DNA of 64,000 nt from Acidobacteriota bacterium. GTDB taxonomy: Bacteria > Acidobacteriota > Vicinamibacteria > Vicinamibacterales > UBA8438. Numbering within the stretch: the stretch's first letter is position 1; each line of letters opens with the position of its first letter. This document shows, piece by piece, positions 1-64,000 of this stretch. The notes below the pieces were generated by a model. The model was not told the DNA's origin, searched no databases, and saw only the letters and a program-made list of their open reading frames with translations. The DNA lies in NCBI GenBank assembly GCA_009838525.1, contig VXRJ01000011.1, forward strand, positions 1 through 64,000, given 5' to 3'. Both the position numbers and the translations under genes were made by a program.

Positions 1-807
1 CCAGTCGTAGACGACCGGATCCTGGTAGAGCATCTGGCTGATGATCGCCTGCACCATGGCGAGGCGCGGAAAGTCGGAGCTGAGGGTCCATGACGAGCGG
101 ATGCGGGTGTAGAGCTCGAACTGGTCGTTCCAGGCCGACGGGTCGTGCCCGACGTACCGGCTGAGGCTCCGGCGCGTGCTCTGGTAGTCGGTCTGGAGGA
201 TCCGCTCGTAGATCTGATCGACCGGCGTCATCGGGCGATTGAACCGGTTGTCGGAGAGGCCGATGGGGTTGTAGATGACCAGCCGCTCGACCGAATCGGG
301 ATACTGCGTGGTGAACCGCGTGGCGAGCATGCCGCCCATCGAATGGCCGACGGCCATGACCTTGTCGATCCCCTCGTGCTCGAGGATGAGCTGCGTGTTG
401 CGCGCCTGCGTGTTGAAGTTGTAGGGCGCGATCGGCTTCGACGACTTGCCGTACCCGATCTGGTCCGGAACGAGGACGCGGAATCCGGCGTCGGTCAGCC
501 CGTCGATGATGTCGCCGAAATAGAAGCCGCCGAAGTTGTTGCCGTGCATCAGCAGGACCACGTGGCCGTTGGCCGCGCTCGTCGGCGCGATGTCCATGTA
601 GGAGATGCGCACGTCCTGGCTGTAGACACTGATGTTGAGATACTTGCTCGGGGCCGGATACGGGCATTCGTCGCAGGTGATGCTGCCCGGCTTGATGTCC
701 GTCGGCGTCGGTACCGGCGGCAGAATGTCGCGACCCTGGGCGCCGGCGGCGGCCGCCACACCGAGAATCACGAGCACCGAGGCGAGTGTTCTGACATAAA
801 CGGGCAT
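1..807 (-). CDS. secreted alpha/beta hydrolase, 3' end outside the window
   Basis: The frame is open from an ATG at 807 to the window edge, giving 269 residues with the C-terminus missing. A signal peptide covers about residues 1-23 and ends near AAAGAQ, so the product is probably exported. The core is an alpha/beta hydrolase: an oxyanion-hole region LLMHGNNFGG, the strand FRVLVPDQIGYGKSS and the nucleophile elbow GHSMGG (Ser). The catalytic His should lie beyond the edge. The pair CDEC in the N-terminal part could form a disulfide. An SD-like GGAGAAGGA lies just upstream of the start. It is divergent from the PadR gene. Substrate is unknown; epoxide-hydrolase or haloperoxidase-like esterases are the nearest look-alikes. 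Confidence 0.9.
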   Translation of the reverse strand, partial: MPVYVRTLASVLVILGVAAAAGAQGRDILPPVPTPTDIKPGSITCDECPYPAPSKYLNISVYSQDVRISYMDIAPTSAANGHVVLLMHGNNFGGFYFGDIIDGLTDAGFRVLVPDQIGYGKSSKPIAPYNFNTQARNTQLILEHEGIDKVMAVGHSMGGMLATRFTTQYPDSVERLVIYNPIGLSDNRFNRPMTPVDQIYERILQTDYQSTRRSLSRYVGHDPSAWNDQFELYTRIRSSWTLSSDFPRLAMVQAIISQMLYQDPVVYDW

Positions 808-1070
808 GAGTCCTTCTCCGTGGTCTAGAGGTGTCCGTAAATGTACCATCCGGGGGCACGGGGACGGAAGTCCGCGGAAGACAGATCCCGCGAAGCAGCC
901 GCGCGCGACTCGTTCACGCTCCATAGCGTGCCGGGAATCGGCACCCTCGGGAGCTACGACGAGCGTTGCGCGACCATCAACCCTGCCATGGCCTCGCTGC
1001 CGCACGTTCGGGGTGGACTCCGGGCGTCGGGCGTGAAGCCCGGTTTGCTGGCCGAGAGTGGGATTGTTCT
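808..1070. other. divergent intergenic region without a recognised gene
   Basis: About 260 bases separate the hydrolase start from the PadR operator region. Small overlapping frames exist on the plus strand, but they have no family resemblance and no clear ribosome binding site. The stretch is GC-rich except at its right end, where it turns AT-rich and probably carries the PadR promoter. I see no RNA gene or repeat in it. Confidence 0.5.
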
Positions 1071-1105
1071 GTAGACAAGTTACTCAATACTTAGTAGACT
1101 GTCTA
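1071..1105 (+). promoter_or_regulatory. candidate PadR operator/promoter
   Basis: Just upstream of the PadR start is a perfect palindrome TAGAC-T-GTCTA at 1095-1105, with a further TAGAC half site at 1072-1076. The stretch is much richer in A and T than its surroundings. PadR regulators commonly bind dyads in their own promoter, so autoregulation of the padR-permease operon is the natural reading. The role is inferred, not shown. Confidence 0.5.
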
Positions 1106-1111
1106 TACAAC

Positions 1112-1453
1112 ATGGAAACCGCGGACACCCGCGTCGACTTGCTCTACGGGACGCTGGACCTGCTCATCCTGCGGACGCTCGTTTACGGCCCGTCCCACGG
1201 CCACGCGATCGCCAAGCACATCCTGCGGGTGTCGGAAGACTCCCTCCGCGTGGAAACCGGCTCGCTGTACCCCGCCTTGCACCGGCTGGAGGGACGAGGC
1301 TGGATCGCGGCCGAATGGAAGAAGTCCGACAAGGGTAAGCGGGCTAGGTACTACCGGCTCACTCCTTCCGGACGGCGACAGCTCCTGGTAGAGCAGTCAC
1401 GGTGGGAGCAGTTGACCGTCGCCATGGCGCGCGTGCTGCGCCCCGCGGACTAG
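1112..1453 (+). CDS. PadR family transcriptional regulator
   Basis: The 113-residue protein starts at METADTRVDLLYGTLDLLIL, the usual PadR opening. It has the winged-helix signature: GPSHGHAIAKHI, then ETGSLYPALHRLEGRGWI and the wing KGKRARYYRLTPSGRR. A longer start at 1058 is possible, but it would run through the palindromic operator, so 1112 is preferred. The stop codon TAG overlaps the ribosome binding site TAGGAG of the following permease gene, so the two form an operon. PadR-ADOP pairs are typical of Acidobacteria. The regulator probably represses its own operon; the ligand is unknown. Confidence 0.93.
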   Translation: METADTRVDLLYGTLDLLILRTLVYGPSHGHAIAKHILRVSEDSLRVETGSLYPALHRLEGRGWIAAEWKKSDKGKRARYYRLTPSGRRQLLVEQSRWEQLTVAMARVLRPAD

Positions 1454-1464
1454 GAGTACACACC

Positions 1465-4101
1465 ATGCTGCGGCACCTGTACGTCCGCCTGCGCTCTCTC
1501 TGCACCTGGCGCCGGCAAGAAGCGGAACTCGATGAGGAGATTCGGTTCCATCTCGCCGAGGAAACAGAGGAACGGATTGCGGGGGGAATGTCTCCCGCGG
1601 AGGCGCATGCGGCCGCGCGACGCGACTTCGGCAACGCGACGCTGATTCGCGAGCTGGCCCGTGAGACCTGGGGTTGGGGCCCCGCCGAGCGGCTGCTTCA
1701 GGACGTTCGCGGCGGGATCAGGATGATGCGCCGCAGCCCCACCTTTACCACCGTCGCGGTCGGCACACTGGCGCTGGCGATCGGCGTCAACGTCGTGATG
1801 TTCAGCGTGTTGAACACCGTGCTGTTCCGGCCGTTGCCGTTCCACGCTCCGGACCAGTTGGCCATGCTGTGGACGGAGACCCCGAGCCAAGCGCTTCGAG
1901 AGAACCGATCGGCTTTCTGGAACATCGAGGAGTGGCGGCGGCAGAGTCGGAGCTTCAGCGACATCGCGGTCTTCGACAGCGTGGCGTTGACGCTGACGCA
2001 CGCCGGCGAGACGCAGCGGATTCAAGGGGCCAGGGTGTCGCCGAACCTGTTTCCATTGCTCGGCGTGCAGCCGCTGCACGGACGGAGCTTCTCGGCCGAC
2101 GAGACGGCGGAACGGCGACGTCTCGTCGTCATCAGTCATCGCTTGTGGCAGGCCCGATTCGGTGGTTCGCTCGACACGCTCGGCGTGTCCGTCGAGCTCG
2201 ACGGACACGCGTCCCGCGTCATCGGCGTGCTGCCTGAACGGTTCGGGTTCGCGAGCCTCGATGCCGATATCTTCGAGCCCCACACGCTGTTTCCGGACTG
2301 GGAGGACCGCCGTTTGGTCCGCGGGCAAGATACGTGGTTCGTGATCGGACGGCTGCGACCGAACGTCACCATCGAAGGAGCCCAGTCGGAGATGAGCACG
2401 ATTGCCCGCCGCCTCGACGCCGAGCTGCCGGTCGGCGAGAGGAACCGCGGCATTCGTGTCGTTCCCCTGAGTCGTCACGTAGTCGGTTCGCGGTCTCGCT
2501 TGGCGCTGTGGATGCCGATGGCCGCCGCGGCATTCGTTCTGCTGATCGCCGCCGCCAACGTCGCCAACCTCTGGCTGGCTCGGAGTCTCGGCCGTGCTCG
2601 GGACGTGGCGCTGCGGGCCGCGCTCGGCGCGAGCCCGGCCCGAATCGTCCGGCAGCACCTGACCGAGAGCACGACGCTGGCCGTAGGGGCTGGTGCGTTT
2701 GGCATGTTGCTGGCGGTGGTCGGCCTCGATCTCGTTCGTTCGCTGGGCGCGGTCGAGCTGGCGCGCCTCGACGAGGTTCACCTGGATACGAGCGTGTTCG
2801 GCTGGTCGCTGGTTCTGTCCCTGCTGACGGGGACGGTGGTCGGGACAGTACCCGCGCTTCTCTGGCGCGGGTACCTGCGACCCCTTGGCGACACCAGCTT
2901 GCGAGGTGCCGTCGGCGGAACGGCCGCCCGAAACATCCGGCGATCGCTCCTGGTGGCCGAGGTGACGTTGGCGATCATGTTGCTGGTGGGTGCCGGTCTC
3001 CTGATTCGGAGCTGGTGGCAGGTCGAGGGCGTCGACCCGGGCTTCCGACCAGAACGGGTCCTGGCGATGCAGATCGGCGCACCTGCGCTGATGACCCCCA
3101 CACAGCGACCGAGCTTCTATTACCGCGTGCTCCAGCGAATCGAATCGACGCCCGGCGTAGAGCGGGCTGGCTTCATCAGTGACGCCTTCATCAGCAGCAG
3201 CCCCGAACGGACCCTCACCACCGAACGCGACGGCGAGGCCGTGTCCACGCGTCTGCAGTTCCGCAGCGACGAGATCAGCGCCGGGTTGTTCCCGGCGCTC
3301 GGCACGCGTCTGCTCGACGGACGCTTGTTTACGCCTCGTGACGGCCCCGAGTCGCCGCGGGTCGTGATTGTCAACGACACCATGGCGCGCCAGCTATGGC
3401 CGGGCGATGATGCGGTTGGGAGGCGCTTCAAATGGGGGCCGGCGGATTCCGTCGGCCCTTGGCTGACCGTCGTCGGCGTGGTCGACGACATGCGCCGCCA
3501 AGGGCTGGAGACGGAGCCGATACCGCAGATCTTCCAGCCGGTCGCCCAGAACCCGTCCGGGGCCGGATTCCTCATCATTCGGGCCGATCACGATGATCCG
3601 CTGGAGATGGCGGCGGCGGTGCAGGCGGCCGCGCGGCAAGTCGATCCTCTTGCGCCGCTGTACGGCGTGTCAACCTTGGAATCTCGGCTACGCGCGTCCT
3701 ACGCGCCACGCCGCCTCCAGACATCCATCGTGGTGGGGTTCGCCGCGGCCGCGCTACTGATGGCGGCAATCGGGATCTACGGACTGATTCAGTATGCCGT
3801 CTCTACCCGCACGAAGGAGATCGCCATCCGCATGGCCGTCGGCGCCGATACCGGCAACATCTTCCGAATGGTCGTCGGCGAGGGGTTGGTGCTGAGCGGC
3901 GCGGGGGTCGCGCTCGGACTCCTCGGCGGCGTCTGGGTGGGTCATGCCGTTCGTCGCCTTCTGTTCGGGGTCGGCACCTTGGATCCGTTGACCTTCGTCA
4001 CCGGGTCGGCAGTGCTGATCACCGTGGCCCTGGCCGCGTGCACTGTTCCCGCTCGCCGCGCGATGCGGGTCGAGCCTCTCGTCGCCCTGCGGGCAGAGTG
4101 A
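1465..4101 (+). CDS. ADOP-type ABC transporter permease (MacB/FtsX family)
   Basis: The 878-residue membrane protein starts at MLRHLYVRLRSL, with GGAG 8-11 bases upstream that overlaps the PadR stop. The N-terminal prefix ELDEEIRFHLAEETEERIA is the cytoplasmic domain typical of acidobacterial duplicated orphan permeases. Then come a transmembrane segment near residue 100, a MacB-like periplasmic core, an FtsX block around 370-470, a second helix near 500 (SLLVAEVTLAIMLLVGAGLL), a second periplasmic core, and a C-terminal FtsX block (TKEIAIRMAVGADTGNIFRM...PARRAMRVEPLVALRAE). There is no ATPase gene nearby, as usual for this orphan family. Likely roles are mechanotransmission or efflux across the envelope, controlled by the PadR protein. 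Confidence 0.92.
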   Translation: MLRHLYVRLRSLCTWRRQEAELDEEIRFHLAEETEERIAGGMSPAEAHAAARRDFGNATLIRELARETWGWGPAERLLQDVRGGIRMMRRSPTFTTVAVGTLALAIGVNVVMFSVLNTVLFRPLPFHAPDQLAMLWTETPSQALRENRSAFWNIEEWRRQSRSFSDIAVFDSVALTLTHAGETQRIQGARVSPNLFPLLGVQPLHGRSFSADETAERRRLVVISHRLWQARFGGSLDTLGVSVELDGHASRVIGVLPERFGFASLDADIFEPHTLFPDWEDRRLVRGQDTWFVIGRLRPNVTIEGAQSEMSTIARRLDAELPVGERNRGIRVVPLSRHVVGSRSRLALWMPMAAAAFVLLIAAANVANLWLARSLGRARDVALRAALGASPARIVRQHLTESTTLAVGAGAFGMLLAVVGLDLVRSLGAVELARLDEVHLDTSVFGWSLVLSLLTGTVVGTVPALLWRGYLRPLGDTSLRGAVGGTAARNIRRSLLVAEVTLAIMLLVGAGLLIRSWWQVEGVDPGFRPERVLAMQIGAPALMTPTQRPSFYYRVLQRIESTPGVERAGFISDAFISSSPERTLTTERDGEAVSTRLQFRSDEISAGLFPALGTRLLDGRLFTPRDGPESPRVVIVNDTMARQLWPGDDAVGRRFKWGPADSVGPWLTVVGVVDDMRRQGLETEPIPQIFQPVAQNPSGAGFLIIRADHDDPLEMAAAVQAAARQVDPLAPLYGVSTLESRLRASYAPRRLQTSIVVGFAAAALLMAAIGIYGLIQYAVSTRTKEIAIRMAVGADTGNIFRMVVGEGLVLSGAGVALGLLGGVWVGHAVRRLLFGVGTLDPLTFVTGSAVLITVALAACTVPARRAMRVEPLVALRAE

Positions 4102-4297
4102 TTCCCAGGAGACCGGTGCCCGTGTTACAGGCCTGGAGTTCGGCCACACGGACGCGCGGATCCTGGTCGAATTACGGCCGCACGTCCGCCACTACGCCAA
4201 CGACCTCCCACGTCTCGTCTGTGCGCTCACCGTCACCGGACGCGAATCCCGGGAATCCGGTCGCCGTCACGTCGACCCCTCTCCAGCCTCCGAGGCG

Positions 4298-4603
4298 CTA
4301 CGCGGCGGTGTGCCGCGGGCGCACGCACTCGGCGATCCTTGGGCCAGCCGCGATCTCGGCCCGGCGCAAGTCGTAGGTCTGCTGCAAGTTCAGCCAGACC
4401 TGCGGCGTCGTCCCGAAGTAGCGTGCCAATCGGAGGGCCGTGTCGGCTGTCACGCCGCGCTGTCCGTTCAGGATCGCGGTGATCCGGTTCACTGGCACGT
4501 CGAGTGCCTTCGATAGGGCATTCGCCGACAGGTCGAGCGTCTGAAGTTCTTCACGCAGAATCTCGCCAGGATGCACGGGCCGCATGCCGTTCTTCGGAGA
4601 CAT
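4298..4603 (-). CDS. higA: HigA family antitoxin (XRE helix-turn-helix)
   Basis: The 101-residue protein begins MSPKNGMRPVHPGEILREEL, the diagnostic HigA opening. A Cro/C1 helix-turn-helix follows (ALSKALDVPVNRITAILNGQ), and then the family tail RLARYFGTTPQVWLNLQQTY. I chose the ATG at 4603, which has GGAGAAGG upstream, over a TTG 12 bases earlier. It lies 15 bases downstream of higB, the toxin-first order of HigBA. The antitoxin should neutralise HigB and repress the shared promoter. The module sits at the left side of a mobile-element remnant. Confidence 0.93.
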   Translation of the reverse strand: MSPKNGMRPVHPGEILREELQTLDLSANALSKALDVPVNRITAILNGQRGVTADTALRLARYFGTTPQVWLNLQQTYDLRRAEIAAGPRIAECVRPRHTAA

Positions 4604-4618
4604 CGCCTTCTCCAATCG

Positions 4619-4897
4619 CTAGTGGTAGTCCACAATCTCGACGTCGCATGGCCCGTCCAGTTCCCAGCGGAAACAGATGCGCCATTGCAGGTTGATCCGA
4701 ATACTGTGTTGCCCCGCCCGATCGCCTCGGAGCGCCTCCAACCGATTGCTGGGCAGTCCCCCCAAGTCCTTAAGTGCCTCCGCGCTGTCCAGCAGTGTGA
4801 GTCGGCGCGTAGCCTGATCCACGAACCCCTCGAACCGACGAACGCGGTGACCCTCGAAGAACCGCTGCGTGTCCCGGTCCCTGAAGCTTCGAATCAC
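4619..4897 (-). CDS. higB: HigB family toxin (RelE/ParE-like mRNA interferase)
   Basis: The 92-residue protein has the HigB signatures RFFEGHRVRRFEGF near the N-terminus, DLGGLPSNRLEALRGDRAGQ in the middle and LQWRICFRW...VEIVDYH at the end. HigB toxins cleave translated mRNA at the ribosome. The start is GTG with AGGGGAG just upstream. It is the first gene of the operon with higA. Length and motifs are complete, so the toxin is likely functional. The family is widely carried on mobile DNA, which fits the integrase remnants to the right. Confidence 0.93.
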   Translation of the reverse strand: MIRSFRDRDTQRFFEGHRVRRFEGFVDQATRRLTLLDSAEALKDLGGLPSNRLEALRGDRAGQHSIRINLQWRICFRWELDGPCDVEIVDYH

Positions 4898-4925
4898 GAA
4901 CTCCCCTAACGATATACATAAAGGC
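4898..4925 (-). promoter_or_regulatory. probable higBA promoter region
   Basis: An AT-rich segment immediately upstream of higB reads on the minus strand as TTTATGTATATCG followed by the SD AGGGGAG. The TATGTATAT core could be a -10 element and HigA operator, since HigA proteins bind AT-rich dyads at their own promoter. No clear -35 is visible. Confidence 0.35.
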
Positions 4926-5013
4926 TAGAGGATTCCTCTGTGTGGTCGTACAGCCCAGAGGCGTCGACGAGTCTGGCATGATGGCCTCCGACGCTAGCAA
5001 CTGTTAGTGGGAA

Positions 5014-5337
5014 TCATCCGTCGGACTCCGGTACGCGCCGGGCAATGACGCGCAAACGGGGATCACACCGTTGTGGCTCAGGCGCGAAGGCGCCTGACGC
5101 CTGCGGATAGCGCAGGAGGTCAAGAGCCGTCAGCGCGGCCGACGAGATCTTCATCGTCCCGGTGTCGGTCTTGCGATCCACAGCCCCTGCCGTCACCGCC
5201 CCCAGGTTCTTGCGGAAGTAGAAGACCATCAGGTTGCGGCCCGTGCGGATCTTCGGCGGGCGCTTAGCCGACATGACCTGGAACTCCATGACGGCCTGAT
5301 GCGTTGCACCATCAAGCCAGGGATCACTCAGGTAGCG
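5014..5337 (-). pseudogene. internal fragment of an AbiEi-type antitoxin
   Basis: The frame is open from 5337, just after an in-frame TAG, and reads RYLSDPWLDGATHQAVMEF, then KRPPKIRTGR, VFYFRKNL, RKTDTGTMKISS and ALTALDLLRYPQASG. This is the central and C-terminal signature of type IV AbiEi antitoxins, which are normally about 200-280 residues. The N-terminal helix-turn-helix half is missing, and after QASG the sequence leaves the family and stops. No AbiEii nucleotidyltransferase toxin gene follows. It is therefore a two-sided deletion remnant. An ATG at 5289 could still give a 91-residue peptide, but a function is unlikely. Recognition is from family memory of these motifs. Confidence 0.75.
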
Positions 5338-5594
5338 CTAACCGTATAGTCTATGTAAATAATTCACAATAAAGAACTTGCTACTAGTGGACCGGCCATC
5401 CTTCCCTCGTTGTTTCCCTCATTCTATCCGGGAACCTACGGGACGATTGAAGCCGCCCGCGGACCCGCGGACCGTACCGCTCTCGTCGTCGAAGCGATAC
5501 ACTCCGCCACTCCGCGACGGATCTACGGCACGACTCACCATCGTTTGCCGCGGCCGCGCGGGCCGGTCCTCGCACTCGAAGCGGGCAGCCCCTT
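5338..5594. other. non-coding gap with an AT-rich patch
   Basis: The first 50 bases (5340-5390) are strongly AT-rich compared with the window and abut the truncated end of the AbiEi fragment, which suggests a junction of foreign DNA. The rest is GC-rich. It holds only short frames without family resemblance. No hairpin or RNA gene was recognised. Confidence 0.45.
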
Positions 5595-6131
5595 CTATCC
5601 CAGGAGCAGTCCGAGAGTGGGCAGCACCATTACGATCATGAAGACGCCTACCAAACTCCATGTCAGCCATCGCTTCGGGTAGCGCACCCAGTAGAACAGC
5701 AGCCCCGACAACGCCAGCGCTTGGCCCGCCGTCTCGATGTGACCGACGCCAAGCTGAACGCTCAGCGGAAGCGTCGTGTAGATCAACCCTTCTATCGAGC
5801 CGGGCGCAGGTCCGAACGTCGAGAACGTGCCGATCACGACCAGCACGACCCACATCGTCAACCAGCCGTACTGGCGGCCGAAGTATTGATCGCGCAGTAG
5901 GTAGAACACAGCGCCGAACAGGAGCCCTCGAACCGGTTGAAACAAAGGCCCCGCCATGACCATCGGATCGTCCGGGGACCTCATGAGGCCATCGAGCGGC
6001 GGCTCGGCAAGAGCAGTTCCGTAGTCAAAGAGGGTGAAGGCCAGCACACCCGCGAAGAAATAAGTCACGGTGTGCACGACGGCAGCTCTCGCGAGGATCC
6101 CCGGCAGGGTCAATCGATGTGGGTCTGTCAT
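5595..6131 (-). CDS. multi-pass membrane protein of unknown function
   Basis: The 178-residue protein starts at MTDPHRLTLPGILARAAVVH; three residues more are possible from 6140. About five hydrophobic segments are visible: VVHTVTYFFAGVLAFTLFDY, the region around LFQPVRGLLFGAVFYLL, LTMWVVLVVIGTF, the stretch QALALSGLLFYW, and the C-terminal WSLVGVFMIVMVLPTLGLLL. The loop EPPLDGLMRSPDDPMVM lies between the first two. I do not recognise a named family. It lies inside the mobile island between the AbiEi fragment and the integrase scraps, so it may be passenger DNA. Confidence 0.7.
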   Translation of the reverse strand: MTDPHRLTLPGILARAAVVHTVTYFFAGVLAFTLFDYGTALAEPPLDGLMRSPDDPMVMAGPLFQPVRGLLFGAVFYLLRDQYFGRQYGWLTMWVVLVVIGTFSTFGPAPGSIEGLIYTTLPLSVQLGVGHIETAGQALALSGLLFYWVRYPKRWLTWSLVGVFMIVMVLPTLGLLLG

Positions 6132-6264
6132 TCTTGGCACCGCCCCTCAGCCGGCCGTCCGAGGCGCCCGGCGACGCGAGGAATCGTCAGAATCGTGAAG
6201 TGTAGCGGATCGGACCGGCGCAGATGGCTGCATGGGCCAGTCCGGAGATTGTTGAGCGTGGGCT

Positions 6265-6330
6265 GGTTGCCGCGAGATAGGCCGCCCAGTTGTCCATCGG
6301 CCACCGCCGCCGCTCGAACAGGTCCGACTG
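6265..6330 (-). pseudogene. C-terminal scrap of a second tyrosine integrase
   Basis: Read on the minus strand from 6330, the frame gives SDLFERRRWPMDNWAAYLA. This matches the end of the intact integrase 130 bases away (SDLFDRRRRLMNDWAAYL), and the nucleotides are clearly alignable as well. Everything upstream, including the catalytic tyrosine region, is gone. The frame then runs on without homology to a stop near 6208. It is the remnant of an earlier related integration event or of a partial duplication. Confidence 0.75.
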
Positions 6331-6437
6331 TCAATGGCAAGTGAAAACTGCACACTCCAGGAAGGGGGAGAGCCCGTGACCGTCCTCCGGCCAGTCTGCC
6401 GTCGCCGCCACGTGGCGGGCAGTGACCGCCGCACCGA

Positions 6438-7532
6438 TCAGCGCTGCGTCGGGCCGTCCGCGTGTCCGTCGAGATACGCCGCCCAGTCGTTCATGAGCCG
6501 CCGGCGGCGGTCGAACAGGTCTGACCGGGCGTAGGCCGCCTCGACCTTGTTCTGGACCACGTGGGCCAAAGCCGCCTCGATGACCTCGCGCGGGTGGTCC
6601 GTCTCCTCGGCCGCCCAGTCTCGGAACGACGACCGAAAGCCGTGCGGCACGGCGGCGATCCCGTGGTGCTGGAGCATCTTCGGCAGCGTCGATGTGGATA
6701 TCGACTTCCCGCTCCGCATCGGGAACACGAGCCGGTTGCCGTAGCCGAGCGTCCGCGCCGCCTCGAGGATCTCCAGTGCCCGGCCGCAGAGCGGGACCCG
6801 GTGCCCGCGCTTCGCCTTCATCCGCGTGGCCGGGACCGTCCACACCGCACCGGCCGTGTCGATCTCGTCCCACGTCGCCAGCCGGACCTCGCCGGACCGC
6901 GCCGCGGTCAAAACGAGGAACTCGAACGCCAGCCTGACGGCCGGCTGCGCCGAGCCGTTGCGCACCGTCTCAATCGCCGCGGCCACGTCCTTGTGCGGCA
7001 GCGCCTGCCGGTGCGTCACGATGTCGTTCTGCGGCCCCAGCACCGGCAGCACGCGGTCGCAGGGATTGTCGTTCCGCATGTCGAGCGCGATCGCCCACTC
7101 GATCACCGACCGGATGCGCTGGCGCACCGCCCTGGCCGTCTCCGCCTTGACGTGCCAGATCGGCGTGAGGATCTCCAGCACGTCGGCCGTGTCGACCTCG
7201 GAGACGGGCCGGCGGCCGATCCGCGGGAAGGCGTAGCGTTCCATGCTGGTCCACCAGTTCTGCGCGTGCCACCGGCCGCGCCACCCGCCGCGCTTCTGCT
7301 CCAACACGCGCTCGGCGGCCTCGGCGAAGGTCGGGATGCCGTCAGCGCGGCGTTTCTCGGAGAGCGGGTCGCCTCCGGAGCGGGCCAACTTGCGGTTGGC
7401 CAGCGCCAGCTCGCGCGCCTCGGCCAGAGAGACGAGTCCCGCGGCGCCGAGTCCGAGTTCGCGGCGGCGTCCTCGGATGACGATGCGCTGGACCCAGCTT
7501 CGGGTTCCGGTGGGCTGGACGAACAGGTACAA
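6438..7532 (-). CDS. tyrosine recombinase (P4-type integrase), start codon lost or atypical
   Basis: The 364-residue reading from a TTG at 7532 covers most of a DUF4102/P4-type integrase. It has the arm-binding domain (LFVQPTGTRSWVQR), a SAM-like core-binding domain, and a catalytic domain with Arg in LTAARSGEVRL, Lys in TRMKAKRGH, HxxR in PHGFRSSFRDWA and the nucleophile Tyr in EAAYARSDL. Conserved coding continues upstream of 7532 as GRHPEKALSAAFVR up to 7628, but that stretch has no ATG, GTG or TTG. It begins directly after the TAG of the PQQ dehydrogenase gene, in the same frame. The true start was probably lost at a junction. All catalytic residues remain, so activity from the TTG cannot be excluded. 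Confidence 0.88.
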   Translation of the reverse strand: MYLFVQPTGTRSWVQRIVIRGRRRELGLGAAGLVSLAEARELALANRKLARSGGDPLSEKRRADGIPTFAEAAERVLEQKRGGWRGRWHAQNWWTSMERYAFPRIGRRPVSEVDTADVLEILTPIWHVKAETARAVRQRIRSVIEWAIALDMRNDNPCDRVLPVLGPQNDIVTHRQALPHKDVAAAIETVRNGSAQPAVRLAFEFLVLTAARSGEVRLATWDEIDTAGAVWTVPATRMKAKRGHRVPLCGRALEILEAARTLGYGNRLVFPMRSGKSISTSTLPKMLQHHGIAAVPHGFRSSFRDWAAEETDHPREVIEAALAHVVQNKVEAAYARSDLFDRRRRLMNDWAAYLDGHADGPTQR

Positions 7533-7628
7533 ACCGTTGCCGTCCGCGTGCCGTCCCGGCGGTGCGGACCGGACGAAGGCGGCCGAGAGCGCCTTTTCGG
7601 GATGGCGTCCCCGGCGCTTGGTTGTCCC

Positions 7629-9497
7629 CTACGGTAGCGCGAACACGAACAGCGTGTTCCCCGAGCTGGGTCGCAATTCCGGCGTCAGGGCAGTGAAGTG
7701 CGACGACGTGCCGCCGCTGCCGGTGCTGACCGCTACGTACTGGCGTCCGTCGACGGCGAAGGTAATGGGGAAACCGGTGACCGACGAGCCGAGGTTGATT
7801 TCCCAGAGCACCTCGCCGGTCTCGTGGTGAAAGGCCCGGAACCGGCCGTTGACGTCGCCGCCGAAGACGAGTCCGCCGCCGGTCGCGACGAGCGACATGG
7901 TCGCCGCCCGCTGCTCGTGGAGCCAGACGGTCTCCCCCGTCTCCGCGGAAATCGCCCGGACGGTCCCCGCGTTGTCGGTACCGGGCGCCAACTGGTGGCG
8001 GTAGGCGATGGCATAGAGCTCTGAACGGCTCTCCGTGCGCGCTGCGGGAGTGTCATCGGGAAAGACCTGCGTCGCCATCATGCGCGCGCAGGTGTTGCGC
8101 AACGGCATGTACATGGTGTTTGTGAGGGGACTGTAGGCGCCCGCCTCCCAGTCCTTGCCGCCGTTCCAGGTGGGACAGGCGAAGACCTCCTGCCCCAGGG
8201 TCGTGAAGACCAGTTCCGCGTTCTCGGATACGTCGCCGGTGGCGCCGTCGATGTCCCCGACGACGTTCTGGGTAACCGTCGGGGTTGCCCACAGGAACTC
8301 CCCGGTCGCCCGGTCGAGGGTGTACACGATGCCGGTCTTGCCGGGAATGCCGGTGAGGACGCGACGCGTCTCCCCCGCCCGCAGCCGCGGGTTGATCCAC
8401 TGCACGGCGCCCGGATCCGGCGCCACCGCGGTGTCGACGAGAATCCGCTCGAACGGGTGATCGAGATCCCAGTGATCGTTGAGGTGCTGGTAGTACCAGA
8501 CGATCTCACCGGTGTCGCCGTCGAGGGCCAGCGTGGAATTGTGGTAGAGGTGCTGGTTCTCGGTCCCGCCGAGCATGAACTTCGGGGCGGGTGAGGTGAC
8601 GGACGTGCCGACGTAGACGAGGTTCAGCTCGGGGTCGTAGCTCGGCACCATCCAGGCGCCGACGTGGACCCGTTCCTCGAACGGCACGCTGCCCCAGCTC
8701 TCGTCGCCCGGCTCTCCGGGCCCGGGGATCAGGCGGCGCCGCCACAGCTCCTCTCCCGTCACCGCGTCGTGGGCGACCACGACGCACGCGTCCGGGCCGC
8801 CGCGTGGGGAGCAACTGCGTCCCGAGACGACCTTGCCGTTGGCGATGATCGGTCCCGCGCCCTGCGTGGCCGGATTCACCCGGTAGTCCAGGACCTGCGT
8901 CTCCCACACCATCTCGCCGGTCACCGCGTCGAGCGCGTGGATGTGGTCGTCGACGGTCGTGTCGATGATCAGCCGGCCGTGAATGGCGATGTTGCGGTTG
9001 TTCCCGGCGAGCGCGCCGAGCAGGTACTCGCCCACGTCATCCGGAACCGTGCGGCGATGTTCCCAGATGAGATCCCCGGTGACCGCGTCGATCGCCTGGA
9101 TGACGTCGTTCGGGTTCGGCATGTAGAGCACGCCGTTGTAGGCGAGCGGGGTGCCCGACTGGAAACCCTCGGTCAGCCCCCGCGACCAGACCATGCGCAG
9201 ATCGCCCACGTTGTCGATGTTGATCTCGTCCAGCGGGCTGTAACCCCAACTGTCGAGCGTACGCCGCCAAGTCAGCCAGTCGCCGTCGGCCGGCTGCTGC
9301 AGCATGGCGTCGGTGACGGGCGGGAAGTCGTCGCCGGACTGCGCCGTGACAACCGCCGCAACGGACACGACCGCCAGCATCAGCGCCAGCGTCAGGACGG
9401 CGGCCGCGCCCGGCAGCCCGTGGTGAGGCCCCGCGTAGCGCCCAGAGCGGCGAGGCGTCCGCCTGACAAGGCGCGACAGGGGAAGCAGGGAATGCAT
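7629..9497 (-). CDS. PQQ-dependent dehydrogenase, quinoprotein type
   Basis: The 622-residue protein has an N-terminal signal or membrane anchor (about residues 28-52, AAAVLTLALMLAVVSVAAVV) and an eight-bladed propeller. Seven tryptophan-docking motifs are visible: AIDAVTGDLIW, ALDAVTGEMVW, AHDAVTGEELW, ALDGDTGEIVW, TLDRATGEFLW, AISAETGETVW and AFHHETGEVLW. It would oxidise an alcohol or sugar in the periplasm with PQQ. There is no CxxCH, so it is not a quinohemoprotein and must pass electrons to a separate acceptor. No PQQ biosynthesis gene is in the window. It follows the transketolase-like gene by 14 bases, probably in one operon. Its stop codon is the junction with the integrase frame. 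Confidence 0.9.
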   Translation of the reverse strand: MHSLLPLSRLVRRTPRRSGRYAGPHHGLPGAAAVLTLALMLAVVSVAAVVTAQSGDDFPPVTDAMLQQPADGDWLTWRRTLDSWGYSPLDEINIDNVGDLRMVWSRGLTEGFQSGTPLAYNGVLYMPNPNDVIQAIDAVTGDLIWEHRRTVPDDVGEYLLGALAGNNRNIAIHGRLIIDTTVDDHIHALDAVTGEMVWETQVLDYRVNPATQGAGPIIANGKVVSGRSCSPRGGPDACVVVAHDAVTGEELWRRRLIPGPGEPGDESWGSVPFEERVHVGAWMVPSYDPELNLVYVGTSVTSPAPKFMLGGTENQHLYHNSTLALDGDTGEIVWYYQHLNDHWDLDHPFERILVDTAVAPDPGAVQWINPRLRAGETRRVLTGIPGKTGIVYTLDRATGEFLWATPTVTQNVVGDIDGATGDVSENAELVFTTLGQEVFACPTWNGGKDWEAGAYSPLTNTMYMPLRNTCARMMATQVFPDDTPAARTESRSELYAIAYRHQLAPGTDNAGTVRAISAETGETVWLHEQRAATMSLVATGGGLVFGGDVNGRFRAFHHETGEVLWEINLGSSVTGFPITFAVDGRQYVAVSTGSGGTSSHFTALTPELRPSSGNTLFVFALP

Positions 9498-9511
9498 GGT
9501 TCGACTCCTCG

Positions 9512-12073
9512 TCAGAGCGCCTTCAGCGCGCCCAGTTGCCGCTCCAGCCGTGACTCGCGGTCCCGGGCGAAGCGGGCGATGCCCTGGTAGATCGACTCCT
9601 GATCGAGGTGCGCCTCGGCGATGACGTCGGGTTCGGTGCCGCCGCTTCGCCAGCGGTCATCAAAATCGGCGTAGAGCGAGTACTCCTCGGTGAGGGCGCC
9701 CAGATTCGGGATCGGCGGCACGCGCTTGGTCATGGTGCTGACGACCATGCAGTCGTAGCGCGACGCGTCGGGCAGCAGCTTCTCCCGGTAGGCCGCCGGC
9801 TGGGCCGCGAACAGCTCGGTGCTGATGACGGACACGATGCGCACGTTCAGGCCCGACTCCTCGAGCCGCGGGACCACGCTGACGAGGTTCTTCGTCGAGC
9901 TCGAGCCCTGCACGAAGACGGTTCCCATCGGCGGGGCGTCCGGCGCGAACTCCCGGATCAGGTAGAGGCCCTTCGCCGCGGCCTTCACGTCGGTGTCGGC
10001 AAACGTCGCGCGATCCGACACGAGGAAGTCCGGCCGCGCCACGTGGATGACGATGATGCCGACCTCCTTGTGGGCCAGCGCCTGCTGAACCGCCGCGAAG
10101 TAGCCGGGAGCGACGTCGTTGTAGTCCCAGAAGTAGAGGTTGATGACCTGGCCGCGCGGCAGCAGGGTCCAGACCTGCGGCGCGAAGATGCCGAAGTGGG
10201 TGCGCGCGTCGGCCGCCGTCTCTGGGCCGGAATGGCCGGCCAGCACGTGCAGGACGCCGAGCTCGAAGGGGCTGTCCTGATTCATCTGCGAGAAGACCCG
10301 GGCCGGCGTGTACATCAGCGGCGTGAACGCGCCGTAGGTGCCCGAGATTCCCCAGACCCCGGCGTAGCCGTCCGGGTCGGTCGACGCGTTCTGGCTGACC
10401 AGCCCGATTACCGTCGACGCGTTGCCCGCCTCCTGGATGGCTGCCTTCAGCCGCGTGCCGAACGGATTGTCCACCGGGTCGTAGTGGCCGAGCAGGTTGG
10501 CCTTCTCGACGTTGATCGAGCTGGACAGGTCCGCCGCCATCGTCATGAAGCGCCCGTCCGTCACGTAGTTCAGCCACGCCCCGATCTCGCTGACCGCCCG
10601 CCGTGGCCCCTTCTTCTCGCCCGGCGGCAGGAACAGCGAAATGCGACGCTCCACCTCCGTGTCCGTGTGCGGGTTGCGCACCACCACGTCACTGGGTTCG
10701 ACCGGCAGGTTCTCGACCCGCAGGCGCTCGTCGAGGAACGGGTTGGCGGCCCGGTCGATGCCCAGCGTCAGCGACCGGTCGACGGTTCCCGCGACGTCGA
10801 GCACGCGCTCCGCGATCCACGCGCGCAGTCCGGGCCGGCGCTCCATCACCGACATCACCGTGTCGACGTTCGTCTTGAACTGGATTAGGCGATCCGCCTC
10901 GGTCGCCGGGACTCCGTCGCGAATACCCTCGAAACGAACGCCGTAAGCCTGCTCGAACGACTCCGCCAGCCCGACGAAATAGTCGCTGTTCATCTTGAAG
11001 GCGTACGGGTGGGAGGGATACCCGACGATCTGGTCGCGGCCGCCGATCCGCCCATCGCTCGCGCCTGGCCACCAGCCCTTGACCGTCGGGCCGATCAGGA
11101 TCATGGGCCGGCGATCGTCGTCCGGCCACTCCTCCATCGCCTTGAACGCGGCGACTACCTGATCGAAGTCATTCCCGTTCTCGATCGTGAAGACGTTCCA
11201 GCCCCACGACACCCACTGCCGGGCGAGGTCGTAGTCCGTGTAGCCCGGCTTCACCACGCCGCCGACAAGGCTGTCGTCGATGCCCGCATTGTTCTGAGAC
11301 ACGAGCACGCGCAGCCGCTTGCCGACCTGCTGGGCCAGGGCGATGTTCTTGAGCTCCTGCGCATGTCCCTCGGTCAGCGCGAACTCCCCTTCCAGCGCGA
11401 CTACCTTCAGACCCGGCGGCGCCCCGACGTAGTCCCAGAACAGCGCCTTGCCGGCGGCCGTCGCAATGCCGATGCCGGACGGACCGCCGTTGACGTCGTT
11501 GGTCACGTCGATGGATTCGGCATGTCCCGACAGGGCGCGGATCCCGCGGCCCTTCGCATCGGCGAAGAAAGGGTGATCGGCCAGACCGTTCTCCTCCAGC
11601 AGCGTGGCCAGGGCGCCGGCTCCGCGGCGAAAACCCAGCGAGTCGATCGGCAACATCGCGGCCTGGGGATCGCAGGCGAAACGCGCATCGCCGGTCTCTT
11701 CGTGCTGTCGCCGCATCGCCTCGTACAGGACCATCCACAGCGCGTAGCACGTCGGTATGCAGTGACCGCCCGCGAGCATGAACTTGTCGGCGTAGGCGAA
11801 CTTCGGCTCGCGGAGGTCGTAGCGGAGGCCTCCCAGCGCGGGGCCGGCCAGATGACAGGCCACGTTGTAAGGCGTGTAGGCCAGCGGTCCGCCGAAGTGG
11901 CCGGTCTGGGCGTAGTTGCCCATCAGGCACAGGCCCATCGACGTCATGAATGCGACGTCGTGGAACCGATCCCGGTCGTAGTCCGGCAACTCGACGGCGT
12001 GACTCTCGAGCCGGTCCGCCGCCGTGACCGTATGAAGCGTGACAGCCTGCGAAACGGGTGTGCTTGTGCTCAT
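9512..12073 (-). CDS. transketolase-like thiamine diphosphate enzyme
   Basis: From the ATG at 12073 the protein is 853 residues; an upstream ATG at 12124 would add 17. It has the transketolase order: an N-terminal TPP domain (YADKFMLAGGHCIPTCYALW, then ALEGEFALTEGHAQELKNIA and SQNNAGID), a pyrimidine domain (MTMAADLSSSINVEKANLLG, PARVFSQM, HSGPETAADARTHFG) and a C-terminal domain (VFVQGSSSTKNLVSVVPRLE). The TPP motif GDG is replaced by EGE, as in some E1-like members. It is longer than classic TktA (about 660) and may act on other ketose phosphates or ketoacids. The PQQ dehydrogenase gene follows closely. Confidence 0.85.
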   Translation of the reverse strand: MSTSTPVSQAVTLHTVTAADRLESHAVELPDYDRDRFHDVAFMTSMGLCLMGNYAQTGHFGGPLAYTPYNVACHLAGPALGGLRYDLREPKFAYADKFMLAGGHCIPTCYALWMVLYEAMRRQHEETGDARFACDPQAAMLPIDSLGFRRGAGALATLLEENGLADHPFFADAKGRGIRALSGHAESIDVTNDVNGGPSGIGIATAAGKALFWDYVGAPPGLKVVALEGEFALTEGHAQELKNIALAQQVGKRLRVLVSQNNAGIDDSLVGGVVKPGYTDYDLARQWVSWGWNVFTIENGNDFDQVVAAFKAMEEWPDDDRRPMILIGPTVKGWWPGASDGRIGGRDQIVGYPSHPYAFKMNSDYFVGLAESFEQAYGVRFEGIRDGVPATEADRLIQFKTNVDTVMSVMERRPGLRAWIAERVLDVAGTVDRSLTLGIDRAANPFLDERLRVENLPVEPSDVVVRNPHTDTEVERRISLFLPPGEKKGPRRAVSEIGAWLNYVTDGRFMTMAADLSSSINVEKANLLGHYDPVDNPFGTRLKAAIQEAGNASTVIGLVSQNASTDPDGYAGVWGISGTYGAFTPLMYTPARVFSQMNQDSPFELGVLHVLAGHSGPETAADARTHFGIFAPQVWTLLPRGQVINLYFWDYNDVAPGYFAAVQQALAHKEVGIIVIHVARPDFLVSDRATFADTDVKAAAKGLYLIREFAPDAPPMGTVFVQGSSSTKNLVSVVPRLEESGLNVRIVSVISTELFAAQPAAYREKLLPDASRYDCMVVSTMTKRVPPIPNLGALTEEYSLYADFDDRWRSGGTEPDVIAEAHLDQESIYQGIARFARDRESRLERQLGALKAL

Positions 12074-12168
12074 GGGCGCTCGCTGCAGCCGCAGGGATCG
12101 AGGTCGGCCGAGCCGGAATCGCATAGTACACGCCGCGGGGCGCGGTGTCAGCCGTTAACTTGGCGCGT

Positions 12169-13185
12169 TCAGACGAAGGGCAGGGACGTGACGACGGCCG
12201 GCGCGTCGCCCCGTTCCGTGACAACGGCAACCTCCGTGCCGGGAGCATCCGCGAGGATGCGCGGAAGATAGGCGAGCGCAATCGGCCGGCCCAGCGCCGG
12301 CGAGTGGACGGCGCTGGTAACGCGGCCCGTCTCCGCATCGCCGCCGTGGGAAACGGCGGCCCCCGGGCCGGGAACGGATCCGCCAGCGGGGCTGTCGGCC
12401 GCGGAGTCCAGCGTCAGGCCGGCCAGCTTGCGGGCAATGCGCCCCTGGCCCCGGTGAAGGACGCGAATGATCACCTCCTGGCCGACGTAGCAACCCTTGT
12501 CGAAGTCGATGGCCCGGTCCGTGATGCCCGCTTCCAGCGGAATCGTTCCGTCGTCCATGTCAACGGGGAACGCGGGACGGCCCGACTCTACGCGAACCGC
12601 TTCCCACGCCGCGGCATCGGCTTCGACGGCGCCGGCCTCCGCGAGCGCGTGGCGCAGCGCGTCCCCCGCGTCTCGCGCCATCCGCAGGCGGTAGCCCTCG
12701 ATGCCGAGCTCGTCGATCCGCGCCACCGTCACGGCGTGCGACGCGATCCTGCCGGCGCGATGCCGATAAAGCGTCACGGCGCCCGCGCCGGTGGGCGCAT
12801 CGGCCATGCGCGACAGCATGGAGGATGCGCCGGGACCGCAAAGATCGACGGCAACCGTGTCGGGCGTCAGGTCGGACAATTCGACATCCTCGGTGAAGAT
12901 CAGATCGTCCCAACGTTCTAGCAGGCGGTCCTTCACGCTGTGGTGGAGATCGACGACGATCCGATCCGCTTCCGCCAGCAGATGCATATCGGCAAGCATG
13001 CGTCCCTGCGGCGTCAGGTAAGCGGCATAGCAGCCTCCTCCCGGCTCCAGCACGGCGACGTCGTTGGTCAGAAGACCCTGCAGAAACCGGCCGCGATCCG
13101 AGCCGTTGACGGCTATCCATCCGCGATCGGCTGGCGTGCGCAAGGCGGCGGCGGTGCGGAGCGCGGCGTATCCGTTCGGCTGCAT
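12169..13185 (-). CDS. ygfZ: YgfZ/GcvT-like folate-binding protein
   Basis: The 338-residue protein starts at MQPNGYAALRTAAALRTPAD. It contains NGSDRGRFLQGLLTNDV and the hallmark KGCYVGQEVIIRVLHRGQ, whose Cys defines the YgfZ/IBA57 family. These tetrahydrofolate-binding proteins help assemble or repair Fe-S clusters in selected enzymes. The longer frame to 13476 overlaps the divergent hydrolase gene and lacks homology, so the short start is preferred. The start is 22 bases from the divergent neighbour. Succinate dehydrogenase and other Fe-S proteins in this genome are plausible clients. Confidence 0.9.
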   Translation of the reverse strand: MQPNGYAALRTAAALRTPADRGWIAVNGSDRGRFLQGLLTNDVAVLEPGGGCYAAYLTPQGRMLADMHLLAEADRIVVDLHHSVKDRLLERWDDLIFTEDVELSDLTPDTVAVDLCGPGASSMLSRMADAPTGAGAVTLYRHRAGRIASHAVTVARIDELGIEGYRLRMARDAGDALRHALAEAGAVEADAAAWEAVRVESGRPAFPVDMDDGTIPLEAGITDRAIDFDKGCYVGQEVIIRVLHRGQGRIARKLAGLTLDSAADSPAGGSVPGPGAAVSHGGDAETGRVTSAVHSPALGRPIALAYLPRILADAPGTEVAVVTERGDAPAVVTSLPFV

Positions 13186-13207
13186 GGGCAGATGATATGC
13201 TGCGACG

Positions 13208-14935
13208 GTGACCCGGCGAGCCGCTCCCGCCGTTCGATGGGCCATCGTTCTTGCCGCGGTCGCCGCGTGGTCGTCCATCGTCCTCCCGGCGGGGCAGGCG
13301 CCAGCGGCGCAGGCGCAGGCGCCGGCGAGGGCCGATCCAGCTACGGGCGAAGCGACGTTCAACATCTTCGTCAACGCGACGCCGGTCGGCTTCGAGCGCG
13401 TGCAATTGAGCCGGGCCGACGATGGCTGGATCATCCGCGCGAGCGGACAGGTAACGGGGCCGCTTCCGAGCGACATCCGCAGGTTCGAGCTGGCTTACGA
13501 CGACGACTGGCGGCCGCTGAGCCTGGCGATTGACGGGGTTCGCACCGGCATCCCGTTCGGGCTCGAGACCACCATCGCCGGCGGCACCGCTACCGGCACC
13601 CTGACGCAGCGGGACTCGGTCGAACCGTTCGAGACGACGATCGATCCCGCTTCGATCGTCCTGCCGAACTACATCTACGCGCCCTACGAGGCGCTGGCGG
13701 TGAGGCTGAACGGAATCGAGCCGGGCACGGACCTGCCGGTCTTCGTTGCACCGGGCGGCGTCATCACGCTGCGCGTCAACCGGGTCGGCACGCAACGGAT
13801 CGACACCGCCGAACGGACGCTGGTCGCGACCACGTATAGTCTGACTTTCGCCGACGCCGAACGGCCGCTCGGGGCCGAGGTCTGGGTGGACGAGGCGCGG
13901 CGCCTGCTTCGTCTGAGCATCCCGTCCGCGTCGCTCGACGTGATCCGCCAGGACCTGTCGGCGGCATCGTCCCGGGTAACCGGCGAGCCGCACCCCGGAG
14001 ACGAACCGGTCCGCGTGCAGACGGACGGCTTCAGCCTTGCCACGACGGTGACGGCGCCGCCGGCAGATGCGCCGCCGCCTGAAGCCGATGGCCGTGCGGC
14101 GGTCGTACTGGTTCCCGGTCCGGCGTCGTCCGATCGCGACGGAACGCGCCATGGCGTCTCGATACTCCGTGAAATGGCCGGGGCACTGGCCGACCGCGGC
14201 CTCGTCGTCGCGCGCTACGACCGTCGCGGAACGGGGCAAAGCGGGGGACGCGCGGAGTCGGCCATGCTGGAGGACTACGCCGACGACGTGCGTGCGGTAG
14301 TCCGCCACCTCCAGGAGCGTGACGACGTCAATCGTGACCGCATAGCCGTCGTAGGCCATGGCGAGGGTGGCTGGATCGCCCTGCTGGCGACACGCCGCGA
14401 GGGTCGCGTGGCTGGACTCGTGCTGATTGCGGCTCCCGCCGTCAGCGGCGAGGAACTGGTGCTGGAACAGCAGCAGATGGCGCTCGACCAACTGAGCCTC
14501 TCCGACGCGGAAAGGCAGGAGAGAATCGACCTCCAGACCCGCATCCACCGCGCGGTGCTGGACGGAGACAGTTGGGAGGGCATCCCCCAGCCGCTGCGTG
14601 AGCCGGCGGATACGCCCTGGTTCCGGAGCTTCCTGGCGTTCGATCCGGAAGACAGCCTGCGCCGCATCCGTCAGCCGGTGCTGATCCTTCAGGGCACCCT
14701 GGATCAGGAGATGCCGTCCCGCCACGCGGATCGGCTCGAGAACATCGCGGAAAGCCGGACCCGCCGCGGCGCGACCGTGGACCGCGTCCAGCTCGAGGGC
14801 GTCAACCACCTGCTGACGCCCGCCGAGACGGGCAGCGTCGAAGAGTACGCCACCCTTGCCGACGCACAGATCTCTTCCTCCGTTGTGGAGGCGATCGTCG
14901 ACTGGATTGCCCGGGCGCTGCCGCTGGACAACTAG
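13208..14935 (+). CDS. secreted alpha/beta-hydrolase-fold protein lacking the nucleophile serine
   Basis: The 575-residue protein begins at GTG with a signal peptide (residues 1-35) and a beta-rich N-terminal region of about 230 residues. The hydrolase domain has PGPASSDRDG, ARYDRRGTGQS, VVGHGEGG, LILQGTLDQEMP (acid Asp) and VNHLL (His). The elbow in relatives reads GHSEGG. Here the codon at 14360-14362 is GGC, so residue 385 is Gly in place of Ser. Asp and His are kept. The protein may therefore be a binding protein, or use another nucleophile, rather than a normal serine hydrolase. The stop codon lies inside a perfect hairpin. Confidence 0.88.
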   Translation: MTRRAAPAVRWAIVLAAVAAWSSIVLPAGQAPAAQAQAPARADPATGEATFNIFVNATPVGFERVQLSRADDGWIIRASGQVTGPLPSDIRRFELAYDDDWRPLSLAIDGVRTGIPFGLETTIAGGTATGTLTQRDSVEPFETTIDPASIVLPNYIYAPYEALAVRLNGIEPGTDLPVFVAPGGVITLRVNRVGTQRIDTAERTLVATTYSLTFADAERPLGAEVWVDEARRLLRLSIPSASLDVIRQDLSAASSRVTGEPHPGDEPVRVQTDGFSLATTVTAPPADAPPPEADGRAAVVLVPGPASSDRDGTRHGVSILREMAGALADRGLVVARYDRRGTGQSGGRAESAMLEDYADDVRAVVRHLQERDDVNRDRIAVVGHGEGGWIALLATRREGRVAGLVLIAAPAVSGEELVLEQQQMALDQLSLSDAERQERIDLQTRIHRAVLDGDSWEGIPQPLREPADTPWFRSFLAFDPEDSLRRIRQPVLILQGTLDQEMPSRHADRLENIAESRTRRGATVDRVQLEGVNHLLTPAETGSVEEYATLADAQISSSVVEAIVDWIARALPLDN

Positions 14936-14957
14936 CGCGCCCCTGCGGGCGCGCTAG
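14932..14957 (+). terminator. hairpin overlapping the stop codon of the hydrolase gene
   Basis: CTAGCGCGCCC and GGGCGCGCTAG form a perfect 11-bp stem with a CTGC loop. The TAG stop of the upstream gene is part of the left arm. There is no T tract, so intrinsic termination is uncertain. Similar GCGCGCC-loop-GGGCGCG stems recur at 32168 and near 36606-36627. Confidence 0.6.
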
Positions 14958-14979
14958 CCCGGAAGCGGTTCTGCCGGCG

Positions 14980-15288
14980 TCACGCGTCCCGGACGACGGT
15001 GAATTCGGATCGACCGATCCGCAGTCGATCTCCCTCCTGCAGCGCGATTGTCTCGACCCGCCCGCCGTTGACGAACGTGCCGTTCGTGCTGTCGAGATCC
15101 TCGACCACCAACTCCGCCTCGGACGCCACCAGGCGGCAGTGGACACGCGACATCATTGGGTCGGACATGACGAAGTCGGACCTGCGCCCTCTTCCCACCG
15201 TCCGGATGGCTCCCGGCGGGAGACGGAGCATCCGTGGTTCGTCACCCTCCTCCCGCAGGATCCACATCGTCGGTCCCGACTCCGGCAT
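14980..15288 (-). CDS. FHA domain protein
   Basis: The 102-residue protein is essentially one forkhead-associated domain. It has the motifs VGRGRRSDFVMSD (phosphate-contact Arg), SRVHCRL and DSTNGTFVNG, then LQEGDRLRIGRSEFTVV. FHA domains bind phosphothreonine peptides, so it probably takes part in Ser/Thr-kinase signalling. No kinase gene is in the window. The start MPESGPTMWIL is 19 bases after the SDR stop, so the two genes are probably cotranscribed. A longer start at 15375 would overlap the SDR gene. Confidence 0.9.
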   Translation of the reverse strand: MPESGPTMWILREEGDEPRMLRLPPGAIRTVGRGRRSDFVMSDPMMSRVHCRLVASEAELVVEDLDSTNGTFVNGGRVETIALQEGDRLRIGRSEFTVVRDA

Positions 15289-15307
15289 GATCACGCTTCC
15301 GGTGCCG

Positions 15308-16072
15308 TCACTTGCGCGGCGGCCGCGACGGACGAAGCTCGACGCGGCTCGGCAGGCTGCGCGCGTCGTGCGCAAGCAGGTCCATCACCACCTGCGCGAC
15401 ATCCTCGGCGGTCAGTTTCCAGGGCGCCGCCGCATGCCGGTGATCGGACCCGGCGAACTCGGTGCCGACCGAACCGGGCGCCACTTCAGTCACACGGATG
15501 CTGTCGTGACGCAACTCCTGCATCAACGAATGGGTGAATGCGTCAAGGCCCGCCTTCGAGGCGCAGTAGGCGGCGCCGTTCGGGAAGGGATTGCACCCGG
15601 CAAGGCTGCTGATGTTGATGATCCAGCCGCCGCCTCGATCGCGCAGCTCCGGGATGGCGGCCCGGCAGCAATAGAAGACGCCGTGGAGGTTCGTCTCGAT
15701 AATCTGCAGCCAGTCGTCGATGGACTGCTCTGCGACCGGTGCGAAATTCCCGACTCCGGCGTTGTTGATCAGGATGTCGAGTCCGCCGAAACGATCGACG
15801 GCGGCCCGGACGAGCCGCGCGGCATCGTCCGGCCGGCGAACGTCCGCCTCGATGGCTTCGAGTCGTCCGTAACCGTTCGACGCCGCGCCCGCCGCCAGTT
15901 CATCCGCCGCCTCACGCAGCGCACCAGGCGACCGACCGGAAATGACGACATCGGCGCCCGCCGTCAGCAGAGCCCCGGCCACTGCTCGGCCGATTCCTCG
16001 GGAACCGCCAGTCACTACCGCCGCCCGCCCGTCCAACTGCGGCGCCGCAACTGCCGCCTGTTCCCCGGCCAT
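15308..16072 (-). CDS. short-chain dehydrogenase/reductase
   Basis: The 254-residue classical SDR has the cofactor motif TGGSRGIGRAVA, NNAG in DILINNAGVGN, the catalytic Ser in INISSLAG and YxxxK in YCASKAGLD. The SGRS end of beta-2 suggests NADP. The start at MAGEQAAVAAP is preferred; starts up to 16120 exist but would overlap the divergent gene at 16104. The tail PSRVELRPSRPPRK is typical of 3-oxoacyl-ACP-reductase-like members. Substrate is unknown. The FHA gene follows in the same direction. Confidence 0.88.
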   Translation of the reverse strand: MAGEQAAVAAPQLDGRAAVVTGGSRGIGRAVAGALLTAGADVVISGRSPGALREAADELAAGAASNGYGRLEAIEADVRRPDDAARLVRAAVDRFGGLDILINNAGVGNFAPVAEQSIDDWLQIIETNLHGVFYCCRAAIPELRDRGGGWIINISSLAGCNPFPNGAAYCASKAGLDAFTHSLMQELRHDSIRVTEVAPGSVGTEFAGSDHRHAAAPWKLTAEDVAQVVMDLLAHDARSLPSRVELRPSRPPRK

Positions 16073-16103
16073 GTCCTGTGTGGACACTAGAATACCGCGA
16101 ACC

Positions 16104-16949
16104 ATGCCCGTCATCGCCATTCATGGCGCCGGCACGCTGGGCGGCACGCTCGCCCGGACGCTTTCACTGCGCGGTCTCGCCGGCAAGATCCGCCTCCTCG
16201 ACAACAGCGGGGACGTGGCGGAGGGAAAAGCGCTCGACATCCGGCAGGCGGGACCGATCGAACGGTCCGACACGCGAATCGGCGGCGGCGCGCTGCCCGC
16301 CGACCTCGCCGAGGCCGACGTCGTCCTGCTCGCGGGACCAGTTGCCGGCGACGCGGAATGGAGCGGCGAGAAGGGACTCGACGCCCTCCAGCAGGTGGCA
16401 GAGATGAATCGGCGGGCGCTGATCGTCTGCGCCGGCGCCGGACATCGCGAACTGGTTGAACAGGGCGTAGCCACTCTCGGCATCGACCGGCGACGGGTGA
16501 TCGGATCCGCGCCCGAAGCGTTGCGCGCCGCCATCCGGGCCATCGTCGCGCTCGAGGCGGGCTGCCCCGCGTCGGAAGTGTCCCTTACCGTGCTTGGGGC
16601 ACCGCCGGACCGGGCCGTCGTGCCCTGGAGCCAGGCGACGGCCGGCGGGGTGTCGCTTGACGGAGCGCTCCCGCCGGCGGTCCTCGCCCGTCTCCGGACG
16701 CGGGTTGCCGCACTTTGGCCGCCCGGCCCGTACGCGCTCGCCGCGGCGGCGGCGCACGTCGTCGGTGCGGCGCTTGCCGGCAGCGGGCGCCGCCCCGCCT
16801 GCTTCGCCATGCCGGCTACGGAACGGCGCGGACCGGCCCGGGCGCTCGCCATGCCGGTGGAGTTGGCGGCGTCGGGCGTCGCCCGGCTGGTCGAGCCGCC
16901 ACTCAGCCCGCGGGAACGCGAAGAGCTGCAGGCGGCGCGGGCCGACTGA
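16104..16949 (+). CDS. malate/lactate dehydrogenase-like protein with degenerate active site
   Basis: The 281-residue protein opens with a Rossmann fold, MPVIAIHGAGTLGGTLARTL, and ends the second strand at LLDN. The family layout is recognisable (EGKALDIRQAG, ADVVLLAG, RRVIGSAPEAL, VVPWSQATAGGV). Key residues are absent. The proton-relay His of the GxHGD motif is replaced (LGAPPDRAVVPW), the mobile-loop arginines after AG are missing (AGPVAGDAEWSG), and the LDxxR motif reads EALRAAI. It is also about 30 residues shorter than MDH. It may bind NAD without MDH activity. The 3' end overlaps lipB convergently by 47 bases. Confidence 0.8.
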   Translation: MPVIAIHGAGTLGGTLARTLSLRGLAGKIRLLDNSGDVAEGKALDIRQAGPIERSDTRIGGGALPADLAEADVVLLAGPVAGDAEWSGEKGLDALQQVAEMNRRALIVCAGAGHRELVEQGVATLGIDRRRVIGSAPEALRAAIRAIVALEAGCPASEVSLTVLGAPPDRAVVPWSQATAGGVSLDGALPPAVLARLRTRVAALWPPGPYALAAAAAHVVGAALAGSGRRPACFAMPATERRGPARALAMPVELAASGVARLVEPPLSPREREELQAARAD

Positions 16950-17631
16950 TCCCCGCCTCGCTGACGGCGCCGCCCGTTGCGCGATCGAAGACCTCCCCGA
17001 ACGACTCGGCGACGGCGTCGGAAACCTGGTCGAGTTCCGGCTCGCCGCCGGTGAGCTGCGCGAGCGACGTTACGCCATGGCCGGCCAGGCCGCAGGCGCG
17101 GATCAGTTCGAAGTCCTGCAGGCGGGTGGTGACATTCAGGGCGAAGCCGTGCGACGTCACCCACCGCGAGAGACGAACGCCAATGGCCGCCAGCTTGTCG
17201 TTCCCTACCCAGACGCCGGTCAGTCCGCCGATGCGGCCCGCCTGGACGCCAAAGCGCTCCACGGCGCGGATGATCGCCTCTTCCAGATCGCGGACATAGC
17301 GATGGACGTCGCACCGGTCCGGCTTCAGCAGGAGGATGGGATACCCGATCAACTGCCCCGGACCGTGAAAGGTAATGTCGCCGCCTCGGCGCGTCTCGTG
17401 CAGCTCGATACCCCGCCGCGCGAGCTCGTCCGGCGGAACGAGCAGGTTGTCGCGGCGCGCGCCGACACCGAGCGTGACGACGGGCGGGTGCTCCAGCAAC
17501 AGCAGTTGATCCGGGATCCGGTCATGCTGGCGATCGACTACGAGCTGCTCCTGCAACCGCACCGCGTCGGCGAACGGGACGACGCCGAGCCGGCGGACCG
17601 CCAGCGGCCGGGCCGTGGACAGTCGTGTCAT
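16903..17631 (-). CDS. lipB: octanoyltransferase LipB
   Basis: The 242-residue protein transfers octanoyl from ACP to lipoyl domains, the first step of lipoate synthesis. Signatures are LEHPPVVTLG, RRGGDITFHGPGQLIGYPI, the Lys-containing NDKLAAIGVRLSRWVTSHGF and ACGLAGHGVTSL with the catalytic Cys. It starts 10 bases after the stop of the E2 acyltransferase gene, whose lipoyl domain is a natural substrate, so the pairing makes functional sense. LipA is not in the window. The last 15 codons overlap the convergent MDH-like gene. Confidence 0.95.
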   Translation of the reverse strand: MTRLSTARPLAVRRLGVVPFADAVRLQEQLVVDRQHDRIPDQLLLLEHPPVVTLGVGARRDNLLVPPDELARRGIELHETRRGGDITFHGPGQLIGYPILLLKPDRCDVHRYVRDLEEAIIRAVERFGVQAGRIGGLTGVWVGNDKLAAIGVRLSRWVTSHGFALNVTTRLQDFELIRACGLAGHGVTSLAQLTGGEPELDQVSDAVAESFGEVFDRATGGAVSEAGISRPAPPAALRVPAG

Positions 17632-17641
17632 GGCTCGACGG

Positions 17642-18898
17642 TTACAGTTGCGCGTCGTCGAACTGCTCTATGGCGTTCTTCACCACCGACATGAACCGGT
17701 CGGCGATCGCGCCGTCGATCAGCCGGTGGTCGAAACCAAGCGTCAGATAGCAACGATGGCGCGGCGTTATCGTGTCGTCATCGAGCACGACGGGCCGTCG
17801 CTCGACGGCGCCAATGCAGAGGATGGCCGCCTGGGGCTGATTGATGATTGGCATGCCGGCGATCGATCCGAAGACACCCGGGTTGGTGATCGTGAACGTG
17901 CCGCCCTGCACCTCGTCGGGCGAGAGCTTCTTTTCCCGGGCACGCGTCGCCAGATCGACGATCGCCTGACTCAGCTTGCCCAGGCTCTTCGCGCCGGCGT
18001 CGCGGATCACCGGCACGATCAGGCCCTCCCCGCCATCGAGGGCGACCGCAATCCCGAGCCCGATCTCCGAACGGTAACGCACCGAAACGCCATCCTCCGA
18101 GAGCGTCGCGTTCACAATCGGGACGGCCCCCAGCGCATCGACCACCGCCTTGGCGACAAACGACAGATAGGTCAACCGGATACCGCGCGCCGCGTAGGCC
18201 TCGGCGTGGGCGCCCAGCAACCCCGCGACATGCGTGAAGTCGACGTCGAAGATCGTGTGGACGTGCGCGGACGTCCGGCGGCTGGCGATCATGTGGCTTG
18301 CGATCTGCTGCCGCATGACCGACAGCGGCTCCACCCGCTCGCCTTTCGCGCCCGCACCCGCGCCCTCCGTGCCGCGGGCGGCCACATGCCCCAGGATGTC
18401 CTCGCGCGTGACGCGTCCACCTCCGCCGGTGCCGGGCACATCTGCCGGATCGACGCCGTGCTCACGCGCCAGGCGGCGAACCACCGGGGAAAGCCGCACA
18501 TCGCTGCCGCCCGTCGCAGGGTGCGCCGGCAGCGTCGCGCCGGGGGGCGACGCCGATGACGACTCCTCGTCGGCGGCGACTCCCGCCGGCGCCTCGGAGG
18601 CAGCCTCCGCAGCTTCTTTGGGCGAGGGAGTGGGCGCGACGCCCGCAGTCACCCCGGCGCCCGGCGCCGCGATGACCGCGACGACACTATCGACGGCCAC
18701 CGTCTCGCCCGCCTGCACGCGGAGCTCCGCCACCACGCCGCCAACGGGTGACGGAACCTCGGCGTCGACCTTGTCGGTCGAGACTTCGAAAAGTGGTTCG
18801 TCGCGATCGACAGACTCGCCGACCGCCTTGTTCCAACGAACGATAGTCCCCTCGGCAATCGACTCGCCGAGCTGAGGCATCAGGACGTTCGTAGCCAT
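17642..18898 (-). CDS. 2-oxo acid dehydrogenase E2 (dihydrolipoamide acyltransferase)
   Basis: The 418-residue protein has three parts. A lipoyl domain (residues 1-76) carries Lys43 in STDKVDAE. An Ala/Pro-rich linker leads to a peripheral-subunit-binding domain (SPVVRRLAREHGVDPADVPG...GRVTREDI). A catalytic domain follows (residues 190-418) with TFTITNPGVFGSI and the active-site FDHRLIDGA. The MPQLGESIAEG opening favours the succinyl- or branched-chain type, but the acyl specificity cannot be fixed from this window. No E1 or E3 gene is adjacent. The gene is followed by lipB, whose product modifies it. Confidence 0.92.
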   Translation of the reverse strand: MATNVLMPQLGESIAEGTIVRWNKAVGESVDRDEPLFEVSTDKVDAEVPSPVGGVVAELRVQAGETVAVDSVVAVIAAPGAGVTAGVAPTPSPKEAAEAASEAPAGVAADEESSSASPPGATLPAHPATGGSDVRLSPVVRRLAREHGVDPADVPGTGGGGRVTREDILGHVAARGTEGAGAGAKGERVEPLSVMRQQIASHMIASRRTSAHVHTIFDVDFTHVAGLLGAHAEAYAARGIRLTYLSFVAKAVVDALGAVPIVNATLSEDGVSVRYRSEIGLGIAVALDGGEGLIVPVIRDAGAKSLGKLSQAIVDLATRAREKKLSPDEVQGGTFTITNPGVFGSIAGMPIINQPQAAILCIGAVERRPVVLDDDTITPRHRCYLTLGFDHRLIDGAIADRFMSVVKNAIEQFDDAQL

Positions 18899-19008
18899 CG
18901 TCACCGCGTAGGCGGCGAAGCGGGATCGAACCGTTAGCGGTTCACGACGCCACCTGATTGGTCTTCAACGCTGCTCGGGAAGGCCGTGGGGACTCGGACG
19001 CGGGCGAT

Positions 19009-19296
19009 CTAGAGCACCACGTCCTTGAGCGGCTTTGCGATCCGGGCCTTAACCACCGTCTTGGCCGCGATCGTGATCGATTCGCCGGTCGCCGGATTCC
19101 GGCCGGTGCGCTCGGGCCGGTTCTGGAGAACCAACTTGCAGACCCCTGGCAACACAAATTCGCCGCACCGCGTCAGCTCAGCCTCCGCCAGGCCGGCCAA
19201 CTCATCGAAGAACGCGCCCGCGTCCTTCCGGGTGATACCCAATTTCTCCGCAAAGTGCGCGTGTAGCTTGGTCTTGCTCATGCGGCCGTCGGCCAT
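19009..19296 (-). CDS. HU/IHF family DNA-binding protein
   Basis: The 95-residue protein starts at MADGRMSKTKLHAHFAEKLG, preceded by a strong GGAGGGGGAC. It follows the HU fold: helices with GITRKDAGAFFDELAGLAE, the turn GEFVLPGVCKLVL, and the DNA-binding arm around RTGRNPATGESITIAAKTVV, ending AKPLKDVVL. The arm proline motif RNPxTG is intact. VLPGVCKL, with Cys, replaces the usual VxLxGFGTF, marking a divergent nucleoid-protein subfamily. It is monocistronic, upstream of the E2 gene. Confidence 0.92.
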   Translation of the reverse strand: MADGRMSKTKLHAHFAEKLGITRKDAGAFFDELAGLAEAELTRCGEFVLPGVCKLVLQNRPERTGRNPATGESITIAAKTVVKARIAKPLKDVVL

Positions 19297-19482
19297 CGGT
19301 GTCCCCCTCCCGGGTACGCGCGCTGGTAGAGGCTCGGCACGGCCGCGCACGCAACGGCACCGCGCCGAAAACAACGCGCCATGCTAGCGTGCGCCGTGTT
19401 CGGTGTCAAACGAATCGGTATACCGCATCCGCGCCCTTGCGGCATCGCGGGAGCCCCGCTTGCGGACTGCTAGAATCGGCCC

Positions 19483-19878
19483 ATGGGGCAGGGGGCACGC
19501 GGACCGGAACTGGCCGTCTCGGCCGGAGCCGCCGAGCACCCGGCCATTGAGACGTTCCCCAACCCATCGCCGGAACGCGATTACGAGATCGCCATTCGCT
19601 GTCCCGAGTTCACATCAGTCTGTCCCAAGACCGGCTTGCCCGACTTCGGCGAGATCCGGATCACCTACGTCCCCGAAGACCGCTGTATAGAGCTGAAAGC
19701 GCTGAAGTTGTATATGGTGGCATTCCGGAACCAGGGGATCTTCTACGAGGCGGTTACCAACCGCATCCTTGACGACCTGGTCGCGGCGTGCCGGCCGCGC
19801 CGGATGACGGTGGTGGGCGACTTCTCGGTGCGCGGCGGAATCTCGACGCAGGTGACGGCGGACTATGTACAGCCATGA
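19483..19878 (+). CDS. queF: NADPH-dependent 7-cyano-7-deazaguanine reductase QueF
   Basis: The 131-residue protein reduces preQ0 to preQ1 in queuosine synthesis. It is the short, unimodular form: [16 protein letters not shown] has the thioimide-forming Cys47, and [20 protein letters not shown] is the QueF NADPH motif, with FYE in place of FHE. The ending [12 protein letters not shown] is typical. The stop overlaps the next ATG (ATGA), so the metallopeptidase gene is translationally coupled. A TAGAAT box lies 7 bases before the start codon. No other que genes and no preQ1 riboswitch are evident. Confidence 0.95.
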
Positions 19879-20846
19879 AGCCCATGCCGCGCGGGCGGCA
19901 CGCCGCCGCGCTCGCCCTCGTCCCGATCGTTGCCGCCGTCGCCACCGGCCGGATCGCTGATGCTCAGGCGCGGCTGCCTGAGCTCATCGTCGAAGCACCC
20001 GAAAGCCTCCGCGCCGTAGGCGATCAGGTGCGGCGTCTCGAGACGGAGCGGCTCGGCGCCGTGATGCGCCTGGTCGGACTCTCCGTTCCCGGGGACCCGA
20101 TTCGCGTGGCGGTAGTCCCGGAGGAGTCGCGCCTGGCGCGCGACCTGCCCGCGTGGGTCGCGGCGTTCGCCGATCCGGGGAACGACCTGATCGTCCTTTT
20201 TCCGGCGCGTATCGGTTCGTACCCTCACGACTCGCTGGAGATGGTTCTCCATCACGAGGCGGCGCATATCCTGACCGCGCGCGCGGCGGGCGGCGGACGC
20301 CTGCCGCGATGGTTCGACGAGGGGCTCGCCAGCGTAGCGGAACGGACGTGGGGGGTTGGCAACCGAACGCGCTTCCTGCGCGCCACGTTCTTCACCGGCC
20401 AGTTGACCGTCACCGAGATCGAGGGGCTGTTCGCGGGTGATGCGGCAAGCGTGGCGCGCGCCTACATCATTTCGCACGCGATCGTCCGCGACGTCATCCG
20501 GCGCCACGGCGCCTCGGTCGTGCCGCGGATCCTGTCGAGCGTCGCCGCGGGCGCGACGTTCGACAGCGCCTTCCTCGATGCGACCGGTACGACGGCTCGG
20601 CAAGCGGCGCGGATCTTCTGGCGCAGCGCCGGCGGCTGGGAAGAGTGGATCACGTTCGTGGCCAGTCCCTTCACCCTCTGGACCGCCATCACCACGCTGG
20701 CCCTGGCCGCGATCTGGCGCCACCGGCTGCGCCGGGCCGAGCGCCGCCGCGAATGGGAAATGGAAGAGGCCATCGAGCGGGAGCTCGATGCCTGGGACCG
20801 CGACGATCCGCCAGTCAGAAGGCTCAGAAGCGGACCCGACGCATGA
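19875..20846 (+). CDS. membrane-anchored gluzincin-type metallopeptidase
   Basis: The 323-residue protein starts at [20 protein letters not shown], with a signal peptide. The zinc motif [12 protein letters not shown] (HExxH) is followed by [12 protein letters not shown], whose Glu would be the third ligand; this layout resembles the peptidase MA family. A C-terminal helix ([16 protein letters not shown]) and a charged cytoplasmic tail [16 protein letters not shown] anchor it with the peptidase outside. It is coupled to queF by ATGA and overlaps the convergent DprE2-like gene by 23 bases. The substrate is unknown. Confidence 0.87.
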
Positions 20847-21567
20847 TGGCGCGCGGCAGCCAGCGGACCACCAGCATTATCCAGCGCCAGACGGCGGGAG
20901 CGTAGACGACCGGCACGCCGCGGTCGATTGCGCGAACCACGCGGCGTGCGACCGGATCGGGATTGCCCGCGAAAGGCGGCGGCTTCAGGCCGGCGGTCAT
21001 CCCGGTCCGGACGAAGCCTGGCTTGACGCAGATGACGCGCAGTCCGTCGCGTGCGTAGCGGTGGTCGAGGCCTTCGAGGTACGCGGTCAGCCCCGCCTTC
21101 GTAGCGCCGTAGGTGACGACCGGCGTGCGGCCCCGGTCGCCGGCAACCGACGAGAAGACGCACAGCGAGCCGCCGCCGTCCGCCAGCAGGCGCCGGCGGG
21201 CCGCTTCGCAGAAGCCCACGGTGTTCGCGAAATTGACCGTTGCGAGCAGGCGCGCCGCGTCCGGTTCCGACGCGGCGAGATCGTCCTCGGTCGAGAAGTG
21301 GCCGGCGGTCACCACCACCGCGTCGATCCGGCCGAGCGCCCCCGCGGCGGCATCGAGCGCGGAAGCGAAGCTGTCGGGCCGCTCCAGATCGCAGTACGCC
21401 ACCGGCAACGGCTCGGGCAGCCCGGCCCGGACCTGCAGATCGCGAGCGGACGCCTCGAGGACCGCGCGGTCACGTCCCAACAGGCAGACCGCGTCGCCCC
21501 GTTCCGCGAGCCGCCTGGCTACGGCGCGACCCATTCCGCGCGTCGCGCCGAGCAGAACGACGTTCAT
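20824..21567 (-). CDS. DprE2-like decaprenylphospho-2-keto-ribose reductase (SDR)
   Basis: The 247-residue SDR starts at MNVVLLGATRGMGRAVARRL. It has the cofactor site GATRGMG, the catalytic Ser in VFSSVAGDRGR, YGATK, and the DprE2-like block YLEGLDHRYARDGLRVICVK with PGFVRTGMTAGLKPPPF. The C-terminal hydrophobic stretch [18 protein letters not shown] fits membrane association. Mycobacterial DprE2 is 254 residues. The ATG overlaps the stop of the DprE1-like gene (ATGA), so the two subunits are translationally coupled, as expected for a two-step epimerase that oxidises then reduces polyprenyl-phospho-ribose at C2. Assignment rests on motif and neighbour agreement. Confidence 0.85.
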   Translation of the reverse strand: MNVVLLGATRGMGRAVARRLAERGDAVCLLGRDRAVLEASARDLQVRAGLPEPLPVAYCDLERPDSFASALDAAAGALGRIDAVVVTAGHFSTEDDLAASEPDAARLLATVNFANTVGFCEAARRRLLADGGGSLCVFSSVAGDRGRTPVVTYGATKAGLTAYLEGLDHRYARDGLRVICVKPGFVRTGMTAGLKPPPFAGNPDPVARRVVRAIDRGVPVVYAPAVWRWIMLVVRWLPRAIMRRVRF

Positions 21568-22892
21568 GCCGGGTCTCCCAGCAGCCGGACCGACTGTGCG
21601 CTCCGGAGGCGGACTTCCGGATCCCAACGCCGCCGCACGGTCAGCCAGCGGTCAAGCCGCGGTTCCATCGCACGGAAGTGCTCCGGCCGCGTGAACGCGT
21701 CCTTGGCAAGGTAGATTCGCCCTCCCAGATCGACCACGAGCTCGTTCAGCGCGTCGACCAGATCCTGAATGCCGTCGCCGACCGGCAGGTCGAGCGCGAG
21801 GGACATTCCGCGCAGCGGGAACGACAGCAGTCCACTTCCCTCGTCTCCGCAGTTCTTGATTACGCAGAGAAAGACCGGTGCGCGGCGCCGGGCAATGCAA
21901 TCGAGCACCTGATGGACGCCCTCGACACCCCGCGAGTCGGGAATCACGCACTGGTACTGGGTCAGGCCGCGGGCGCCGTAGAGGCGGTTCCAGTTGCCGA
22001 TCCGGTCGAGGGGATAGAAGAAGCTGTAAGGCGACTCGACGGCCCGGCGTAGCCCACTGCCATGCCGGCGGTAGCGCAACGCGTTGAACAGACCGATCGA
22101 CGCCCGGTTGAGCAGCCACTCCGGCGCCTCGAACGGAACGTCGATCGCGGACGGCGCCGCCGGAGTCCCTTGCGGCGCCCGGTCGGCCCCGGCCCAGCGG
22201 CCCCGGTAGACGATTCCCCGTCCAAGCTGCGCGCCGCGCGCCAGCAGATCGGCCCACGCGACGGTGAAGGGCCAGTCCGCGCTCGAGTTTTCCAGCGTCT
22301 CCAGCAGCGCCTGGATGCCGGATGCCCGAACGCTCTCGCGCTCGATCCACGGAGAAGGGACGCGCGTGAGGCGCAGCGTCAACTCGAGGATGTGCCCCGT
22401 CAGGCCCATCCCGCCGACGGTGGCGTGGAACAGTTCCGCCTCTTCCCCACGTGAGCAGTCGACGATCCGGCCGCCGGCGGTCCGCAGGCGGAGCGCGTCG
22501 ACGAATGCTCCGACGCAACCGTCCACGTGATGGTTCTTTCCGTGGACGTCCGCCGCAACCATGCCTCCCAGCGTGACGTAGCGCGTGCCAGGGGTGACCG
22601 GCACGAACCAGCCGCGCGGCAGGAACAACTCGACGAGCGACGCCAGACTCACGCCGGCTTCCGCCCGGAGCCGGCCCGTGGTCTCGTCGAAGTCGATGAG
22701 GCGGTCGCCCAGTACCGTGCACGCGACTTCCGGCGCCGAGGGCGGGGGCAGCGACGCATCGCCGTACGACCGGCCAAGGCCTCGGAAGAGGATGGCTCGC
22801 TCGCTGAGCCGCACCAGGTCATCCGACCAGACCTCGCGGCCGGCGACGCCGACGCGCCCCCAGCCGCACACGGTGGATTCCGGACCCCTCAC
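21564..22892 (-). CDS. DprE1-like FAD-dependent decaprenylphosphoryl-ribose 2-oxidase
   Basis: The 442-residue flavoenzyme has a VAO/PCMH-type FAD domain (GLGRSYGDASL, FLPRGWFVPVTPGTRYVTLG, ADVHGKNHHVDG, ATVGGMGLTGHI) and a substrate domain (FFYPLDRIGNWNRLYG, LTQYQCVIP, GGRIYLAKDAFT, RLDRWLTVRRRWDP). All these blocks parallel mycobacterial DprE1 (461 residues), including the Lys of the AKD motif. The position of the benzothiazinone-reactive Cys387 (mycobacterial ICVDFP) reads LALDLP here, so the Cys is replaced by Ala. It lies 13 bases after the UbiA-type gene and overlaps the DprE2-like gene. Confidence 0.9.
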   Translation of the reverse strand: MRGPESTVCGWGRVGVAGREVWSDDLVRLSERAILFRGLGRSYGDASLPPPSAPEVACTVLGDRLIDFDETTGRLRAEAGVSLASLVELFLPRGWFVPVTPGTRYVTLGGMVAADVHGKNHHVDGCVGAFVDALRLRTAGGRIVDCSRGEEAELFHATVGGMGLTGHILELTLRLTRVPSPWIERESVRASGIQALLETLENSSADWPFTVAWADLLARGAQLGRGIVYRGRWAGADRAPQGTPAAPSAIDVPFEAPEWLLNRASIGLFNALRYRRHGSGLRRAVESPYSFFYPLDRIGNWNRLYGARGLTQYQCVIPDSRGVEGVHQVLDCIARRRAPVFLCVIKNCGDEGSGLLSFPLRGMSLALDLPVGDGIQDLVDALNELVVDLGGRIYLAKDAFTRPEHFRAMEPRLDRWLTVRRRWDPEVRLRSAQSVRLLGDPA

Positions 22893-22905
22893 GGCTGGTC
22901 ACCGC

Positions 22906-23772
22906 TCACGGCACGGTCACCGCTCCGACGCTGTAGAGCGCCGCCACGACCCAGCCGGCTCCGCAGGCAAGCAGCGACCGGGACGACAGCAGGACGTCCA
23001 CCGGGGCCGCGCCCGCTCCGTGCACGTGCACGATCCGCAGGTACTCGAGCACGCCGAAGACGACGAACGGCAGAGTCAGGAACTCACGCCCCGGCGCCAG
23101 CACCGGCGCGTCCATGCAATAGAGCGCGTAACCCATGATGGTCAGCCCGGCCGCGATCGTCAGTCCCTGTTCCAGGAACACCCGGCTGTAGCCGGCAAGA
23201 CTCGGCCGGTGGGTGTCGTCGACGCCGCGCAACAGATCGCCCCGCCGCTTGGCGAGGGCCAGGAATAGCGCGAGCGACGACGAGCAGAGAAGCAGCCAGC
23301 TCGATGGCGTCACACCGACCAGCGCGCAGCCAAGGAGCACGCGCAGAACGAAGCCTGATGAGAGGAGAGTGACGTCGACGAGCGGCAGGTGCTTGCCGTA
23401 CAGGGTGTAGACGAGCTGCAGGCCGGCGTAGCCCAGGAGTACGACGCCGGCTCCGGCCGGCGCGCCGGCGATGGCGAGTCCCCCGCCAGCGGCGGCCAGG
23501 GCGAGACCCAGGAGGCCGGCGGCAACCGGCGAGACCGCGCCGGCGGCGATCGGACGACGCTGCTTGTCGGGATGCAGGCGGTCGCGGCCGGCGTCCCACA
23601 GGTCGTTGAACACGTAGGCAGCCGAGCTGACCAGACTCATTGCCGCCAGCCCGACCACGACCACCAACGGTTCGAACGTCCCGCTCGCCCCGAGCGCGAA
23701 CGGCAGCGGCATCAGAACGAAGACGTTCTTCAGCCAGTCGCGGGGCCGGATCAGGCGGACGATTGCGGTCAT
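22906..23772 (-). CDS. UbiA-type decaprenyl-phosphate phosphoribosyltransferase-like protein
   Basis: The 288-residue polytopic membrane protein opens RLIRPRDWLKNVFVLMPLPF. The first Asp-rich site is NDLWDAGRDRLHPDKQRRPI (UbiA NDxxDxxxD). The second region reads AKRRGDLL with HRPSLAGYS downstream. That matches the pattern of mycobacterial Rv3806c (KRYAEL...RKSLESY) rather than quinone- or haem-type UbiA enzymes, which carry a second DxxxD. It should attach phosphoribose from PRPP to a polyprenyl phosphate. Its position directly upstream of DprE1- and DprE2-like genes supports this. About nine hydrophobic helices are visible. Confidence 0.86.
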   Translation of the reverse strand: MTAIVRLIRPRDWLKNVFVLMPLPFALGASGTFEPLVVVVGLAAMSLVSSAAYVFNDLWDAGRDRLHPDKQRRPIAAGAVSPVAAGLLGLALAAAGGGLAIAGAPAGAGVVLLGYAGLQLVYTLYGKHLPLVDVTLLSSGFVLRVLLGCALVGVTPSSWLLLCSSSLALFLALAKRRGDLLRGVDDTHRPSLAGYSRVFLEQGLTIAAGLTIMGYALYCMDAPVLAPGREFLTLPFVVFGVLEYLRIVHVHGAGAAPVDVLLSSRSLLACGAGWVVAALYSVGAVTVP

Positions 23773-23818
23773 CGATGCGCAGTGAACCTCACGCCACCGG
23801 CGGATTGCCCGCTGCTGG

Positions 23819-24781
23819 TCACCACGGGTCGAGGCCGAGCAGACGCGCCGGATTGCGCCGGATCATCAAGTCGATTGCCTCGCTCGAGACGCCGGCCTCG
23901 CGCATGGCGCTGATATAGGCGCGCAGGCCGTCGGGGTGCGGCGGGTTGCCCGCCTGGCCGAGGTCCGATGACATCACGAACGCCGACGCACCCAGTTCGT
24001 TGATCGCGGCGACGTAGTCCGCCACCGAGAGATCGCCCGAGTAGACGGCGAGCCAGTCGATCTCCATGATCGCGCCGGCGTCCGCCATCTCGCGCATCTG
24101 ATCCATCGTGGCATCCTGCCCGAAGACGTGCGTCATCAGGATCCGCTCCACGCCGCGGTCCTGCGCTTCCGGGATCAGGCGGAGCACCTCCTCGGGCGAC
24201 GAGTGCCCCATGGCCAGCGTCAGGTCATGTTCGGCGATCAGGTCGAACACGTCGAGCACGGCCGGCACCGGGTCGCCGTTCTCCAGAATGGACACGAACG
24301 GCGTCCCGCCGCCCGCGTCGGTGACGTAGAACTCCGCGTCGAACGTCGGCAGCCAGACCACCTTCCCGCGGCCGCCGGAGAACGTCGCCATCTGCCGGAC
24401 CGCCTCAGGGTTGATCCCGCCGACCGCACGGTTCAGCACCACGCCGCCGAAGATCTCGATGCCGTCGACTTCCGCCATCGCGATCGCGGCTCGGTCCGCC
24501 GTCATCGTGAAGTGGTTCTTCAGCAGGATGGCGCGCATGCCGGCCGCCTGCGCGAGGCGCGCCGCCTCAAGGTCATTGACCGAGCGGGGACGGGAGTCGG
24601 GACCGGCATGGGCGTGGAGGTCCACGACGCCGGAGAGAGACACCTCCGCCTGCCCCGCCGCCGCCATGCCAGCAGCCGCCACAACTCCGGCGGCGGCCAT
24701 CGCTCCTGCCAACACGGTAGTCAGGCGCCGCCGGGAGCGCCCGGCGCGCGCGGCGCGCGCGCTGCGTGTCGTCCCCATCAT
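23819..24781 (-). CDS. secreted amidohydrolase-like metal-dependent hydrolase (DUF6282-like)
   Basis: The 320-residue protein starts at the ATG at 24781, with GGAGG 8 bases upstream. A long basic N-region and a hydrophobic segment (LAGAMAAAGVVAAAGMAAAG) form the signal peptide. Metal-ligand candidates are DLHAHAGPD (HxH), GHSSPEE, MTHVFGQD and SSDLGQAG, in the order of the TIM-barrel amidohydrolase superfamily. LLKNHFTMTADRA and a C-terminal NPARLLGL are also typical. It lies 46 bases upstream of the UbiA-type gene on the same strand and may belong to that operon. The substrate is unknown. Confidence 0.8.
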   Translation of the reverse strand: MMGTTRSARAARAGRSRRRLTTVLAGAMAAAGVVAAAGMAAAGQAEVSLSGVVDLHAHAGPDSRPRSVNDLEAARLAQAAGMRAILLKNHFTMTADRAAIAMAEVDGIEIFGGVVLNRAVGGINPEAVRQMATFSGGRGKVVWLPTFDAEFYVTDAGGGTPFVSILENGDPVPAVLDVFDLIAEHDLTLAMGHSSPEEVLRLIPEAQDRGVERILMTHVFGQDATMDQMREMADAGAIMEIDWLAVYSGDLSVADYVAAINELGASAFVMSSDLGQAGNPPHPDGLRAYISAMREAGVSSEAIDLMIRRNPARLLGLDPW

Positions 24782-24866
24782 CGGTCGTTCCTCCGGGCCA
24801 TGCACTATCATAGGCGCACGGGCGCGGGGGACGGCAGCGCGGCGTCCCCCGTTCCGCCCCGCGAAC

Positions 24867-25154
24867 ATGCCGGCCACGCCCGTTCGGGTCAAACCCCGTT
24901 CGCGCCCTTGGATCTGGGCGGTCTATCTCTGCCTCTTCGCGGGATCGATCCCTTGGTATCTGCCGGCGGACGAACCCTTGCGCCTGTGGTTCGGCCTGCC
25001 CCACTGGGTGGTGATCTCGCTCGCCGCCTACCTCGGCGTCGCGCTCTTCACGGTGTGGGTGGTACGCAACTGCTGGCCCGAACCGGACTCTGATGTTCCC
25101 GCCGATGCGGCAATCGCACCGGACCGCTCCACGGCTAAGGAGCCGGATCGATGA
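24867..25154 (+). CDS. small two-helix membrane protein (DUF3311-like), symporter partner
   Basis: The 95-residue protein starts at MPATPVRVKPRSRPWIWAVY. It has two hydrophobic segments, about 17-34 and 43-66 (VVISLAAYLGVALFTVWVV). Its tail overlaps the start of the symporter gene by ATGA. Small two-helix proteins of this kind commonly sit directly before SSS-family symporters. Its role could be stabilisation of the carrier. The gene is divergent from the amidohydrolase-like gene, with 85 bases between starts. Confidence 0.75.
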   Translation: MPATPVRVKPRSRPWIWAVYLCLFAGSIPWYLPADEPLRLWFGLPHWVVISLAAYLGVALFTVWVVRNCWPEPDSDVPADAAIAPDRSTAKEPDR

Positions 25155-26620
25155 GCCTCGCGGTCGGCGCGGGCATCGCCGTCGCCCTCTATCTGGCCGT
25201 GCTGATTGCCGTCGGCTGGATTACGCGCCGGCACGGGAAGCAGTCGCGGCTGGGCGATTTCTATCTCGCCGGACGCAATCTTGGCGGCTTCGTCCTGCTG
25301 CTGACCCTGTACGCGACGCAGTACAGCGGCAACACGCTGCTCGGCTATCCCGGCGAGGCGGTCCGGATGGGCTACGCCTGGGTGATGAGCGTCGGCTTCA
25401 TGATGGCGATCATCGTCGCCTACCTGCTGTTCGCGCCACGCCTGCAGGTGATCGCGCGACGCCATCACTTCGTGACCCCGGGGGACTGGATCGCGCACCG
25501 GTTCAATTCGCCGGCGCTCACGTTGCTCGCGAATGTGCTGCTAATCCTCGCCATCTCCAACTACCTGCTCGCGCAGCTCATCGCGATGGGCCACGTCACC
25601 GAGGGACTCTCCGGCGGCGCGGTCCCGTATTGGGCCGGCGTCGTTCTGCTGACCCTCGTCGTGATCATCTACGAGACGGTCGGCGGCATGCGCGCCGTCG
25701 CGTGGACCGACTGCGTGCAGGGCATCATGCTGCTGGTCGGCCTGGTCGGCCTGTTGATCGCGGTCGTGCCGACCCCGGGGCATCTCGCGGGGCTGACGGA
25801 AGCGGTGGCCGCGGCGGCCCCCGAGAAGGCAGCGGTCCCCGGATGGGAGCTCTCGCGTTACTGGTTCTCGACGATCCTGCTGATCGGGTTGTCCGGCGCG
25901 GTCTATCCGCACGCGATTCAACGGATCTACGCGGCTCGCGACGCCGCCACGCTGAAGCGGGCGTTCAGCGTCATGGTCTTCCTGCCCCTGGTGACCACCG
26001 GCGTCATGTTCATGGTGGGGATCCTGGCGATCGCCGAACTCGGGAACGTCGGTGACGCGGATCAGGTAATGCCGACGCTCCTGAACGCCTGGGCGGGAAA
26101 GTCGCTGCTCCTGTACATACTCTGCGTCGTCGTCATCACCGCCGTCGTCGCGGCCGTCATGTCGACCGCGGACTCGGTGCTGCTGAGCCTGTCGTCCATT
26201 CTGGCGAAGGACATCCTCGGGACGACGCTGCTGCGCGGAGCGCCGGAGGCGCAGCTCACACGGATCGGCAAGCGGCTCTCCTGGGCAGTGGTTGCCGTGC
26301 TGGTCACCATTGCCCTTGCGCCCCGCATCACGCTCTGGGGGCTTACCGAAATCAAGATGGAGATCCTGGCGCAGGTCGCCCCGCTCTTCATTCTGGGAGT
26401 CGGCTGGCGGCGCCTGACCACGTCCGCCGCCCTTGCCGGCCTGCTGGCCGGCTGCGCTACCTACGCCGGCCTGCTGCTGACCGGCCGGCCCGAGCCATGG
26501 AACATCCACGCCGGCATCATTGCGCTTGGGGTGAACGTCGCCACGTGCGCCGGCGTAACGTTGGTGCAAGGACAACCCGCCTGGTCGCCGGTGGCCGTGG
26601 GTCCCACCCGGACGCAGTGA
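25151..26620 (+). CDS. sodium:solute symporter (SSS family)
   Basis: The 489-residue protein has about 13 hydrophobic segments. Family marks are RLGDFYLAGRNLGGFVLL, TLYATQYSGNTLLGYPG, VYETVGGMRAV-like IYETVGGMRAVAWTDCVQG, SGAVYPHAIQRIYAA and the Na-site region MSTADSVLLSLSSILAKDI. It carries an organic solute in with Na+; the substrate cannot be fixed, with pantothenate- or acetate-like carriers as the nearest types. It is coupled to the small protein upstream and is followed after one base by the GTG of the glycosyltransferase-like gene. Confidence 0.92.
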   Translation: MSLAVGAGIAVALYLAVLIAVGWITRRHGKQSRLGDFYLAGRNLGGFVLLLTLYATQYSGNTLLGYPGEAVRMGYAWVMSVGFMMAIIVAYLLFAPRLQVIARRHHFVTPGDWIAHRFNSPALTLLANVLLILAISNYLLAQLIAMGHVTEGLSGGAVPYWAGVVLLTLVVIIYETVGGMRAVAWTDCVQGIMLLVGLVGLLIAVVPTPGHLAGLTEAVAAAAPEKAAVPGWELSRYWFSTILLIGLSGAVYPHAIQRIYAARDAATLKRAFSVMVFLPLVTTGVMFMVGILAIAELGNVGDADQVMPTLLNAWAGKSLLLYILCVVVITAVVAAVMSTADSVLLSLSSILAKDILGTTLLRGAPEAQLTRIGKRLSWAVVAVLVTIALAPRITLWGLTEIKMEILAQVAPLFILGVGWRRLTTSAALAGLLAGCATYAGLLLTGRPEPWNIHAGIIALGVNVATCAGVTLVQGQPAWSPVAVGPTRTQ

Positions 26621-26621
26621 T

Positions 26622-28553
26622 GTGAGCCCGCGGGTCGCCCTCGGCGTGGTCGCCATCACCGGTGCGCTGCTTCAGGCCCTGCTCTGGTCGCGCCAGTGGG
26701 TCTATGGCGACCAGTACGCGCTGCTGCTGCCCGCGCTCGACCTTCTCGAGACGGGTGAATGGCCCGCGTTCGCCAAGACCATGAGCGGCAACGGACGGAT
26801 CCCGGGGGCCCTGCTTCCACTCCTGATCGCCGGGCCGCTCGAGGTCTGGCCGGACTACCGGGCGCCCGCGCTCCTCTCCGGCCTGACGCACGTCGCAGCC
26901 GCCGTGCTGCTGGCCGTCTGTGTTGGCCGCGCCCTCGGCGCGCGGTTCGCGGCGGCGTACCTCGCAATCTACTGGCTCTCGCCGTGGCGCCTCTATCACG
27001 CCGGTTTCCTGTGGGAGCCGGCGTACGTCTTCCTGCCGGCCGCGCTGCACCTGTTCTGCGCGTACCGGCTGCGCGAGCGCCCGCACGTCGGCTGGAGCAT
27101 GCTCCTCGGCCTGTTGCTCGCCGCCACGGCGCAACTGCACGCGTCATTCCTCGTCCTCGTGGTCCTGACCGCCATGCTGGTCGCCAGGAAACTGGTCCGG
27201 ATCGACTGGCGCGGCGCTGCTCTCGGTGTCGGCGCGGGCTGCCTGACCCTGGTTCCGACCCTGCAGGCGTTTGTTGCCGGCACGCTGCCGCCGCTCGCGC
27301 CGACCCCGACCGTGGAGTACCCGCGGCTGCTATTGGGTGTACTCAATGGCCTGCGGGGAGCCGGCCGCTTCCTGCGCCTCGCTTCCCTGGACATCGGACG
27401 GCGGCTGCGGGAAGTGGTCTGGTTCGACGCACCGGCCGGGGAGGCGGGCGCAACGCTCGGGACGACGCTCGGATCGGGGCTCGTAACGCTGGTCTGGGCG
27501 GCGGGCCTCGTGACCCTTCCGCTCGTGCTGTATGCGGGGTGGCGCTGGTTCGCGCGCGATCCGTCTTTCGACCCCTCGGACAACCCGCGGCGGGCGGTGG
27601 CGGCCGACTGGTTCCGCGCCTACGCCCTGTGGTGCCTGGCGGCCCTGTGCGGGGCGGCGGCACTCTCGCCCGTGGTGCTCCAGGGCTGGCACGTCGTGAT
27701 CGCGTTCCACGCAGCCTGCCTGCCGGTCGCGGCCTGGCTGAGTGACTCGTTCCGGCGGCGCGACCTTCCCTGGCGCGCCGCCGCGGTGACGTTCGTTGCG
27801 GTCGAAGTGACAGCGGTGCTGCTGCTCGCCTTCGGCCATGAAATGTACCGACCCCGGGCGGGCGAGGAGATCCGGCAGCAAGACTTTCCCGACGCGGTAC
27901 GGCCGCTCATGCCCGACCCGCGGGAAGGGCACGCGCGCCGTGTCCGGCGCGTTGGAAGTTCCGCGGACGCGGAGCTTCTGCGGCGGAAACTCCTAGGAGC
28001 GGAAGATACGGAGCAGGCGAGTCAGCGGATCGTAGAGCCGATCGACGACGCGCTCCTTCAGGGGGATGATCGCGTTGTCGGTGATCGTGATCTCCTCCGG
28101 GCAGACCTTCGTGCAGCACTTGGTGATGTTGCAGTAGCCGACGCCGAAGGCGTTCGCCAGATCGTCGGCCCGATCCTCGGTGTCAAGCGGATTCATCTCG
28201 AGCGCCGCGGTGTGGACGAAGAACCTCGGGCCGATGAACTCATGGTGCAGCCGGTGGTCGCGCAGGACGTGGCAGACGTCCTGGCAGAGGAAGCACTCGA
28301 TGCACTTCCGGAACTCCTGCACGCGCTCGGCGTCGGACTGCGCCATCCGCCAGGTGCCGTCGTCGGCGTCGGGCGGGCGCGGCCGGAACGGCTTGATCCG
28401 TTTCTTGACGTCGTAGTTCCACGAAACGTCGGTAACCAGATCGCGGACCGCCGGGAACGCCTTCATCGGCTCGATCGTCACCGGCTCGTCCAGATTGAGG
28501 CTGCTGAGGCGCGTCATGCACATCAGCTTCGGATTGCCGTTCACCTCGGCTGA
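26622..28553 (+). CDS. GT-C-like membrane glycosyltransferase with a run-on 3' end
   Basis: The frame starts at GTG one base after the symporter stop and encodes about ten membrane helices over residues 1-420. The first outer loop reads WVYGDQYALLLPALDLLETG, with an acidic residue where GT-C enzymes of the ArnT/PMT type place the catalytic Asp; NGRIPGALLP and YWLSPWRLYHAG follow. Such enzymes use polyprenyl-phosphate sugars. Believable protein ends near 27950 (FGHEMYRPRAGEEIRQQ...). After that the frame enters a repeat and then the antisense of sdhB until a stop at 28553, so the native stop has probably been lost. The 643-residue length should not be trusted. Confidence 0.7.
   Translation: MSPRVALGVVAITGALLQALLWSRQWVYGDQYALLLPALDLLETGEWPAFAKTMSGNGRIPGALLPLLIAGPLEVWPDYRAPALLSGLTHVAAAVLLAVCVGRALGARFAAAYLAIYWLSPWRLYHAGFLWEPAYVFLPAALHLFCAYRLRERPHVGWSMLLGLLLAATAQLHASFLVLVVLTAMLVARKLVRIDWRGAALGVGAGCLTLVPTLQAFVAGTLPPLAPTPTVEYPRLLLGVLNGLRGAGRFLRLASLDIGRRLREVVWFDAPAGEAGATLGTTLGSGLVTLVWAAGLVTLPLVLYAGWRWFARDPSFDPSDNPRRAVAADWFRAYALWCLAALCGAAALSPVVLQGWHVVIAFHAACLPVAAWLSDSFRRRDLPWRAAAVTFVAVEVTAVLLLAFGHEMYRPRAGEEIRQQDFPDAVRPLMPDPREGHARRVRRVGSSADAELLRRKLLGAEDTEQASQRIVEPIDDALLQGDDRVVGDRDLLRADLRAALGDVAVADAEGVRQIVGPILGVKRIHLERRGVDEEPRADELMVQPVVAQDVADVLAEEALDALPELLHALGVGLRHPPGAVVGVGRARPERLDPFLDVVVPRNVGNQIADRRERLHRLDRHRLVQIEAAEARHAHQLRIAVHLG
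27947..27998 (+). repeat. dispersed palindromic repeat, copy A
   Basis: The segment begins GCGCGTTGGAAGTTCC and continues through GGAGCTTCTGCGGCGG to AACTCC. It aligns over about 52 bp with copies near 32182 (same strand) and 36562-36609 (opposite strand), with roughly 75-80 percent identity by eye. It lies at the junction between the run-on glycosyltransferase frame and the sdhB stop. Confidence 0.7.
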
Positions 28554-28733
28554 GCAACTCCCGCACTTGCCTGCCTTGCAGTTCCACCGGACCGCCAGAT
28601 CGTTGGCGGACTCCGCCTGCACCTGGTGGACCGCATCGAGCACCACCATTCCCTCGGACACTTCGGTGGTGTAGTCCTCGTACGCACCGCCGTCCGGGCC
28701 ACCTCGCCAGATCCTGAACGTTGCGCTTGCCAT
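27993..28733 (-). CDS. sdhB: succinate dehydrogenase iron-sulfur subunit
   Basis: The 246-residue protein starts at MASATFRIWRGG, 10 bases after sdhA. Cluster ligands are all present: the [2Fe-2S] set in NCKAGKCGSCSAEV with a later Cys in LMCMTRL, then CIECFLCQDVC and CNITKCCTKVCPE for the [4Fe-4S] and [3Fe-4S] clusters. It passes electrons from SdhA to the membrane quinone site. It is the last gene of sdhC-A-B. Its 3' half overlaps the run-on frame from the opposite strand, and the stop lies in repeat copy A. Confidence 0.95.
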   Translation of the reverse strand: MASATFRIWRGGPDGGAYEDYTTEVSEGMVVLDAVHQVQAESANDLAVRWNCKAGKCGSCSAEVNGNPKLMCMTRLSSLNLDEPVTIEPMKAFPAVRDLVTDVSWNYDVKKRIKPFRPRPPDADDGTWRMAQSDAERVQEFRKCIECFLCQDVCHVLRDHRLHHEFIGPRFFVHTAALEMNPLDTEDRADDLANAFGVGYCNITKCCTKVCPEEITITDNAIIPLKERVVDRLYDPLTRLLRIFRS

Positions 28734-28743
28734 CTCGCCCCCG

Positions 28744-30561
28744 TCAGCTCTTCTGGTTCTCGTCAATGATCCGCTGCAGGTTGTCGGGGAGCGGCGGAAG
28801 CGACTCGCGCCGCACGTCCATGGCGCCGTCCTCGCCCCGCCGGATGACCAGGGAGGTCTTGCCCCAGGCCTCGTCCTTCTCGAGGTAGTCCTCGCGGAAA
28901 TGAGCGCCCCGGCTCTCCTGCCGTTCGATGGCGGAGCGGGTCACGGCTTCCGAAACCACCATCAGGTTGCGGAGGTCGAGCGCGGTGTGCCAGCCGGCGT
29001 TGTACTCCCGGTTCCCCGGCGCCTCGACGCGCTTCACGCGCTCCTGCAACCGCAGCAGGCTGTCGAGCGCGGCGCGGAGCTCGGCGTCGTTCCTGACGAT
29101 TCCCACCTGGCTTTGCATCAGATCCTGCAACTCGTACTGCAGTTGGTACGGCGCCTCGCCGCTCCCCTGCCGCTCCAGCGGCTCCAGCGCCATCTGCGCC
29201 GCCCGCTCCGCCTCCGCGTCGTCCACTCGCCCCTGCCCTTGCTCCTTCGCAAGGGCCGCAGCGTATTCGCCGGCGCGCTTCCCGAAGACCAGCAGGTCGG
29301 AGAGCGAGTTGCCCCCCAACCGGTTGGCGCCGTTCAGGCCCGCCGCCACTTCGCCGGCGGCGAACAGTCCCGGCACCGCAGACATCTGCGAATCGGCGTC
29401 GACGCGCACGCCGCCCATGACGTAGTGCGTCGTCGGCCCCACTTCCATCGGCGTTTCGGTGATGTCGATGCCGGCAAGCTGCTTGAACTGGTGGTACATG
29501 CTCGGCAGCTTCTTGCGGATGTGCTCGGCGCCGTTCGGCAGCTTTTCCTTGATCCAGGCGATGTCGAGAAAGACGCCGCCGTGCGGGCTGCCGCGTCCTT
29601 CCTTGATCTCGCGGACGATGCAGCGCGCCACATGGTCGCGCGTCAGCAGCTCGGGCGGCCGGCGCGCCTCCTTGTCGCCCTGCGTGTAGCGCCAGCCTTC
29701 CTCCTCATCGTGGGCCGTCTGGTGCTTGTAGAGATCGGGGATGTCGTCGAACATGAAGCGGCGACCCTCGCTGTTACGCAGCACGCCCCCTTCGCCGCGA
29801 ACGCCTTCGGTCACCAGAATGCCCTTGACCGACGGCGGCCAGACCATCCCGGTCGGATGGAACTGGACGAACTCCATGTCCATCAGCTCGGCGCCGGCAC
29901 GGTAGGCAAGCGCCTGCCCGTCGCCGGTGTACTCCCAACTGTTGGACGTCACCTTGAACGCCCGCCCGATGCCGCCCGACGCCAGCACGATCGCCTTCGC
30001 CCTGAAGAGCAGGAAGCGGCCCCGCTCGCGGTCGTAGGCGAACGCGGCGGCGACGCGGTCGCCATCCTTCAGCAGCTCGACGACCGTGCACTCCATGTGC
30101 ACGTCGATCCCCTGGTGGACGCCGTGGTCCTGCAGGGTCCGGATCATCTCCAGCCCGGTCCGGTCGCCGACGTGCGCGAGGCGAGGGTAACGATGGCCTC
30201 CGAAGTTCCGCTGCAGGATCCGCCCGTCCGTGGTCCGGTCGAAGACCGCGCCCCACGCTTCGAGCTCGCGCACCCGGTCGGGCGCCTCCCGGGCGTGGAT
30301 CTCCGCCATCCGCCAGTTGTTCAGATACTGCCCGCCCCGCATCGTGTCGGCGAAGTGGGTCTCCCACGAGTCGCGGTCGTCCACGTTCGCCAGCGCCGCC
30401 GCCATCCCCCCTTCGGCCATCACGGTGTGCGCCTTGCCGAGGAGCGACTTGCAGACCAGACCAACCGACACGCCGGCGGCGGACGCTTCGATCGCCGCGC
30501 GGAGGCCAGCGCCGCCGGCGCCGATTACGAGGACGTCATGTTCGAATGTCTGGTAATCCAT
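28744..30561 (-). CDS. sdhA: succinate dehydrogenase flavoprotein subunit
   Basis: The 605-residue protein has the FAD-binding GAGGAGLRAAIEASAAG, the FAD-linking His region NFGGHRYPR, the substrate loop HPTGMVWPPSVKG with LVTEGVRGEGG, the active-site region HYVMGGVRVDADSQ, GLNGANRLGGNSLSDLLVFG, and a C-terminal domain with RGAHFREDY. It oxidises succinate in the cytoplasm, or reduces fumarate when run in reverse. It lies between the membrane anchor gene (16 bases upstream) and sdhB (10 bases downstream) in one operon. Confidence 0.96.
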   Translation of the reverse strand: MDYQTFEHDVLVIGAGGAGLRAAIEASAAGVSVGLVCKSLLGKAHTVMAEGGMAAALANVDDRDSWETHFADTMRGGQYLNNWRMAEIHAREAPDRVRELEAWGAVFDRTTDGRILQRNFGGHRYPRLAHVGDRTGLEMIRTLQDHGVHQGIDVHMECTVVELLKDGDRVAAAFAYDRERGRFLLFRAKAIVLASGGIGRAFKVTSNSWEYTGDGQALAYRAGAELMDMEFVQFHPTGMVWPPSVKGILVTEGVRGEGGVLRNSEGRRFMFDDIPDLYKHQTAHDEEEGWRYTQGDKEARRPPELLTRDHVARCIVREIKEGRGSPHGGVFLDIAWIKEKLPNGAEHIRKKLPSMYHQFKQLAGIDITETPMEVGPTTHYVMGGVRVDADSQMSAVPGLFAAGEVAAGLNGANRLGGNSLSDLLVFGKRAGEYAAALAKEQGQGRVDDAEAERAAQMALEPLERQGSGEAPYQLQYELQDLMQSQVGIVRNDAELRAALDSLLRLQERVKRVEAPGNREYNAGWHTALDLRNLMVVSEAVTRSAIERQESRGAHFREDYLEKDEAWGKTSLVIRRGEDGAMDVRRESLPPLPDNLQRIIDENQKS

Positions 30562-30577
30562 CGGGCGGGTCGCAGAA

Positions 30578-31378
30578 TCAGATCAAACGCAGGTCGGTCC
30601 AGATCCCCATCGAGCAGAGTCGCACGTAGATGTCGGAGAAGCCGACCCAGACGAGGCTCATCCAGGCAAAAAGCATGTGGCGGCGGTTGAAGCAACCGAC
30701 GCAGTCGTACGTCATCTTCTGCACCGGACTGGCCGAGATGCAGTCGTGCCGCCCGCCGACGAGGTGGCGCAGCGAGTGGCAGCCGAACGTATAGCTGCCA
30801 AGAAGGATCACGTTGAGAGCCAGCACGAGGGTGCCGACTCCTAGGCCGAACGTCGTGCCGCCCGCGCCGTCGTCGAACCAGAGCGCGTTCCAGACGTCGT
30901 AGCTCAGGAAGACGAGAAAGGCGAGAGCCAGGTAAAGGAAATAGCGGTGGACGTTCTGCAGGATCAGCGGGAACGAGTTCTCGCCCCGGAACGCGTTGCG
31001 CGGCTCACCGACCGCGCACGAAGGCGGGTCGGCCCAGAACGCCTTGTAGTACGCGCCACGATAGTAGTAGCAGGTGAGCCGGAAGCCGGCCGGCGCCCAG
31101 AGGATGAGGAGAGCTGGCGAGAAAGGCAGCCACATCGGCCACCAGCCGGGCCGCGGCCCGAACAGGCTATGCGGCGAATCGCCGAAGATCTCGGGCGAGT
31201 ACATCGGCGAGAGGTAGCCTTCGTAGGTGTAGTACGCGCCCTGTAACGCGGCCCACGTGGAGTAGACGAGGAACGCGGCAAGTCCCACGAAGACGGCCGC
31301 GGGCTGCAGCCACCATGCGTCGCGCCGCGAGGTTTCCCCGAACCCCCGCACCGGTATCGCAATCTGTACCCGATCCAT
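30578..31378 (-). CDS. sdhC: succinate dehydrogenase single-subunit membrane anchor (SdhC-like)
   Basis: The 266-residue protein starts at MDRVQIAIPVRGFGETSRRD, after GGAGCAGCAG. It has about five hydrophobic segments (WLQPAAVFVGLAAFLVYSTW, WMWLPFSPALLILWAP-like, LYLALAFLVFLSYDVW, LGVGTLVLALNVILLG, MLFAWMSLVWVGFSDIY). Histidines in NVHRYF and CHSLRHLVGGRHD could bind haem. It is about twice the size of classic SdhC, and no SdhD gene follows, so one protein probably forms the whole quinone-reducing anchor. It is the first gene of the sdh operon and divergent from peroxiredoxin. Confidence 0.88.
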   Translation of the reverse strand: MDRVQIAIPVRGFGETSRRDAWWLQPAAVFVGLAAFLVYSTWAALQGAYYTYEGYLSPMYSPEIFGDSPHSLFGPRPGWWPMWLPFSPALLILWAPAGFRLTCYYYRGAYYKAFWADPPSCAVGEPRNAFRGENSFPLILQNVHRYFLYLALAFLVFLSYDVWNALWFDDGAGGTTFGLGVGTLVLALNVILLGSYTFGCHSLRHLVGGRHDCISASPVQKMTYDCVGCFNRRHMLFAWMSLVWVGFSDIYVRLCSMGIWTDLRLI

Positions 31379-31450
31379 CTGCTGCTCCACTCGTCCCCGG
31401 GAAGGCGGGCCTGAACGCGGCCCAGTGCCACCGGAACCGTGCATAGAATA

Positions 31451-31463
31451 TCACCTGAGGTGA
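31451..31463. promoter_or_regulatory. perfect palindrome between divergent sdh and peroxiredoxin genes
   Basis: TCACCT-G-AGGTGA is an exact 13-base inverted repeat in the 123-base gap. On the plus strand it sits just before TATAGA (31467-31472), a possible -10 for the peroxiredoxin gene. On the minus strand ATATTC-type bases lie next to it. It could be an operator for both genes. The binding protein is unknown. Confidence 0.5.
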
Positions 31464-31501
31464 CGGTATAGACTTTGGGCGTCGCAACGGAGGGAACCAG
31501 C

Positions 31502-32161
31502 ATGTCACTCAGAATCAACGACATCGCACCCGATTTCACAGCGGATACGACACAGGGACCGATCAGCTTCCACGAGTGGATCGGCGATGGCTGGGCGGTC
31601 CTGTTCTCCCACCCGAAGGACTTCACGCCGGTCTGCACGACGGAGCTGGGAACCATGGCGGGGCTGGTCGACGAATTCGCCCGGCGGAACTGCAAGGTGC
31701 TCGGCATCAGCGTCGACGGGGTGAGCGATCACGCGAAGTGGTCGCAGGACATCGAGTCGTTGAGCGGCAACGCGATCAACTATCCGCTGGTGGGCGACCC
31801 GACGCTTGCCGTCGTCAAGCAGTACGACATGCTGCCGGCCGATGCGGGCGACACGTCGGTCGGACGGACACCGGCCGACAACGCCACGGCCCGGTCCGTC
31901 TTCGTGATCGGTCCCGACAAGCGGATCAAGGCAACGCTCACCTACCCGATGAGCACCGGGCGGAACTTCGACGAGATCCTTCGCCTGGTCGATTCGTGCC
32001 AGCTTACGGCCCAGAAGAAAGTGGCGACCCCCGCCAACTGGAAGCAGGGGAACGATGTCATCATCCTGCCGGCGGTGAGCGACGACGACGCGAAGGCCGC
32101 ATACCCTGACGGATGGCAGCGGCCGCTGCCGTACATGCGGGTCGTGCCGCAACCGAAGTAG
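31502..32161 (+). CDS. 1-Cys peroxiredoxin (Prx6 type)
   Basis: The 219-residue protein starts at MSLRINDIAPDFTADTTQG, after GGAGGGAACCAG. The peroxidatic Cys45 is in PKDFTPVCTTELGTM. The Prx6-type C-terminal arm is present (LTYPMSTGRNFDEILRLVDS...ATPANWKQGNDVIILP...PYMRVVPQPK). A second Cys in VDSCQLT occupies a position common in this group. It reduces hydrogen peroxide or lipid peroxides in the cytoplasm. It is divergent from sdh, whose flavin is a major source of superoxide and peroxide, so shared control is plausible. Confidence 0.95.
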   Translation: MSLRINDIAPDFTADTTQGPISFHEWIGDGWAVLFSHPKDFTPVCTTELGTMAGLVDEFARRNCKVLGISVDGVSDHAKWSQDIESLSGNAINYPLVGDPTLAVVKQYDMLPADAGDTSVGRTPADNATARSVFVIGPDKRIKATLTYPMSTGRNFDEILRLVDSCQLTAQKKVATPANWKQGNDVIILPAVSDDDAKAAYPDGWQRPLPYMRVVPQPK

Positions 32162-32164
32162 CCG

Positions 32165-32233
32165 TCGGCGCGCCTTTGCGGGCGCGTTGGAAGTTTCGCT
32201 GGCGCCAGACTTCTACGGAGCAAGCTCCTTGGC
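32165..32233 (+). repeat. dispersed palindromic repeat, copy B, with hairpin
   Basis: Directly after the peroxiredoxin stop a GGCGCGCC...GGGCGCG stem is followed by GCGCGTTGGAAGTTTCGC and GACTTCTACGGAGC. This is the same element as copies A and C. It fills the gap between the convergent peroxiredoxin gene and the small 69-residue gene, and could act as a bidirectional terminator. Confidence 0.7.
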
Positions 32234-32240
32234 AGCCCGG

Positions 32241-32450
32241 TCAGTGGATGACCGTGTCGTCGCCCATATCCTCCAATAACTCGAGGTGGATGGTCTCCAG
32301 GGAGCGGACGGCCTGGATCGCCAGATCCATCGCCTCCAGGCCGGTACACTCGGTCCTCTCCGCCCGGAGGCGCCTGCGAGTCGCGCGCAGGGTGCGCAGC
32401 ACCTGCGCCCGATCGAAGCGTTGACCCGCGCAGTGGTCACAGAATGCCAT
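32241..32450 (-). CDS. small protein with CxxC motif, coupled to P5C dehydrogenase
   Basis: The 69-residue protein MAFCDHCAGQRFDRAQVLRT... starts within the stop codon of the upstream dehydrogenase (TAATG), a strong sign of translational coupling. The N-terminal CDHC could bind zinc or iron. The rest is helical and acidic at the end (ELLEDMGDDTVIH). No family is recognised. Its coupling suggests it serves or regulates the proline-catabolism enzyme. Confidence 0.6.
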   Translation of the reverse strand: MAFCDHCAGQRFDRAQVLRTLRATRRRLRAERTECTGLEAMDLAIQAVRSLETIHLELLEDMGDDTVIH

Positions 32451-34081
32451 TAGTCAGCCTCCATGTGCGGATAGCGGTAGTTGGTCGGCGGCACGAAGTT
32501 CTCCTTCGTCGTCCGTGTGCTCACCCACCGGATCAGGTTGAGGGCGCTGCCCGCCTTGTCGTTGGTCCCTGAGGCGCGCGCGCCGCCAAAGGGCTGCTGC
32601 CCCACCACCGCGCCTGTCGGCTTGTCGTTGATGTAGAAGTTGCCCGCAGCGTTCACGAGCGTTCGCTGCGCCCGATCAATCGCGTGGCGGTCGGTCGCGA
32701 AGATGGCTCCGGTCAGCGCGTAGGGCGAGGTCCGGTCGCACAGCTCGAGCGTCTCCGCGTACTTGTCGTCGTCGTAGACGTAGACCGTCAGGACGGGACC
32801 GAACAGTTCCACCTCCATCGTCCGGTACCGGGGATCGTGTGCCCGGATCACCGTCGGGGCGACGAAATAGCCGGTCGAATCGTCGCACGTGCCGCCGCAG
32901 ACGACGTCCGCGTCGGCCGCGGCGCGAGCCTCGTCGATCGCCGTCTTCTGCGTCCTGTACGACGCGGCGTCGATCACCGAACCCATGAAGTTGGTGAGAT
33001 CGGCGACGTCGCCGTACCGGATCCCGTCGATCTCGTGGCACCAGTCATCCGCGTGACGGTCCCAGATGGACTTCGGGATGTAGGCCCGGCTGGCCGCGCT
33101 GCACTTCTGCCCGCTGTACTCGTAGGCGCCCCGGATGAGACCGGTCGCGAGGGCCGCCGGGTCCGCCGACGGGTGCGCGAAGATGAAGTCCTTGCCGCCC
33201 GTCTCGCCGACGATCCGGGGATAGCTCCGGTAGCCGGCGATATTTGCTCCAACCGCGCGCCACATCCCCTGGAACACCTCCGTGCTGCCGGTGAAGTGAA
33301 CGCCGCCGAGCGACGGGTGATTCATCGCCGGATCGCCGATCGCGCCACCGCTCCCCGGCACGAAGTTGATTACCCCGTCGGGCAGCCCCGCCTCGCGGAG
33401 CAACTCCATCAGGTGCCATGCGGACAGGACCGCGGTCGAGGCGGGCTTCCAGATGACCGTGTTGCCCATCATCGCCGGGGCCGTCGGCAGGTTGCCGGCA
33501 ATGGACGTGAAGTTGAATGGCGTAACCGCCAGGACGAAACCTTCAAGCGGTCGATATTCGACGTAGTCCCACATCGCCGGCCCGTTCCCCGGCTGCTCGC
33601 CGAAGATCTGCGGCATGTAGGAGACGTTGTAGCGCCAGAAATCGATCAACTCGCACGCGGCATCGATTTCCGCCTGCAAGATCGTCTTGCTCTGGTTGAG
33701 CATCGTGGCGGCGTTCACGATCGAGCGGTACTTGCCGGCGAGCAGCTCGGCGGCCCGCAGGAAGACCGCGGCGCGCGCTTCCCACGGCAACGCGGCCCAC
33801 CCGGGACGCGCCGCCTCGGCCGCCGCCACCGCCTGGGCTACCGTATCCGCGTTCCCCCGGTGGAACCTCGCCAGCACATGTTGATGGTTGTGCGGCATCA
33901 CGGCCTGGGCGATGTCACCGGTGCGGACCTGCTGGCCGCCGATGACGAGCGGGATCTCGATCTGGTCGCCGGCGCACACCTGAAGCTGCGCTTTCAACTC
34001 CTCGCGCTCTGGCGAGCCGGGAGCGTAGGCGCGAACCGGCTCGTTGAGCGGGGCCGGCGCATTGGTACGGGCGTTTATCAT
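32450..34081 (-). CDS. pruA: L-glutamate gamma-semialdehyde (1-pyrroline-5-carboxylate) dehydrogenase
   Basis: The 543-residue protein starts at MINARTNAPAPLNEPVRAYA, after AAGGAG; the longer open frame upstream has no homology. The ALDH fold shows LAVTPFNFTSIAGNLP, FVPGSGGAIGDPAM, the Glu motif RIVGETGGKDFIFAH and the nucleophile Cys in EYSGQKCSAASRAYIP, then FGGARASGTNDKAG. It oxidises glutamate semialdehyde to glutamate with NAD as the second step of proline use. The first enzyme, proline dehydrogenase, is encoded 5 kb away on the other strand rather than fused. Confidence 0.95.
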   Translation of the reverse strand: MINARTNAPAPLNEPVRAYAPGSPEREELKAQLQVCAGDQIEIPLVIGGQQVRTGDIAQAVMPHNHQHVLARFHRGNADTVAQAVAAAEAARPGWAALPWEARAAVFLRAAELLAGKYRSIVNAATMLNQSKTILQAEIDAACELIDFWRYNVSYMPQIFGEQPGNGPAMWDYVEYRPLEGFVLAVTPFNFTSIAGNLPTAPAMMGNTVIWKPASTAVLSAWHLMELLREAGLPDGVINFVPGSGGAIGDPAMNHPSLGGVHFTGSTEVFQGMWRAVGANIAGYRSYPRIVGETGGKDFIFAHPSADPAALATGLIRGAYEYSGQKCSAASRAYIPKSIWDRHADDWCHEIDGIRYGDVADLTNFMGSVIDAASYRTQKTAIDEARAAADADVVCGGTCDDSTGYFVAPTVIRAHDPRYRTMEVELFGPVLTVYVYDDDKYAETLELCDRTSPYALTGAIFATDRHAIDRAQRTLVNAAGNFYINDKPTGAVVGQQPFGGARASGTNDKAGSALNLIRWVSTRTTKENFVPPTNYRYPHMEAD

Positions 34082-34209
34082 CGCGTAACGACTCCTTCCT
34101 CTTTCTCTTCGAACTCCAGGCCGTGGTGGAAACTCACGCCGCGCCCGATCGGTGCGGCGCGCGACTTCGCCACCAACTCCTAAGGGTACAGCACGCGGGC
34201 GAGTCCGGT

Positions 34210-35325
34210 TCAGCAGTCGCCGAAGCGGGACGGCGCGGTAACGTCGAGCGCGGGGTCGTGCTTCCGATCCACCAGGAGATCGCCCACGAGCGAGGCGGTG
34301 AGCGGAGCCAGCAGTATTCCGTTCCGGAAATGGCCGCAGGCGTAGACGAGGCCGGGCACGGAAACGGAACGGCCGATGACCGGCAGCGCGTCCGGCGTTG
34401 CCGGACGCAACCCGACACGCGCGCCCAGGAACGAGGCCTGCTCCACCTGGGGTGCAACCCGCGCGGTGGCGTCGATGAGGGAACGGACCCCCGCGACGGT
34501 CGCCCGCTCGTCGAACCCCACTTCCTCGATCGTCGCGCCGACCAGCACCGAGCCATCGCTCCAGGGAACCAGGTAGCAGTCGGGCGCCCAGACGACGCGG
34601 CGGAGCGGCGGCGTCGGCCATCCCACATGGAGAAGCTGCCCCCGCACGGGCCGGATCGGGAGCTGCGTCGCGCCGTCCACCTCGACCCGGCCGGACCAAC
34701 TGCCAGCGGCGACGATTGCGGTCTCGCAGTTCATCGCGTTGCCCGAGGTTTCGATCCGCACGCGGTTACCGTTCGCCCTGACGTGCGTCGCCTCCGCGGA
34801 GGTACGGAAGACGACGCCATGCGCGGTAGCGGCGCGGCGCAACGCGGCGGTCAGGTCCGAGGCGCCGACGAAGCCGTGGGACTGGACCAACAGGCCTGCC
34901 GACACCGACGGGGCAAGATGCGGCTCCGCCTCGCGGACGGCCTGGCCGTCGAGTCTCTCGGACGGAATCCCGCGCTGTTGACAGGTGGCGTGTATGGAGT
35001 CGAGCCGAGCCGAGCCCGCGGAGTTCGACGCCACCTCGAGGGTACCGCTCCGGACGTACTGCACCGCGGCGCCGGAGTCTTCGACGACCCGCGCCACGAA
35101 CTGATCGTAGAGATCGAGGCTGCGCGCGGCGAGGTCGAGCAGCACTCCCCGGTCGTGCGCTTCGATGAACGGAGCGAGCACGCCGGCCGAGGCCTGGGTC
35201 GCACCCTGACCGACCCGCCGGCGGTCGATGACCCGCACGCGGACACCGCGCCGGGCCAGTTCGTAGGCAATGGCACAGCCGACGATGCCGGCCCCGATGA
35301 CGACGACGTCGGACCGTTGGTTCAA
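34210..35325 (-). CDS. thiO: glycine oxidase ThiO-like FAD-dependent amine oxidase
   Basis: The 371-residue protein opens with DVVVIGAGIVGCAIAYELAR, the dinucleotide-binding fold of the DAO family. RVGQGATQASAGVLAPFIEA and the C-terminal RVGLRPATPDALPVIGRS, then YACGHFRNGILLAPLTA, match ThiO glycine oxidases, which make dehydroglycine for the thiazole of thiamine. No thiG, thiS or thiH lies in the window, so a general D-amino-acid or sarcosine-type oxidase remains possible. It stands alone upstream of pruA, with 128 bases between. Confidence 0.85.
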   Translation of the reverse strand: MNQRSDVVVIGAGIVGCAIAYELARRGVRVRVIDRRRVGQGATQASAGVLAPFIEAHDRGVLLDLAARSLDLYDQFVARVVEDSGAAVQYVRSGTLEVASNSAGSARLDSIHATCQQRGIPSERLDGQAVREAEPHLAPSVSAGLLVQSHGFVGASDLTAALRRAATAHGVVFRTSAEATHVRANGNRVRIETSGNAMNCETAIVAAGSWSGRVEVDGATQLPIRPVRGQLLHVGWPTPPLRRVVWAPDCYLVPWSDGSVLVGATIEEVGFDERATVAGVRSLIDATARVAPQVEQASFLGARVGLRPATPDALPVIGRSVSVPGLVYACGHFRNGILLAPLTASLVGDLLVDRKHDPALDVTAPSRFGDC

Positions 35326-35388
35326 GGTGGCGTTCTACTGCGGCTTCAGGCCGGGAATCCGACCGATCAGTCTACACAGGGGAGGGCG

Positions 35389-36546
35389 TCATTCAAAGAG
35401 CCGGGTGATGAAAATAAGGAGCCCCGGGATGCCGTACGCCACCACGAACACGGCGAGAACGGTCAGCTTGCGCGACCGGAGCGCGAGCCTGGTAACGCCG
35501 CGCGACGCGTCAAGCGGCACCCGCCGGATTGCGCGGATCGGATAGATCAGGAGCATCCCGCTCAGGTTGAACAGCAGATGCACCAGCGCGATCTGCAGCC
35601 CCACCTCCGCATTCGGTCCGGAAACGGCGAGCGCGGCGATCAGCCCCGTTACCGTCGTCCCCACGTTGGCGCCGATCGTGACGGGAAACGCCTGCTCGAG
35701 GGCAATCAGGCCCGCCCCGCCGAGCGGCACGAGCAGCGAGGTGGTGATGGAGCTCGACTGGACCATGACGGTCACTAGGGCGCCCGCGAACATGGCCACG
35801 ACGGCGCTCGCCTGCAGGGCGCCGTTGACCATCCGCTCCACCCGCGAGTGAACGGCCGACCGCAGCACTTTGACCAGCAGGAAGAGCGCGCCGAAGATGC
35901 AGCCCGCACTCAGCCCGATCAGCACCACCGCCTGCGCCCCCTGAACCGGCATGAGCGCCGCGATCCAGGCGAGCGGCGCAAAGCCCAGATCGATCGCCGT
36001 GCTGAGCGGGCTCTCGTACTCCACGCCCCCGATCCGGTCGCCGAGCAGGTTCGCCATGGCGACGGCGGTGGTTCGGAGGTAGCCGGTCATCAGCTCGAGC
36101 GGCAGCAGGATGATCACCGTCAGGACGTTGAAGATGTCGTGGCAGATGGCGACCGGAAAGGCGCGCCCGAACTCGTCCTTCCGGCCGATGTGGGCCAGCG
36201 ACACCAGCGTCGCGGTGACCGTCGTCCCGATGTTCGCTCCCATCACCATCGGGATGGCGTTGCCCAGGGGCAGTGGATTCTCGGGAGCGGCCACGAGGCC
36301 GACCACCATCGCGGTGGTGACCGACGAGCTCTGGACCAGCGTGGTGGCGAGAAGACCGACTATCAGGCCGACGAAGGGGTTGGACGTGGCGGCGAAGAAG
36401 CTCTCGATTCTGTCCTGGCCCAACAGCTCGAAGCCTTCACCGAGGCCGTTGACGCCGACCAGGAAGACGAACAGGAGGCCGATCGCGCTCAGCAGCCGGG
36501 GAGCGACAGCGGGCTGACGATCAGGGGCCGGCGAGGTAGCGGGCAC
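35389..36546 (-). CDS. Na/Pi cotransporter family protein
   Basis: From a GTG at 36546 the protein is 385 residues. It has two inverted PNaPi repeats with the signatures TTLVQSSSVTTAMVVG and VTVMVQSSSITTSLLVP, each paired with a GANIGTTVT / GANVGTTVT motif. It imports phosphate, or possibly another anion, with sodium. The longest frame begins at a TTG at 36606, but its first 18 codons are made of dispersed repeat copy C, so that start may be an artefact. Helices continue to the C-terminus KLTVLAVFVVAYGIPGLLIF. No PhoU domain is attached. Confidence 0.88.
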   Translation of the reverse strand: MPATSPAPDRQPAVAPRLLSAIGLLFVFLVGVNGLGEGFELLGQDRIESFFAATSNPFVGLIVGLLATTLVQSSSVTTAMVVGLVAAPENPLPLGNAIPMVMGANIGTTVTATLVSLAHIGRKDEFGRAFPVAICHDIFNVLTVIILLPLELMTGYLRTTAVAMANLLGDRIGGVEYESPLSTAIDLGFAPLAWIAALMPVQGAQAVVLIGLSAGCIFGALFLLVKVLRSAVHSRVERMVNGALQASAVVAMFAGALVTVMVQSSSITTSLLVPLGGAGLIALEQAFPVTIGANVGTTVTGLIAALAVSGPNAEVGLQIALVHLLFNLSGMLLIYPIRAIRRVPLDASRGVTRLALRSRKLTVLAVFVVAYGIPGLLIFITRLFE

Positions 36547-36556
36547 GGCGACTTGA

Positions 36557-36627
36557 AGCTTCCAGGAGTCTGCGCCGTAGAAGTTTCGCGCCAGCGGAAC
36601 TTCCAACGCGCCCGCAAGGGCGCGCTA
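36557..36627 (-). repeat. dispersed palindromic repeat, copy C, with hairpin
   Basis: On the minus strand the segment reads CTAGCGCGCCCTTGCGGGCG, then CGTTGGAAGTTCCGCTGGCG, CGAAACTTCTACGGCG and CAGACTCC. GAAGTTCCGC and GCGAAACTTC form an internal imperfect stem around TGGC. The element matches copies A and B and sits at the 5' end of the Na/Pi gene, where it supplies an in-frame TTG. Confidence 0.75.
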
Positions 36628-36817
36628 GCTCTCTTGCAGCGCCCAGGCGGCCCCCCAACCGACGCGGGCGCGCGCATTCTACATCACGTGGTCGTGCCGC
36701 AGGTTACAGGCGTGTATCGGACGCCTTTCAAATCGAACGGGATCGGGACATAATCAGATCCAGGGCACGAAAGGGCCTTGCGCTTGCCGCCCTGCTGGCG
36801 GGGCGAGGAGTGCCAGG

Positions 36818-38095
36818 ATGGACATAAGACCTGCGGCTTTCGTTGCCGCCGCCGCCGTGGTTGCCGGTGCGGCGGGTTTTGGCGCCTACCTCGCCGTCCG
36901 GGACAACGCGGGGTCGGGCGCCGACGCCGCGCCGGACGCGCAAGTGGCGATGGCGACCACCACCGGCGTCGTGATGCCGGTCGACGCCACCGAGCAGGTG
37001 GTTGAACCGCCCCCGGTGGAACCGGCCCCGCCCGAACCGGGGCCGGGGGCTGCCGCGGCGGACGCACCACTCGCGCCGCGTGTCGCGGAACGCCGGGCCG
37101 CACCGCCGCCTGCCCCATCGGCCCCCCCGGCGCCGGCGCCCGAACCGGAACCGGAGCCCGAGCCCGAGCCTGAACCGGCACCCGAGCTCAGCCCGGCCCC
37201 GGAGCCCGAAGTTGCCCCGACCGGCGAGAACGGCACGCGCGCTCCGGAATCCGAGCCGGCAACCGATGTCGAGGTCAGCGCTCCCTCGGATGAGGCGACG
37301 CCGGATGTGGCGACGCCGGCCGAGGCTCGCGATTCCGTGGACGATCTCCCCAGGATCGACGGTTGGCGCCGTGTCGAGCGCCCCGTCGAGACGACTGCTT
37401 CGAAGGGGTCCGACGCCCCCGAGACGGCCGCCATCGATCCGGAACCGGTGGCGGTCGACGCGGACGGCTGGCCCGTAGCGCGCACGGCGGAGACGGCTGC
37501 CGGCTCCGCCGCCGGGGCGGCAGCCGGCTTCGACCCTTCCGGCGCGCCGACATTTCCCGGATGGGACGTGTCGGAGGAAACGGTGCTCGAGGCCGACTCG
37601 GTGATTGGCCTCCAGATCGACACGCACGTCTCGAGTGACAGCGCCGAAATGGAGGACGACGTACAGGCGCGGGTCACCCGCGACGTCATCGAGCAGGATC
37701 GCGTCGTGATTCCGGCCGGTACCATCGTCATGGGCTCGGTCGTTCTGGTCGAGCAGGCGGGACAGTTCCGTGGGACCGCACGTCTCGGCGTGCGCTTCCA
37801 CACTATCGTCTTCGGCGACGGCGTGGAGACGCCGATCATGACCGAGACGGTCTACCGCGAAGGCGAATCGCAAGGAAAGCAGAACGCCGCAAAGGTCGGC
37901 GGCGGCGCCGTTGCCGGCGCGATTCTGGGCGCCATCTTCGGTGGCGGGCGCGGGGCGGCGATCGGCGGGGCGGCGGGCGCATCGGCCGGGACGGCCGCCG
38001 CGGCGGCCGGCGACAGCGAGCCGGCGACTCTGGTTGCGGGCTCACTGGTCACGGTACGGCTGTCACGACCCGCCACCATCACGGTCGATCCGTAA
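36818..38095 (+). CDS. VirB10/TrbI-like envelope protein with a Pro-Glu repeat
   Basis: The 425-residue protein has an N-terminal membrane segment (residues 5-27, AAFVAAAAVVAGAAGFGAYL), a long Pro/Ala/Glu-rich region with a run of about ten EP dipeptides near residues 108-125, and a folded C-terminal domain. The latter shows LEADSVIGLQIDTHVSS, DVIEQDRVVIPAGTIVMGS and ARLGVRFHTIVFGDG, which resemble the TrbI/VirB10 beta-barrel. A glycine-zipper stretch AGAILGAIFGGGRGAAIGG follows. No other type IV secretion gene is nearby, so it is an orphan, perhaps an envelope-spanning structural protein. Confidence 0.75.
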   Translation: MDIRPAAFVAAAAVVAGAAGFGAYLAVRDNAGSGADAAPDAQVAMATTTGVVMPVDATEQVVEPPPVEPAPPEPGPGAAAADAPLAPRVAERRAAPPPAPSAPPAPAPEPEPEPEPEPEPAPELSPAPEPEVAPTGENGTRAPESEPATDVEVSAPSDEATPDVATPAEARDSVDDLPRIDGWRRVERPVETTASKGSDAPETAAIDPEPVAVDADGWPVARTAETAAGSAAGAAAGFDPSGAPTFPGWDVSEETVLEADSVIGLQIDTHVSSDSAEMEDDVQARVTRDVIEQDRVVIPAGTIVMGSVVLVEQAGQFRGTARLGVRFHTIVFGDGVETPIMTETVYREGESQGKQNAAKVGGGAVAGAILGAIFGGGRGAAIGGAAGASAGTAAAAAGDSEPATLVAGSLVTVRLSRPATITVDP

Positions 38096-38111
38096 CTCGG
38101 GCGTTCAGCGG

Positions 38112-39278
38112 ATGCAACGCTCGACTGCTACCCTGCGCGGCGTGTCGCAGCCGGACGACATCGCAGAAGCAGTCCTGAACCGCGACGAAGTGCTCCGCTA
38201 CCTGCAGGGAGGCGGTGGACGCTCGCCCGACGAAGCACAGGCCGCGATTCAGGGCTACCTCGACGAACTCCGCACCACGCAACGCTACCGGATGTATCGC
38301 GCACTGCAGCATCCGGTCTACCCGATCCTCCGCAAGATCGAACGGATCGGGGAGCGGGTCGATGTCGTCCGGACCGCGACGCGCCAGGGCCGCGTCATCT
38401 ACGCGTCGAACCACAAGAGCCACATCGACTATCTGGTCCAGCCCCTCGTTCTGGACGACAACGGCATCCGCCCGCCCGTCATCGCGGCCGGCATCAACCT
38501 GTTCGGCGGTGCGCTGGGCCTCATCCACAAGCATGTGACCGGCGCCATTCCTATCCGCCGGGAGACGAAGGATCCCGCGTATCTGGTCACCCTGAAGGCC
38601 TACGTCGCCGAGTCGTTGCGCCGGACCGACCTGTTCCTCTATCTCGAGGGCGGCCGCAGCTACAGCGGCGCCCTGAAGCCGTTCAAGACGGGACTGCTCC
38701 ATGCGGTGGCGTCAGCGAAGCGGAGCGACACGGTGGTCGTCCCCACCGCGATCGGCTACGACCTCGTCCTGGAGGACTTCATCCTGTCGCGCCAGCAGGT
38801 GAAGCGCACGCAGCGGCCGTTCAGCCAGGAGGTGGCCGAGATGATCCGCTACGCGGTCGGATACCGCTCGCGCAGCATCGTTACCTTCGGTGATCCGATT
38901 ACGTTCGACGGATGCGACCCGGATGACCGGCGCGACATGGTGCGGCTGCAGAGGCGGATCCGTGAGGCGGTCGGCCGTTGCTACAAGGTGTTCCCGTCGG
39001 CGCTGATCGCCACCGCCCTGCGGCCGCCGATGGAGCGCGCCGAGCTGGAGGATCGGATCGACCAGTTGATCGATGTCCTGCGATCCGCCGGCGCCAACCT
39101 GGACGTCATGACCGGCCGCGAAGCGCTGGACTTCGCGACCGAGCCACTCGCAACGCGCGGGATCATCGTGGTCGACGGGGATCGCTACCGCGTGCGGCAG
39201 CGAATGGTGCTTCGCTATTACGCGCGCACCATAGAGCACCTCTTCGCCCCGCGCCGGGAATCCGTCCTGACTCACTGA
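38112..39278 (+). CDS. PlsB-like glycerol-3-phosphate/1-acyl acyltransferase
   Basis: The 388-residue protein starts at MQRSTATLRGVSQPDDIAEA. Acyltransferase motif I is SNHKSHIDYLVQP (HxxxxD). Motif II around GAIPIRR, motif III LYLEGGRSYSGALKPFKTG (EGGRS) and motif IV VVVPTAIGYD follow in the PlsB/DHAPAT order, rather than in the shorter PlsC form. It would acylate glycerol-3-phosphate or a related acceptor in phospholipid synthesis. It is 17 bases after the VirB10-like gene. It is shorter than E. coli PlsB (about 800), keeping mainly the catalytic part. Confidence 0.85.
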   Translation: MQRSTATLRGVSQPDDIAEAVLNRDEVLRYLQGGGGRSPDEAQAAIQGYLDELRTTQRYRMYRALQHPVYPILRKIERIGERVDVVRTATRQGRVIYASNHKSHIDYLVQPLVLDDNGIRPPVIAAGINLFGGALGLIHKHVTGAIPIRRETKDPAYLVTLKAYVAESLRRTDLFLYLEGGRSYSGALKPFKTGLLHAVASAKRSDTVVVPTAIGYDLVLEDFILSRQQVKRTQRPFSQEVAEMIRYAVGYRSRSIVTFGDPITFDGCDPDDRRDMVRLQRRIREAVGRCYKVFPSALIATALRPPMERAELEDRIDQLIDVLRSAGANLDVMTGREALDFATEPLATRGIIVVDGDRYRVRQRMVLRYYARTIEHLFAPRRESVLTH

Positions 39279-39306
39279 GGCTCGGTGCAGGCGGCGCTGT
39301 TGACCC

Positions 39307-40260
39307 TTGCTCGTTGACCGGCTCTCCCGCTGGCTCTTCCTGACGGCCGCCGACAGCCGCCTGCTGAAGGCCGCCGCGACACGCTACGGCATGCGCGGCC
39401 CCGGCTCCCCGGCCGGGCGCTTCATCGGTGGACGCGATATCCCGGAAGCCATTGAATCGGCCCGCGCCCTCGAGCAGCGCGGCATGACCCACACGTTCAA
39501 CTACCTGGGTGAACATGTCCGGACGACGGACGCGGCGGCGGAGGCGACGATGGCGTACGAACGGGTGATCGATGAGGTGCGCGCCGCGGGGATGGAGTGC
39601 AACCTCTCGATCAAGCTGACCCAGCTCGGCCTCGAGCTAGACCCTGGCCTGTGCGAAGCGAACCTGGAGCAGATTCTCGATAGAGCAGGTGCTTCCGGCT
39701 GTTTCGTCCGGGTCGACATGGAGCACTCGGCGCTATTGGAGGAGACGCTCCGAATCACCGTGGCGGCGCACGCCCGGCACCCGGATGTCGGCACCGTCCT
39801 GCAGTCGATGCTGCGCCGGACGCCGGACGATCTTGCCCGCCTCAACGAAGCGGGGGTACCGGTCCGGCTCGTGAAAGGCGCCTACCGGGAAGAGCCGGAC
39901 ATCGCGTTCCCCGAGAAGCGGGACGTCGACCGGGCATTCATCCGCCTCGCCGAGACGATGCTCGAAGACGGCGCCGAGCCCGCCTTCGGGACGCACGATC
40001 CGCGAATGATCAGGGCGGTGAACACCGCGGCGGCGGCGCGCGGCATATCGGCCGAGCGCTACGAGTTCCAGATGCTCTACGGCGTCCGCCGCGACCTGCA
40101 GGCGGCGCTCGGCGCCAGGGGCTACGGTATCCGCATCTACCTGCCCTTCGGCGCCGACTGGTTCCCCTACTTCATGCGGCGCCTGGCGGAACGTCCCGCC
40201 AACGTGCTCTTCGTCGTCCGCAGCCTCCTGCACGAGCAGCTCGGCGCCCACCGGCCCTAG
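39307..40260 (+). CDS. putA: proline dehydrogenase
   Basis: The 317-residue stand-alone PRODH starts at TTG in the displayed frame. A TIM-barrel flavoenzyme is indicated by HTFNYLGEHVRT, LSIKLTQLGLELD, FVRVDMEHS, VPVRLVKGAYREEPDIAF, AFGTHDPRMI and EFQMLYGVRRDLQ. The substrate-binding RR helix appears in DWFPYFMRRLAERPAN. It oxidises proline to P5C and passes electrons to quinone. The partner P5C dehydrogenase is encoded 5 kb upstream on the opposite strand. It ends at TAG in the CTAGCAGC motif followed by a hairpin. Confidence 0.93.
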   Translation: MLVDRLSRWLFLTAADSRLLKAAATRYGMRGPGSPAGRFIGGRDIPEAIESARALEQRGMTHTFNYLGEHVRTTDAAAEATMAYERVIDEVRAAGMECNLSIKLTQLGLELDPGLCEANLEQILDRAGASGCFVRVDMEHSALLEETLRITVAAHARHPDVGTVLQSMLRRTPDDLARLNEAGVPVRLVKGAYREEPDIAFPEKRDVDRAFIRLAETMLEDGAEPAFGTHDPRMIRAVNTAAAARGISAERYEFQMLYGVRRDLQAALGARGYGIRIYLPFGADWFPYFMRRLAERPANVLFVVRSLLHEQLGAHRP

Positions 40261-40277
40261 CAGCCCGCATACGGGCT
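40257..40277 (+). terminator. stop-codon motif plus hairpin after proline dehydrogenase
   Basis: CTAGCAGCCCGCATACGGGCT carries the TAG stop, then a perfect AGCCCG-CATA-CGGGCT stem at 40262-40277. There is no T tract. The same CTAGCAGC lead recurs at several other gene ends in the window. Confidence 0.55.
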
Positions 40278-40305
40278 CCTGGCCAGATCCAGGGGCTGCC
40301 GCCGG

Positions 40306-40980
40306 CTACTCGCGCTCCGGATCGTCGCGCCACTGAACGTAGGAGTACCAACACAGTAGCGCCACCCAGGCGAGGAACAGTCCGAGGACGCCCGGCCACG
40401 GGAGGGGCACGCCCAACAGTCCGGGAACGATCAGCGCGGCGGCAACCGCAAGGGACGACTGCCCGGTGAAGCGATGGGAACGGACCCAGGACCGATCGCT
40501 CTTCAGCGTCCAGGGAGTTCGCAGACCGATCAGGGGATTCGGCTCCATCCGCTGCAGCGGCCAGCAGGCTGCCCCGATGATCAGGCATAGCACCCCGGCG
40601 CCGAGAGCCCAACTTCCTCGCTCATTGCCGGGCAATGGAACACTCCAATAGCCCAGGTACGTTCCGACGACGCCGAGAAACGTCAGGCCGAGCACCGCCG
40701 CGACTCCCAGCGCGGCGAGGTCGGCGATGGCGCCGTGGCGCCTCCAGACGAGCTTGAACACGACCCATTGCACCGAAGCGATGGCCGGCAGTAGCCAGAT
40801 CGACGACCGGGAGCCGTACGAGGTGATCTCTCCCTCCGCGTTCCAGTGGATCGGCACCTGTTCGGGGAGATCCGGCCAGATCCAGTACGCCGTGCCCCAC
40901 ATCGCCGCGAGGCAGAGAATGCCCCAGACGTCCGTGCGCCAGCGCCAGAATGGCGTGTCCAGAGATTCGCCCAGGGCCAT
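40306..40980 (-). CDS. SdpI/DUF1648 family membrane protein
   Basis: The 224-residue protein has an N-terminal DUF1648-type part (PEQVPIHWNAEGEITSYGSR) and a C-terminal SdpI part with NPLIGLRTPWTLKSDRSWVR and HRFTG. About six helices are visible. In Bacillus, SdpI is an immunity protein and signal transducer that sequesters the repressor SdpR, but many homologues have no known target. Here no sdpR-like gene is adjacent. The upstream gap is very AT-rich, suggesting a strong or regulated promoter. Confidence 0.88.
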   Translation of the reverse strand: MALGESLDTPFWRWRTDVWGILCLAAMWGTAYWIWPDLPEQVPIHWNAEGEITSYGSRSSIWLLPAIASVQWVVFKLVWRRHGAIADLAALGVAAVLGLTFLGVVGTYLGYWSVPLPGNERGSWALGAGVLCLIIGAACWPLQRMEPNPLIGLRTPWTLKSDRSWVRSHRFTGQSSLAVAAALIVPGLLGVPLPWPGVLGLFLAWVALLCWYSYVQWRDDPERE

Positions 40981-41085
40981 TGTTAATACTTCAGGTTATT
41001 TATCTTATTAAGAATGTCTAATTTCTAATGGCATATTAACTCTAGTGACCACTTCTATTAATACTATTCCACAGGCGTCCCGGCG
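40981..41085. promoter_or_regulatory. AT-rich island upstream of the SdpI-like gene
   Basis: The stretch 40981-41070 is about 70 percent A+T, against roughly one third elsewhere. It contains several TTAATA/TATTAA-type words in both orientations (TTAATACTT, TTATTAAG, ATATTAAC, TATTAATAC). It probably holds the promoter of the SdpI-like gene and may bind an H-NS-like or repressor protein. It could also mark the edge of the toxin-antitoxin insertion to its right. Confidence 0.5.
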
Positions 41086-41091
41086 CAGGTG

Positions 41092-41520
41092 TCATACGCC
41101 GTGGATGGCGATCAGACGCTCAAGACCCTCGAAGTCCGCCGGGTTGCGCGTATAGAGCGGCAAGTCGTTCGCCAGGGCGATGGCGGCAATGAGCAGGTCC
41201 GCCAGACGCCGGCGCGTGGCGCGCCCGCGTCCCCTCACCGAGGCGTATACCCGGCCGTACGACCGCGCCGCCGCTGCGTCGAAGGGTAGGGAATCCCATT
41301 GCGAAGCGGCCCAAGTCAGACGATCCTGCCGTCGGCTCCGCTCCTCGACGTCGCTCGTCGCGTGAGGACCGGCGGCCAGTTCTGCAAGCGTGATGGTGGA
41401 AATCGCCGTCTCGTCGGGCAACCGGCCATCGTCGATGAGGTCCAGATCGATCACGACGGACGTATCCAGCAGGCCACGGGCGAGACCGGGAGCTGCCGCC
41501 GCGGACGACTCGCTAACCAT
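41092..41520 (-). CDS. PIN domain toxin (VapC-like) paired with a Phd-type antitoxin
   Basis: The 142-residue protein has GLLDTSVVIDL (first acidic residue), ISTITLAELAAG (conserved Glu) and ADLLIAAIALANDLPLYTRNPADF (further acidic residues), the full PIN nuclease set. PIN toxins cut RNA, often tRNA or rRNA. The start ATG lies 8 bases inside the end of the antitoxin gene, so the pair is coupled. It is convergent with nothing on its 3' side except the AT-rich gap. Confidence 0.92.
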   Translation of the reverse strand: MVSESSAAAAPGLARGLLDTSVVIDLDLIDDGRLPDETAISTITLAELAAGPHATSDVEERSRRQDRLTWAASQWDSLPFDAAAARSYGRVYASVRGRGRATRRRLADLLIAAIALANDLPLYTRNPADFEGLERLIAIHGV

Positions 41521-41767
41521 CCGAGACATCCACGTAGGAGTCCGCCACCGTGTCGAGGTCGGCGCGGAACCGCGCGAAATCGATCCTCGGGGCCGTGCGT
41601 GCGGCGGCGGCAATCGCGGACCGCGGGACGAATTGGCGCCGGAGAATCGGCCCCAGTTCAGCGACGGGTGTGCCATTCCGGGTCACGACGATCCGCTCAC
41701 CCCCCTGGACGTCTCGCAGGATGGCCGCCGAGTCGTTCCTAAGCTGACGCTGCGAAATCGTACGCAT
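41513..41767 (-). CDS. Phd/YefM family antitoxin
   Basis: The 84-residue protein starts at MRTISQRQLRNDSAAILRDV, the Phd/YefM DNA-binding fold, with GERIVVTRNGTPVAELGPI. The C-terminal part (RIDFARFRADLDTVADSYVD) should wrap the PIN toxin. It precedes and overlaps the toxin gene by 8 bases. Three phased GTAGC repeats lie just upstream and may be its operator. Confidence 0.9.
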   Translation of the reverse strand: MRTISQRQLRNDSAAILRDVQGGERIVVTRNGTPVAELGPILRRQFVPRSAIAAAARTAPRIDFARFRADLDTVADSYVDVSDG

Positions 41768-41776
41768 GGGAATATC

Positions 41777-41801
41777 GTAGCATAACGTAGCGGTTTGTAG
41801 C
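41777..41801 (-). promoter_or_regulatory. three GTAGC repeats with 10-bp phasing, candidate antitoxin operator
   Basis: GTAGC occurs at 41777-41781, 41787-41791 and 41797-41801, exactly one helical turn apart. The array begins 10 bases upstream of the Phd-type start. Direct repeats on one face of the helix suit cooperative binding of an antitoxin or antitoxin-toxin complex. The function is inferred. Confidence 0.5.
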
Positions 41802-41855
41802 ACATTGGTGGCAGTCAATCTTCGTGGAAATACGTCCTGTGCAGGATGCCCGTAA

Positions 41856-41879
41856 ATATGGCAATATGTATAACCATAT
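41856..41879 (+). promoter_or_regulatory. inverted repeat over the vapB start, candidate operator
   Basis: ATATGG (41856-41861) and CCATAT (41874-41879) form an inverted repeat separated by 12 AT-rich bases. The right arm covers the vapB start codon. Binding of VapBC here would block both promoter and translation start. Confidence 0.45.
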
Positions 41880-42123
41880 GAAGACTACCGTTGAGTTGCC
41901 GGACGACCTGCTGGTAGCCGCGAAGATCCGAGCTGTAGAGGCGCGTTCGACCCTGCGGGAGTTGATCGAGCAGGGGCTCCGCCGGGTGCTTGATGAGCGG
42001 CCGCATCCACAGGGAAAACAGCATTCTCGGATCGACTGGGTGACGGTCGACGGCGGGCTTCCCCCGGGAGTCGATCTGCAGGACCGTGCCGCGATGCACG
42101 ACTGGATTCGGCGCGACCGATGA
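41878..42123 (+). CDS. vapB: VapB family antitoxin
   Basis: The 81-residue protein starts at MKTTVELPDDLLVAAKIRAV, a ribbon-helix-helix DNA-binding start, with LRELIEQGLRRVLDE as the second helix. The C-terminal WVTVDGGLPPGVDLQDRAAM is the common VapB toxin-neutralising tail. The ORF could start earlier at 41824, but the inverted-repeat operator and family start favour 41878. It overlaps vapC by ATGA. Confidence 0.92.
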   Translation: MKTTVELPDDLLVAAKIRAVEARSTLRELIEQGLRRVLDERPHPQGKQHSRIDWVTVDGGLPPGVDLQDRAAMHDWIRRDR

Positions 42124-42611
42124 TTGCCCTCGACACGAACCTCCTCGTCTACGCGCACCGTGCCGCCACACCGCAGCACCATGCGGCCCGTAGCGCCATC
42201 ACCCGCGCCAGCCAATGGTCGACCGGGTGGGGATTCAGCCTGTCCGTCATCCTCGAGTTCTGGAGCGTAGTGACTCATCCGGCGTCCGCCGGCGGACCCT
42301 CCACACCCGAGCAGGCCACAGATTTCATCGCCAATCTGCGAGCGGCGGGCGCCGAAGTCTGGATGCCGGGGGGGCGGTTTGCGGAGCGCGTGGCCAGGCT
42401 TGCGACCGAGCTGTCTGTCGTCGGGCCGCGCGTTTTCGACCTGCAGATCGCCCTGATGGCCTTCGAAGGCGGCGCGAGCGAACTCTGGACCGCCGACCGC
42501 AGCTTCACTTCCGTGCCGGGGCTACCAGTCGTGCTCCCGCTAGCAGCCCGTGGCGAAACCCCGCGCCGGCGTCGAGATCGTCGCGGAACTACTCCACCCA
42601 GTCCGCGATGA
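42120..42611 (+). CDS. vapC: VapC family PIN toxin with an extended tail
   Basis: The protein is 163 residues. PIN residues are in MIALDTNLLVYAHRA (Asp), FSLSVILEFWSVVTHP (Glu) and RVFDLQIALMA...ELWTADRSFTSV (two Asp). It is coupled to vapB by ATGA. Ordinary relatives end soon after VLPL. Here the frame runs 22 residues further (AARGETPRRRRDRRG) through a CTAGCAGCCCGTGGCGAAAC repeat in which TAG is out of frame. The basic tail may thus come from repeat insertion. The 3' end overlaps the convergent lipoprotein gene by 23 bases. Confidence 0.9.
   Translation: MIALDTNLLVYAHRAATPQHHAARSAITRASQWSTGWGFSLSVILEFWSVVTHPASAGGPSTPEQATDFIANLRAAGAEVWMPGGRFAERVARLATELSVVGPRVFDLQIALMAFEGGASELWTADRSFTSVPGLPVVLPLAARGETPRRRRDRRGTTPPSPR
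42539..42558 (+). repeat. copy of the CTAGCAGCCCGTGG repeat inside the vapC end
   Basis: CTAGCAGCCCGTGGCGAAAC differs at one base from the left arm of the long hairpin at 54904-54922 (CTAGCAGCCCGTGGTGAAAC). Here no matching right arm is seen. It lies where a VapC gene would normally stop. Confidence 0.6.
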
Positions 42612-43728
42612 AGACATTGGTGTCGCCTTCCTCGGCGGCGTCGCGGTTGGACGCGAAGATGAGCTTCGAGCCGTCGGGAGAGAACATCGGGAAGCCGTCG
42701 AACACGTCGGTGAACGTGATCTGCTTCAGGCCGGTGCCATCGAGGTTGACCATGAACAGGTCGAAGTTGCGGCCGTCCGGGTTGTGCATGTTCGACGAGA
42801 AGATGATCCGCTCGCCGTCGGGATGCCAAAACGGGGCGAAGCTGGCCCCGCCGAAGTCGGTCACCTGCCGGACGTTGGCGCCGTCGGCGTCCATGACGAA
42901 CACCTCGACCGCCGTCGGCCGCCAGAGGCCTTCGTCCAGCAGCCGCTTGTAATCATCGTACCCCTCGCCGTCCGGGATCTCGCGGCCGCGGAAGATGATC
43001 TTCGAACCGTCGGGCGAGAAGAACGCACCGCCGTCCGGCCCTTGGCGGTGGGTCAGGCGGCGCACGCCGGAGCCGTCCGGGTTCATCGAGTAGATCTCCA
43101 TGTCGCCGTCGCGCACGCTCGTAAAGACAATCGTGCCATCGGGTCCGACCGTCGGCTCGGCGTCGTAGCCAGGCGTGTCGGTCAGCCGCTCCAGGCCGCT
43201 GCCGTCCGGGTTCGCGCGGAAGATGTCGTAGCTGTCATAGATCGCCCAGACGTAACCCATCGCGAAGCTGGGCGGGGGCGGACACTCGGCTCCGCCGAGG
43301 TGGGTCGACGCGTAGACGATCGATTCACCGTCCGGATAGAAATAGCCGCAGGTGGTGCGCCCCTCCCCCGTGCTCACCATCTGCTGGTTGGATCCGTCCA
43401 GGTTCATCCGGAAGATCTGATCGCACGGGACGCCCTCGCGGGTCGACTGGAAGATGATCTGGGATCCGTCGAACGAGAAGTAGGCCTCGGCGTTCTCGCC
43501 GCCGAACGTGAGCTGGCGGAGGTTCGCGAGGTGGACTTCGGTGTCGCCGGGGGCAGCAGCATCGGCGCCGCTCATCTCCTCCGGGGCCGGCGTCCCGTCG
43601 CCCGGCGTTTCGCCGGCAGGCGCCTCGCCGGCAGGCTCCCCGGCGGGTGCGCCGCACGCGCCGGTCATCAGCAGGACCAGGGCGAACGTCGCGACAAGGA
43701 GGCCGCGATTCTCGAATCTCGAAGGCAT
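42589..43728 (-). CDS. TolB-like beta-propeller lipoprotein
   Basis: The 379-residue protein has a lipoprotein signal (VLLMTGAC, lipid on Cys25), a Gly/Ala/Pro/Glu-rich linker, then WD40-like PD40 blades: AYFSFDGSQIIFQSTREG, GYFYPDGESIVYAST, PTVGPDGTIVFTSVRDGD, AFFSPDGSKIIFRGR, PFWHPDGERIIFSS and PMFSPDGSKLIFASNRD. It probably sits in the periplasm on a membrane. It lies 58 bases after the TRAP DctQM gene on the same strand. GGGAG precedes the start. The function is unknown. Confidence 0.9.
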   Translation of the reverse strand: MPSRFENRGLLVATFALVLLMTGACGAPAGEPAGEAPAGETPGDGTPAPEEMSGADAAAPGDTEVHLANLRQLTFGGENAEAYFSFDGSQIIFQSTREGVPCDQIFRMNLDGSNQQMVSTGEGRTTCGYFYPDGESIVYASTHLGGAECPPPPSFAMGYVWAIYDSYDIFRANPDGSGLERLTDTPGYDAEPTVGPDGTIVFTSVRDGDMEIYSMNPDGSGVRRLTHRQGPDGGAFFSPDGSKIIFRGREIPDGEGYDDYKRLLDEGLWRPTAVEVFVMDADGANVRQVTDFGGASFAPFWHPDGERIIFSSNMHNPDGRNFDLFMVNLDGTGLKQITFTDVFDGFPMFSPDGSKLIFASNRDAAEEGDTNVFIADWVE

Positions 43729-43786
43729 GGCTTCGCTCCCTCTGTTGAACGCGTTTCCGCGCGAGCCCAGGCCCCCGGAGCAAGCG

Positions 43787-45658
43787 CTACTGACGGCCTA
43801 CCAGTTCCAGCAGGCCCAGCGTGAGCCATGGTACATAAGTGATTACGAGCACGCCAATGCCGAGGATGATCAGCAGCGGCACTGACGCGCGGTAGACGGA
43901 AAGCAGCGGCCGGTCGAACCGGTACGAGGCCAGGAAGAGGTTCAGCCCAACCGGCGGCGTCAGGTACCCCAGCTCCAGGTTGGCGATGAAGATGATGCCG
44001 AGATGGACGGGATCGATCCCGTACGCCGCGCCGATCTCCGAGATGAGGGGCACCACGACGACGATCGCCGAGAAGATGTCCATCACGCAGCCGACAAGCA
44101 GCAGGAAGACGTTGAGGGCGAGCAGGAACAGCAGCGGCGACTCGATCCGCGCCTGCGTCCATTCCAGCAGGCGGAAAGGAATATCGACGTCCACCATGTA
44201 GGCGGTGAAGCCCTTGGCGACGGCCAGGATGATCAGGACGCCGCCGATCAGGACGACGCACTCCCGGAACGCCGCGCCGAGGCCGGGGCCGAGCCGGAAG
44301 TCGCGGTGGATCAAGCCGGTCACGACCGCCGCGTAGAGCGCCGTCAGGGCGGACGTTTCGACCAGCGTCGCGCGGCCGCTCAGCAGCGCGCCGAGCACGA
44401 CGAACGGCAGCAGGAGCTCCCACTTCGCCTCCCAGAGCGCGGAAACCGCCTCGCCCGCCGCGAACCGGTGCCGCCCGGCGCCGGTCAGCATCCCTTCGCG
44501 CATGCCCCAAGCGGCTACCAGCCCGATCAGCAGCAGGCCGGGAAGGATGCCGCCGATGAAGAGGTTCTCCGGCGCCGTCTGCGCGACGATGGCGTACAGG
44601 ATGAGGGGCATCGCCGGCGGCAGCAGCAACCCGAGCGATCCGGACGCGGTGAGCAGACCGACCGAGAAGCGGTCCCGATAACCATCGTTCAGCAGCGCCG
44701 GCAGCAGCAGGCCCCCGAGGGCCAGGATGGTCACGCCGGAGCCGCCCGTGAAGATCGTGAAGAACGCGCAGACCACCGCGCAGACCACCGCCGTGCCGCC
44801 GGGCATCCAGCCGACGAGGGCGCGGAAAACCCGCAGCAGCCGTTCGGACGACTGCCCCTGGGCGAGGATGAACCCGGTCAGCGTGAAGAGCGGGATCGAC
44901 GGCAGGTGCGGCTCGGTTGCCAGGTCGTAGGCGTAGAGCGGCACCGCCGCCGGGTCGAACGCATCGACCATGTAGAGAAAGACCGCCGCACCGGCGAGCA
45001 CGGTGAAGATCGGGGCGCCGGCGAGCGCCGCGACCACCACCAGGACCACCCAGGGCCATCCCGCCCCGCCCGCGACGACGCACGACGCCTCGTCCACGTT
45101 CGCACAGGCCGCGCCCGTCGTGCTGAGCCAGATGCCGGCCACAATGCCCAACGCCGCCGCGATGCGCCCGGCCCAGCTACCCGCTCCCCACGCCAGACGG
45201 ACGGCAATAAGCCCGAACGCGAACGGCAGCACCAGTTGAAACACCCACGACGGAATGCCGAGGGCGATGTCGCCCCCTACTTCCATCTCGATCGCGACGA
45301 CGTCGATCGCCGACCAGGCGAGCAGGGCCGACACGCCGGCGCCCACCGTGGCCGCGAACGCCTGCGAGACCCGTCGCGCCCGGCCCTCCGGAATGAACGT
45401 CGCCGTCGCGAGCGCGATCAGCTTGTTACGCCGGGCCGCGAGCCCCGCCCCAAGGAAGCCGACCCAGAGCGTCAGATGCTCGACGAACGGAATCGACCCC
45501 GGGATGCCTCCCGCAACGAGGGGACGGATGACGATCTCGGCAAGGGGCAGCAGAACCATCACCCCCAGGGCGCAGGCGGCAAGCAGTTCCTCGCCGGTGT
45601 GGAGAAAACCGAGCAGGCGAGGTACGGGCCGGGCGTCGGTCGCGCTCGAGGCAGTCAT
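43787..45658 (-). CDS. TRAP transporter fused DctQ-DctM permease
   Basis: The 623-residue membrane protein combines a four-helix DctQ domain (residues 1-170, with VEHLTLWVGFLGAGLAARRN) and a DctM domain of about 12 helices. DctM marks are PSIPLFTLTGFILAQG, GGSGVTILALGGLLLPAL, PPAMPLILYAIVAQTAPE, DIFSAIVVVVPLI and NLELGYLTPPVGLNLFLASY. The fusion carries an organic acid or similar solute with Na+ or H+, together with the DctP protein encoded upstream. The gap to dctP is 49 bases. Confidence 0.94.
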   Translation of the reverse strand: MTASSATDARPVPRLLGFLHTGEELLAACALGVMVLLPLAEIVIRPLVAGGIPGSIPFVEHLTLWVGFLGAGLAARRNKLIALATATFIPEGRARRVSQAFAATVGAGVSALLAWSAIDVVAIEMEVGGDIALGIPSWVFQLVLPFAFGLIAVRLAWGAGSWAGRIAAALGIVAGIWLSTTGAACANVDEASCVVAGGAGWPWVVLVVVAALAGAPIFTVLAGAAVFLYMVDAFDPAAVPLYAYDLATEPHLPSIPLFTLTGFILAQGQSSERLLRVFRALVGWMPGGTAVVCAVVCAFFTIFTGGSGVTILALGGLLLPALLNDGYRDRFSVGLLTASGSLGLLLPPAMPLILYAIVAQTAPENLFIGGILPGLLLIGLVAAWGMREGMLTGAGRHRFAAGEAVSALWEAKWELLLPFVVLGALLSGRATLVETSALTALYAAVVTGLIHRDFRLGPGLGAAFRECVVLIGGVLIILAVAKGFTAYMVDVDIPFRLLEWTQARIESPLLFLLALNVFLLLVGCVMDIFSAIVVVVPLISEIGAAYGIDPVHLGIIFIANLELGYLTPPVGLNLFLASYRFDRPLLSVYRASVPLLIILGIGVLVITYVPWLTLGLLELVGRQ

Positions 45659-45707
45659 CTATCGATCCGTGCGGCGCCGCGGGCACGCAGGTTGCCCGCG
45701 GGACCAT

Positions 45708-46757
45708 TTACTGGTTGCGATACTCGGAGCGGGCCCGAACCGCCTCGTCGTAGACGTCGGCGGGGACGCGCGTGCCGCGCCAGCTCGCGGTGAGGTCTTC
45801 GGATACCGCGCGAAAGGCCGACGCTTCCGCGCTGCTCACCGAGTGGACGGTCAAGCCGCGCTTCTGCATTTCCGCGACGGCATCCCGGTCCTGGCGCAGC
45901 ACCTCGGTGAAGAGGAAGTCGGCCATCTTCTCCGCGCTCCCGCGGATGGCGGCGCGATCCGCTTCGTCAATCCGGTCCCACGCACGCTGGGTTATAACGG
46001 TGGCGCCATACACGGGCCCAAGCGGTATGTCGAGCATGTTCGACGTCTGCCGGTACCACTGAAAGACGAGCGCGCCGTACGGCGGGCTCGGATAGGCGTC
46101 GATCAAACCCGTGTTGAGCCCCATCAGCACGTCGGTCAGAGCGAGGGGCACCGGGTTGAAGCCGTTCTCCTTGTACCACTGCACCATTCCGTCGTCGCCC
46201 GCCGCCGTGAACAGTTTCGCCCGGCGCAGGCCGCCGATGTCGGTCACCGGATCGGCGGAAAAGACGTGGACCCAGCCGCCATGGCCCCAGCCGATCAGCA
46301 CGAGACCGTTTTCCGCGAGGGCGTCACGCATTCGCGGCGTGAGCGCGTCCAGCACATGCTGGGCCTCGCCGTCGTCCGCGAAGAAGAACGGGATGCCGAA
46401 CACGTTGAAGGCTTCGTCGATCTCGGTCAGGGCAGGCAACGTGAGCGCCGCCACCTGCGGGTTGTTCAGCCGCATCCGCCGGATGATCGTCGATTCGTCG
46501 CCAGTGGTGCCCCGCACCTGGAGCCGGACGCGGCCGTCGGTCGATTGCTGCCACTCCGACGCCATCTGCTTCAGGGCGCGGTCCCACAGCGAGTTGGCGG
46601 GAAGGATGGTGCCGAGACGCAGGTTGGCGCGCTGCGCGTCGAGCAACGCCGGCGCCGCGATCAGCAGCAGGGCGACAACCGCCGCCCGGAAAACCGTAAT
46701 CGACGTCGTCCCGCCCGCGGCGAGCCGGCTCGCCCGGGGCGTGAACTTCTCTCTCAT
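45708..46757 (-). CDS. dctP: TRAP transporter substrate-binding protein DctP
   Basis: The 349-residue periplasmic protein has a signal peptide (VFRAAVVALLLIAAPALLDA). Its fold is indicated by LRLGTILPANSLWDRALKQM, WQQSTDGRVRLQVRG and the DctP helix region TDIGGLRRAKLFTAAGDDGM, with a conserved Arg likely to hold a carboxylate. PVPLALTDVLMGLNTGLIDA and AVITQ-type VYGATVITQRAWD are also typical. The ATG overlaps the stop of the TatT-like gene (ATGA), and AGGAGA precedes it. It delivers substrate to DctQM. Confidence 0.94.
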   Translation of the reverse strand: MREKFTPRASRLAAGGTTSITVFRAAVVALLLIAAPALLDAQRANLRLGTILPANSLWDRALKQMASEWQQSTDGRVRLQVRGTTGDESTIIRRMRLNNPQVAALTLPALTEIDEAFNVFGIPFFFADDGEAQHVLDALTPRMRDALAENGLVLIGWGHGGWVHVFSADPVTDIGGLRRAKLFTAAGDDGMVQWYKENGFNPVPLALTDVLMGLNTGLIDAYPSPPYGALVFQWYRQTSNMLDIPLGPVYGATVITQRAWDRIDEADRAAIRGSAEKMADFLFTEVLRQDRDAVAEMQKRGLTVHSVSSAEASAFRAVSEDLTASWRGTRVPADVYDEAVRARSEYRNQ

Positions 46758-47707
46758 GGTCGAATCTCCTGCGCCTCTTCGTCGTCGAGCGGCGCGAAGA
46801 AGAGGTCGTCGATATGGTCCAGCAGCACGCGCGCCCGCCGCTGTGCGATGGTGTTCAGCAACCGGTTCTCGGGCGCCTCGTTCACGTCTATGGCGATCGC
46901 CGTCTCCAGCAATTCCTGAAACTCCTCGCGGTTCTCTTCCGCGATGGCAACACCGGTCGCCAGCGACAGGTAAGCGCCCGCATCCTTGCCCTCCGACAAC
47001 TCCACCGCTCGGGCGAAGTGTTCGCGCGCCCGCTCGTAGGACCCCCCCATCGCCTCGCCGACCGACTCGAGCGTGATGAACGCCACGTGCAGCGAGCCCC
47101 GCTCGTAGTCCTCGTCCAGCTCCAGCGCCCGGTCCAGCAGGGCGCGAGCGGCCGGCAGGTCGGCCACCAGCGCCGGCTGATCGAGCCCGAGCGAGATGGC
47201 GAGAATCCACGCGCCGCCCAGATAGTACAGGCTCTCCACGTCGGCGGCCTCGAAGACCGTGACCGCCCCCTCCGGATTGGCGAGCAGCCGATCGGTGATG
47301 CCGGGATGATCGACTTCGATGTTTCGCAGGCCGTAGTCGCGCGCACGGAGATACATCCGGCGCGCCCGTTCGTTGAGCTCGCCCGCGAGGGCGTAGTCGT
47401 CCCACTCCGCGATGGCGGCGTCGGCCTGCAGGAACGCGTTGGCGTAGAGAAGAAAGCCCGTGTTGGCGAACAGCAGGACGTCCTGTCGCTCCGGGTCCGC
47501 ATCCATGATCGACTCGATCGTCTTGAGAAGGAATGGGAGCGAGTCCCGCACCAGCTCAGGATCCTCCTCGGAGAGGTAGACGGCGGGATTGACCAACGTC
47601 GGCAGCACCGCGTTGACCGCCATCGTGCGGAGGGAGCAACCGGAAAGCGAAGCGATCAGGAGCAGAACCGCGGCGAAACGCGCCGCGCCGTGAAGAAGGC
47701 TACCCAT
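46754..47707 (-). CDS. TatT-like TRAP-associated TPR lipoprotein
   Basis: The 317-residue protein has a lipoprotein signal MGSLLHGAARFAAVLLLIAS ending in LSGC. The body is all-helical with TPR-like units (YYLGGAWILAISLGLDQPAL, ARALLDRALELDEDYERG, YERAREHFARAVELSEGKDA). Order and coupling with dctP and dctQM match the TatT-TatP-TatQM system described in Treponema, where the T component is a lipoprotein trimer that binds the substrate protein. Ligand unknown. A longer upstream frame overlaps the divergent gene and is ignored. Confidence 0.87.
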   Translation of the reverse strand: MGSLLHGAARFAAVLLLIASLSGCSLRTMAVNAVLPTLVNPAVYLSEEDPELVRDSLPFLLKTIESIMDADPERQDVLLFANTGFLLYANAFLQADAAIAEWDDYALAGELNERARRMYLRARDYGLRNIEVDHPGITDRLLANPEGAVTVFEAADVESLYYLGGAWILAISLGLDQPALVADLPAARALLDRALELDEDYERGSLHVAFITLESVGEAMGGSYERAREHFARAVELSEGKDAGAYLSLATGVAIAEENREEFQELLETAIAIDVNEAPENRLLNTIAQRRARVLLDHIDDLFFAPLDDEEAQEIRP

Positions 47708-47786
47708 CCAGCCGTGATGTGTGCATGCGCGATTCTTGCCGGCAGGCTTGATCATATCAGCGATACCCCGTGGCATCATCTTGAGG

Positions 47787-48509
47787 ATGGGTGGGTTCGT
47801 CACGATCCCGGGCGGGTGGTTCGTCATGGGAAACGACGCGGGACAGGCCGACGAGCGGCCGCCGCACCGGGTCTGGGTCGATGCGTTCGAGATGGCGGTC
47901 GATCCGGTGACGCGACGGGAGTACGCGCGCTTCCTGGAAGCGACCGGTAGGGGCTGGCCGCGGGAGTGGGATGCCCTCGCCTTCACGCGCGACGACCTGC
48001 CGGTAGTGGGCGTGAGCTGGAACGACGCGGTCGTGTACTGCCTCTGGCGGTCGTCGGCCGGCACCAGCGGGAAGCACCCAGCACCTGTGCGGCTGCCGAC
48101 CGAGGCGGAGTGGGAACGCGCCGCCCGCGCCGGACGGGAAGGGTGCGACTTCCCGTGGGGTGAGAACGGCGCCATTCCCGACTGGATCCCGAACGCGGGG
48201 CGCGGGCCGCTGGAGGGCCCCTGGCCGGTGGCCCTCGGTCCACCCAACGGCTACGGCGTGCGGGGCATTACCGCGAACATCCACGAGTGGTGCGCCGACT
48301 GGCATGCGCGCGACTGGTACGCGCGGTCGCCGACGCGCAATCCGTCCGGACCGCAAGGCGGCGTGCGACGTGCGTCGCGTGGCGGATCGTGGCGCCACGC
48401 CGTAACGATCAGCCGGGTTGCGGCCCGCAGCAAGCTCGACCCGTCGTTCCGGTACACCGACTACGGCTTCCGCGTCGTGCGTGATCTTCCGGCAAGAGGC
48501 GGACAGTGA
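47787..48509 (+). CDS. formylglycine-generating-enzyme (SUMF1) family protein
   Basis: The 240-residue protein starts at MGGFVTIPGGWFVMGNDAGQ. It has the family blocks DERPPHRVWVDAFEMAVDPV, PVVGVSWNDAVVYCLWRS, RLPTEAEWERAARAG, ANIHEWCADW and RGGSWRH. The two-cysteine copper site of true FGE is not clearly complete, so it may be a C-type-lectin-like relative rather than a sulfatase activator. No sulfatase gene is nearby. It overlaps the next gene by GTGA. Confidence 0.87.
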   Translation: MGGFVTIPGGWFVMGNDAGQADERPPHRVWVDAFEMAVDPVTRREYARFLEATGRGWPREWDALAFTRDDLPVVGVSWNDAVVYCLWRSSAGTSGKHPAPVRLPTEAEWERAARAGREGCDFPWGENGAIPDWIPNAGRGPLEGPWPVALGPPNGYGVRGITANIHEWCADWHARDWYARSPTRNPSGPQGGVRRASRGGSWRHAVTISRVAARSKLDPSFRYTDYGFRVVRDLPARGGQ

Positions 48510-49924
48510 ATGCCGCACCGCCACGGGGTGGCGCGCAGCCTGAGCACCGCGACACGTGGCAACTCGCGCTCGAGGTCGCCCGCGCGGCGCGCGCAGAGGG
48601 TGGGCGCGCGCTGATCGTCGGCGGCCACGTCCGCGACCGCCTTCTCGGCGCCGAGAGCATCGAGCCGGACAACCTCGACCTCGAGGTGTACGGCCTCACG
48701 GCGGATCGCCTCGGCGCGCTGCTCGGTCGCTTCGGCCGCGTCGATACGGTCGGCGCGAGCTTCACCGTTTACAAGCTGGGCCGGCTCGACGTCTCGCTCC
48801 CACGGACGGAATCCAAGACCGGGAGAGGGCACCGGGGTTTCACGGTCACCGGCGATCCAACGCTGCCGATGGAGCAGGCGGCGCGTCGGCGCGACTTCAC
48901 GGTGAACGCGATCGCCTGGGATCCGCTCGACGACGAATACCTCGACCCCTGCCATGGGCGCGACGATCTCGAACGGCGCTGCCTTCGAATGGTCGATCCG
49001 GAGACATTCGGCGACGACAGCCTGCGGGTTCTGCGCGCGATGCAGTTCGCGGCGCGGCTCGAGTTCCGCGTCGACGAGGCGACAAGGGCGCGTTGCCGGG
49101 AGATCCCGCTAGACGATCTACCGGCCGAACGGATCTGGGGCGAGATGGAGAAGCTGCTGCTCCTCGCCCGGCGGCCATCCATCGGCTTCCGCCTGGCGCG
49201 CGAGATCGGCGTCGTCGAACATCTCTTCCCGGAGCTGCATGCGCTGATCGACTGCCCGCAGGAGCCCGAATGGCACCCGGAGGGGGACGTCTGGGTCCAC
49301 ACCCTGCTGGTGATCGATCAGGCGCGGCAGCGAATCGACGACCTGCCCAGGCCGCAACAGCTCGCGATCATGCTGGGCGCGGTCTGCCACGACTTCGGGA
49401 AGCCGGCCACCACCGCGTTCATCGACGGGCGGATCCGCTCGCGCGACCACGAGGCGGAAGGCGTGCCGCCCGCCATTGCGTTTCTGGACCGGCTGAACGT
49501 CCACTCCTTCGACGGCTACGACGTCCGCCACCAGGTGCTGGGACTCGTCGCGCACCACCTGAAGCCTGGCATGTGGCGGACGGCAAGAGACGGCGTCGGC
49601 GACGGCGCCTTCCGCCGGCTCGCGCGCAAGGTGGATCTGGAGCTGCTCGCACGCCTCGCCAAGGCGGACTGTCTGGGACGGACCGGCGAATTCGACTGCT
49701 CCGCGATGGACTGGTTCCTCGAGCGGGCCCGCGCCCTCGGCGTGGAGCATGGCCCGCCGGCGCCCATCCTGCTGGGGCGCCACCTGCTGGAGCTGGGCGT
49801 ACCGCCCGGTCCGGAGCTGGGCCGGCTCCTGAAGCAGGTCTACGAGCGGCAGCTCGAGGGCGAGATCACGACGCTCGCACAGGCAACGACGGCGGCGCGC
49901 GAACTGATCAGGGATCCGCACTGA
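48506..49924 (+). CDS. CCA tRNA nucleotidyltransferase / poly(A) polymerase family with HD domain
   Basis: The 472-residue protein starts at GTG overlapping the previous stop. The head has ALIVGGHVRDRLLG (GGxVRD), the acidic pair region DNLDLEVYGL, RRRDFTVNAIAWDPLDDEYL (RRDxTxNA) and RVLRAMQFAARLEF. A C-terminal HD phosphohydrolase domain shows HTLLVIDQAR, GAVCHDFGKP and HHLKPG. It could add CCA to tRNA or degrade/adenylate RNA; sequence alone does not separate these. HD-fused forms are multifunctional CCA enzymes in E. coli. Confidence 0.9.
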   Translation: MNAAPPRGGAQPEHRDTWQLALEVARAARAEGGRALIVGGHVRDRLLGAESIEPDNLDLEVYGLTADRLGALLGRFGRVDTVGASFTVYKLGRLDVSLPRTESKTGRGHRGFTVTGDPTLPMEQAARRRDFTVNAIAWDPLDDEYLDPCHGRDDLERRCLRMVDPETFGDDSLRVLRAMQFAARLEFRVDEATRARCREIPLDDLPAERIWGEMEKLLLLARRPSIGFRLAREIGVVEHLFPELHALIDCPQEPEWHPEGDVWVHTLLVIDQARQRIDDLPRPQQLAIMLGAVCHDFGKPATTAFIDGRIRSRDHEAEGVPPAIAFLDRLNVHSFDGYDVRHQVLGLVAHHLKPGMWRTARDGVGDGAFRRLARKVDLELLARLAKADCLGRTGEFDCSAMDWFLERARALGVEHGPPAPILLGRHLLELGVPPGPELGRLLKQVYERQLEGEITTLAQATTAARELIRDPH

Positions 49925-50891
49925 GGAGGCGCGCGAGCGCGTCCGGCGCGATGTTGCCCCCGCTCAGCACGGCCACGGTCGCGCCGCCCTCCCCGTCCGC
50001 TTCCCCACCGGCGCCGGCGCCAGCGCCGGACAGGATCGCGGCCATGGTGGCGGCGCCGCTCGGCTCCACCACCAGGTGCGCCCGGGCGGCAAGCCAGCGG
50101 ACCGCGTCGAGAATCGCGTCGTCTTCCACCGTCACGATGCGGTCGATCAGCGCCGCGGCGTGCGCATACGTAAGATCACCCGGACGAATCGGGATCAGGC
50201 CGTCGGCCACGCTGGCAACCCGGTCGAGCGTCACCGGCCCGCCCGCTTCGACCGACCGGAGCATCGCCGCCGCACCGACCGGCTCGACCCCGATGACGCG
50301 CGCATCCGGACGGAGCGCCTTTACCGCCGCGGCGACCCCGGAGGCGAGGCCGCCCCCGCCGATCGGCACGTACACCGTCGCGACGCCGGGCAGGTCTTCG
50401 ACGATTTCCAACCCGACCGTGCCCTGGCCCGCGATGATCTCCGGGTGATCGAACGGCGGGATGATCGTCAGGTTCCGCTCCCGCGCCACCACCTCGGCGC
50501 GACGCCGGCGTTCGACCGAAGTAGTTCCTTCGAACATCACCTCGGCGCCGAACGCTTTCGTTCCTTCCACCTTTACCGCGGGCGCCGTCGTCGGCATCAC
50601 CACCACCGCCGGCAGACCGAGCATCCGCGCCGAACAGGCGACCGCCTGGGCGTGGTTGCCGGACGAATACGTGATGACCCCCGACACGATCCCGCCCGCC
50701 TCGGCGAGCTGCGAAATCAGGTTGAATCCGCCGCGTATCTTGAAGGCCCCGGTCCGCTGGAGGTTCTCGCACTTGAGGTGCAGCGGGCGGCCCGCGGCCG
50801 GCGAGACATCGAGGATGGGCGTGCGCCGCGCGACGGCCGCGATGCGGTCCGCCGCCGCCCGGATTGCATCGACTGTGACGAGGTTGCTCAT
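49908..50891 (-). CDS. threonine dehydratase / serine racemase-type PLP enzyme
   Basis: The 327-residue protein has the PLP lysine in TGAFKIRGGFN, the cofactor loop TYSSGNHAQAVA, the phosphate-binding PIGGGGLASGVAAA and the end SGGNI. It lacks the C-terminal ACT regulatory domain of biosynthetic IlvA, so it resembles catabolic TdcB or serine racemase. It would make 2-oxobutyrate from threonine or pyruvate from serine. The 3' end overlaps the convergent nucleotidyltransferase gene by 17 bases. Confidence 0.92.
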   Translation of the reverse strand: MSNLVTVDAIRAAADRIAAVARRTPILDVSPAAGRPLHLKCENLQRTGAFKIRGGFNLISQLAEAGGIVSGVITYSSGNHAQAVACSARMLGLPAVVVMPTTAPAVKVEGTKAFGAEVMFEGTTSVERRRRAEVVARERNLTIIPPFDHPEIIAGQGTVGLEIVEDLPGVATVYVPIGGGGLASGVAAAVKALRPDARVIGVEPVGAAAMLRSVEAGGPVTLDRVASVADGLIPIRPGDLTYAHAAALIDRIVTVEDDAILDAVRWLAARAHLVVEPSGAATMAAILSGAGAGAGGEADGEGGATVAVLSGGNIAPDALARLLSADP

Positions 50892-50905
50892 ATACTGATG
50901 CGCCG

Positions 50906-51547
50906 ATGCTGCCGGCGCGTTCCTTTCTGGTCCTGCTGCCCGTCCTGCTGTTTGCCGCTCCGGCGTCGGCGCAGCCGCCGGAGGAGCCGATCGACTGGTA
51001 CGTCGTCGACGTGCGCGGCTCGCTGGTTCCGTTCCCCCGCAACGTCGAGCTCGCCGATGCGCGCGGCCTCCGTCCGCCCGACACGCCGGGCACCGGACGC
51101 GGATTCGATATCGCGGCGCACGTCTACCCCCTGCGCGTCTGGATCGTCACCTTCGGCATCGGAGCCAGCTATCACGTCTCCGCGGCCAGCCAGGCGCCGG
51201 GAGAATTCTCGCCGATGCCGGACGGCCCGCCGGTCCGCAAGGAATTCTCGGCGCTTTCGCCGCAGCTCTCCTTCAACTTCGGCACCCGCGACGGCTGGAG
51301 CTACCTGAGCGGCGGCATCGGCCGCTCCCGCCTGTCGCTCTACACGGAGGGCTCCGGGGCACCGGAACAGCCCACCGCCAACACCCTCAACTACGGAGGC
51401 GGCGTCCGCTGGTTCACAAGCGATCATCTGGCCTTCACGATCGACGCCCGCTTCTACGCCATCAGCCCGATCGCCGAGATGGGTGACCGGCCGCGTTCGC
51501 CGCGCATGACCCAGATGACCCTCAACGTCGGCGTCTCGTTCCGCTGA
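50906..51547 (+). CDS. secreted beta-barrel-like outer membrane protein
   Basis: The 213-residue protein has a clean signal peptide (FLVLLPVLLFAAPASAQ). The rest is rich in alternating strands with aromatic ends (GFDIAAHVYPLRVWIVTFGI, LSPQLSFNFGTRDGWSYLSG, GGGVRWFTSDHLAFTIDARF) and closes with MTQMTLNVGVSFR, a terminal Phe-Arg strand typical of small barrels. It has no named relative that I recognise. It is divergent from the threonine dehydratase gene, with 14 bases between starts. Confidence 0.78.
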   Translation: MLPARSFLVLLPVLLFAAPASAQPPEEPIDWYVVDVRGSLVPFPRNVELADARGLRPPDTPGTGRGFDIAAHVYPLRVWIVTFGIGASYHVSAASQAPGEFSPMPDGPPVRKEFSALSPQLSFNFGTRDGWSYLSGGIGRSRLSLYTEGSGAPEQPTANTLNYGGGVRWFTSDHLAFTIDARFYAISPIAEMGDRPRSPRMTQMTLNVGVSFR

Positions 51548-51583
51548 CGTCCCGCCCGCCACGCGTGCGATCATAGTGCCCGG

Positions 51584-54208
51584 ATGCGACGGGCGACGCT
51601 CCTCGACTTCTTCGACGACCGGATCCGCTCCGGCCGGCCATTCCTCGTCTACGACGGCGGCTACCGCGCGCATACCTGGACATACGACGACATCCGGCGT
51701 GCCGCGGGGCGCTTCGCCCGAAGGCTAGAACGCGCGGGTGTCACGCCGGGAGCGAACATCCTCCTCTGGGGAGAGAACCGGGCCGAGTGGGTAGTCGCTT
51801 TCTGGGGCTGCCTGCTGTCGCGCGCCGTCGCCGTGCCCATCGACGTTCGCGCATCGCCCGACCTCCTGGAGCGGGTCGCCCGGATCGTCTCGGCGAGGAT
51901 TGTCGTCGCCGGCCGCGACCTGCCGGTCCCGCCGCTCGACGGCGCTGAACGCTGGGACCTTGACGGCCTGCTCGATGCGGACTCGCCCGGTGGGGATGGC
52001 GACGGAGGCGGTGACGACGCGGCCGTCGCGCTTCCCCGCGGCGTCAGCGGCAGCGACCTCGCCGAGATCATCTTCACTTCGGGCGCGACGGCCGAGCCGA
52101 AGGGCGTACGCATCACGCACGCGAACGTGTTGGCGAATATCGTCCCCGTCGAACGCGAGATCCTGAAGTACCGCCGCTACGGCCGGCCGTTCTTCCCGCT
52201 CCGCTTCCTCAACCTGCTGCCCCTCAGCCACATGTTCGGTCAGGCGATGGCGACATTCATCCCGCCGACGCTCGAAGGGGTCACGGTCTTCATGCGCGGC
52301 TACAATCCGGCCGACATCGTCCGGCAAGTCCGCACGCGCCGAGTGTCCGTCCTGGTCTCGGTTCCGAAGATCCTGGAGGTGCTGCGCGACCACGTCATCC
52401 ACGAGATGCCGGAAACGGCGGCGCCGCTCGACCGGCCGGAATCCGTGGGCCGGCGCTGGTGGCGTTATCGGCGGGTCCACCGGATGTTCGGCTTCAAGTT
52501 CTGGGCGTTCGTCGTCGGCGCGGCGCCGCTCGACCCGGAGGTGGAAGCGTTCTGGTCACGCCTCGGCTTTCTCGTCATCCAGGGTTACGGCCTGACCGAA
52601 ACGGCGCCGATCGTCACGCTGAATCATCCGTTCCACGCGCGGCGCGGGTCGGTCGGAACGCCAATCGGCGGCGTCGACGTGAAGATTGCCGGCGACGGGG
52701 AGATCCTGGTGCGCGGCGCCAACGTCACCGCGGGCTACTACAACGCGCCCGAAGCGACAGCCGAGGCCTTCCGCGACGGCTGGTTCCACACCGGTGACAT
52801 CGGCGCGTTCGACGACGAGGGACGCCTGACCGTGCGCGGCCGGAAAAAGGAAATGATCGTAACCCCCGATGGCCTGAACGTCTTTCCGGACGACGTGGAG
52901 CGCGCGCTGCGCGCGCAGGCGAACGTCCGTGACGCCGGCGTGGTCGGCGGCGGACCGCCGGGGGGCGAGCACGTCCACGCCGTGCTAGTGCTCGAGCCAA
53001 ACGCCGGCGCCGATGCCGTCGTCCGCGAGGCGAACGCACTGCTCGAGGATCATCAGCGTATCCGTTCGTTCTCGGTGTGGCCGAACGCGGCGCTGCCGCG
53101 GACCGAGGGGACCCAGAAGCTGAAGCGCGCCGCGCTCAAGCGCTGGGTGGAAAAGGACGCCGGACGCTCTGGCGGCACGGACGCGGAGTCAGGACCACCG
53201 GCGGCGGGCCATACGGTCGAGGAGGTCGTCGCGCACTTCGCGCATGGCCGGACCGTGACCGGCGCGACGACGCTCGAGGAACTCGGGCTCAGCTCCATCG
53301 AGCGGATCGAACTGATGCTGGCCCTCGAACGGCGCTTCGCCACGACGGTGGACGAGACCGCGTTCGCGGCCCTGTCGACCGTCGACGACCTGCGCACGCT
53401 CGTGGAAAGCGATCCGGCCGCCGGGATCGGCGGGCGCGGCGCCGAGGCGGCTTCGGATGCTGGATTGACGGGAACCGGACCCGTTGCTCCGGCAGAGGAG
53501 CCACCGTCCTCGCGGAGCGACGGCGCGCTCATCTTCCCCACCTGGAGCCAGCTCGCACCGGTGCGTCTGTTCCGCCGTCTCGCGCAGTCGTTCTTTCTGC
53601 TCCCGCTCGGCCGCTGCTTCGCCTGGACGCGAGTCGAGGGGCTGGATCATCTCGGCCGGACGGAGGATCCGGTCCTATACGCCGCCAACCACCAGAGCCT
53701 GATGGACGGTCCGGTCATCCTGGCCGCCTTGCCCGCCGCGCGGCGCCGGGTTGCCACAGCTGCCGCCCGCGAGTGGTTCGCGCCACACTTTCACCCCGAG
53801 CGCTTCCCGCCGGGCGAGCGGTTTCGAACCAGCCTCGCGTATTTCCTCGGGGTGCTCTGCTTCAACATCGCGCCGCTACCGCAACGGACGGCGGGCGCTC
53901 GCGAGGCGATGCGTCACCTCGGCACGTTGCTCGGCCGCGGATCGTCGGTGCTCATCTTCCCGGAAGGACGCCGCAACGTGACGGGCCACATCGATCCGTT
54001 CCAACCCGGCGTCGGGATGCTTGCTTCCCGCCTGCAGGTGCCGGTAGTGCCGGTCCGGATTGACGGCATCGACCGCGTCCTGCCGATCGGCGCCCGTTGG
54101 GCGCGGCCCGGCCGTGTACGTATCGCCTTCGGCGAGCCGCTCCGTTTCGACGGGAACGACTACGCCGCCATCGCCCGCCGGATCGAACAAGCGGTCAGGG
54201 ACCTCTAG
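51584..54208 (+). CDS. AMP-dependent ligase-ACP-acyltransferase fusion protein
   Basis: The 874-residue protein has three modules. Residues 1-530 are an acyl-adenylate ligase (IFTSGATAEPKGVRITH, QGYGLTETAPIVTLN, WFHTGDIGAFDDEGRL, GRKKEMIVTPDGLNVFPDD). Residues about 545-615 are an acyl carrier domain (ELGLSSIERIELMLALERRF, Ser for phosphopantetheine). The C-terminal 240 residues are a PlsC domain (ANHQSLMDGPVI, FPEGRRNVTGHID). The protein could load a fatty acid onto its own carrier and transfer it to a lysolipid or other acceptor, as Aas does in two modules. The P-loop reads TSGATA rather than TSGTTG. Confidence 0.9.
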   Translation: MRRATLLDFFDDRIRSGRPFLVYDGGYRAHTWTYDDIRRAAGRFARRLERAGVTPGANILLWGENRAEWVVAFWGCLLSRAVAVPIDVRASPDLLERVARIVSARIVVAGRDLPVPPLDGAERWDLDGLLDADSPGGDGDGGGDDAAVALPRGVSGSDLAEIIFTSGATAEPKGVRITHANVLANIVPVEREILKYRRYGRPFFPLRFLNLLPLSHMFGQAMATFIPPTLEGVTVFMRGYNPADIVRQVRTRRVSVLVSVPKILEVLRDHVIHEMPETAAPLDRPESVGRRWWRYRRVHRMFGFKFWAFVVGAAPLDPEVEAFWSRLGFLVIQGYGLTETAPIVTLNHPFHARRGSVGTPIGGVDVKIAGDGEILVRGANVTAGYYNAPEATAEAFRDGWFHTGDIGAFDDEGRLTVRGRKKEMIVTPDGLNVFPDDVERALRAQANVRDAGVVGGGPPGGEHVHAVLVLEPNAGADAVVREANALLEDHQRIRSFSVWPNAALPRTEGTQKLKRAALKRWVEKDAGRSGGTDAESGPPAAGHTVEEVVAHFAHGRTVTGATTLEELGLSSIERIELMLALERRFATTVDETAFAALSTVDDLRTLVESDPAAGIGGRGAEAASDAGLTGTGPVAPAEEPPSSRSDGALIFPTWSQLAPVRLFRRLAQSFFLLPLGRCFAWTRVEGLDHLGRTEDPVLYAANHQSLMDGPVILAALPAARRRVATAAAREWFAPHFHPERFPPGERFRTSLAYFLGVLCFNIAPLPQRTAGAREAMRHLGTLLGRGSSVLIFPEGRRNVTGHIDPFQPGVGMLASRLQVPVVPVRIDGIDRVLPIGARWARPGRVRIAFGEPLRFDGNDYAAIARRIEQAVRDL

Positions 54209-54213
54209 CTCTC

Positions 54214-54277
54214 GGTGCGCCGGCCTCCAGGCCGGCAAGAGCGCAATAGCCGATGCCGGCCTGGCGGCCGGCGCACC
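54214..54277. repeat. long stem-loop after the fusion gene
   Basis: GGTGCGCCGGCCTCCAGGCCGG (54214-54235) pairs with 54256-54277 over 22 bases with one mismatch, around a 20-base loop. Each arm holds a smaller CCGGCCT-AGGCCGG-like palindrome. It looks like a REP-type element or a bidirectional terminator between the fusion gene and infA. Confidence 0.6.
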
Positions 54278-54331
54278 GGTGGCGCAATCCCTGGCAGCCC
54301 ATGGCGCAACCTCTCGGCAAGCGGGCTCCTG

Positions 54332-54337
54332 TATAAT
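54332..54337 (+). promoter_or_regulatory. TATAAT -10 box of infA
   Basis: A perfect TATAAT lies 18 bases before the GTG start of infA. This implies a very short leader. No good -35 is seen at the usual distance. Consensus boxes are rare in this GC-rich window, which supports a real promoter. Confidence 0.55.
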
Positions 54338-54355
54338 CCGGCCCGCAAGTACCCC

Positions 54356-54574
54356 GTGGCGAAAGACGACCTGATCGACGTACAGGGCACCATCGTCGCC
54401 GTGCATAGCGGCGGCCTGTACCGGGTGCAGTGCGACTCCGGCCACGAAGTGCTGGCCCAGCTCAGCGGCAGGATGCGCCGCTTCCGAATCAAGGTGGTTC
54501 CCGGTGACCGTGTCACGGTGGGGGTCTCGCCCTACGACCCGAACCGCGGCATCATCACGTTCCGCGCCCGCTAG
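54356..54574 (+). CDS. infA: translation initiation factor IF-1
   Basis: From the GTG at 54356 the protein is 72 residues, exactly the IF-1 length. It has the S1/OB fold order: AKDDLIDVQGTIVAV, RVQCDSGHEVLAQLSGRMRR, FRIKVVPGDRVTVGVSPYD and RGIITFRAR. It binds the ribosomal A site during initiation. Longer in-frame starts from 54215 would run through the repeat and are unlikely. It lies outside a ribosomal protein operon. The stop TAG is followed by a hairpin. Confidence 0.95.
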   Translation: MAKDDLIDVQGTIVAVHSGGLYRVQCDSGHEVLAQLSGRMRRFRIKVVPGDRVTVGVSPYDPNRGIITFRAR

Positions 54575-54591
54575 CAGCCGTCGCCGACGGC
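54571..54591 (+). terminator. stop-codon motif plus hairpin after infA
   Basis: CTAGCAGCCGTCGCCGACGGC contains the infA stop TAG and then GCCGTC-GCC-GACGGC, a 6-bp stem with a 3-base loop. There is no T run. It shares the CTAGCAGC lead with other gene ends here. Confidence 0.5.
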
Positions 54592-54639
54592 AGACACGCG
54601 TCGCCCCGAGACCGGCGACGCGCCTGATACACTGGGATC

Positions 54640-54906
54640 ATGTTCGATGATCCGGCCCGCCGGGAGCAGGCCGAATCGCCTGCCCCGCCTGAGGAATCGG
54701 ACCCGGCGCTCACCCGCTTCCGCGCCTGCCGATGGCACGAGGAACTGACCGATGGCACGGAGTACTGCGCGCACAGCGAAGTGAAGCCGTACGCCGGGCA
54801 GCGCGGTTTCAACCCGACGGCGTGGTGTCCGGAGTGCGACTTCTACAAGACCCGCCGGAAGCGCAAGAAGAACGACCCCTACGACTTCGACGGCTACAGC
54901 TACTAG
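54640..54906 (+). CDS. small Cys/His-rich protein
   Basis: The 88-residue protein has a Pro/Glu-rich N-terminus and a Cys/His core: RACRWHEELTDG, EYCAHSEVKPYAG, AWCPECDFYKTRRKRKK, then acidic and aromatic DPYDFDGYSY. CxxxH and CxxC pairs could bind zinc. No family is recognised. The TAG stop overlaps the left arm of the long hairpin that follows. Confidence 0.65.
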   Translation: MFDDPARREQAESPAPPEESDPALTRFRACRWHEELTDGTEYCAHSEVKPYAGQRGFNPTAWCPECDFYKTRRKRKKNDPYDFDGYSY

Positions 54907-54969
54907 CAGCCCGTGGTGAAACCCCCGCTACATTCGAGCGGTGTGACGCGAGTTTCACCACGGACTGCT
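54904..54969. repeat. long inverted repeat with inner hairpin (CTAGCAGC family)
   Basis: AGCAGCCCGTGGTGAAAC (54905-54922) pairs with GTTTCACCACGGACTGCT (54952-54969), 17 of 18 bases. Inside lies a second perfect stem CCGCT (54925-54929) / AGCGG (54937-54941). The left arm includes the stop codon of the small Cys/His-rich gene. A copy of the left arm occurs at 42539. The shape resembles a small mobile palindromic element or a terminator. Confidence 0.65.
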
Positions 54970-55015
54970 GGAGCTTGGCGCCGGCGCACGTAGGGGCACG
55001 CTAGCGGCTGGCCGT

Positions 55016-55879
55016 CTATTCGCTGAACTCGCGGGCCAGATCGACCCACTCCCCGTCCGGGGCAAGTCCCTGGTAGATGCGCCAGTGCGGCTTCGCGTCG
55101 GCTGAACGGCCGGTCTTCTCCAGCGTGACCGCCAGGTAGAAGTGGGCGTCGGCATAGCTGTCGTTCGCGCGCAGGGCATCGGTATAGCAGGCGACGGCGT
55201 CGTCGTAGCGTCCGAGATCGTGATGGATATTGCCCAGATTGAACGCCGCCTCGAAACAGTCGGAGTCCAGATTCAAAGCCCTCTCGTAGAGCGCCTGGGC
55301 CTCCACCAGTTCGTCACGCGCATAGTGGATGTTCGCCAGGTTGACCAGCGCGGGAACCAGCGACGGATCAAGCAGCAGCGCCTTCTGGTACGCCAGGCGC
55401 GCCCGCTCCTGCCCGTCGCCCGGCTGCTCGTCGAGTTCAGAGCCCTCCAGAAAGAAGCGGGCCGCCAGCGCCGCCCGCTCCGACTGATGCTTGCCGGACG
55501 CCGCCGACGGGCGCGCGGCCAATGTGTCGCGGCGCGGCAGCGCGATGACCTTCGCCGGCTGGGCCTCACCATGCACGGTGTCGAAGTCGAGCGAGAGCTG
55601 ACCGTCGTGCTCGGCCAGCAGCAGCCGGACGGCGCGGCGGAACGAGCCGCCAGCCGCTATTTCTTCATGGACCCGCTTGACGACGCCCAGATCCCGGAAG
55701 GCGTAGTACGTGTCCGTGTCGGTGCGGACGGCGGGCCGGATGAGCCCCCACTTCTCAAGGTGGCCAATCCACCGCTCCCGCAAATCGGGGTAGCGCTCTC
55801 GAATCTGCCGCCGGCTGTGGAAGCGGCGCTGCAACTCGTCTTCCGACGGCGTCGCCGGTTTCTGCAACGTCCGCGACAT
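55016..55879 (-). CDS. TPR protein with MerR-like N-terminal domain
   Basis: The 287-residue protein starts at MSRTLQKPATPSEDELQRRF. The N-terminal part RYPDLRERWIGHLEKWGLIR, then TYYAFRDLGVVKRVHEEIAA, resembles a MerR-type winged helix. After a linker, four TPR units follow (YQKALLLDPSLVPALVNLAN, LYERALNLDSDCFEAAFNLG, YDDAVACYTDALRANDSYAD, HFYLAVTLEKTGRSADAKPH). It is probably a transcription regulator or scaffold. It is divergent from the glucokinase gene. Confidence 0.85.
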   Translation of the reverse strand: MSRTLQKPATPSEDELQRRFHSRRQIRERYPDLRERWIGHLEKWGLIRPAVRTDTDTYYAFRDLGVVKRVHEEIAAGGSFRRAVRLLLAEHDGQLSLDFDTVHGEAQPAKVIALPRRDTLAARPSAASGKHQSERAALAARFFLEGSELDEQPGDGQERARLAYQKALLLDPSLVPALVNLANIHYARDELVEAQALYERALNLDSDCFEAAFNLGNIHHDLGRYDDAVACYTDALRANDSYADAHFYLAVTLEKTGRSADAKPHWRIYQGLAPDGEWVDLAREFSE

Positions 55880-55965
55880 GTAAGCTCCGACCGGTTCGCG
55901 CACGCGCTACGAGCACGCGTGCTGCCAGCGCGAGTGCTGCCAGCTTGACGCGCAGACCCGCTCGA

Positions 55966-57021
55966 ATGGTGGAACGATGCAACCGTTCGATCATAAAGTC
56001 AAGCGTGTTCACGCTGCTCGCCGCCGACGTGGGCGGAACCAAGACGGTCTGCGGCCTCTTCACGGATACGGGTGGTGGACGACCCGAGCCCATCGCCGTC
56101 GCGGCGGTGCCGACCCGCGAGCACGACAGCATCGACAGGTTGCTGGCCCGCTTCCTGGACCGCCACGGCTCGGGCCGGACGATCGACGCCGCGGTGCTCG
56201 GGGTCGCCGGGCCGGTGCGCGACAACGCCTCGGATCTGACCAACGTCCCGTGGCGAGTCGAGGCCGCGGGCATCGCGGAGCGGTTCGGGATCCTGCGCGT
56301 GCGACTGCTGAATGACCTGGTGGCGATGGGCCACGCACTACCGGTCCTGACGCCGGACGAGCTCGTTACCCTGCAGCCAGGGCGTCCCGATCCGGGGGGC
56401 AACGCCGCCCTGATCGCACCCGGAACCGGGTTGGGAGAGACCATCCTGCACCGGGTCGGCGGGGAACTCATTCCGGTGGCGGCCGAGCCCGGCCACGCCG
56501 ATTTCGCCGCGCGGACCGAGGCGGAAATCGAGTTGCTCCGAAAGTTGACCGCCCGCCGCGGCCGCGCCTCGCTCGAAGATGTCCTCTGCGGTCCCGGACT
56601 CGTCAACATCCACGCGCTGACCCACGGGACCGACGCCTATCCGGTTGCCGGCGCCGACGACACCCACGACGACGGCGACGGGCTCGCCGCGCTTCCGCGC
56701 CGCATCACCCGGTCGGCGCTCGCCGGGCGCTGTTCCCGATGCGCGACCACGCTCGACCTCTTCGTCGGCGCGCTCGGCGCCGAGGCTGGCAACCTGGCGC
56801 TCCGGGGAATGGCGACGGCGGGCGTCTACCTCGGTGGCGGTATCGTGCCTCATATTCTTCCAGCCCTCGACTCCCCCGTCTTTCTCGACCCGTTCCGCGA
56901 CAAGAAACCCATGGCGGCGCTGATGGCGGCAATACCGGTTCATGCGATCAGGACCGACCACCCCGCCATGGTGGGCGCCGCCGTCGCCGCCGCGCGTCTG
57001 GCGGCAGGCCGGGTCGTCTGA
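55966..57021 (+). CDS. glk: glucokinase
   Basis: The protein phosphorylates glucose with ATP. It has the phosphate loop LLAADVGGTKTVCGLFTD, NDLVAMGHALPVL (catalytic Asp), IAPGTGLGETIL and AEPGHADFAARTEAEIELL, in the order of the Glk family. The end YLGGGIVPHILPAL, then FLDPFRDKKPMAALMAAIPV, is typical. The ATG at 55966 gives 351 residues; a GTG at 56005 (VFTLLAADVGG) is closer to the usual start, with neither preceded by a good SD. Confidence 0.92.
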   Translation: MVERCNRSIIKSSVFTLLAADVGGTKTVCGLFTDTGGGRPEPIAVAAVPTREHDSIDRLLARFLDRHGSGRTIDAAVLGVAGPVRDNASDLTNVPWRVEAAGIAERFGILRVRLLNDLVAMGHALPVLTPDELVTLQPGRPDPGGNAALIAPGTGLGETILHRVGGELIPVAAEPGHADFAARTEAEIELLRKLTARRGRASLEDVLCGPGLVNIHALTHGTDAYPVAGADDTHDDGDGLAALPRRITRSALAGRCSRCATTLDLFVGALGAEAGNLALRGMATAGVYLGGGIVPHILPALDSPVFLDPFRDKKPMAALMAAIPVHAIRTDHPAMVGAAVAAARLAAGRVV

Positions 57022-57032
57022 GACGTAAACTG

Positions 57033-57743
57033 CTAGCAGATCGTCCCGAACGTGTAACCGTCGGCGCGCAATTTCGGGATCAGCAGGCGGACCGCGTCCA
57101 CGGTGTGGCCGCGTTCGGCCACGGGGTTTCGGTGATGGCCATCATGCATCACGATGATGTCGCCGCCGGAGACGCGGCGGGCAAGCCGCGCCGCCAGACC
57201 CGCCGGGTCCGGCCGGCGGTACCAGTTGAAGTCCCAGAGGCTCCAGCCCCAACCGACCAGGGAATAGCCTGCGCGCTCGAGGCCGGCATACATCCAGCCG
57301 CTCCGGAAGCCGGCGTGGGGGCGGAACGCCCGACAGGGCGTTCCGCCGGTGAGCTGCTCGATGCGAGCTGCCACGGCCTGAAGTCGCTGCGCGAGCACGT
57401 CCGGCGACAGGAACGCCCAACCGCGCGTATCCGTGTGAATACCCACCGCGTGGCCCTCTTCGAACATGCGCCGAACGAGGGGCGCGGTATCCTCGTTCAG
57501 ATGGCGATCGATGATGAAGAAGGTCGCGCGGGCATTGAACTCGGCGAGAACGTCGAGCAGGTCGGGCGTCGCGGTCGGATTCGGGCCGTCGTCGAACGTC
57601 AGGTAGACCGCGGGCGCGTCATCGCCTTCGGGCATGCTCCAGAGCGAGGGTGCGGTTGGGCGCGCGTCGAGCAGGAAGGGAAAAGGCGCGGCATGAGCGA
57701 GCGCTGCCAGACCGGCGCCGATTGCCATCAACAGCCAGAACAT
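57033..57743 (-). CDS. polysaccharide deacetylase (NodB-type)
   Basis: The 236-residue protein begins MFWLLMAIGAGLAALAHAAP, a membrane anchor or signal. NodB motifs are VYLTFDDGPNPT, AVGIHTDTRGWAF, FRPHAGFRSGWM and IIVMHDGHH. In the second motif the usual HxxxH reads HTDTR, so one metal ligand is replaced by Arg; some acidobacterial members share such a change. It may act on peptidoglycan or an exopolysaccharide, or use metal differently. The stop TAG is in CTGCTAGCAG. It is divergent from the methyltransferase gene. Confidence 0.85.
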   Translation of the reverse strand: MFWLLMAIGAGLAALAHAAPFPFLLDARPTAPSLWSMPEGDDAPAVYLTFDDGPNPTATPDLLDVLAEFNARATFFIIDRHLNEDTAPLVRRMFEEGHAVGIHTDTRGWAFLSPDVLAQRLQAVAARIEQLTGGTPCRAFRPHAGFRSGWMYAGLERAGYSLVGWGWSLWDFNWYRRPDPAGLAARLARRVSGGDIIVMHDGHHRNPVAERGHTVDAVRLLIPKLRADGYTFGTIC

Positions 57744-57944
57744 CGTCGATCTCCTGATCGTCGCCGAAAGCAGCGCTTCAGCCGAACCCTCGCTTCCGTC
57801 GCCACCGTCTGCGCCACCGCCCTCACCGTCCCCGGGTGCGCCGCCGGCCCGGTCCAGTCGGCCGGCGGAACTGCGAGCGTGTCCGAGTCGGCGCCCCAAC
57901 GTCAAGCCGGCGGTCCGACCGACCGTCTCGAGGAGCGGCAGCAA

Positions 57945-58559
57945 ATGGTGGAACGACAGCTCCGCGACCGCGGCATCTCTGACGAGGCAGTGCTCTCGGC
58001 GATGATCGCCGTGCCGAGACATCGCTTTGTCCCGGCGGACCTGGCGGCAAGCGCCTACGACGACCATCCGCTTCCCATCGGCTACGAGCAGACGATCTCA
58101 CAGCCCTACGTCGTCGCGTTCATGACCGAGGCGGCGGGAATCCGGCCCGATAGCCGGGTCCTGGAGATCGGTACCGGCTCCGGTTACCAGGCGGCGGTTC
58201 TCGCCGAGATCGCGAGCCGCGTCCACACCATCGAGATCGTCACGGAACTGGCTGAACGGTCCGGCGCGCTACTGGCCGAGTTGGGCTACGACAACATCGC
58301 GGTGCGGACCGGAGACGGGTACCGGGGCTGGCCGGAAGAGGCGCCGTTCGACGCCATCGTCGTCACCGCCGCACCGGACCACGTGCCTCCGGCGCTCGTG
58401 GAGCAACTCGCCGTCGGCGCGCGACTGGTGATTCCCGTCGGCAGCTTCTACCAGGACATCCTGATCGTGACGAAGACCGAAACCGGGACGACGACCCAGT
58501 CGGTGCTGCCGGTCCGTTTTGTTCCGATGACGGGAGAAGCGCAGGAAGGGCGCCGGTAG
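57945..58559 (+). CDS. pcm: protein-L-isoaspartate O-methyltransferase
   Basis: From the ATG at 57945, with AGGAG 10 bases before it, the protein is 204 residues. It has MVERQLRDRGISDEAVLSAM, VPRHRFVP, ISQPYVVAFMTEAAGI, the SAM motif VLEIGTGSGYQAAVLAEI, VRTGDGYRGWPEEAPFDAI and VVTAAPDHVPPALVEQLA. It repairs isoaspartyl residues. The frame is also open upstream and encodes a lipoprotein-like signal (ALTVPGCAAG), but no start codon precedes that stretch. A GTG at 57879 is an alternative start. Confidence 0.92.
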   Translation: MVERQLRDRGISDEAVLSAMIAVPRHRFVPADLAASAYDDHPLPIGYEQTISQPYVVAFMTEAAGIRPDSRVLEIGTGSGYQAAVLAEIASRVHTIEIVTELAERSGALLAELGYDNIAVRTGDGYRGWPEEAPFDAIVVTAAPDHVPPALVEQLAVGARLVIPVGSFYQDILIVTKTETGTTTQSVLPVRFVPMTGEAQEGRR

Positions 58560-58585
58560 CCTTCCCAGACGGGCAGGTCTAGCAG

Positions 58586-59662
58586 CTAGGCCATCGGCGC
58601 GGCGGCCACCGGTTCCCTGAAACTGGCGATGGACACCTGCGCGGCGGCCTGCTCGGCAATCCGGCGGAACGCACGGCTGGCCGGCGAATCCGGCTCGGCG
58701 CTCACGATGGGGGCGCCGGTGTCGCTGCCGACGCGGATCGGGGCATAGATCGGAATCTGTCCCAGGAAGGGCACGCCGAGCTCCTCCGCGACTCGCTCGC
58801 CACCCCCGCGTCCGAAGAGATCCGCTTCGTCGCCGCATTGGGGGCAGGCGTAGTAGCTCATGTTCTCGACGATGCCGAGCGTCGGGATGTTCAGCTTGCG
58901 GTACATCCCGACGGCGCGCCGGCTGTCCGCCAGCGAGACCGTCTGAGGCGTGGTCACGACGACGGCGCCGGTCACCGGCACCGTCTGGCTCAGGCTTAGT
59001 GCGACATCACCGGTTCCCGGCGGCATGTCGACGACCAGATAGTCGAGCTCGCCCCAGTTGACGTCCTGAAAGAACTGTCGAACCACGCCGTGCAGCATTG
59101 GACCCCGCCAGATGATCGGCGCGTCGGCGGTTGTCAGGAAGCCCATCGACACGAGGCGGATGCCGTGCTTCTCGGCCGGACGGATCTTCCTCCCATCCGA
59201 TTCGAGCTTCGCGTCGACGCCGAGCATGATCGGCACGTTGGGACCGTAAACGTCGGCGTCGATGATGCCGACCCGCCCGCCGTAGCGCGCAAGGCCGACC
59301 GCCAGGTTGACCGCTACCGTGGTCTTGCCCACTCCCCCCTTGCCCGCGCCCACCGCAATGATGTTGCGAACACCCGGGATCGGCTGCTGCTGCGCCGGGG
59401 AGGCCGCCGCGGAACGAACGCTCGCCGTCATCTCGACCGCAACGTCGGCTACTCCGTCCAGCGCTGCGACCACCTCGCGCGCCTGCTGCTGCATCTGATC
59501 CTTGACGGGGCAGGCCGGAGTGGTCAGCTCGATCGTGAAGGCGACTCGGCCACCGTCGATCGTCAGGTTCTTGACGAAGCCGAGGCTGACGATGTCGCGC
59601 CCCAGGTCGGGATCGGTCACTGCCCGAAGCGCGTCGAGTACTGCCGTGTCTGTGATGGTCAT
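58586..59662 (-). CDS. apbC: Mrp/NBP35-type Fe-S carrier ATPase
   Basis: The 358-residue protein starts at MTITDTAVLDALRAVTDPDL, a MIP18/DUF59 domain (about 1-90). The ParA-like ATPase follows with the Walker A AVGAGKGGVGKTTVAVNLA, the switch DADVYGPNVPIMLG, DMPPGTGDVALSLSQT and the Fe-S ligand pair YYACPQCG. It loads iron-sulfur clusters onto apoproteins. It lies 38 bases after the zinc-domain gene on the same strand. The stop TAG is in a CTAGCAGCTAG motif that is palindromic in part. Confidence 0.95.
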   Translation of the reverse strand: MTITDTAVLDALRAVTDPDLGRDIVSLGFVKNLTIDGGRVAFTIELTTPACPVKDQMQQQAREVVAALDGVADVAVEMTASVRSAAASPAQQQPIPGVRNIIAVGAGKGGVGKTTVAVNLAVGLARYGGRVGIIDADVYGPNVPIMLGVDAKLESDGRKIRPAEKHGIRLVSMGFLTTADAPIIWRGPMLHGVVRQFFQDVNWGELDYLVVDMPPGTGDVALSLSQTVPVTGAVVVTTPQTVSLADSRRAVGMYRKLNIPTLGIVENMSYYACPQCGDEADLFGRGGGERVAEELGVPFLGQIPIYAPIRVGSDTGAPIVSAEPDSPASRAFRRIAEQAAAQVSIASFREPVAAAPMA

Positions 59663-59700
59663 GAAGTTGCAGGAATCCTGAGCGTCACCGCACCGCGCGG

Positions 59701-60165
59701 TCACTGCACCGCAATACGAACCTCGACATGAGTCCTGTCCGCCCCGGGCGGCGCAAGCGCATACCGCAGGCAGGCGCCATCGTGCACGCCCGGCGGCACG
59801 GGAAGGTGTAGACGATGCTCCAGCAGGCCGGAACCGGAACCACAGCAGAGGCTGCACAAACCGCTCTGCAGTTCGCCCCGGCCGCCGCAGGCCGGGCAGG
59901 TGTGGCGCACCGTCAAATCGAGCGGCAGGCGCACTCCCTCGAGCGCCTGGCGAGCGGTCAACTCGAACCGCGCGTGGCGGGTGACCGGATCGTCCGCTGC
60001 CGGTTCCCCGGCCCGGAACCGAGCGAGCATCCTATCGACGATCGGCCGCATCGAGGGGAAGTCGACCGCCACCTCGTCCGCAAGGACTGGGTGGCGCGTC
60101 GGCCCGAGACGGTTGCCGATGTCGTCGATCGCCCGCAGGGTGTCAGGCACCCGGTCATCCAACAT
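59701..60165 (-). CDS. DnaJ-type zinc-finger/C-domain protein without a J domain
   Basis: The 154-residue protein starts at MLDDRVPDTLRAIDDIGNRL. The C-terminal half has HTCPACGGRGELQSG, LCSLCCGSGSG and then HRLHLPVPPGVHDGACLRYA, the order of the DnaJ zinc module and substrate-binding domain (IPxGVxDGxxLR). The J domain that recruits DnaK is absent. It could hold unfolded clients or deliver them to the neighbouring Mrp protein for cluster loading. It is divergent from the small gene at 60276. Confidence 0.75.
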   Translation of the reverse strand: MLDDRVPDTLRAIDDIGNRLGPTRHPVLADEVAVDFPSMRPIVDRMLARFRAGEPAADDPVTRHARFELTARQALEGVRLPLDLTVRHTCPACGGRGELQSGLCSLCCGSGSGLLEHRLHLPVPPGVHDGACLRYALAPPGADRTHVEVRIAVQ

Positions 60166-60275
60166 CCGATTCGTACGATAGGAGCCGCTTCGAACGATTG
60201 TCAAGGTGCGCGTGGGGATGGTCTGGTGTACGATCCGGCCCGGCCCGGTTCGGGACCGGTTGGATGGACAGGACG

Positions 60276-60500
60276 ATGGAATACAGCATTCAGAGCGAGG
60301 CGCGCGCGGGGCACTGGGTGGCTTGGCTGACGGCGCCGGGAACGTCGACACCGGTCGGATCCGTGCTGGTCCCGGGACAGACCCAGGAGGAAGCGGAGTC
60401 GAACATCAGGCAATGGATGGACCGGATCTCGCGCGATCCCAGCCTGCTGCCACCGCCGCCCCCGCCGGCGCCGCCTGCCGAAGACGACGGCGCGTCCTGA
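60276..60500 (+). CDS. small HicB-like protein
   Basis: The 75-residue protein MEYSIQSEARAGHWVAWLTA... has the alternating strand-turn-strand pattern and the TQEEAESNIRQWMDRI helix of HicB-like antitoxins, but no HicA toxin gene is adjacent and the DNA-binding part is absent. The end is proline-rich (PPPPPPPAPPAEDDG). A start 12 bases earlier (MDRTMEYS) is possible. It is 9 bases from the convergent helicase stop. Confidence 0.6.
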   Translation: MEYSIQSEARAGHWVAWLTAPGTSTPVGSVLVPGQTQEEAESNIRQWMDRISRDPSLLPPPPPPAPPAEDDGAS

Positions 60501-60509
60501 GCGCCGCTT

Positions 60510-63317
60510 CTAGGCCCGATCGACGATGGCCAGGCGATGGGGCTGGCCGCTCGTTCCAGTCCAGCGGACCGTGTCGCGCACGGTCGCGGCGTGAGCCATC
60601 AGGTCGACAAGGGGCGCCGGAAGCGCTTCCGCGAGACTGCCGGGGTTGCAGGCGATGGCGCCAGCGTCGTCGAGGACCGCTGAGAGATAGAGACGGTCGC
60701 GCGCGCGGGTGGCGGCGACGTACAGCAAGCGCTTTGTTTCCTCCAGATCGCGGAGACGTTCTTCCTGATCGGCCGGCGTCCGGTAGGGCGACACGCTGAC
60801 CCACGGCTTCCCCGCCGTGTCCGTGGCCACACGGATGGCCGCTCCGCCCAAACCCGTGCCGCGCCCCAGATCGACCAGCATCACGATCGGGAACTCCAGC
60901 CCCTTGGCGGCATGGACCGTCATCAGGTTGACCGCGTCGAACGCATCGACCACCGCGTTGGAGACATCGCCCGAAAGATGATCGATGTGGTCGGCGACAT
61001 GCGCCATCGTGGCGTAGCCGCGGTTCTGCACGCGACGGACCAGGTTTCGGATCTTCTTGACGTTCTCGCGGGCCTGTGCCGGATGACCTTCGCCAAGCTC
61101 GATGGAGTACGCCGACATCGCGAGGACCCGGTCGAGCACCTCGGCTGGTGGCAGGCGATCGACCAGGCCGATCCAGCCCGGGACCGTGTCGCGCGCCAGG
61201 TCGAGCACCGTGCGGTCATGCGCGTCGAAGTCCAACGCGGCGGCGGGAAGCGTTCCGTCCAGCAGGGCGGCGGCGAGCTTGCCTCTCAGCGCGGCGAGCG
61301 CGGCGTCCGAGATTCCAATGAAACGCGAGCGTAGCAGGGCGGCGGCGCGGAGCTCCGAGCGCGGGTCGGCCAGGTAGCGAATCAGGGCGCGGACGTCCTT
61401 GATTTCGTCGGTGTCGAAGAAGCCGAGCCCCTTGTAGACGCACGTCTGGATGCCGCGCGCGTTGATCGCCCGCTCGAACTCGCGGTGGCTCTGGCGGGAT
61501 CGGAAGAGGATGGCGACGTCGGTGGGAACCGGGCGGCGAGGCACGCCGGTGCGGCGGTCGCGCACGCTGCCCGTCTCGAGGAGGCGGGAGACTTCTCCGG
61601 CGACAAGGTCGGCCGTCCCTTCGACGCTATCGGCGACCGCGACCGCCACCACCGGCTCGTCCGCAGCCGTGACCGCCGGCGCATCCACCGGAAAGCGATC
61701 GCGCTCGTCGAAGCGGAACGCGTCACGGCGCCCGGACACCTTCGGCACCGCCGCGAACAGGTCGTTCAGGAAGGCGAGCAGGGGGGGAACGGTGCGGAAG
61801 CTGTTGGATATCGACTGACGAACGTCGGGGGAGGTCGCGCGGGAGGCAGACTCCCGCGCACCCGGGCCTGCAGCGGAGGCGTCTCCGCCATCCGGTTCGC
61901 GGAGCGCGGCGACCGCGTTCGCGGCATCGTCAAGGACGGCAACGTCCGCGTCGCGGAACCGGTATATGGACTGCTTGCGGTCGCCGACGACAAAGACGCT
62001 GGGCGGGAGTGTTGCGTCGTGGACCAGGCCGGCGCCCTCCCCCCAGGATTGCACCAAGAGCGAAACCAGTTCCCACTGCGCCGGACTCGTGTCCTGAAAC
62101 TCGTCGACGAGCACGTGGTGGTAGCGGGACTCCAGGCGAAAACGCGATCGCGCGAACTCGTCCATTCTCCGGAGGAGAGCCACGGCACGCTCCAGCAGAT
62201 CGGAGAAGTCGAGGAGGGCACGGGCGTCGAGCTGACGGCGGTACGCGTCGACCGCGATCGTGAAGAGCTGGTGCACGCCGCGCGCCATCACGAGGTTGAT
62301 GTCGCGGTCGAACCGGCCCAGCACGTCATGCATGATCGGGGCTGCCTCGACCGCCGCCGCGCGGAACCGCCTGGCGCGCGGGCCACTGCCGGAGAGCTGC
62401 GCGTCCGTGACCCGCTTGCGAGGCGTTCCCTGCTGCGTCAGGAAGTACGCCCGGCAGCGGTCCAGGGCGGCGCGGATCCGAACCGGGCCGCGTTCCGCCA
62501 GCGTGTCGAGGTCCGCGATGTCTCGCGCGATTACCGCGAACGGGCCGGCATCCGGCCCATCCGCGAGCAGCCGGCCAAGCACGCCATCCGCACCCTCCAT
62601 ACGGGCGGCGAGACGCGTCACTGCGGAGCGGCAGGCCTGCGCCGCCGTCAGATCGCGCGGCGTTCCGGCCAGGAAGCGCCGGATCGTCGTCTCCGCGGCC
62701 AGGCGCCGGCGCAGCAGCTCCGTCAGGGCGACGCGAATCCGCCATGGACCGATCTGCGCGATCAGCATGGCAAGATCGGCATCGCTCTTCGCCATCCGGG
62801 TTCCGGCGCCGAGCGCCTGCTCCACCGCCTGCCGGACGATGTTCGGGATCTCGGTTTCGTCCGCCAGTCCGAAGCCCGGCTCGAGGTCCGCCTCCAGCGG
62901 GAACTCGTGGAGCAGCGAGAAGCAGAATGCGTCGATTGTGCTGATCGAGATCTCGCCGAGGCGGTCGCGCAACCTGGCCCATCGCTCCGCACCTTCCTCC
63001 GAGCCAAGGGCGTCGGCGCGCAACTCGCCGACGATACGCTCGCGCATCTCCGCTGCCGCCTGACGCGTGAAGGTGATCGCGAGGATGTTGATCGGATCGA
63101 TGCCGGCACGAAGCAGGTTGAGGTAGCGGGTGACCAGCACTGTCGTCTTGCCGGTGCCGGCCGACGCTTCCAGCACGATGTTGCGTGTAGGGTCGACCGC
63201 CGCGGCGCGCGCCGCGCGATCGGGGGGCGCATCCGGCCCGGGCGGGGCAGCCGGTGCGGGTGACGGCTCGTCCGGCGCCGCATCGAACGGCAACCCGCCC
63301 TCAGAGATCCTCGACAT
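60510..63317 (-). CDS. AddA/UvrD-family helicase without nuclease domain
   Basis: The 935-residue SF1A helicase starts at MSRISEGGLPFDAAPDEPSP. Motifs in order are Walker A LEASAGTGKTTVLVTRYL, ITFTRQAAAEMRERIV, VDEFQDTSPAQWELV (II), VVGDRKQSIYRFRDADV (III), VAILFRSRQSHREFE (IV), NLMTVHAAKGLEFPIVMLVD (V) and LLYVAATRARDRLYLS (VI). The protein ends about 100 residues after motif VI, so the C-terminal PD-(D/E)XK nuclease of normal AddA is absent. A nuclease-type gene overlaps its start by 17 bases, indicating a split AddAB-like recombination machine for double-strand breaks. Confidence 0.93.
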   Translation of the reverse strand: MSRISEGGLPFDAAPDEPSPAPAAPPGPDAPPDRAARAAAVDPTRNIVLEASAGTGKTTVLVTRYLNLLRAGIDPINILAITFTRQAAAEMRERIVGELRADALGSEEGAERWARLRDRLGEISISTIDAFCFSLLHEFPLEADLEPGFGLADETEIPNIVRQAVEQALGAGTRMAKSDADLAMLIAQIGPWRIRVALTELLRRRLAAETTIRRFLAGTPRDLTAAQACRSAVTRLAARMEGADGVLGRLLADGPDAGPFAVIARDIADLDTLAERGPVRIRAALDRCRAYFLTQQGTPRKRVTDAQLSGSGPRARRFRAAAVEAAPIMHDVLGRFDRDINLVMARGVHQLFTIAVDAYRRQLDARALLDFSDLLERAVALLRRMDEFARSRFRLESRYHHVLVDEFQDTSPAQWELVSLLVQSWGEGAGLVHDATLPPSVFVVGDRKQSIYRFRDADVAVLDDAANAVAALREPDGGDASAAGPGARESASRATSPDVRQSISNSFRTVPPLLAFLNDLFAAVPKVSGRRDAFRFDERDRFPVDAPAVTAADEPVVAVAVADSVEGTADLVAGEVSRLLETGSVRDRRTGVPRRPVPTDVAILFRSRQSHREFERAINARGIQTCVYKGLGFFDTDEIKDVRALIRYLADPRSELRAAALLRSRFIGISDAALAALRGKLAAALLDGTLPAAALDFDAHDRTVLDLARDTVPGWIGLVDRLPPAEVLDRVLAMSAYSIELGEGHPAQARENVKKIRNLVRRVQNRGYATMAHVADHIDHLSGDVSNAVVDAFDAVNLMTVHAAKGLEFPIVMLVDLGRGTGLGGAAIRVATDTAGKPWVSVSPYRTPADQEERLRDLEETKRLLYVAATRARDRLYLSAVLDDAGAIACNPGSLAEALPAPLVDLMAHAATVRDTVRWTGTSGQPHRLAIVDRA

Positions 63318-64000
63318 AGTCCTTCCGGCACACCGTCTGGTAGGGACACATCGTGCAGCGGAACAGCTCCGCCGGACGCGGCGGGCACTTGCCGGCTTCG
63401 ATTCCCGCCACCGCCGCGACGGCGCGGGCTTCACCCTCGTTCATCGCGTCAGCCACCTTCCCCTTGCCCTCCATCGGGACCGTCAGTCGCGACTCGCCGA
63501 ACGCGACGTACATGCCGCCGGCGGCGCGCCACGAGCGGTCGCGGTAACCCCGCAACTGCTGTTCCGCACACCGCGCATAGAGCGGCAACTGCAGTGCCCG
63601 CGACCGATCCGGCGCGCGGCCGGTCTTGTAGTCGACGACCGTAAGCGTTCCGTCGGCATGCAGGTCGACGCGGTCGGCGCCGCCGCGGAGCGCAACGGTT
63701 CGGCGACCGCCGGCCGGGCCCATATCGAAGGAGCCGGCGATCCGATACTCGGGGAGCCGCTCGACGATGTCGGCCGTCCGGCTCTCCGCTTCCCGGCTGA
63801 ACAACCGCTCGGCCAGACCGGAAGAAGCGGGCGAGCCGAACAGCCAGGCGCGCGCCACCGCCTGCTCCGCTGGCGGCAGCCGGGCCAGCTCGTCTTCCGC
63901 AACGCCCGCGAACCGCTCGAGGGCAACGTCGAACCTGTCGAGCGTGATGGCGCCGTGGCCGTCGCCCTGCCACGCACTGAAGAACCTCTCGAACACCTGG
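63301..64000 (-). CDS. AddB-like PD-(D/E)XK nuclease, 5' end outside the window
   Basis: Only the C-terminal 233 codons are in the window; the frame stays open through the edge. It has the nuclease core LRGGADRVDLHADGTLTVVD with YKTGRAPDRSRALQLPLYAR (Asp, Lys and Gln of the D...VDYKTG...Q motif), and a terminal Cys cluster FRCTMCPYQTVCRKDY that would hold an iron-sulfur cluster with a Cys further upstream. GKCPPRPAELFRC fits AddB/Cas4-like ends. It precedes and overlaps the helicase gene by 17 bases. Confidence 0.9.
   Translation of the reverse strand, partial: QVFERFFSAWQGDGHGAITLDRFDVALERFAGVAEDELARLPPAEQAVARAWLFGSPASSGLAERLFSREAESRTADIVERLPEYRIAGSFDMGPAGGRRTVALRGGADRVDLHADGTLTVVDYKTGRAPDRSRALQLPLYARCAEQQLRGYRDRSWRAAGGMYVAFGESRLTVPMEGKGKVADAMNEGEARAVAAVAGIEAGKCPPRPAELFRCTMCPYQTVCRKDYVEDL

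Follow-up and report, generated by a model that had tools for sequence, protein, structure and literature searches.

A 5'-truncated P4-type integrase gene behind a PQQ dehydrogenase stop codon, a probable attachment site

Introduction

How does an integrase reading frame come to begin directly at the stop codon of a PQQ-dependent dehydrogenase gene, with no start codon of its own? The question arises in the window analyzed here, a stretch of 64,000 nucleotides (G000:C11:1-64000) that carries both the dehydrogenase ORF and the integrase frame on its minus strand. A sequence-only reading of this DNA had offered two answers: the 3' end of the dehydrogenase gene could be the attachment site of a P4-type element that uses a protein gene, or the junction could be a deletion fusion. 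Our analysis indicates that the window probably contains the left junction of a P4-type element right behind the dehydrogenase stop, and that the 5' part of the integrase gene has been lost there.

Results

The features around the junction are listed below.

7629..9497, minus strand: complete PQQ-dependent dehydrogenase gene, its 3' end reading FVFALP and then TAG (Pfam PQQ; closest homologues, without integrase, in six genomes)
7613..7631, minus strand: fusion junction, TAG then GGG ACA ACC AAG CGC, aligning with integrase codons from about 12-14 of an intact paralogue
6438..7628, minus strand: predicted 5'-truncated tyrosine recombinase (Arm-DNA-bind_3, Phage_int_M, Phage_integrase), 396 open codons, with no start before TTG 7532
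7530..7532, minus strand: TTG, the earliest in-frame canonical start; a start here would drop about 19 residues of the arm-binding domain
6360..6437, minus strand: stretch behind the integrase stop, common to the dehydrogenase-linked remnant G000:C38, with identity ending at CTTCC, where the element may have its right end
6273..6328, minus strand: C-terminal fragment of a second integrase, 82% identical to the first over 56 nt; probably the remnant of another element

The dehydrogenase TAG occupies 7631..7629, and the integrase frame continues from it in phase and free of stops from 7628 to 6438. As the earlier reading had stated, there is no ATG, GTG, or TTG between this TAG and the integrase body. 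The first is TTG 7532, which falls inside the arm-binding domain; by eye, in-frame CTG, ATT, ATC, and ATA are also absent ahead of it. The conserved N-terminal integrase sequence GRHPEKALSAAFVR does reach upstream as claimed, with Arm-DNA-bind_3 recognized from frame residue 14 and DNA homology with the intact paralogue L113 extending upstream to base 7623. A domain search places PF13356, PF22022, and PF00589 all above their curated cut-offs, such that arm-binding, central, and catalytic tyrosine-recombinase domains are present in the frame, with catalytic function being predicted only. The exact phase between the frame and the dehydrogenase stop could be a one-in-three coincidence. The junction itself is not a chance event, because DNA homology to the window dehydrogenase's closest homologue in each of six genomes (84-85% protein identity) stops at 7629-7639 and because the same type of junction recurs elsewhere. 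Mis-assembly also appears unlikely, since the two sides of the junction have only a few bases in common and the pattern recurs in separate draft genomes.

The genome of the window, G000, contains two further full integrase copies, L002/L113 (93% identical) and L003/L114 (72%), which reveal what the window copy lacks. In both L113 and L114, an ATG lies about 13 codons ahead of the conserved region, an AT-rich box (TATAAT in L113) precedes it by a few bases, and about 135 bp of upstream DNA are in common. L113 is also located behind a PQQ dehydrogenase, about 140 bp away, as is L114, with another gene fragment intervening. Absent from the window copy are about 140 bp of upstream DNA with the TATAAT-like box, the ATG, and the first 12-13 codons. 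A promoter scan gave no promoter-like match at the window junction; the same scan is blank at the intact L113 too. The remaining integrase body has a dN/dS of 0.16 relative to L113 (values for L073 in this comparison are not meaningful because that copy is frameshifted). In raw counts, 17 non-synonymous and 39 synonymous codon changes fall on the window branch, 8 and 38 on the L113 branch, and 15 are unassigned to either. These data suggest that the window body has been under purifying selection, and thus that the loss is young or that some protein is still made.

To place the junction among its relatives, integrase loci from the same bacterial family were scanned with integrase and dehydrogenase profiles. 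The search with the L113 integrase gave loci whose contigs have titles such as Acidobacteria, Vicinamibacterales, and Vicinamibacteria MAGs, together with some titled Gammaproteobacteria, Pseudomonadales, and Gemmatimonadetes. Of 120 unique integrase-like stretches, 83 were counted, after exclusion of 34 that lack the N-terminal part and 3 that have <400 bp of sequence upstream. A PQQ gene lies just ahead of 28 of these, and 29 are within 260 bp of a PQQ match, L075 being inside a PQQ gene; this overall figure, like the clade C figure of the same count, leans upward because some loci had been chosen for apparent dehydrogenase linkage. Among stretches at least 80% identical to L113, 13 of 18 have a PQQ stop just ahead on the same strand, and the five that do not count against the association. 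The association is found for only 4 of the 27 other stretches best matched by L113 and for none of the 25 best matched by L114. A second clade (clade C), whose listed members share 42-45% identity with the window protein, has a PQQ stop just ahead at 12 of 13 places. This last figure comes from a DNA search without linkage-based choice, in which 19 places were found and 13 scanned; within it, the PQQ match of L263 is weak and in pieces, and the L266 contig carries the site only, not the integrase. In many genomes the searches scored part of the candidates, for example 23 of 52 in G000 in the clade C DNA search.

The spacing is also characteristic. The profile distance between integrase and PQQ matches is 191-194 in seven close relatives (exceptions, L174 at 219 and L073 at 229), 160-183 in the second clade, and 6-28 in five fusions. 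G000 yields 155 first-look PQQ dehydrogenase candidates; scoring of 32 of these left 14 that passed E 1e-150. By our own arithmetic, with at most 155 genes in 4.29 Mb, a random insertion would land within 250 bp behind a same-strand PQQ gene roughly 0.5% of the time.

Homologous loci without the element are available for comparison. The closest counterparts of the window dehydrogenase in six genomes have no integrase in the flank retrieved; a neighboring transketolase-like gene is kept at three of these loci, and the other three are homologous by similarity only. The window shares nothing downstream of the dehydrogenase with the six loci, two of which were available as stretches of <1.6 kb. 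A dehydrogenase that continues beyond the TAG in such a relative would have spoken against the junction. It does so only trivially in G010, G017, and G023, where the gene ends two codons later, and not in G003, G016, and G018, where it ends at the same codon. Homologues of the dehydrogenase ahead of L113 present a mixed picture when their 150 bp flanks are read by eye: no integrase in, for example, G003, G011, G017, and G023; clade A integrases in G000 and G010; a clade C integrase in G020; and remnants in G018, G022, and at two places in G041. Two loci of one genome, L069 and L070, match at 96% through the integrase and for a further 1.4 kb; L069 sits behind a dehydrogenase, whereas L070 sits beside the 5' part of what we take to be an hsdR-like gene. 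This common element at two different targets indicates that it moves without the dehydrogenase. With a clade-specific, near-constant distance, empty homologous sites, and an element found at an unrelated site as well, the proposal that the dehydrogenase 3' end serves as a putative attachment site is well supported by these sequence comparisons.

On the far side of the element, the dehydrogenase 3' end was not found again as a direct repeat, which the earlier reading had suggested looking for, within reach of the window copy, the contig start being 7.6 kb away. A generic repeat search of window positions 1-9600 returned no far-side repeat. Searches for the dehydrogenase 3'-end motif with at most 3 mismatches (60 loci and window 1-12000) and for a shorter core (15 loci and the window) returned nothing for the window. 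The shorter core did give one exact second copy in L107, ahead of a second integrase fragment. At L162:8459-8629, an orphan PQQ-dehydrogenase 3' fragment of 57 codons follows a fused integrase remnant at a distance of 4.8 kb and may be an old right end; because it is only 79% like the local dehydrogenase, it is not a fresh repeat. When paralogues are compared for a right end, close relatives mostly cease to be homologous near the integrase stop, and their C-terminal tails are not alike.

Other features lie downstream as well. The second-integrase fragment at 6273..6328 finds its best other matches in the L077-L080 group, and a HigB-like toxin and HTH antitoxin pair at window:4298-4897, downstream of the integrase remnants, is possible cargo. 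As a separate observation, full-length integrases that are 85-90% identical still differ strongly in the length and sequence of their last residues, as if the end of the gene had been rebuilt from neighboring DNA.

The fusion recurs. A PQQ stop followed at once by integrase 5' coding region is found at eight dehydrogenase genes in five genomes (G000, G017, G018, G023, and G041): the window, G023:C150, G023:C17, G041:C168, G041:C391, G017:C38, G041:C312, and the second-clade case G018:C267. Not included in this count are a second copy in L107, where a dehydrogenase is lacking, and L165, where about 42 bp of the site precede integrase codons from about 15. The left breakpoints lie within a few bases of the dehydrogenase stop, and the right ones, read by eye in the close clade, at about integrase codons 8-18. 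Of six fusions read by eye, four have the integrase in the frame of the stop, and two have an integrase-frame TTG that overlaps the TGA. Two further dehydrogenase-linked remnants begin near codon 73 (L181) and near codon 360 (L115). Together with L165, they indicate that deletion endpoints vary.

In seven of the eight fusions the integrase is broken or a stub, and only the window copy has an open body. Open bodies are thus found in 15 of 19 intact-start copies versus 1 of 8 fused ones (Fisher p = 0.0025, with statuses assigned partly by eye). The test dropped L103, L173, L192, and L195, which are cut by contig ends, and L075, and L175, L225, and L232 were added by eye; the integrase piece of L225 was likewise read by eye, as the profile did not report it. 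L163 and L164 were counted as broken despite long open frames, because their integrase homology ends early or needs five pieces. Since an intact paralogue has the lost segment and similar fusions are mostly decayed, the suggestion of a deletion fusion behind the missing start holds up, and the missing start is, on these alignments, apparently a recurrent secondary change.

Neighboring integrase groups use other sites. Members of the L114 group are often found within genes that carry an RRHH motif, presumably HNH endonucleases, and this sister clade (L077-L080 and L114) cuts the RRHH-motif gene family at nearly the same codons in five loci. Integrases 65-66% identical (L087, L088, and L278) adjoin the 5' part of PQQ dehydrogenases that read in the opposite direction; in L278 the break falls close to the start of the PQQ gene, which may be a second target within the same gene family. 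At L080 (oriented 4000-6100), L073, L067, and L114, an integrase is followed by 1.3-1.9 kb of differing cargo and then by a C-terminal integrase fragment, an arrangement suggestive of stacked elements in which the older integrases have been deprived of their 5' parts. Comparison of L080 with L078 shows about 180 bp of the integrase 3' end duplicated around an insert. A viral origin of the integrase was also considered and set aside: 13 stretches in viral contigs matched the search pattern, and none coded for a relative.

Discussion

Our studies allow us to propose how the window junction arose. The integrase would link its element to the very end of a PQQ-dehydrogenase gene in a manner that leaves the dehydrogenase with a stop. 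In the normal layout, about 140 bp separate this stop from the integrase ATG, with a TATAAT-like box just before the ATG. In the window copy, a later deletion would then have removed the promoter region, the ATG, and the first 12-13 codons. This deletion was perhaps aided by the short repeat AACCAA, which is present in intact sites and at integrase codons 13-14 and is only six bases long, or was perhaps made by the integrase itself. The latter route, through an attachment-like sequence within the integrase gene, is weakened because the match to the attachment sequence, scored over the whole gene in seven genes, is not best at codons 12-14. The most likely state of the window integrase is that it was recently inactivated at a real attachment site. 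The gene is probably silent, or else readthrough or a start at TTG 7532 would yield only a poor product, and the element would be locked in place except where a related integrase moves it in trans.

Several other readings share part of this evidence. The integrase could still be made under dehydrogenase control, by termination-reinitiation or readthrough at the dehydrogenase stop, a reading compatible with the deletion. The conserved body, open for 396 codons, and the phase and TTG-TGA overlaps of the fusions are consistent with it. However, the junction has neither a start codon nor a promoter-like match (in a scan that is blank at intact L113 too), and the fused copies other than the window's are broken; we consider continued expression unlikely, if the least so of the alternatives. 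It is rather unlikely that 5'-truncated copies are moved in trans, with the fused form keeping the left core and full-length relatives carrying it, non-autonomously, to new dehydrogenases. Such movement would explain why TAGGGGA(C/G)AACCA(A/G)GCGCC is common to the window and G041:C168 behind different dehydrogenases, and why the second fused copy in L107, 2.2 kb on, has only CGCTGCCCTGAC ahead of it and no dehydrogenase. Yet no common right end was seen among the fused copies read, and those other than the window's are stubs or decayed. That the integrase and dehydrogenase form one co-mobile unit, with the dehydrogenase as cargo, is the least credible of the readings. The two genes adjoin in many genomes, and both are 89% alike between L108 and L109. 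But integrases 85-90% alike stand behind dehydrogenases only 39-76% similar to the window's, and homologous dehydrogenases are found without an integrase; the pair L069/L070, which has the integrase in common and not the dehydrogenase, largely refutes the idea.

A further possibility is that the crossover site lies within the integrase gene, such that each integration parts the promoter and first codons from the body. Archaeal suicidal integrases carry their site inside the gene (PMC8371274), and the location of left breakpoints at the dehydrogenase stop and of right ones, in the close-clade fusions, at about integrase codons 8-18 would suit such a mechanism. In intact relatives, however, the junction lies upstream of the ATG, and the breakpoints of the fusions are several codons apart. 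Moreover, an orphan 5' piece was not found among the G000 candidates (24 of 24 scored) or among the scored candidates of G017, G018, G023, and G041 (40 each of 41, 66, 46, and 67, respectively). An archaeal-type suicidal integrase is therefore disfavored, and we regard it as very unlikely. A broader proposal, which we think quite unlikely, is that multi-copy protein genes serve this integrase family as scattered landing sites, and that the integrase gene is repeatedly cut off from its 5' end by its own product, at one and the same position, during integration or later. If true, the result would be locked-in elements movable only by related integrases, a bacterial counterpart of the archaeal suicidal integrases. 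A recent inactivation by deletion at a functional attachment site remains our preferred reading.

P4-type (phage-P4-like) integrases direct genomic islands to the 3' ends of tRNA genes. The window integrase resembles them in its Arm-DNA-bind_3, Phage_int_M, and Phage_integrase domains, in adjoining the 3' end of a host gene, and in reading away from that gene. It differs in that its apparent target is the 3' ends of a protein-gene family with many copies per genome and in that the window copy is without its 5' end. Distant relatives of the integrase (L285-L288 and L117; about 47-51%) lie shortly behind tRNA-like sequences when read by eye, the classical kind of site; relatives of about 50% with this placement are on contigs titled Pseudomonadales. 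Most of the sites known for integrases are single genes for tRNAs or housekeeping functions, and trmE and dusA, which belong to the protein-gene sites, are single-copy. SGI1 integrates at the 3' end of trmE and related islands at dusA (PMC8409611). The window element would resemble these islands in integrating at a protein gene, at its 3' end in the case of trmE, and would differ in that many PQQ dehydrogenases serve as its site. A literature search of partial coverage found no report of PQQ-dehydrogenase genes as an integrase attachment site.

Self-disrupting integrases are described as exclusively archaeal in PMC8371274, in which the Phage_integr_3 (PF16795) domain marks the suicidal SSV-type family. 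The window resembles that family, as described there, in having an integrase gene without its 5' end at a junction with host DNA. It differs in that PF16795 is absent among the families listed for its integrase at E 0.001, in that intact relatives do not split the gene, and in that no separate N-terminal piece appears among the scored candidates of five draft genomes, all candidates being scored only in G000. The locus is not established as a bacterial suicidal case because that separated 5' piece was not found. What distinguishes the present system is that two diverged clades of one integrase family appear to target PQQ-dehydrogenase 3' ends, of which there are many copies per genome. Because the PQQ family is multi-copy, a single integrase could find many places to insert, at which small elements can accumulate and decay. 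The recurrent fusions near the same few codons offer a natural series on how such integrases become inactive.
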